Assembly: GCA_021800745.1 (NCBI GenBank)
Contig: JAJYYS010000032.1
Span: forward strand, 1-12,695
DNA length: 12,695 bases
Direction: 5' to 3'
Source: a bacterium
GTDB taxonomy: Bacteria > SZUA-79 > Acidulodesulfobacterales > Acidulodesulfobacteraceae
The notes beneath the pieces were generated by a model. It was not told the DNA's origin. It did no database searches and saw only the letters and a list, made by a program, of their open reading frames with translations. Positions 1-12,695 of the stretch are shown here, one piece after another; position 1 is the stretch's first letter; every line of letters begins with the position of its first letter. A program made the position numbers and the translations under genes.

Positions 1-427
1 TTTCTGCGGGATTTACCTGTTTCGGGCATCTCTGCGAACATTTATAGCATCCCACGCATCTCCATGCGACGTCTATATATTTTTTCAGTTCCTTTAAGTT
101 GCCCAACTGCATCATATAAATAAACGCTCTGGGATTAAACCTCCTGTATAAAGGCGTCACGGTACAGCTTGCCGTGCACATTCCGCACTGCCAGCACCTG
201 TTTATCCTCGAACCGACGACGGTATCTTTAATTTCACTAAAAAAACTCCTGTCGAACTCGGAATCCACTCTCGAAAGAATAAAAGTATTCCATCTGCCCG
301 AAACGTCCACTCCGTCTATTACTAAATTTTTTTCTTCTTTAATGCTGTCGTCTTCTATAAGATGCCTTGCTACGATATGCTCGCCTTTTTCGGCGGCAGG
401 TCTTTGTTCCTGTTTTTCCAAAGCCAT
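1..427 (-). CDS. hdrC2: sHdr complex iron-sulfur subunit HdrC2 (partial, runs off the left edge)
   Basis: Seen: an ATG at 427 is preceded by GGAGGATTT and opens a frame with no stop through base 2, giving 142 residues. Two [4Fe-4S] cysteine sets are present: C78-C81-C84-C88 (CWQCGMCTASC) and C124-C127-C130-C134 followed by Pro (CVGCYKCSQRCP). This is the HdrC ferredoxin-like layout. An N-terminal extension of about 75 residues precedes the first cluster. Known: sHdrC subunits pass electrons between sHdrA and the CCG-domain HdrB subunits in the cytoplasm. Context: it lies 65 bp downstream of the conserved 'hyp' gene, exactly where hdrC2 sits in the C1-B1-A-hyp-C2-B2 operon, so hdrB2 is expected outside the window. 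The C-terminal part is missing only because the window ends. It is distinct from the HdrC at 3711-4388, which has a shorter N-terminus. Confidence in the family is high; the C2 label rests on position. Confidence 0.9.
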   Translation of the reverse strand, partial: MALEKQEQRPAAEKGEHIVARHLIEDDSIKEEKNLVIDGVDVSGRWNTFILSRVDSEFDRSFFSEIKDTVVGSRINRCWQCGMCTASCTVTPLYRRFNPRAFIYMMQLGNLKELKKYIDVAWRCVGCYKCSQRCPKQVNPAE

Positions 428-492
428 AAATCCTCCGCGTTTCAATAATCCCTTAAAGCACTTATTAAAATATTATTCTTATTACAAGTCTG

Positions 493-1251
493 TCATACCC
501 GCATCTCTAATTTTTCTATCCCAAGTAGTTTTTTCATTAAGGTGAATCCTTCGGGAACGCCGACGGACAGAGATTTTGATTCCGCATATACCATTTTGTA
601 AACGTAATCGGAATACATATAGCTTAAAAGAATATCCGCTCCGTAAGGGCGGTTTAAATTAAGCCCGTTTTTACCCGACAGTTCATACAGATAATCGATT
701 TCATCTTTCATTTCCCTTATGCTGAAAGGCATAATATAAGGATTGCCGTCCCAGGTCCTTTTTAAAAAATCGGCCGTATAAGGCAGGCATCCGGTTCCGT
801 TATCCTGCCTGTAAACCCACGAAGTCCACAAAACATTCTTCTGCGGTTCGTAAAAATGCAAAAGTTCTAAAGCTATATCCCTTTTGACTATAACGTCTTC
901 ATATGAAAATAATTCTAAAAACCGCCCAATTCTTATCTCGGCCGATTTTTTGGAATCCGCCAGTATGCCGAATGCTTTATTCAGATTTTCCGCGCTCTCG
1001 GCGTTTAAAATTTTTTCCCTATGTCTTCTTACAGAAAAAATCAAAGACAATATTTTGTCGAATACGTCTTTTTCTAATCTGCCGCCGGTTTTTATTATAT
1101 CCGATAAAAATTCCTTTATAATTTCTGTTTTAATGCTCAAAAGACCGTTAAAAAGCTCTATTTTTTCATCCGGCAAATTTCCTCGTACTATTTCGAAAAA
1201 TTTATCTTCGTATCTTTTATCGATTTTATTATTTTTTAGAATATACGGCAT
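493..1251 (-). CDS. Conserved sHdr operon accessory protein ('hyp', sHdrH)
   Basis: Seen: 252 residues, soluble, largely helical and charged, with no signal peptide, no membrane segment and a single cysteine (C155), so it does not bind an iron-sulfur cluster by itself. A tryptophan/aromatic-rich central stretch (about 140-175, including W142, W145 and W167) looks like the conserved core. The ATG at 1251 follows the hdrA stop by one base (TAA-A-ATG), so translation is probably coupled to hdrA. Known: sulfur-oxidising hdr clusters carry a conserved protein of unknown function between hdrA and hdrC2 (called Hyp or sHdrH). Inferred: this is that protein, based on exact operon position and approximate size; I did not recognise it from motifs. 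Its biochemical role, whether assembly factor or structural subunit, cannot be read from the sequence. Confidence 0.75.
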   Translation of the reverse strand: MPYILKNNKIDKRYEDKFFEIVRGNLPDEKIELFNGLLSIKTEIIKEFLSDIIKTGGRLEKDVFDKILSLIFSVRRHREKILNAESAENLNKAFGILADSKKSAEIRIGRFLELFSYEDVIVKRDIALELLHFYEPQKNVLWTSWVYRQDNGTGCLPYTADFLKRTWDGNPYIMPFSIREMKDEIDYLYELSGKNGLNLNRPYGADILLSYMYSDYVYKMVYAESKSLSVGVPEGFTLMKKLLGIEKLEMRV

Positions 1252-1252
1252 T

Positions 1253-2296
1253 TTACCTGTTTTTTACCGCATATGTATAAGCGTTCATCGCCGCGGCGGC
1301 GCCTTCGGTAATAGAATCCGAAATAGCCTTGGGTCCGGTGCATGCGCCCGCGAGAAAAATGCCCGCCTTATTCGACTTAAATGGCGACAGCGTAATGTTT
1401 TCAGGTTTTAAAAATCCGTGTTCGTCGAGTTCGATACCAAGTTTGCTTGATATTTCCGGCGACTGGGGTCCGCCTTCCATGCCGGAAGCCAGAACTACCA
1501 TATCGAACGGGATTTCGAACGGTCCCCTTAAAAGCGTGTCTTCGCCTTTGCATATAACCGTGTTATCCGGTCCGGAGGTGATTTCGGCAACTCTGCCTTT
1601 AACTATCTGCACGTCATGCTCCTCCATAGCCTGCCAGTATAAATCCTCAAAAAAACCGTAAGTCCTAATGTCCATATAAAATATATATGCTTCGCAGTCC
1701 GGAAAATGCTCCCTCATTTCAATAGCCTGTTTTACGGAGACGGTACAGCAGACTCTGGAACAATACTGGTTCCCTACATGTCTGTCCCTTGAACCGACGC
1801 ACAGAATAAAAGCTACTTTTTTAGGCGGCTTCCCGTTTGAAGGTCTTACGAAATTATTCTCGCCCATCATTCTTTCGAGGTCTTTTATATCTATGACGTC
1901 GTCGAACAGCTGATAAGAATATTTTGCGTCCCTTGCCGGGTCGAAATGCTCGAAACCAGTTGCCACTATAACCGAATCGAATGTTTTCTTTTCGCTTCCG
2001 TCCGCAGATTTTATAGTAACGTCGAATTTTTTGCCGTTTTCTTTAAAATCAGAAATTTCCGAAGAATAATAAACTTTGATGCCGCCGCCAGCTTCCGCCT
2101 TTTTAATCAGCTCTCCTATTACGTTATCGGCGGGCTGCATATCCGGGAACAAAAATTTATATTTGAATTTTTTAGGGTTGCCTCCGAGAAACGAATCTCT
2201 TTCCACTAAAGCTACGTTAACTCCCAATTCGGAAAGCATCACCGCCGCGTTTAAACCTGCCGGACCTCCGCCGACCACTAAAATATTTTCAGACAT
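1253..2296 (-). CDS. hdrA: sHdrA, FAD- and iron-sulfur-containing subunit of the sulfur-oxidising Hdr-like complex
   Basis: Seen: 347 residues from the chosen ATG. An N-terminal dinucleotide-binding motif G9-x-G11-x-x-G14 (VVGGGPAG) is followed by an acidic strand end (VER). An ATG-type FAD loop lies near residue 113, and a C-terminal GACTGPKAISDSITEGA segment (about 317-333) closes the flavin site. Cysteines C166, C179, C183 and C184 (CVGSRD...YCSRVCC) form the HdrA cluster region. The protein is short, lacking the extra ferredoxin domains of methanogen HdrA, as expected for the sHdr type. Start choice: an ATG at 2302 overlaps the Shine-Dalgarno directly (GGAGGATG), whereas the ATG at 2296 has GGAGG at six-base spacing, so 2296 is preferred. 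Known: sHdrA is the flavoprotein hub of the cytoplasmic complex that oxidises protein-bound sulfane sulfur. A 161-base gap containing palindromic repeats separates it from hdrB1. Confidence 0.93.
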   Translation of the reverse strand: MSENILVVGGGPAGLNAAVMLSELGVNVALVERDSFLGGNPKKFKYKFLFPDMQPADNVIGELIKKAEAGGGIKVYYSSEISDFKENGKKFDVTIKSADGSEKKTFDSVIVATGFEHFDPARDAKYSYQLFDDVIDIKDLERMMGENNFVRPSNGKPPKKVAFILCVGSRDRHVGNQYCSRVCCTVSVKQAIEMREHFPDCEAYIFYMDIRTYGFFEDLYWQAMEEHDVQIVKGRVAEITSGPDNTVICKGEDTLLRGPFEIPFDMVVLASGMEGGPQSPEISSKLGIELDEHGFLKPENITLSPFKSNKAGIFLAGACTGPKAISDSITEGAAAAMNAYTYAVKNR

Positions 2297-2350
2297 AAAC
2301 ATCCTCCATTAAATCGCCGTGTTATAAAATTAATTAATCTTTATATTTTT

Positions 2351-2428
2351 GTCATTCCTGCATATCTTTTTGCCTGCATAATTGTCAACGCACGCCGTTG
2401 ACGCCGGCAAAGATGGCAGGAATCCAGT
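2351..2428. repeat. Compound palindromic interspersed repeat, copy 1 (hdrB1-hdrA gap)
   Basis: The ends are GTCATTCCTGC and GCAGGAATCCAG, the arms also found in the copies at 2435 and 7477. Here the arms are extended: ATTCCTGC-ATATCTTTTTGCC pairs imperfectly with GGCAAAGATGGCAGGAAT. The centre holds a second perfect inverted repeat, GTCAACG (2384-2390) and CGTTGAC (2396-2402), with a 5-base loop. The result is a nested hairpin of about 78 bases inside an operon. On the minus strand the inner arm also supplies a perfect TTGACA (2383-2388), but no good -10 box follows at the right distance. Confidence 0.8.
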
Positions 2429-2434
2429 CCTTTT

Positions 2435-2462
2435 GTCATTCCTGCGTAGGCAGGAATCCAGT
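2435..2462. repeat. Palindromic interspersed repeat, copy 2 (abuts hdrB1 stop)
   Basis: GTCATTCCTGC-GTAG-GCAGGAATCCAGT forms an 8-base perfect stem (ATTCCTGC/GCAGGAAT) with a 4-base loop. It ends one base before the hdrB1 stop codon (2464-2466). This is the compact form of the copy at 2351. It lacks a U-run, so it is more likely a REP/MITE-like repeat or mRNA-processing hairpin than a classic terminator. Confidence 0.85.
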
Positions 2463-2463
2463 T

Positions 2464-3666
2464 TTAACTTTTCGGATACTCGTATAAATTAACGGTTTTA
2501 CCGCCCGCTTTAAGCTCTTCGAGATAGGCGTTATATTCTTCTTCCGATTTCTTCCAGTCGATTCCCATTTTTTCGCATAGCGGTCTCCAATCCGTCGTAT
2601 GCCATTGAAGCTGGACGATTTTAAAAACGTCCGCGCCGCAGGCTAATGCCGCAAACATAACGTCCGCCATAACGGGAACCTGTTCGGTATAGCCCATAGC
2701 TTTTCCTATCCACTGGTTCTTGTCTAACGTCGTAGTGCATCCCGTATCCTGCGTAATGCAAACGTCGGAATGGGCCTCCCTGACCATAGGCCTTATTTTT
2801 CTGTCCATTACGAAAGACCTCGACGCTTCCCTTTCCGTCAATATATGTCTGAAACCGAAACCGCAGCAGTCGTACCAAGTCGAATAATCGGCCACCTGCG
2901 CGCCGAGAGCAAGCGCGACGCCCGTAGAAACCGCCGTTCTTTTTCCCGCATATATATCTTTGTCGTAAATGCAGTCTTCCGGAATCATTTTATAGGTATG
3001 GCAGGCGGGATGAACGGTCGCTATAATATTGCTTAAGTCGTATTTTTTTAACTTTGCTATTTCAAAACGCATAACGTGGACCCATTCGCTGTAATGTACG
3101 ATATATTCGGGGATGACCAGTTCCCTGCCTATCTTGTGCATAATCCTTCTGACCTCGTCCCTAAGCTCTTTATATTCTACGAGCATATTTCGCATTTCTT
3201 TATAATCGCCGAACGTAGTGGCGCAGTGAAACAGCGGAAATAAGCCTAATTCGTATGCCCTGTGCCAGTTTCTCACGGCTACCGCCGCAAGCCCTACCGG
3301 ATTAGACGTGGCGGAACCGTGATAATTCCAGGCGGTGCAGGAGGTCTGATTTCTCTCGTCCACGTATTCCAAGCCTAACTGATTCATAAACCACAGAAGC
3401 GAAACGGGATAGCCCGGAATATTGCCGCACTGCCCGCAGGATTTATGATGCCATATTTTATTTGTAGGAATTTTTTTCTTCCAGCCGAATAAAGTATCAG
3501 CCTCTATAGCCTTATTCTCGTCTTTAATATGTATGACCTTGACCTCGCCTTTTGCCTCAAGCTCGAGAAGCTGTTCGTGAATATCTTCGAGTTTTCTACC
3601 CGCGGCGTGTATATAATCGGATTTTACGTTTGCAAGACCTAGCCTGTTGCTGATTTCCATAGCCAT
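2464..3666 (-). CDS. hdrB1: sHdrB1, CCG-domain subunit of the sulfur-oxidising Hdr-like complex
   Basis: Seen: 400 residues with two cysteine-rich CCG-type regions. The first contains C77-x-x-C80 (SCGQCG), C110 (TSCTAW) and C148 (HCATTFGDY). The second contains C222 (HPACHTY), the adjacent pair C267-C268 followed by Gly (WYDCCGFGF), then C303 and C310 (ITQDTGCTTT). No signal peptide or membrane segment is present, so it is cytoplasmic. The ATG at 3666 is preceded by AAGGAG eight to nine bases upstream. Known: HdrB CCG domains bind non-cubane [4Fe-4S] clusters that do disulfide/persulfide chemistry. In sHdr, the two B subunits are thought to contact the sulfur-loaded carrier. Context: 44 bp downstream of hdrC1; the C-terminal end touches a palindromic repeat. 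Calling it B1 rather than B2 follows from its place between hdrC1 and hdrA. Confidence 0.92.
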   Translation of the reverse strand: MAMEISNRLGLANVKSDYIHAAGRKLEDIHEQLLELEAKGEVKVIHIKDENKAIEADTLFGWKKKIPTNKIWHHKSCGQCGNIPGYPVSLLWFMNQLGLEYVDERNQTSCTAWNYHGSATSNPVGLAAVAVRNWHRAYELGLFPLFHCATTFGDYKEMRNMLVEYKELRDEVRRIMHKIGRELVIPEYIVHYSEWVHVMRFEIAKLKKYDLSNIIATVHPACHTYKMIPEDCIYDKDIYAGKRTAVSTGVALALGAQVADYSTWYDCCGFGFRHILTEREASRSFVMDRKIRPMVREAHSDVCITQDTGCTTTLDKNQWIGKAMGYTEQVPVMADVMFAALACGADVFKIVQLQWHTTDWRPLCEKMGIDWKKSEEEYNAYLEELKAGGKTVNLYEYPKS

Positions 3667-3710
3667 ATTTATGTCTCCTTATAAAAATTAAGGCATATTA
3701 CCGCCTATCG

Positions 3711-4388
3711 TCAAGAACTCCTGACGTCGTCCACTATATCCTGTATTATTTCGTAAAGCGAAGGGTCGACGGCTTCTATTATTTTAAAAACTCCGGCTTC
3801 GTCGAATATGTCGTACAGCTCTTTCATCGCTTCCGGGGCGACGTCCCACGATAAATTCGTCACCTGCAGAGTCGGCATAGGAATCGCTTTTCTTTTTGCG
3901 GCAAGGTCGGTAGAAGCATATCCTATATGAGGACCCCAGTCGGGAAAGAAATCCGGCTGTATCATATCCGGCGACAGCTGATTTCCGTATGCGGTAAGTT
4001 TTAAAAGCACCCTCGAGTAAGGCTTAAGGACTTTTCTAGCCGATTCGAAGCCTCTCCTGACGGCAATCTCCCTTAATATAGCTATAATGCCTCCGGGACT
4101 GTTCAAAAACGGACAAATCATAGCGCAGGTAAAACACTGAAAACATGCCCATATATATTCGTCCATCATCGTCCAGATAAGTTCGGGGTCTTTAGACTTC
4201 ATATTTTGAAGGACTATGCGCGGGGAAAAATCGAAAAATCTGTGGGGCGGACATCCGCCTGTACATACGCCGCAGTTTAAACATCCTCTGACATATTCTT
4301 CGTATCTGAAATCTTTTCTGGCTTCTTCGAAGATTTCTTTTTTAAATTCGGAAGGAACTATACTTACTCCATTTTCGTCATATTCCAT
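3711..4388 (-). CDS. hdrC1: sHdrC1, bis-[4Fe-4S] electron-transfer subunit
   Basis: Seen: 225 residues. Two ferredoxin motifs, C36-C39-C42-C46-Pro (CLNCGVCTGGCP) and C82-C85-C88-C92-Pro (CFQCFTCAMICP), are separated by a helical linker. A helical C-terminal half without cysteines follows. The ATG at 4388 has AGGAG with about six-base spacing. Known: HdrC links the flavin subunit to HdrB by two cubane clusters. Context: first gene of the sHdr operon here; a possible promoter lies upstream (-35 TTGACT at 4458-4463). The preceding channel gene ends 106 bases away in the same orientation, so some read-through from it is possible. The short N-terminus and operon-first position separate it from the HdrC2 at 1-427. 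Confidence 0.92.
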   Translation of the reverse strand: MEYDENGVSIVPSEFKKEIFEEARKDFRYEEYVRGCLNCGVCTGGCPPHRFFDFSPRIVLQNMKSKDPELIWTMMDEYIWACFQCFTCAMICPFLNSPGGIIAILREIAVRRGFESARKVLKPYSRVLLKLTAYGNQLSPDMIQPDFFPDWGPHIGYASTDLAAKRKAIPMPTLQVTNLSWDVAPEAMKELYDIFDEAGVFKIIEAVDPSLYEIIQDIVDDVRSS

Positions 4389-4435
4389 AAAGCTCTCCTG
4401 CTTTACCGTTTTCGTTTATGTAATATATAATATAA

Positions 4436-4463
4436 AGATTATCATAATAAACTAATAAGTCAA
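4436..4463 (-). promoter_or_regulatory. Candidate promoter of the sHdr operon
   Basis: On the minus strand TTGACT (4458-4463) is followed at 16 bases by TAATCT, or at 14 bases by GATAAT. The -35 box is good and the -10 box only fair. The stretch between channel and hdrC1 is otherwise strongly AT-rich and holds no gene, which fits a promoter region, but the exact -10 is uncertain. Confidence 0.4.
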
Positions 4464-4494
4464 CCGGAGGATAAAATATTTTTAATTTTATTCT

Positions 4495-5931
4495 TCAAAT
4501 AGTATCTTCTATATTTTCGACGTTTTCCATTTCGGAGGTTTTTGTCCTGCCACCTCCGCCCATCATATCGAGTTCGTATGAAGAAGACGAAAAATGTTCG
4601 TCGGGAGCGGGGGACGCCGCATGTAAAATCTGTAGATACTGGAGAATAGTAACGAAAAATAAGCCGCCTATCATATTGCCTATGATAGTCAAAGGAACGT
4701 AGCGGTAAAGCCATGGAAGATATGAAATATGGGAACCGGTATTGATTGCTATTAAAATTTCAGACGACGCCACGACTATGTGGCTGAAAGAATTTAGATA
4801 TATCATAAAGCCGACGACCCATATAATAAAAATTCTTGCCAGAGTTCCGCTCGAAGCTATCAAAAGCCACGTCATAAGCGTTATCAGCCAGCCGGCAAAA
4901 ATAGCGCTTAAAACCATTACGAAAGGCGTTCTGCTCATATAGTTGTCGGCAATACCGTGTATATGCCCGACTACAAACTGAGGAACAATCTGATTTAACG
5001 AACCGGCTATTACGAGGGCAAAAATAAAAATTCCCGCCATATTTCCTATCAGCGTCAGCGACCATAATTTTAAAAGGTCGGAGATTTTACCTCTTTTAGC
5101 AATGACGGCGGTTACCGGGACTAAAAAATTTTCCGTAAAAAGTTCGCTCTTGCCTATCATTAAAAACATAAAACCTATAGGAAAAAACAGCGCCCCGAAT
5201 ATTTTGGAGATGTTTGCCCCGACGAAAGGAGCCGTCGCTCCGGCGACATAAGAAGACGCTATTATGCCGAATGTAACGTTCATGCCGGCTATAAGCCCGG
5301 ACATAGACATTTCGAGCCAGCTTCTCTGAAGTCTTGCCTGTCCTACCTCGACGGATGCCTTAAAAATTTCGGAAGCCTCTTTGCCGCCCGGTTTTTCTAT
5401 GCCCCTAATGGCTCCGATACGGGCTTTTGTGGATTCTAAAATTTCGTTTATCCTTTTTGACAAATATAAAGAATGATGTATTTCTTCGGCAAGATTATTT
5501 TCTAAAAGCGCCCTCACGCCGGGGTCTTCGATGACCTCCAATCCGGCGGTATAATCGTTAATTGCGTTTTCTTCTATTTTTAAATCTATTCTGAGCATAT
5601 CGAGAGGGGCGGAAACCTGATGGGAAGCCTCGCTGACCCCTTTCTGCGCTTCCCTTATCTCTTGAAGGTGCTTAGGCGTTCCTCCAAGTTCCGTTATTTT
5701 TTCCCTGATGTTTATAATATGCCCGCTTTCGGTAGAGGCAAAAGATTTTAACGCCTGAACCAAAATTGGGTCATTAAGGGTTTTTGTCTGCTCGATATAT
5801 AAATCCCTTCCAGCCACTTCGGCCGCAAGATATTTTTGGAGCCAGGCTATCGTATCTTGAACGGCTTTGGTATTTTTTAAATTCCCCGAACCGCTTTCGT
5901 TTTCATCGTTTTTTAAATATAAATCCGTCAT
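4495..5931 (-). CDS. Formate/nitrite transporter (FNT, YfdC-like) with N-terminal ferritin-like diiron domain
   Basis: Seen: 478 residues from the ATG at 5931. An in-frame TTG at 5950-5952 adds seven residues but falls inside the promoter. Residues about 20-170 form a four-helix ferritin-like domain with a full ligand set: E38, E68-x-x-H71 (ESGH), E120/E121 (IEENAI) and E149/E150 with H152/H153 (EEIHH). Residues about 205-440 form the channel, with roughly six hydrophobic segments, the FNT signature ELFTEN (263-268) typical of the YfdC branch, and FSHIVVASSE carrying the conserved pore His (H384). A glycine/serine-rich acidic tail follows. Known: FNT pentamers pass small monovalent anions such as formate, nitrite or hydrosulfide. 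Inferred: the diiron head may gate the channel or process an oxidant or metal at its cytoplasmic mouth. The sHdr operon directly downstream makes a sulfur anion plausible but unproven. No Shine-Dalgarno is seen; the promoter spacing suggests a leaderless mRNA. Confidence 0.88.
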   Translation of the reverse strand: MTDLYLKNDENESGSGNLKNTKAVQDTIAWLQKYLAAEVAGRDLYIEQTKTLNDPILVQALKSFASTESGHIINIREKITELGGTPKHLQEIREAQKGVSEASHQVSAPLDMLRIDLKIEENAINDYTAGLEVIEDPGVRALLENNLAEEIHHSLYLSKRINEILESTKARIGAIRGIEKPGGKEASEIFKASVEVGQARLQRSWLEMSMSGLIAGMNVTFGIIASSYVAGATAPFVGANISKIFGALFFPIGFMFLMIGKSELFTENFLVPVTAVIAKRGKISDLLKLWSLTLIGNMAGIFIFALVIAGSLNQIVPQFVVGHIHGIADNYMSRTPFVMVLSAIFAGWLITLMTWLLIASSGTLARIFIIWVVGFMIYLNSFSHIVVASSEILIAINTGSHISYLPWLYRYVPLTIIGNMIGGLFFVTILQYLQILHAASPAPDEHFSSSSYELDMMGGGGRTKTSEMENVENIEDTI

Positions 5932-5940
5932 AATATTTAA

Positions 5941-5969
5941 ATTATATATCAATTTATCTTATTTAACAA
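5941..5969 (-). promoter_or_regulatory. Promoter of the ferritin-FNT gene, predicted leaderless
   Basis: TTGTTA (5964-5969), a 17-base spacer and a perfect TATAAT (5941-5946) lie on the minus strand. Only nine bases separate the -10 box from the ATG at 5931, so transcription should begin two or three bases before the start codon. No Shine-Dalgarno is present, in agreement. Confidence 0.75.
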
Positions 5970-6001
5970 CTCCCGTAAAAGATTAATAGGCAGGGCGGCA
6001 A

Positions 6002-6030
6002 TTGACTAAAAAGTCATTATCGTGTAAAAT
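6002..6030 (+). promoter_or_regulatory. Promoter of the MFS transporter gene, predicted leaderless, with overlapping inverted repeat
   Basis: TTGACT (6002-6007), a 17-base spacer and TAAAAT (6025-6030) are followed by only eight bases before the ATG at 6039, leaving essentially no 5' leader and no Shine-Dalgarno. The -35 box overlaps the inverted repeat TGACT-AAAA-AGTCA (6003-6016), a possible operator. Confidence 0.75.
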
Positions 6031-6038
6031 AAAAACTT

Positions 6039-7448
6039 ATGACGTTAAATAACAACGGCAATAACAGCGGCAGCGGCGGCGAAACGGAAACGGACGGGAT
6101 TGCCGAAACTGAGCCAGCGCCTGCGCCCCCTTCCACTAAAAGGCTTTTAATCGCAATTCTTTCGACAATCGCCCTTGCGGATTTCGGACTTGGATTAAAT
6201 ACCGTCGTTCTTCCGCTTTACGCGAAAAGCCTCGGCGCAAGCATAATTACCATAGGCTTAATCATAGCTTCTTTCGGTTTAGCCCGCATATTTATTAATA
6301 TCCCGATAAGCATAATAAGCAAAAGACTAAATTCCCAATATATCCATATCGGCATACTTTTTATTTTTTTAGGCGCCGTAGGATACCTGCTTTCCACTGC
6401 ATATTACCAGCTTTTTATCTTCAGATTTCTGGAAGGGTTTGGCTCCGGCATAATTAACACGTCGTCGATGATAATCCTGACGAAACGGCTTTATAAAGAC
6501 GAAAAAAGGGCTAAAGTTTTAAGCAGGTATATGATAGCGAGAAGGCTTTCTATGGGTTCCGCTCCGTTTCTCGGCGCTATAGCCGCATACGAATTTTCCG
6601 ATAAAGCGGCTTTTTTGCTTTATGCGGTAATAATGACCGCAGGTCTTATTATAGCTTTTTATAATAAGGAGTTCCTGAACGGCGTCAATAACGCTGCCGT
6701 TACCGGAAACGGCGCAAAAGATAACGGCCATAACAATGGCGATAATATTAAAAATTTAAAAAATATAAACGACGAAGATACCAATATTCCGAACGCAAAT
6801 ATCGGCGGCGGCAGGCTGAAACCACTTGCAGATTCACAGCCGGGCCATATGAAGAAATATTTTTCCCTTTTGTATAATTTTAATTTTATCGCGTTATGTT
6901 TTTTAACGTTTTCCTTTTTCTTTTCGAGAATAGGTTCTAGAAGGGAGCTTGTGCCGCTTGTCGGCTACAGCGTAATGAACCTTAATAAAGCGGATATAGG
7001 ACTGCTCGTTTCAATATCGGCGGTAATCGGCGTAATTCTTACATATTATTCCGACAGGGTGATAAACGCCATGGGGGTCAAAAAATCCATAATTACGTCT
7101 TTTGTTATAACGGCGGCGGGCGTTTTAAGCTTCATAGTATTTCAAAACATAACGGCTTTCGGTTTATCCATAATATTATTAAGTGCGGGAGGGGGGTTTT
7201 CGGGTCCCGCAAGAAATCTTTACTTGATGGACAGCGTGGACAAAAACCGGTACGATGAGGCTATAGGCATATATAGAACGCTGAGCGATTTAGGTTTTGT
7301 TTTGGGGCCGTTTGCGGTAGGAGCAGTATTTGAATATTACAATTATATTTCCGCATATAGCTTAGTTGCGTTTATAATAATTCTGGCAGCCGTTTTATTC
7401 GGTTTTTTCGCAAAATCCTACGGCAATGCCGCCGTCGTTGCGGATTAA
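6039..7448 (+). CDS. Major facilitator superfamily (MFS) transporter
   Basis: Seen: 469 residues. About twelve hydrophobic segments fall in two halves (roughly 35-208 and 280-460). The halves are joined by a cytoplasmic loop of about 70 residues that is Asn/Gly/Asp-rich and low in complexity (about 214-260). The N-terminal 34 residues are also Asn/Gly/Ser-, Glu- and Pro-rich and look disordered. A conserved-looking loop after the second or third helix (GLARIFINIPISIISKRLN) and the mirrored YYSDRVINAMGVKK loop fit the MFS loop 2-3/8-9 motif. Known: MFS proteins move small solutes by proton-coupled or facilitated transport. The substrate cannot be read. Context: transcribed away from the ferritin-FNT gene from a shared 107-base region, and convergent with the stress-protein gene. 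It could be a drug or metabolite exporter. Confidence 0.85.
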   Translation: MTLNNNGNNSGSGGETETDGIAETEPAPAPPSTKRLLIAILSTIALADFGLGLNTVVLPLYAKSLGASIITIGLIIASFGLARIFINIPISIISKRLNSQYIHIGILFIFLGAVGYLLSTAYYQLFIFRFLEGFGSGIINTSSMIILTKRLYKDEKRAKVLSRYMIARRLSMGSAPFLGAIAAYEFSDKAAFLLYAVIMTAGLIIAFYNKEFLNGVNNAAVTGNGAKDNGHNNGDNIKNLKNINDEDTNIPNANIGGGRLKPLADSQPGHMKKYFSLLYNFNFIALCFLTFSFFFSRIGSRRELVPLVGYSVMNLNKADIGLLVSISAVIGVILTYYSDRVINAMGVKKSIITSFVITAAGVLSFIVFQNITAFGLSIILLSAGGGFSGPARNLYLMDSVDKNRYDEAIGIYRTLSDLGFVLGPFAVGAVFEYYNYISAYSLVAFIIILAAVLFGFFAKSYGNAAVVAD

Positions 7449-7476
7449 TCAGAAGATAGGCAAGTTTTGTCGTCTT

Positions 7477-7504
7477 GTCATTCCCGCGCAGGCGTTAATC
7501 CAGT
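7477..7504. repeat. Palindromic interspersed repeat, copy 3 (degenerate)
   Basis: GTCATTCCCGCGCAGGCGTTAATCCAGT matches the copy at 2435-2462 in both ends, but the right arm has decayed (GCGTTAAT instead of GCGGGAAT), so the stem is weak. As with copy 2, it abuts a stop codon, here that of the minus-strand gene ending at 7505. It lies between two convergent genes. Confidence 0.7.
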
Positions 7505-8431
7505 CTATTTAACTATAAGTATCGAACATGGAAGCGCGCTTATTATCCTTTCGGCGGTGCTTCCGAAAATAATTTCCTTTAGGCCTTCCCTGTCTCTTCC
7601 CTTAAAACCCAGAATTAACAGTTTCTTTCCGGTTTCTTCCATAAAATCGGATATTTCTTTGCAAGGCGCGCCCTTTCTGACCTCTATTTCCAAGTTTGAT
7701 TTTTCTTTTGCGAACCTGTAGTTAAGGCCGCGCATTACCGACTCGAATTTTTCGGACAGGCTTTTCTCGTAATTTTCTATTTCGCCGATTCTTGAATCTT
7801 TCAGCCCCTTAATTAATTTTTCGTCGATAATATGCAAAATAGTAAATATCTTGATTACGTCTTCCGGAACTTTTAATATTAAGGGCAGGGCTTTAAGCGA
7901 AAACTCCGAAAAATCGGTCGCAAAAACGACATCGTCGAAAATGTTTCTGCAGCTTGTTTTCCTGTCGTTTTTAAAGTCGCTGGAAGAATGAAACAAAACC
8001 CGCCTCATAACGAGAACGGGTTTTTCTATTTTTATTATAATATCGTAAAGAGGAGAACCGTAAAACGAAAAATAACCCTTGGGCTTTCCGCCAGCTTTTT
8101 TATCGAGGACTACGAAATCAATATTTTCCGCCTTCGCTTCTTCCGCGATTTCTTCGGCAATATTGCCTATCCTGATAACGTATCTGACGCCGAAACCTGA
8201 TTTTTCTAAGTATTTTTTAATATCTTCAAGTTTAATCTCCGCAAACCTTCTTATCTTTTCTTCGTCTTCTTTTTTATAGACGGAATAAAGGCTGTGCTGA
8301 AAAATTGCGGGGTCTATAACGTGTATCAGGACTATTTCTTTTAAGCCGAGCTTCGAATAGTTCGCAAAACAGTCGAGATTTTCGTAATAAAAATCACCGA
8401 AATTTATTGCGTAAAGTACGGTATTCAGCAT
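7505..8431 (-). CDS. Tandem-domain universal stress protein (UspA family)
   Basis: Seen: 308 residues, two Usp alpha/beta domains. Domain 1 is about 4-145: VLYAINFGD start, VVLD strand, a degenerate nucleotide loop containing FYGS, ending KPVLVMRR. Domain 2 is about 164-308: VVFATDFSE with the ATP-contacting Asp at 173, ILHIIDE, then LLILGFKGRD...FGSTAERI, ending PCSILIVK. The domain-2 phosphate loop, G275-x2-G278-x11-G290-Ser, is two residues longer than the usual G-x2-G-x9-G(S/T). Domain 1 seems to have lost the first glycines. Known: such proteins bind ATP or other ligands and support survival under stress. The ATG at 8431 is preceded by GAGGGG at about five-base spacing. It is last in a minus-strand pair with the pilin-like gene, 52 bases downstream of it. 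No specific substrate can be assigned. Confidence 0.87.
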   Translation of the reverse strand: MLNTVLYAINFGDFYYENLDCFANYSKLGLKEIVLIHVIDPAIFQHSLYSVYKKEDEEKIRRFAEIKLEDIKKYLEKSGFGVRYVIRIGNIAEEIAEEAKAENIDFVVLDKKAGGKPKGYFSFYGSPLYDIIIKIEKPVLVMRRVLFHSSSDFKNDRKTSCRNIFDDVVFATDFSEFSLKALPLILKVPEDVIKIFTILHIIDEKLIKGLKDSRIGEIENYEKSLSEKFESVMRGLNYRFAKEKSNLEIEVRKGAPCKEISDFMEETGKKLLILGFKGRDREGLKEIIFGSTAERIISALPCSILIVK

Positions 8432-8483
8432 AAATGCCCCTCAAATTTTATAAAGTTTTGCCATGTTTATTTTTCCCATAATT

Positions 8484-9083
8484 TTAGCCGTTAGGGAGTT
8501 CGGTTTCGACGTAAATGCCGGTACCTCCGCCTCCGACAGGGCAAGAACTACTACCGCCGCCTTTTATTACAACCTCCGCCGTAACTTCCCTTTCCGTTCC
8601 GCCCGCAAAGCCGTTGGAAGTAATGACGTAGTAAGCGCAGTTCCCGCCTCCGCCTCCGCCTCCGCTTAATTGCCCCTCTACCGCGCAAAACGTCGGCGTA
8701 TAATTAGCACCTGGAGCAACCGTTTTCAAATTGCCCTGCAAATTGCCGGAAAGATATTGAATAGCAGTTAGGGTCCCGCTCACTCTCGGCGGCAGTACAG
8801 GACTTGACGGACAGCCCGGTAGCGGTAGCCCTGTAGAAAAAGTGCCGCCATTTACCGGTTCCAGTTCCCAAAGCGTTATCTCCACCCCCGACTTTGCGGC
8901 ATACTTCGCCGCCGCGCTCGTCAGGTTAGACCTCGAAGTTATATCCCCGCTTGACGTCAGATAAGCGAAAATAGACCCCGCCAGCCCCAGCACTATAATA
9001 ATTATAATCGCCAGAATTATCGAAATACCCTTATCCGAACCTATAATCGTCTTTTTAAAATATCTTACCGCCGATAAAAACAT
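8484..9083 (-). CDS. PilX-like type IV minor pilin / pilus assembly protein (orphan)
   Basis: Seen: 199 residues. A short basic leader ends in SDKG, followed by one hydrophobic helix (about 20-42, ISIILAIIIIIVLGLAGSIFAYL). This is a prepilin-peptidase-type cut after G19. The +5 residue is Leu, not Glu, as in PilX-type minor pilins. A helical segment with an AAAKYAAKSGVE pattern follows, then a Gly/Ser/Pro-rich, Cys-containing globular region (C91, C133, C149, C181) including a seven-glycine run. Known: PilX-like proteins prime or decorate type IV pili and secretion pseudopili. Odd: no pilin partners (fimT, pilV, pilW, pilY1) are in the window. Instead, a decayed vapC remnant starts about 30 bases upstream, as if the upstream pilus genes were displaced. 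TATAAT at 9093-9098 sits nine bases before the ATG, and no Shine-Dalgarno is seen. Confidence 0.7.
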   Translation of the reverse strand: MFLSAVRYFKKTIIGSDKGISIILAIIIIIVLGLAGSIFAYLTSSGDITSRSNLTSAAAKYAAKSGVEITLWELEPVNGGTFSTGLPLPGCPSSPVLPPRVSGTLTAIQYLSGNLQGNLKTVAPGANYTPTFCAVEGQLSGGGGGGGNCAYYVITSNGFAGGTEREVTAEVVIKGGGSSSCPVGGGGTGIYVETELPNG

Positions 9084-9092
9084 ATTAATATT

Positions 9093-9098
9093 ATTATA
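9093..9098 (-). promoter_or_regulatory. Candidate -10 box of the PilX-like gene, possibly leaderless
   Basis: A perfect TATAAT lies on the minus strand nine bases before the ATG at 9083, the same geometry as at the ferritin-FNT gene. No convincing -35 hexamer is found 16-18 bases upstream; that stretch belongs to the vapC remnant. The original -35 may therefore have been replaced. Confidence 0.4.
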
Positions 9099-9111
9099 TA
9101 ATTAAGTGCGC

Positions 9112-9192
9112 CTAATATTCTTTTAAATCTTCGACGACTGATGTAATTTCGGGATAACCCTTACCGTCGCGCGGTAAAAATAAATTATTTTA
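9112..9192 (-). pseudogene. Remnant of a second vapC toxin gene (C-terminal 25 codons only)
   Basis: Reading the minus strand from 9189 gives NNLFLPRDGKGYPEITSVVEDLKEY and then a TAG at 9112-9114. This matches the last 25 residues of the VapC at 9913-10311 (NNLFLLHDDKDYTEIASVVEGLKEY) at most positions. The DNA match spans 9102-9191 against 9902-9992, about nine-tenths identical by eye with one small indel, and stops abruptly at both ends. No start codon or N-terminal PIN domain remains upstream; vapC1 takes that place. The substitutions hit the acidic residues, in line with decay. Confidence 0.85.
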
Positions 9193-9205
9193 TTATTGGT
9201 TTATT

Positions 9206-9601
9206 TCAAATTTTGTATAGTTCTAATCCCGAAATTAATTCAAAATGTTTATCTAAGGTAAAAACGGAAAAGTTGTTTTCTATAGCCAATGCTCCGATTA
9301 AAATATCGGAAAATGGAACGGTAAAGCCTTTCTTTTTTATGTCTGAAGAAATTTCCGCGGATTTTTGCCATATAATTTTATTTACCTCTACATACGGTAA
9401 ATTTGATAAAATCTCTTTAATCTTTAATTTTTCCGGCTCGGATTTAATTCCCTGCAATAATTCAAATAAAACGACGCCGCAAACCTCAGCCAAATCTGCG
9501 ATAAGAAGCAGTTCTAGATTATTGCTTACCGAAGAATTTGCCCTGAAAAATTCAATCCAGACGCTTGTATCGACCAAGACGCGCTTATGTTTATTTTTCA
9601 A
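9206..9601 (-). CDS. vapC: VapC family PIN-domain toxin (ribonuclease), module 1
   Basis: Seen: 131 residues with the PIN-domain acidic set D11 (VLVDTSVWIEFF), E47 (FELLQG), D99 (PFSDILIGA) and D117 (TLDKHFELI), all present, so the enzyme looks intact. Length is typical for the family. Known: VapC toxins are magnesium-dependent endoribonucleases that cut tRNA or rRNA and are neutralised by the cognate VapB. Context: the start overlaps the end of vapB1 by 11 bases, so the two are translationally coupled and share the vapB1 promoter. It replaces the 5' part of the vapC remnant lying just downstream. The RNA target cannot be told from the sequence. Confidence 0.92.
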   Translation of the reverse strand: MKNKHKRVLVDTSVWIEFFRANSSVSNNLELLLIADLAEVCGVVLFELLQGIKSEPEKLKIKEILSNLPYVEVNKIIWQKSAEISSDIKKKGFTVPFSDILIGALAIENNFSVFTLDKHFELISGLELYKI

Positions 9602-9824
9602 TAAACTTTCCTCTCTCGGATTGAGAATCTATTTCCGACTTTTCTTCCGCTTCCCAATCATAATCTATATTAACTTTTCCTTTTAGGGCAAGAAGCTCCG
9701 TTATTTTTTTTTGCCTTATATATTCCTTCATTGTTTTAACAATAGCTTTCGTTTTTGATTTTTCACCTGAAATTTTTTGGACTTCGCTAATCAAATCTTC
9801 AGGTATGTTTAACGTGGTGCGCAT
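9591..9824 (-). CDS. vapB: VapB family antitoxin, module 1
   Basis: Seen: 77 residues. The N-terminal MRTTLNIPEDLISEVQKISG followed by an alpha-helical KTKAIVKTMKEYIRQKK segment is the ribbon-helix-helix DNA-binding fold of VapB antitoxins. The C-terminal part (LKGKVNIDYDWEAEEK) is the usual acidic toxin-wrapping tail with an aromatic/aspartate motif. The ATG at 9824 has AAGGAG about nine bases upstream. Known: VapB neutralises VapC and represses its own promoter. Context: its 3' end overlaps vapC1; its own near-perfect promoter lies at 9851-9879, so expression does not depend on vapBC2 upstream. Confidence 0.9.
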   Translation of the reverse strand: MRTTLNIPEDLISEVQKISGEKSKTKAIVKTMKEYIRQKKITELLALKGKVNIDYDWEAEEKSEIDSQSERGKFIEK

Positions 9825-9850
9825 ATTATATTTCTCCTTTATATGCTATA

Positions 9851-9879
9851 ATTATATGCGTTTAAAAACATATTGTCAA
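9851..9879 (-). promoter_or_regulatory. Consensus sigma70-type promoter of vapBC1
   Basis: A perfect TTGACA (9874-9879), a 17-base spacer and a perfect TATAAT (9851-9856) lie on the minus strand, followed by AAGGAG and the vapB1 ATG. The -10 region contains the palindrome TATAATTATA, and GCATAT occurs twice around it. This is a possible VapB binding site. Such a strong promoter implies tight autorepression. Confidence 0.85.
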
Positions 9880-9897
9880 ATTTAGGAAAACGCAGGG
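9878..9897. repeat. 20-base direct repeat, copy A
   Basis: AAATTTAGGAAAACGCAGGG here is identical to 11023-11042. The two copies bracket vapBC2 and the 88-residue gene. This copy overlaps the vapBC1 -35 box at its left end and the vapBC2 terminator stem at its right end. Confidence 0.85.
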
Positions 9898-9914
9898 GGA
9901 GTTAAGTGCCCCCT
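9886..9914 (-). terminator. Candidate Rho-independent terminator of vapBC2
   Basis: On the minus strand AGGGGG (9909-9914) pairs with CCCCCT (9894-9899) around a nine-base loop. GCGTTTTCC follows. The stem starts within the vapC2 TAG stop codon. The U-run is short and begins three bases after the stem, so efficiency may be modest. The vapC remnant at 9112 has lost the partner arm. Confidence 0.55.
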
Positions 9915-10311
9915 AATATTCTTTTAAACCTTCGACGACCGATGCAATTTCGGTATAATCCTTATCGTCGTGCAGTAAAAATAAATTATTTTCTATCGCC
10001 GTTTCTGCAATCAGCAAATCAATAGTGCTTCTCGGCGTAATTCCTTTTTTTCTGCACAGATAATACATCTTTGCCGCATTCTCGTACGACCTAGTTCCGT
10101 AAAGCAATTCATAAAACTTTTGACTGCTCAGATATCCGTTTAACAGATTAAATTCTTTCTCGGCAGACGCGCCCTGCAATACTTCCTGATATATAAAATT
10201 ATTTATCCCGAAAGGCGTTCCAGTTTCTAATATTCCTTCAAATTTTTTGGTTTTCGGATTATTTACGCCCTTAAAATAATTTATCAGAACCGAAGTATCT
10301 ATCAAAATCAA
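9913..10311 (-). CDS. vapC: VapC family PIN-domain toxin (ribonuclease), module 2
   Basis: Seen: 132 residues. The acidic residues D5 (LIDTSVLINYF), E43 (IYQEVLQG), D98 (STIDLLIAETA) and D116/D118 (LHDDKDYTEIA) complete the PIN active site. The start is a TTG at 10311, one base after the vapB2 TAA (TAAATTG). No ATG precedes the conserved LIDTSV strand, and no strong Shine-Dalgarno is seen, so translation is probably coupled to vapB2. Known: VapC is an RNase toxin inhibited by VapB. It differs clearly from module 1 in sequence, so the two are separate acquisitions and not a recent duplication. Its last 25 codons and 3' flank are duplicated in decayed form at 9102-9191. Confidence 0.92.
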   Translation of the reverse strand: MILIDTSVLINYFKGVNNPKTKKFEGILETGTPFGINNFIYQEVLQGASAEKEFNLLNGYLSSQKFYELLYGTRSYENAAKMYYLCRKKGITPRSTIDLLIAETAIENNLFLLHDDKDYTEIASVVEGLKEY

Positions 10312-10312
10312 T

Positions 10313-10522
10313 TTATTTTACCCGCCTGCCTTCCCTCATAGACTTATAATCGTATCCTTCCGCAAATTTAATCTTTCCTTTTAATTCGGTAAGATTCTTC
10401 CTCTTGTAATTTTCTACAAATTCTTTTAAAGCTAAATTGACTAACTCTTTTTTGGTCTTTACATTTGCCAGCTTCATAGCTTCTTCGACAAGCAAATCGT
10501 TGAGTACGATATTAGTTCTCAT
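10313..10522 (-). CDS. vapB: VapB family antitoxin, module 2
   Basis: Seen: 69 residues. MRTNIVLNDLLVEEAMKLA plus the helical KTKKELVNLALKEFVENYKRK is the VapB ribbon-helix-helix N-terminus. LTELKGKIKFAEGYDYKSMREGR is the characteristic toxin-binding tail. The ATG at 10522 follows a GGGGTG ribosome-binding site at about five-base spacing. Known: a labile antitoxin and autorepressor. The promoter just upstream has a perfect inverted repeat over its -10 box, which fits autoregulation. It is separated from vapC2 by one base. Confidence 0.9.
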   Translation of the reverse strand: MRTNIVLNDLLVEEAMKLANVKTKKELVNLALKEFVENYKRKNLTELKGKIKFAEGYDYKSMREGRRVK

Positions 10523-10535
10523 TTTTACACCCCAT

Positions 10536-10571
10536 GATACACATTATATCGTGTATCTATGTTCTTTTCAA
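10536..10571 (-). promoter_or_regulatory. vapBC2 promoter with palindromic operator over the -10 box
   Basis: TTGAAA (10566-10571), a 17-base spacer and a perfect TATAAT (10543-10548) lie on the minus strand. GATACAC and GTGTATC (10536-10542 and 10551-10557) form a perfect 7-base inverted repeat with an 8-base centre that contains the -10 box. A VapB-VapC complex bound here would block RNA polymerase directly. Confidence 0.85.
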
Positions 10572-10599
10572 CTCTTTTTCGGTTTTATTAATTATGCGT

Positions 10600-10866
10600 T
10601 TATTTATCTGTCCCGCTTACGGCATTATTTTCTTCCGCTTTGGCCCGCATACGCGCCTGCAGGATTTCGTTATTTTTCCTCTTTATTTCCATTTCGGTTA
10701 AAACGCTTTCCGAATTTAAAATCAAAACCCTGCCGAATAATTCTTCCATTTCTTTTCTTTGGTTCAGAACGCCGTTTATCCCGTCTATAAACTCCTGAAA
10801 GCTGATTTTACTCTTACCCTGTTTTAATTTAGTTTTCCTTTTCCTGCGCAGTTTTCTCCCGTCCAT
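10600..10866 (-). CDS. Small basic protein of unknown function
   Basis: Seen: 88 residues. The N-terminus is strongly basic (MDGRKLRRKRKTKLKQGKSK), followed by a predicted helical, charged region with heptad-like hydrophobics (FQEFIDGINGVLNQRKEMEELFGRVLILNSESVLTEMEI) and a basic/acidic tail. There are no cysteines, no membrane segment and no signal peptide. The ATG at 10866 has AAAGGAGG about ten bases upstream, which supports translation. I do not recognise the family. A nucleic-acid-binding or coiled-coil role would suit the composition but is a guess. Context: between vapBC2 and a remnant insertion sequence, preceded by about 180 bases of very AT-rich DNA. Confidence 0.55.
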   Translation of the reverse strand: MDGRKLRRKRKTKLKQGKSKISFQEFIDGINGVLNQRKEMEELFGRVLILNSESVLTEMEIKRKNNEILQARMRAKAEENNAVSGTDK

Positions 10867-10953
10867 AAAAACCCTGCCTCCTTTAATTTAATTTTTTATA
10901 ATTTATTAATCAATAATTATAATTTACATTAAAGTGCGAGTTTTTATTTATAT

Positions 10954-10986
10954 CATAAATTTCGTTGCAGGATTATGAAATTTATG
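10954..10986. repeat. Long inverted repeat in the AT-rich spacer
   Basis: CATAAATTTC (10954-10963) and GAAATTTATG (10977-10986) are perfect 10-base inverted copies separated by 13 bases. They lie upstream of the 88-residue gene. It is a possible operator or the end of a small element. No U-run follows, so it is not a terminator. Confidence 0.7.
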
Positions 10987-10995
10987 TTTCAATTA

Positions 10996-11022
10996 TGTTA
11001 AATTTTTGTTACGTTTTTGTTA
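10996..11022 (+). repeat. Three TGTTA motifs at exact 11-base spacing
   Basis: TGTTA occurs at 10996, 11007 and 11018. The last two are extended to TTTTTGTTA. The period is about one helical turn, so the motifs face the same side of the DNA. It could be a cooperative binding site or chance in AT-rich DNA. Confidence 0.4.
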
Positions 11023-11042
11023 AAATTTAGGAAAACGCAGGG
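11023..11042. repeat. 20-base direct repeat, copy B
   Basis: AAATTTAGGAAAACGCAGGG is identical to 9878-9897. This copy directly precedes the probable left boundary of the IS110-family remnant. Confidence 0.85.
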
Positions 11043-11061
11043 AGGGACAGGGAATAAGAGA

Positions 11062-11067
11062 TATAAT
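11062..11067 (+). promoter_or_regulatory. Lone -10 box in the IS110 left end
   Basis: A perfect TATAAT has no acceptable -35 hexamer 16-18 bases upstream (AGGGAG there). In IS110-group elements the -35 can come from the right end when the circle closes, which would explain a -10 alone. Transcription would start near 11074. Confidence 0.45.
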
Positions 11068-11073
11068 AAGACG

Positions 11074-11240
11074 AAAAAATTTTAGTTTTAGCAGTAAGGC
11101 TGGCAGCAGAAAGGAATAAATCAAGAACTTATAAGTTCGTGTGTCAGCATTTTTCGCTGCCGGTTATATATTAAATAAATCTCGAACAGTTGCCTGGGCT
11201 TATAAGCCCGAATCATTGCAAGAATGAGTTTATTTAAAAT
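11074..11240 (+). ncRNA. Candidate IS110 bridge RNA (two-domain structured RNA)
   Basis: Domain 1: CTGGCAGC (11100-11107) pairs with GCTGCCGG (11156-11163), extended by GAAA/TTTC. Then comes an internal loop (11113-11124 and 11139-11151) and a hairpin on the perfect palindrome GAACTTATAAGTTC (11125-11138). Domain 2: AAATAAA-t-CTC (11173-11183) pairs with GAGTTTATTT (11226-11235). Then come loop segments, TTGC/GCAA (11190-11193/11218-11221) and a hairpin on GGGCTTATAAGCCC (11196-11209). Both domains share the same apical core CTTATAAG with different stem bases, and the region lies between a -10 box and the transposase start. Known: IS110-group elements encode in this place a bridge RNA with two internal loops that pair with donor and target DNA. 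Inferred: this is such an RNA, now likely non-functional in cis because the transposase is truncated. I could not assign the guide strands. Confidence 0.5.
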
Positions 11241-11254
11241 TAACGGAGGTATTT

Positions 11255-11326
11255 ATGGAAGAATCTTTTTTTGGAATCGACGTATCGAAAGCTGACACCT
11301 TTATTTCAAAGCTCTTCCGTTTTTAA
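11255..11326 (+). pseudogene. Truncated IS110-family transposase (N-terminal fragment)
   Basis: The ATG at 11255 with GGAGG six bases upstream reads MEESFFGIDVSKADTFISKLFRF, then TAA at 11324. FGIDVSK with its first catalytic-site Asp is the opening beta-strand of the RuvC-like DEDD domain in IS110 transposases, which normally run to roughly 300-450 residues. The other three acidic residues and the serine-containing C-terminal domain are absent, so no recombinase is made. The last few codons and the stop probably come from the flanking DNA. Confidence 0.75.
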
Positions 11327-11365
11327 TTTTATTGCGTTTGCAATCATAATACTGCGTCAGCAGGA

Positions 11366-12695
11366 TTAGAATGCAAAGAATATGCCTGTCTGAAATTGGT
11401 CAAATTCCGACACATTAGTTAAATCGTAACCGGCATACAAGTGCGCATTATAGGATAGATTATATTCAGCCATAAGCGTTAAATCATTTTTTATTCCTTC
11501 AACGCAAGTTGGCCAACCTGAGGTACCGCCATATAAATTTTGATTAGAACATGTTGATGGAGTGGAATTAAATGCATCCTGCGAATTCTTATGCGTGTAT
11601 GAATACGTAGCATAATCTGCAACAAGCATCAATCCATTTCCAACATTAGGCATTAAGTAACGGCCGTATGCTTCAAACGTGCTGTAGCCATTGCTTGTAT
11701 CAGTAACACCAGTAGGTAACGCTGCACCATCATTGGCATAAGGATTACTGTCGCTCTGAACCATATAGGTTAAGCCAAGTTCGTAAATATCGTTGGCAAG
11801 GTCAACATCGACGCCGTTAACTAAAACACGGTTAGTCCAAGTATTACCGCTTGCGGTAATTGGCTCTGCAATCGTTGCGCCGTAGTATCCAAGTTCAAAC
11901 TGGCCCATAGGTGTAGGTGCATATTCTTTTAACTGATAAGAATATTCCATAGCATTTGATACACTATTATTATATAAGGCTCGACTAAATAATTTCGGGG
12001 AACAGTAAAATTGCATGGTTCGAGTATCTAATTTCGGGGAACAGTAATATTGTATAGCATTTAATACACCATTATTATTAGGATTGACGGTTCTCACTCC
12101 AGAACCCGTATCGTTCGTAACCGTTACTTTATACCACAAATGATAACCCGGCGTTCCGTAGAGAGCGAAACCAGGGTTCTGACTATGAATTAATACTCCT
12201 GCTTCGCCGTCATAGCCTACCGAGAGTCCTTGTATAGCCCCTACCGGTCCATTCGTCGGGAATATAACGTTCTGTCTGTAAAAATAAGGGCTTGCGGTTG
12301 TAAGCTGACCAACCTTTAAATTTAATAAATGAGCAGGCAAACCAAATTCAGAACCTACTCCGTTAAGAGACGCCCAAACCTGGTCTTTTCCAAAACCTCC
12401 CCCTGCCATTATATGCATATGCATATAAAAAGACAGCGAATTCGCCAACGGGGTGTATATAGGGCTTGCACCGCCTACAACAAAATTAACTTTTGCATTA
12501 AACTGATCGGTATGTGCACTCACATTTTCATTAGTGGTATGTTTATACCAGATATTCGAACTCATCATGATCGGTATCGGCCATGGATTCGGAAGGCTTA
12601 AACCTTCGGTAATCTGCGTTGCGTCCGCAGGAGTTCCTTCAGTGCCCGGAAGCCTGAAGCCGTTTCTCCAGAATGCCCTTCCGAACGGGTTAAGG
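11366..12695 (-). CDS. Outer-membrane beta-barrel-like protein (partial, runs off the right edge)
   Basis: Seen: the frame is open from the right edge to TAA at 11366, at least 442 residues. The ATG pair near 12568 is internal, since in-frame coding (NPFGRAFWRNGFRLPGT...) continues upstream without a stop. There are alternating hydrophobic/polar strands with aromatic girdles (LSFYMHMHIMAGG, FELGYYGATI, LMLVADYATYSYTHK, LTLMAEYNLSYNAHLYAGYDL). The C-terminus TGIFFAF ends in Phe, as outer-membrane barrels do for assembly by the BAM complex. The upstream FGRAFWRNGFRLPG segment resembles the start of cytochrome-associated porin-like proteins, but no haem motif is visible. Odd: a 39-base in-frame tandem repeat at 11969-12046 inside a larger duplication, likely in a surface loop. 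Gene flanked downstream by the IS110 remnant. Function, whether porin or electron-transfer conduit, is undetermined. Confidence 0.65.
   Translation of the reverse strand, partial: LNPFGRAFWRNGFRLPGTEGTPADATQITEGLSLPNPWPIPIMMSSNIWYKHTTNENVSAHTDQFNAKVNFVVGGASPIYTPLANSLSFYMHMHIMAGGGFGKDQVWASLNGVGSEFGLPAHLLNLKVGQLTTASPYFYRQNVIFPTNGPVGAIQGLSVGYDGEAGVLIHSQNPGFALYGTPGYHLWYKVTVTNDTGSGVRTVNPNNNGVLNAIQYYCSPKLDTRTMQFYCSPKLFSRALYNNSVSNAMEYSYQLKEYAPTPMGQFELGYYGATIAEPITASGNTWTNRVLVNGVDVDLANDIYELGLTYMVQSDSNPYANDGAALPTGVTDTSNGYSTFEAYGRYLMPNVGNGLMLVADYATYSYTHKNSQDAFNSTPSTCSNQNLYGGTSGWPTCVEGIKNDLTLMAEYNLSYNAHLYAGYDLTNVSEFDQFQTGIFFAF
11951..12080 (-). repeat. In-frame nested duplication in the barrel gene
   Basis: Outer copies at 11951-11974 and 12056-12079 (AGCATTT-ATACAC-ATTATTAT) are 105 bases apart and encode the similar NNSVSNAMEY and NNNGVLNAIQY. 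Between them lie two tandem 39-base units (11969-12007 and 12008-12046) sharing TAATTTCGGGGAACAGTA. They encode YCSPKLDTRTMQF and YCSPKLFSRALYN. All periods are multiples of three, so the frame is kept. Confidence 0.85.

What the first reader, a model, noticed from the sequence alone, without database searches (positions are those of the whole stretch)
11044..11254. Candidate bridge RNA at the left end of an IS110-family remnant
Between a lone TATAAT and the start of an IS110-type transposase fragment lie two stem - internal loop - hairpin domains. Each is capped by a perfect 14-base palindrome with the same core: GAACTTATAAGTTC at 11125 and GGGCTTATAAGCCC at 11196. The stems CTGGCAGC/GCTGCCGG and AAATAAAtCTC/GAGTTTATTT close the domains. 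This is the layout expected of IS110-group bridge RNAs (target-binding and donor-binding loops), and the length from the predicted start to the ATG (about 180 bases) fits. The 5' side of the first internal loop begins GGAATAA, which also occurs at 11051-11057 near the presumed element edge, so it could be a donor guide. That last match is short and may be chance. It would be a new bridge RNA variant with identical apical hairpins.
Basis: partly seen in the sequence, partly recalled or inferred. Interest (0 to 1): 0.78.

Follow-up and report, generated by a model that had tools for sequence, protein, structure and literature searches.

The report
Bridge RNA left by broken transposon
A decayed jumping gene has left behind the gene for its guide RNA, whose two loops still spell out the repeated DNA site that its relatives insert into and the ends of the jumping gene itself; the mechanism is already known from other bacteria, so this is a well-supported new member rather than a new kind.

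Summary
Window 11073-11291 is the left part of an IS110-group insertion sequence, with both stem-loop domains of a bridge RNA. A full copy (L002, 313-aa transposase) sits in a genome of the same genus as the nearest held genome. Comparing copies gives the ends, a CT core and the target AATAAAT-CT-GACACC, present up to 80 times per genome. All four guides match: loop 1 reads the target, loop 2 the element's own ends (the fourth match is short). Across 19 elements, own targets fit own loops better than in any of 20,000 permutations; 13 of 17 stem pairs show compensatory changes. Corrections: GGAATAA is a target guide, not a donor guide; the lone TATAAT is host DNA; the 180-base leader is a deletion product (full left end 369 bp); identical apical hairpins are not conserved. 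The window copy lost its outer left end, promoters and all but 12 transposase codons, so it is probably immobile and silent. Possible variant: this lineage's left end is about 177 nt longer than in relatives and carries a second, internal promoter-like site.

The parts
11033..11072 (+). Host: degenerate tail of the repeat that is the insertion target; left target half + core C = 11065-11072 (AATAAGAC; AATAAATC in the orthologous locus L005)
   Evidence: Alignment with the syntenic locus L005 of G011; repeat consensus from unoccupied sites
11073..11291 (+). Remnant of the left part of an IS110-group element (outer ~200 bp of the left end deleted; left boundary uncertain by a few bases)
   Evidence: 90-93% identical to L001, L002, L003 from 11075 on and to L004 from 11084 on
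11098..11165 (+). Target-binding domain of the bridge RNA (stem, internal loop, hairpin)
   Evidence: Fold z -3.81; stem covariation in 19 sequences
11115..11122 (+). Left target guide AATAAATC (identical to left target + first core base)
11125..11138 (+). Apical hairpin of the target-binding domain (GAACTTATAAGTTC)
11141..11147 (+). Right target guide GTGTCAG (reverse complement of core CT + GACAC)
11171..11237 (+). Donor-binding domain of the bridge RNA (stem, internal loop, hairpin)
   Evidence: Fold z -3.24; conserved in relatives
11186..11193 (+). Left donor guide ACAGTTGC (identical to the element's right end + first core base)
   Evidence: Right-end alignment
11196..11209 (+). Apical hairpin of the donor-binding domain (GGGCTTATAAGCCC)
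11218..11222 (+). Right donor guide GCAAG (its CAAG pairs with core CT + TG of the left end CTTGTAT; further pairing discontiguous)
11245..11249 (+). Ribosome-binding-site-like GGAGG before the transposase ATG
   Evidence: Sequence; motif recognised from memory
11255..11291 (+). First 12 codons (37 bases) of the IS110 transposase gene; the rest of the gene and the right end are deleted
   Evidence: Alignment with L001/L002; translation
11292..11305 (+). Core CT plus right target half GACACCTTTATT, where the deletion joins host DNA
   Evidence: Right-end copies; unoccupied target beside the orthologous right flank in G001

Best explanation
Window 11098-11237 is the bridge RNA gene of an IS110-group insertion sequence. 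In full copies the transposase (RuvC-like DEDD recombinase) excises the element as a circle; joining right end to left end creates a sigma70-type promoter across the core (TTGACA-17-TATAAT), and the bridge RNA is transcribed from the left end. Its first loop pairs with the target, a host repeat reading AATAAAT-CT-GACACC, and its second loop pairs with the joined ends ACAGTTG-CT-TG, so that the recombinase exchanges strands at the shared CT without duplicating the target. Shown here by sequence: the ends, the core, the target, the guide matches, the covarying stems and the junction promoter sequence. Inferred from the IS621 and ISEc21 experiments: transcription, RNA-protein binding and strand exchange. 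The window copy is a decayed insertion: it keeps both bridge RNA domains and the four guide words, but lacks the outer left end, both promoter sequences, nearly all of the transposase and the right end; it is most likely immobile and probably not transcribed.
For: Homology to an element whose transposase matches PF01548 and PF02371 and NCBIfam NF033542 'IS110 family RNA-guided transposase'. Ends from many copies: right end TTGACAAATAACACAGTTG|CTGAC in 14 of 17 aligned right-end rows; AATAAAT before CTTGTATAATAT in 16 of 17 left-end rows with a readable flank (18 rows in all). Target AATAAATCTGACACC in 26 of 30 family genomes, reversed control 0 in all 30. Order-1 Markov sequences modelled on 11075-11254: all four guide words together in 0 of 20,000 (singly 283, 86, 26 and, for the 5-base RDG word, 6,805). 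Guide-target permutation over 19 elements: own sum 246, permuted mean 208.3, maximum 228, 0 of 20,000. Stem covariation. Junction promoter: 12 of 12 consensus bases in L002 at the 17-bp register. Site context: L005 left, G001 (L124) right.
Against: No RNA or recombination data for this lineage. In only 9 of 19 elements did the own target beat all 18 others, and only 10 of 19 best matches have the LTG-RTG spacing of 24-26. The RDG-donor match is short (CAAG/CTTG, then one G-T and gaps), and its word is common by chance. With the five close copies alone only 1 of 39 pairs changes on both sides. The 17-pair structure was derived from the alignment on which it was counted. No Rfam family matches. 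L005 lacks the right target half, so no clean empty site was found.
Confidence: 0.93

Rival explanations
1. The remnant is not dead: its bridge RNA is still made (for example by read-through) and guides the recombinase of full copies in trans, or decoys it.
For: Both domains and the four guide words are intact although the gene behind them is gone. L001 and L003 also keep left end plus bridge RNA without a transposase gene, and still have the internal promoter-like site. IS621 bridge RNA works in trans in the laboratory (PMC11208160, passage seen).
Against: The window copy has lost both promoter sequences, and no plus-strand promoter-like site was found in 10900-11400. The donor ends are gone, so it cannot move itself. 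Recent decay explains intact guides equally well.
Confidence: 0.1
2. The hairpins are an RNA leader that regulates transposase translation (riboswitch-like or attenuator) rather than a guide RNA.
For: They lie directly upstream of the ribosome-binding-site-like GGAGG and the ATG.
Against: Loop words match target and donor ends, and vary with the target in relatives; no terminator-like site in L002 1400-1917; no Rfam match. A dual role is not excluded.
Confidence: 0.03
3. The two palindromes are DNA features (palindromes acting as DNA at transposon ends or in repeats), not RNA.
For: Both are perfect 14-base DNA palindromes in the window; a hairpin repeat is common beside the target in these genomes.
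Against: L004 breaks the DNA symmetry but keeps the stems; single-stranded folding and compensatory changes extend to the outer stems; they lie inside the element, not at its ends.
Confidence: 0.02

Closest known systems
IS621 (IS110 group) bridge RNA, Durrant et al. 2024, PMC11208160 (passages and sections 5, 6, 12, 18 seen)
   Same: Left-end RNA upstream of a DEDD recombinase; two internal-loop domains, target first, donor second; [quoted passage not shown] CT core; promoter formed at the right-end/left-end junction.
   Different: Guides and target differ (AATAAAT-CT-GACACC). The left end of the full copy is 369 bp with a second promoter-like site inside; the IS621 left-end RNA is about 177 nt and starts from the junction promoter.
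ISEc21 seekRNA (IS110 family), Siddiquee et al. 2024, PMC11187229 (outline and section 12 seen)
   Same: Upstream non-coding region makes the RNA; bottom-strand target match lies 5' of the top-strand match; circle forms a promoter; no target duplication.
   Different: ISEc21 targets a site in IS3-family transposase genes; here the target is an abundant short repeat of the host family.
IS110-type elements in other lineages with transposases 40-49% identical (L104, L106, L145-L171)
   Same: Left end CTTGTAT, right end ACAG/ACAA..|CT, similar donor loop, LTG-RTG spacing of 24-26 in 10 of 19 including L002.

Membership tests
IS110-group bridge RNA / element | Recombinase with DEDD RuvC-like PF01548 and C-terminal PF02371 | tested here: met
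   Met by the full copy L002 (NF033542 at 219.7 bits against a cut-off of 140). Not met by the window copy itself, which keeps 12 codons.
IS110-group bridge RNA / element | Structured RNA in the left end, upstream of the recombinase gene | tested here: met
   (structure by prediction; RNA itself not shown).
IS110-group bridge RNA / element | Two stems with internal loops, supported by covariation | tested here: met
   13 of 17 consensus pairs with a change on both sides; 92.5% of cells paired vs 34-48% when slid.
IS110-group bridge RNA / element | 5' stem-loop before the two loop domains (IS621 consensus) | tested here: inconclusive
   The L002 left end folds into several structures upstream; no covariation test made there.
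IS110-group bridge RNA / element | First loop matches target, second loop matches donor ends, core included | tested here: met
   the RDG match is short.
IS110-group bridge RNA / element | Insertion at a core dinucleotide without target duplication | tested here: met
   LT|CT|left end and right end|CT|RT compared with unoccupied LT-CT-RT sites; not from one occupied/empty pair.
IS110-group bridge RNA / element | Circle junction creates a sigma70-type promoter | tested here: met
   TTGACA-17-TATAAT, 12 of 12, in L002; both halves are absent from the window copy.
IS110-group bridge RNA / element | RNA is made, binds the recombinase and directs recombination | not testable with these tools
   Needs RNA-seq and recombination assays.
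IS1111 group | Guide RNA in the right end, long right end | tested here: not met
   The RNA lies in the left end; left end 369 bp, right end 130 bp in L002 (counted).
IS1111 group | Sub-terminal inverted repeats of 7-17 bp | not tested
   Not scanned.

The most novel reading that the evidence does not exclude
In this lineage the left end has gained about 177 nt carrying a second sigma70-type promoter (TTGAAA-18-TATAAT, TG before the -10) inside the element, so that the bridge RNA can be made from integrated copies and not only from the excised circle. That would uncouple guide RNA supply from excision and let left-end remnants such as L001 and L003 go on making guide RNA for other copies.
Probability: 0.35. 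Interest if true: 0.55.

Novelty: new member of a known kind. Interest (0 to 1): 0.42.

Why it matters
It gives a natural bridge RNA with guides, ends and target read from sequence, in MAG-type genomes of a little-studied bacterial family, plus 23 further elements with readable ends and different targets, useful for learning guide rules. It also shows an IS110-group element whose target is an abundant short repeat (up to 80 exact sites per genome), and a lineage with an added internal promoter-like site that could change when the guide RNA is made.

Tried and rejected
Rfam search of the window and of L002: nothing above gathering; one chance match in L002 (mir-335, E 0.75). First idea that the left end lies at the internal ..TTG|CTATAATG.. 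was dropped once more copies showed the left end at AATAAAT|CTTGTATAAT. First idea that the site AGAATAAAAGCTGACACC upstream in L004 was the target in register was replaced by the AATAAATCTGACACC sites. Widening by the search for related loci gave 2 loci only; the phylum of G338 held 3 genomes and nothing new. A first claim that most unoccupied targets follow a hairpin was recounted: 21 of 40 have GGGAGT just before the site and 21 of 40 a perfect 6-bp hairpin arm nearby, against 181 of 800 control positions. Papers: searches; I saw in these listings no title or abstract start about an internal left-end promoter or transposase-less bridge RNAs, but only PMC11208160 (passages, sections 5, 6, 12, 18) and PMC11187229 (outline, section 12) were opened, so this is no proof of absence.

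Rows dropped: of 34 relatives' loci, 28 showed CTTGTA(T) upstream at 110-293 bases and none at 294-420; keeping distances of 170-300 and requiring a right-end motif left 23 (L164, at 110, was dropped by that limit). The ATG was extrapolated from the protein alignment. With L002 that is 24; 3 had no left flank in the contig and 2 were duplicates, leaving 19 for the permutation test. Alignment A2 holds 19 sequences that I chose: window, L002, L001 and 16 relatives; L003, L004 and 8 of the 23 two-ended relatives (L105, L148, L156, L159, L167, L168, L169, L171) were left out, while L033, which has no readable right end, was included.

Full report
Observation. The region 11096-11240 folds into two stem-internal loop-hairpin domains far better than shuffles (z -4.03, 0 of 200).

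What it belongs to. The stretch from 11075 to about 11295 is 90-93% identical, over all or part of its length, to segments in four genomes of the same family (L001-L004), and a 49-base part to a fifth (L006). One of these, L002 in genome G015 (same genus as the nearest held genome G001), is a full element with a 313-aa transposase that matches PF01548 and PF02371 and NCBIfam 'IS110 family RNA-guided transposase'. It was the only full-length hit at E <= 1e-20 among 30 family genomes; the only other hit was a 51-residue piece in G012.

Ends, core and target. The right end reads TTGACAAATAACACAGTTG|CT|GAC in 14 of 17 right-end rows (GACACC in 12 of these 14), with different DNA after it; the left end reads AATAAAT|CT|TGTATAATAT in 16 of 17 left-end rows with a readable flank. 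The predicted unoccupied site AATAAATCTGACACC was then searched: 26 of 30 family genomes have it, up to 80 times (G005), and the reversed control never occurs. Of 40 distinct examples in held loci, 31 read AATAAATAAAT before the core and 21 have GGGAGT shortly upstream, often as the 3' arm of a hairpin; the inserted copies show the same left flank. I call this repeat REP-like by recollection; no call named it. So insertion is at CT, without duplication. From core to core the full element is 1,441 bp: left end 369, right end 130 (counted). G005 has 7 left-end and 7 right-end flanks at or near contig ends, as expected of a collapsed multi-copy element.

The window copy. The flank up to about 11072 aligns with a syntenic locus in G011 (L005: window 7689-8523 and 10338-11088 matched), where AATAAATC stands opposite window 11065-11072. 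The right flank from 11347 matches G001 (L124), where an unoccupied target lies just beside it. L005 itself lacks the right target half, so no single clean empty site was found. The simplest reading is that the element inserted in a target of this kind and then lost the outer left end and everything between transposase codon 12 and the right core. The lone TATAAT is host DNA (TAAAAT in L005), and the 4 promoter-like sites found in 10900-11400 are all on the minus strand.

Guides. In the window: AATAAATC 11115-11122 and GTGTCAG 11141-11147 in the first loop; ACAGTTGC 11186-11193 and GCAAG 11218-11222 in the second (AATAAATC also occurs at 11174, in the second stem). Orientation follows the IS621 rule (PMC11208160, passages, section 6). 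None of 20,000 order-1 Markov sequences of the same make-up held all four words; singly they occurred 283, 86, 26 and 6,805 times, so the RDG word alone means little. The RTG of L004 has one mismatch. The RDG match is short and then discontiguous, as the paper describes for IS621.

Relatives. In 395 genomes of the phylum of G090, 24 hold relatives at E <= 1e-70. Of 34 loci examined, 23 show both ends under my patterns: left end CTTGTAT, right end ACAG/ACAA..|CT. Over 19 elements (18 relatives and L002) own targets fit own loops better than permuted ones (246 against mean 208.3, sd 4.3; 0 of 20,000). L104 matches 16 of 16, L002 15 of 16. Against this: the own target beat all others in 9 of 19 only, many relatives share CTAAC in the right half, and 9 of 19 best matches lack the spacing of 24-26. 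The spacing is 25 in L104, L147, L149, L163, L002 and in the window's best match to L002's target (15 of 16). Consensus stems over 19 sequences: 13 of 17 pairs have a change on both sides, 0 of 500 shuffles reach that, and sliding the partners lowers paired cells from 92.5% to 34-48%; the structure came from the same alignment. With the five close copies alone only 1 of 39 pairs shows a change on both sides.

Promoters. Read at a fixed 17-bp register across the circle junction, L002 has 12 of 12 consensus bases and the 23 relatives 4-11; a TTG-type -35 stands there in 20 of 24, but not in L104, L147, L149 or L158. The left ends of this lineage also hold an internal TTGAAA-18-TATAAT in 7 of 7 copies whose homology reaches it; of the other 11 left-end rows 8 run out of contig and 3 diverge before it. 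It scores 11 of 12, reached in 28 of 3,000 Markov sequences of the left end; promoter-like sites at 9 of 12 are as common in shuffles (mean 2.2) as here (1). Relatives' left ends are 175-293 bp (median 204, n=23) against 369, and in the in-register relatives the LTG lies near base 54 rather than base 231: an extension of about 177 nt. That it drives the bridge RNA from integrated copies is inference.

Verdict. A bridge RNA gene in an IS110-group remnant: new member of a known kind, with a possible variant feature in its full-length kin.

Noticed in passing
window 4495-5952 (-): One frame encodes a ferritin-like domain (PF00210, E 3.7e-8) joined to a formate/nitrite transporter (PF01226, E 9.5e-48); an unusual-looking fusion.
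   Followed up: no
window 9206-9824 and 9913-10522 (-): Two adjacent VapB-like antitoxin / PIN-domain toxin pairs.
   Followed up: no
window 10990-11028: An AT-rich motif of about 39 bases just left of the finding recurs widely: 29 of 30 family genomes have a match and most of the listed places cover this motif. Its role is unknown.
   Followed up: partly
window 11978-12055: 39-base tandem repeat (2 copies, 85% alike) inside the open frame 11366-12694 on the minus strand.
   Followed up: no
L087 1552-1601, L141, L144, L142: Pieces like the outermost ~50-85 bases of the element's left end also stand alone upstream of other open frames, perhaps as captured promoters or as the source of the extension.
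   Followed up: partly
L087 581-620, L088, L089, L090: Solo right-end pieces of 36-44 bases without the rest of the element.
   Followed up: no
L006 1356-1427: A 24-base tandem repeat (ATACATTCGGTGACGATAAAATCG, three copies) inside the left-end extension of one copy in G005.
   Followed up: no
window 1253-4388 (-): Genes resembling heterodisulfide reductase subunits HdrA, HdrB and HdrC, all below NCBIfam cut-offs.
   Followed up: no
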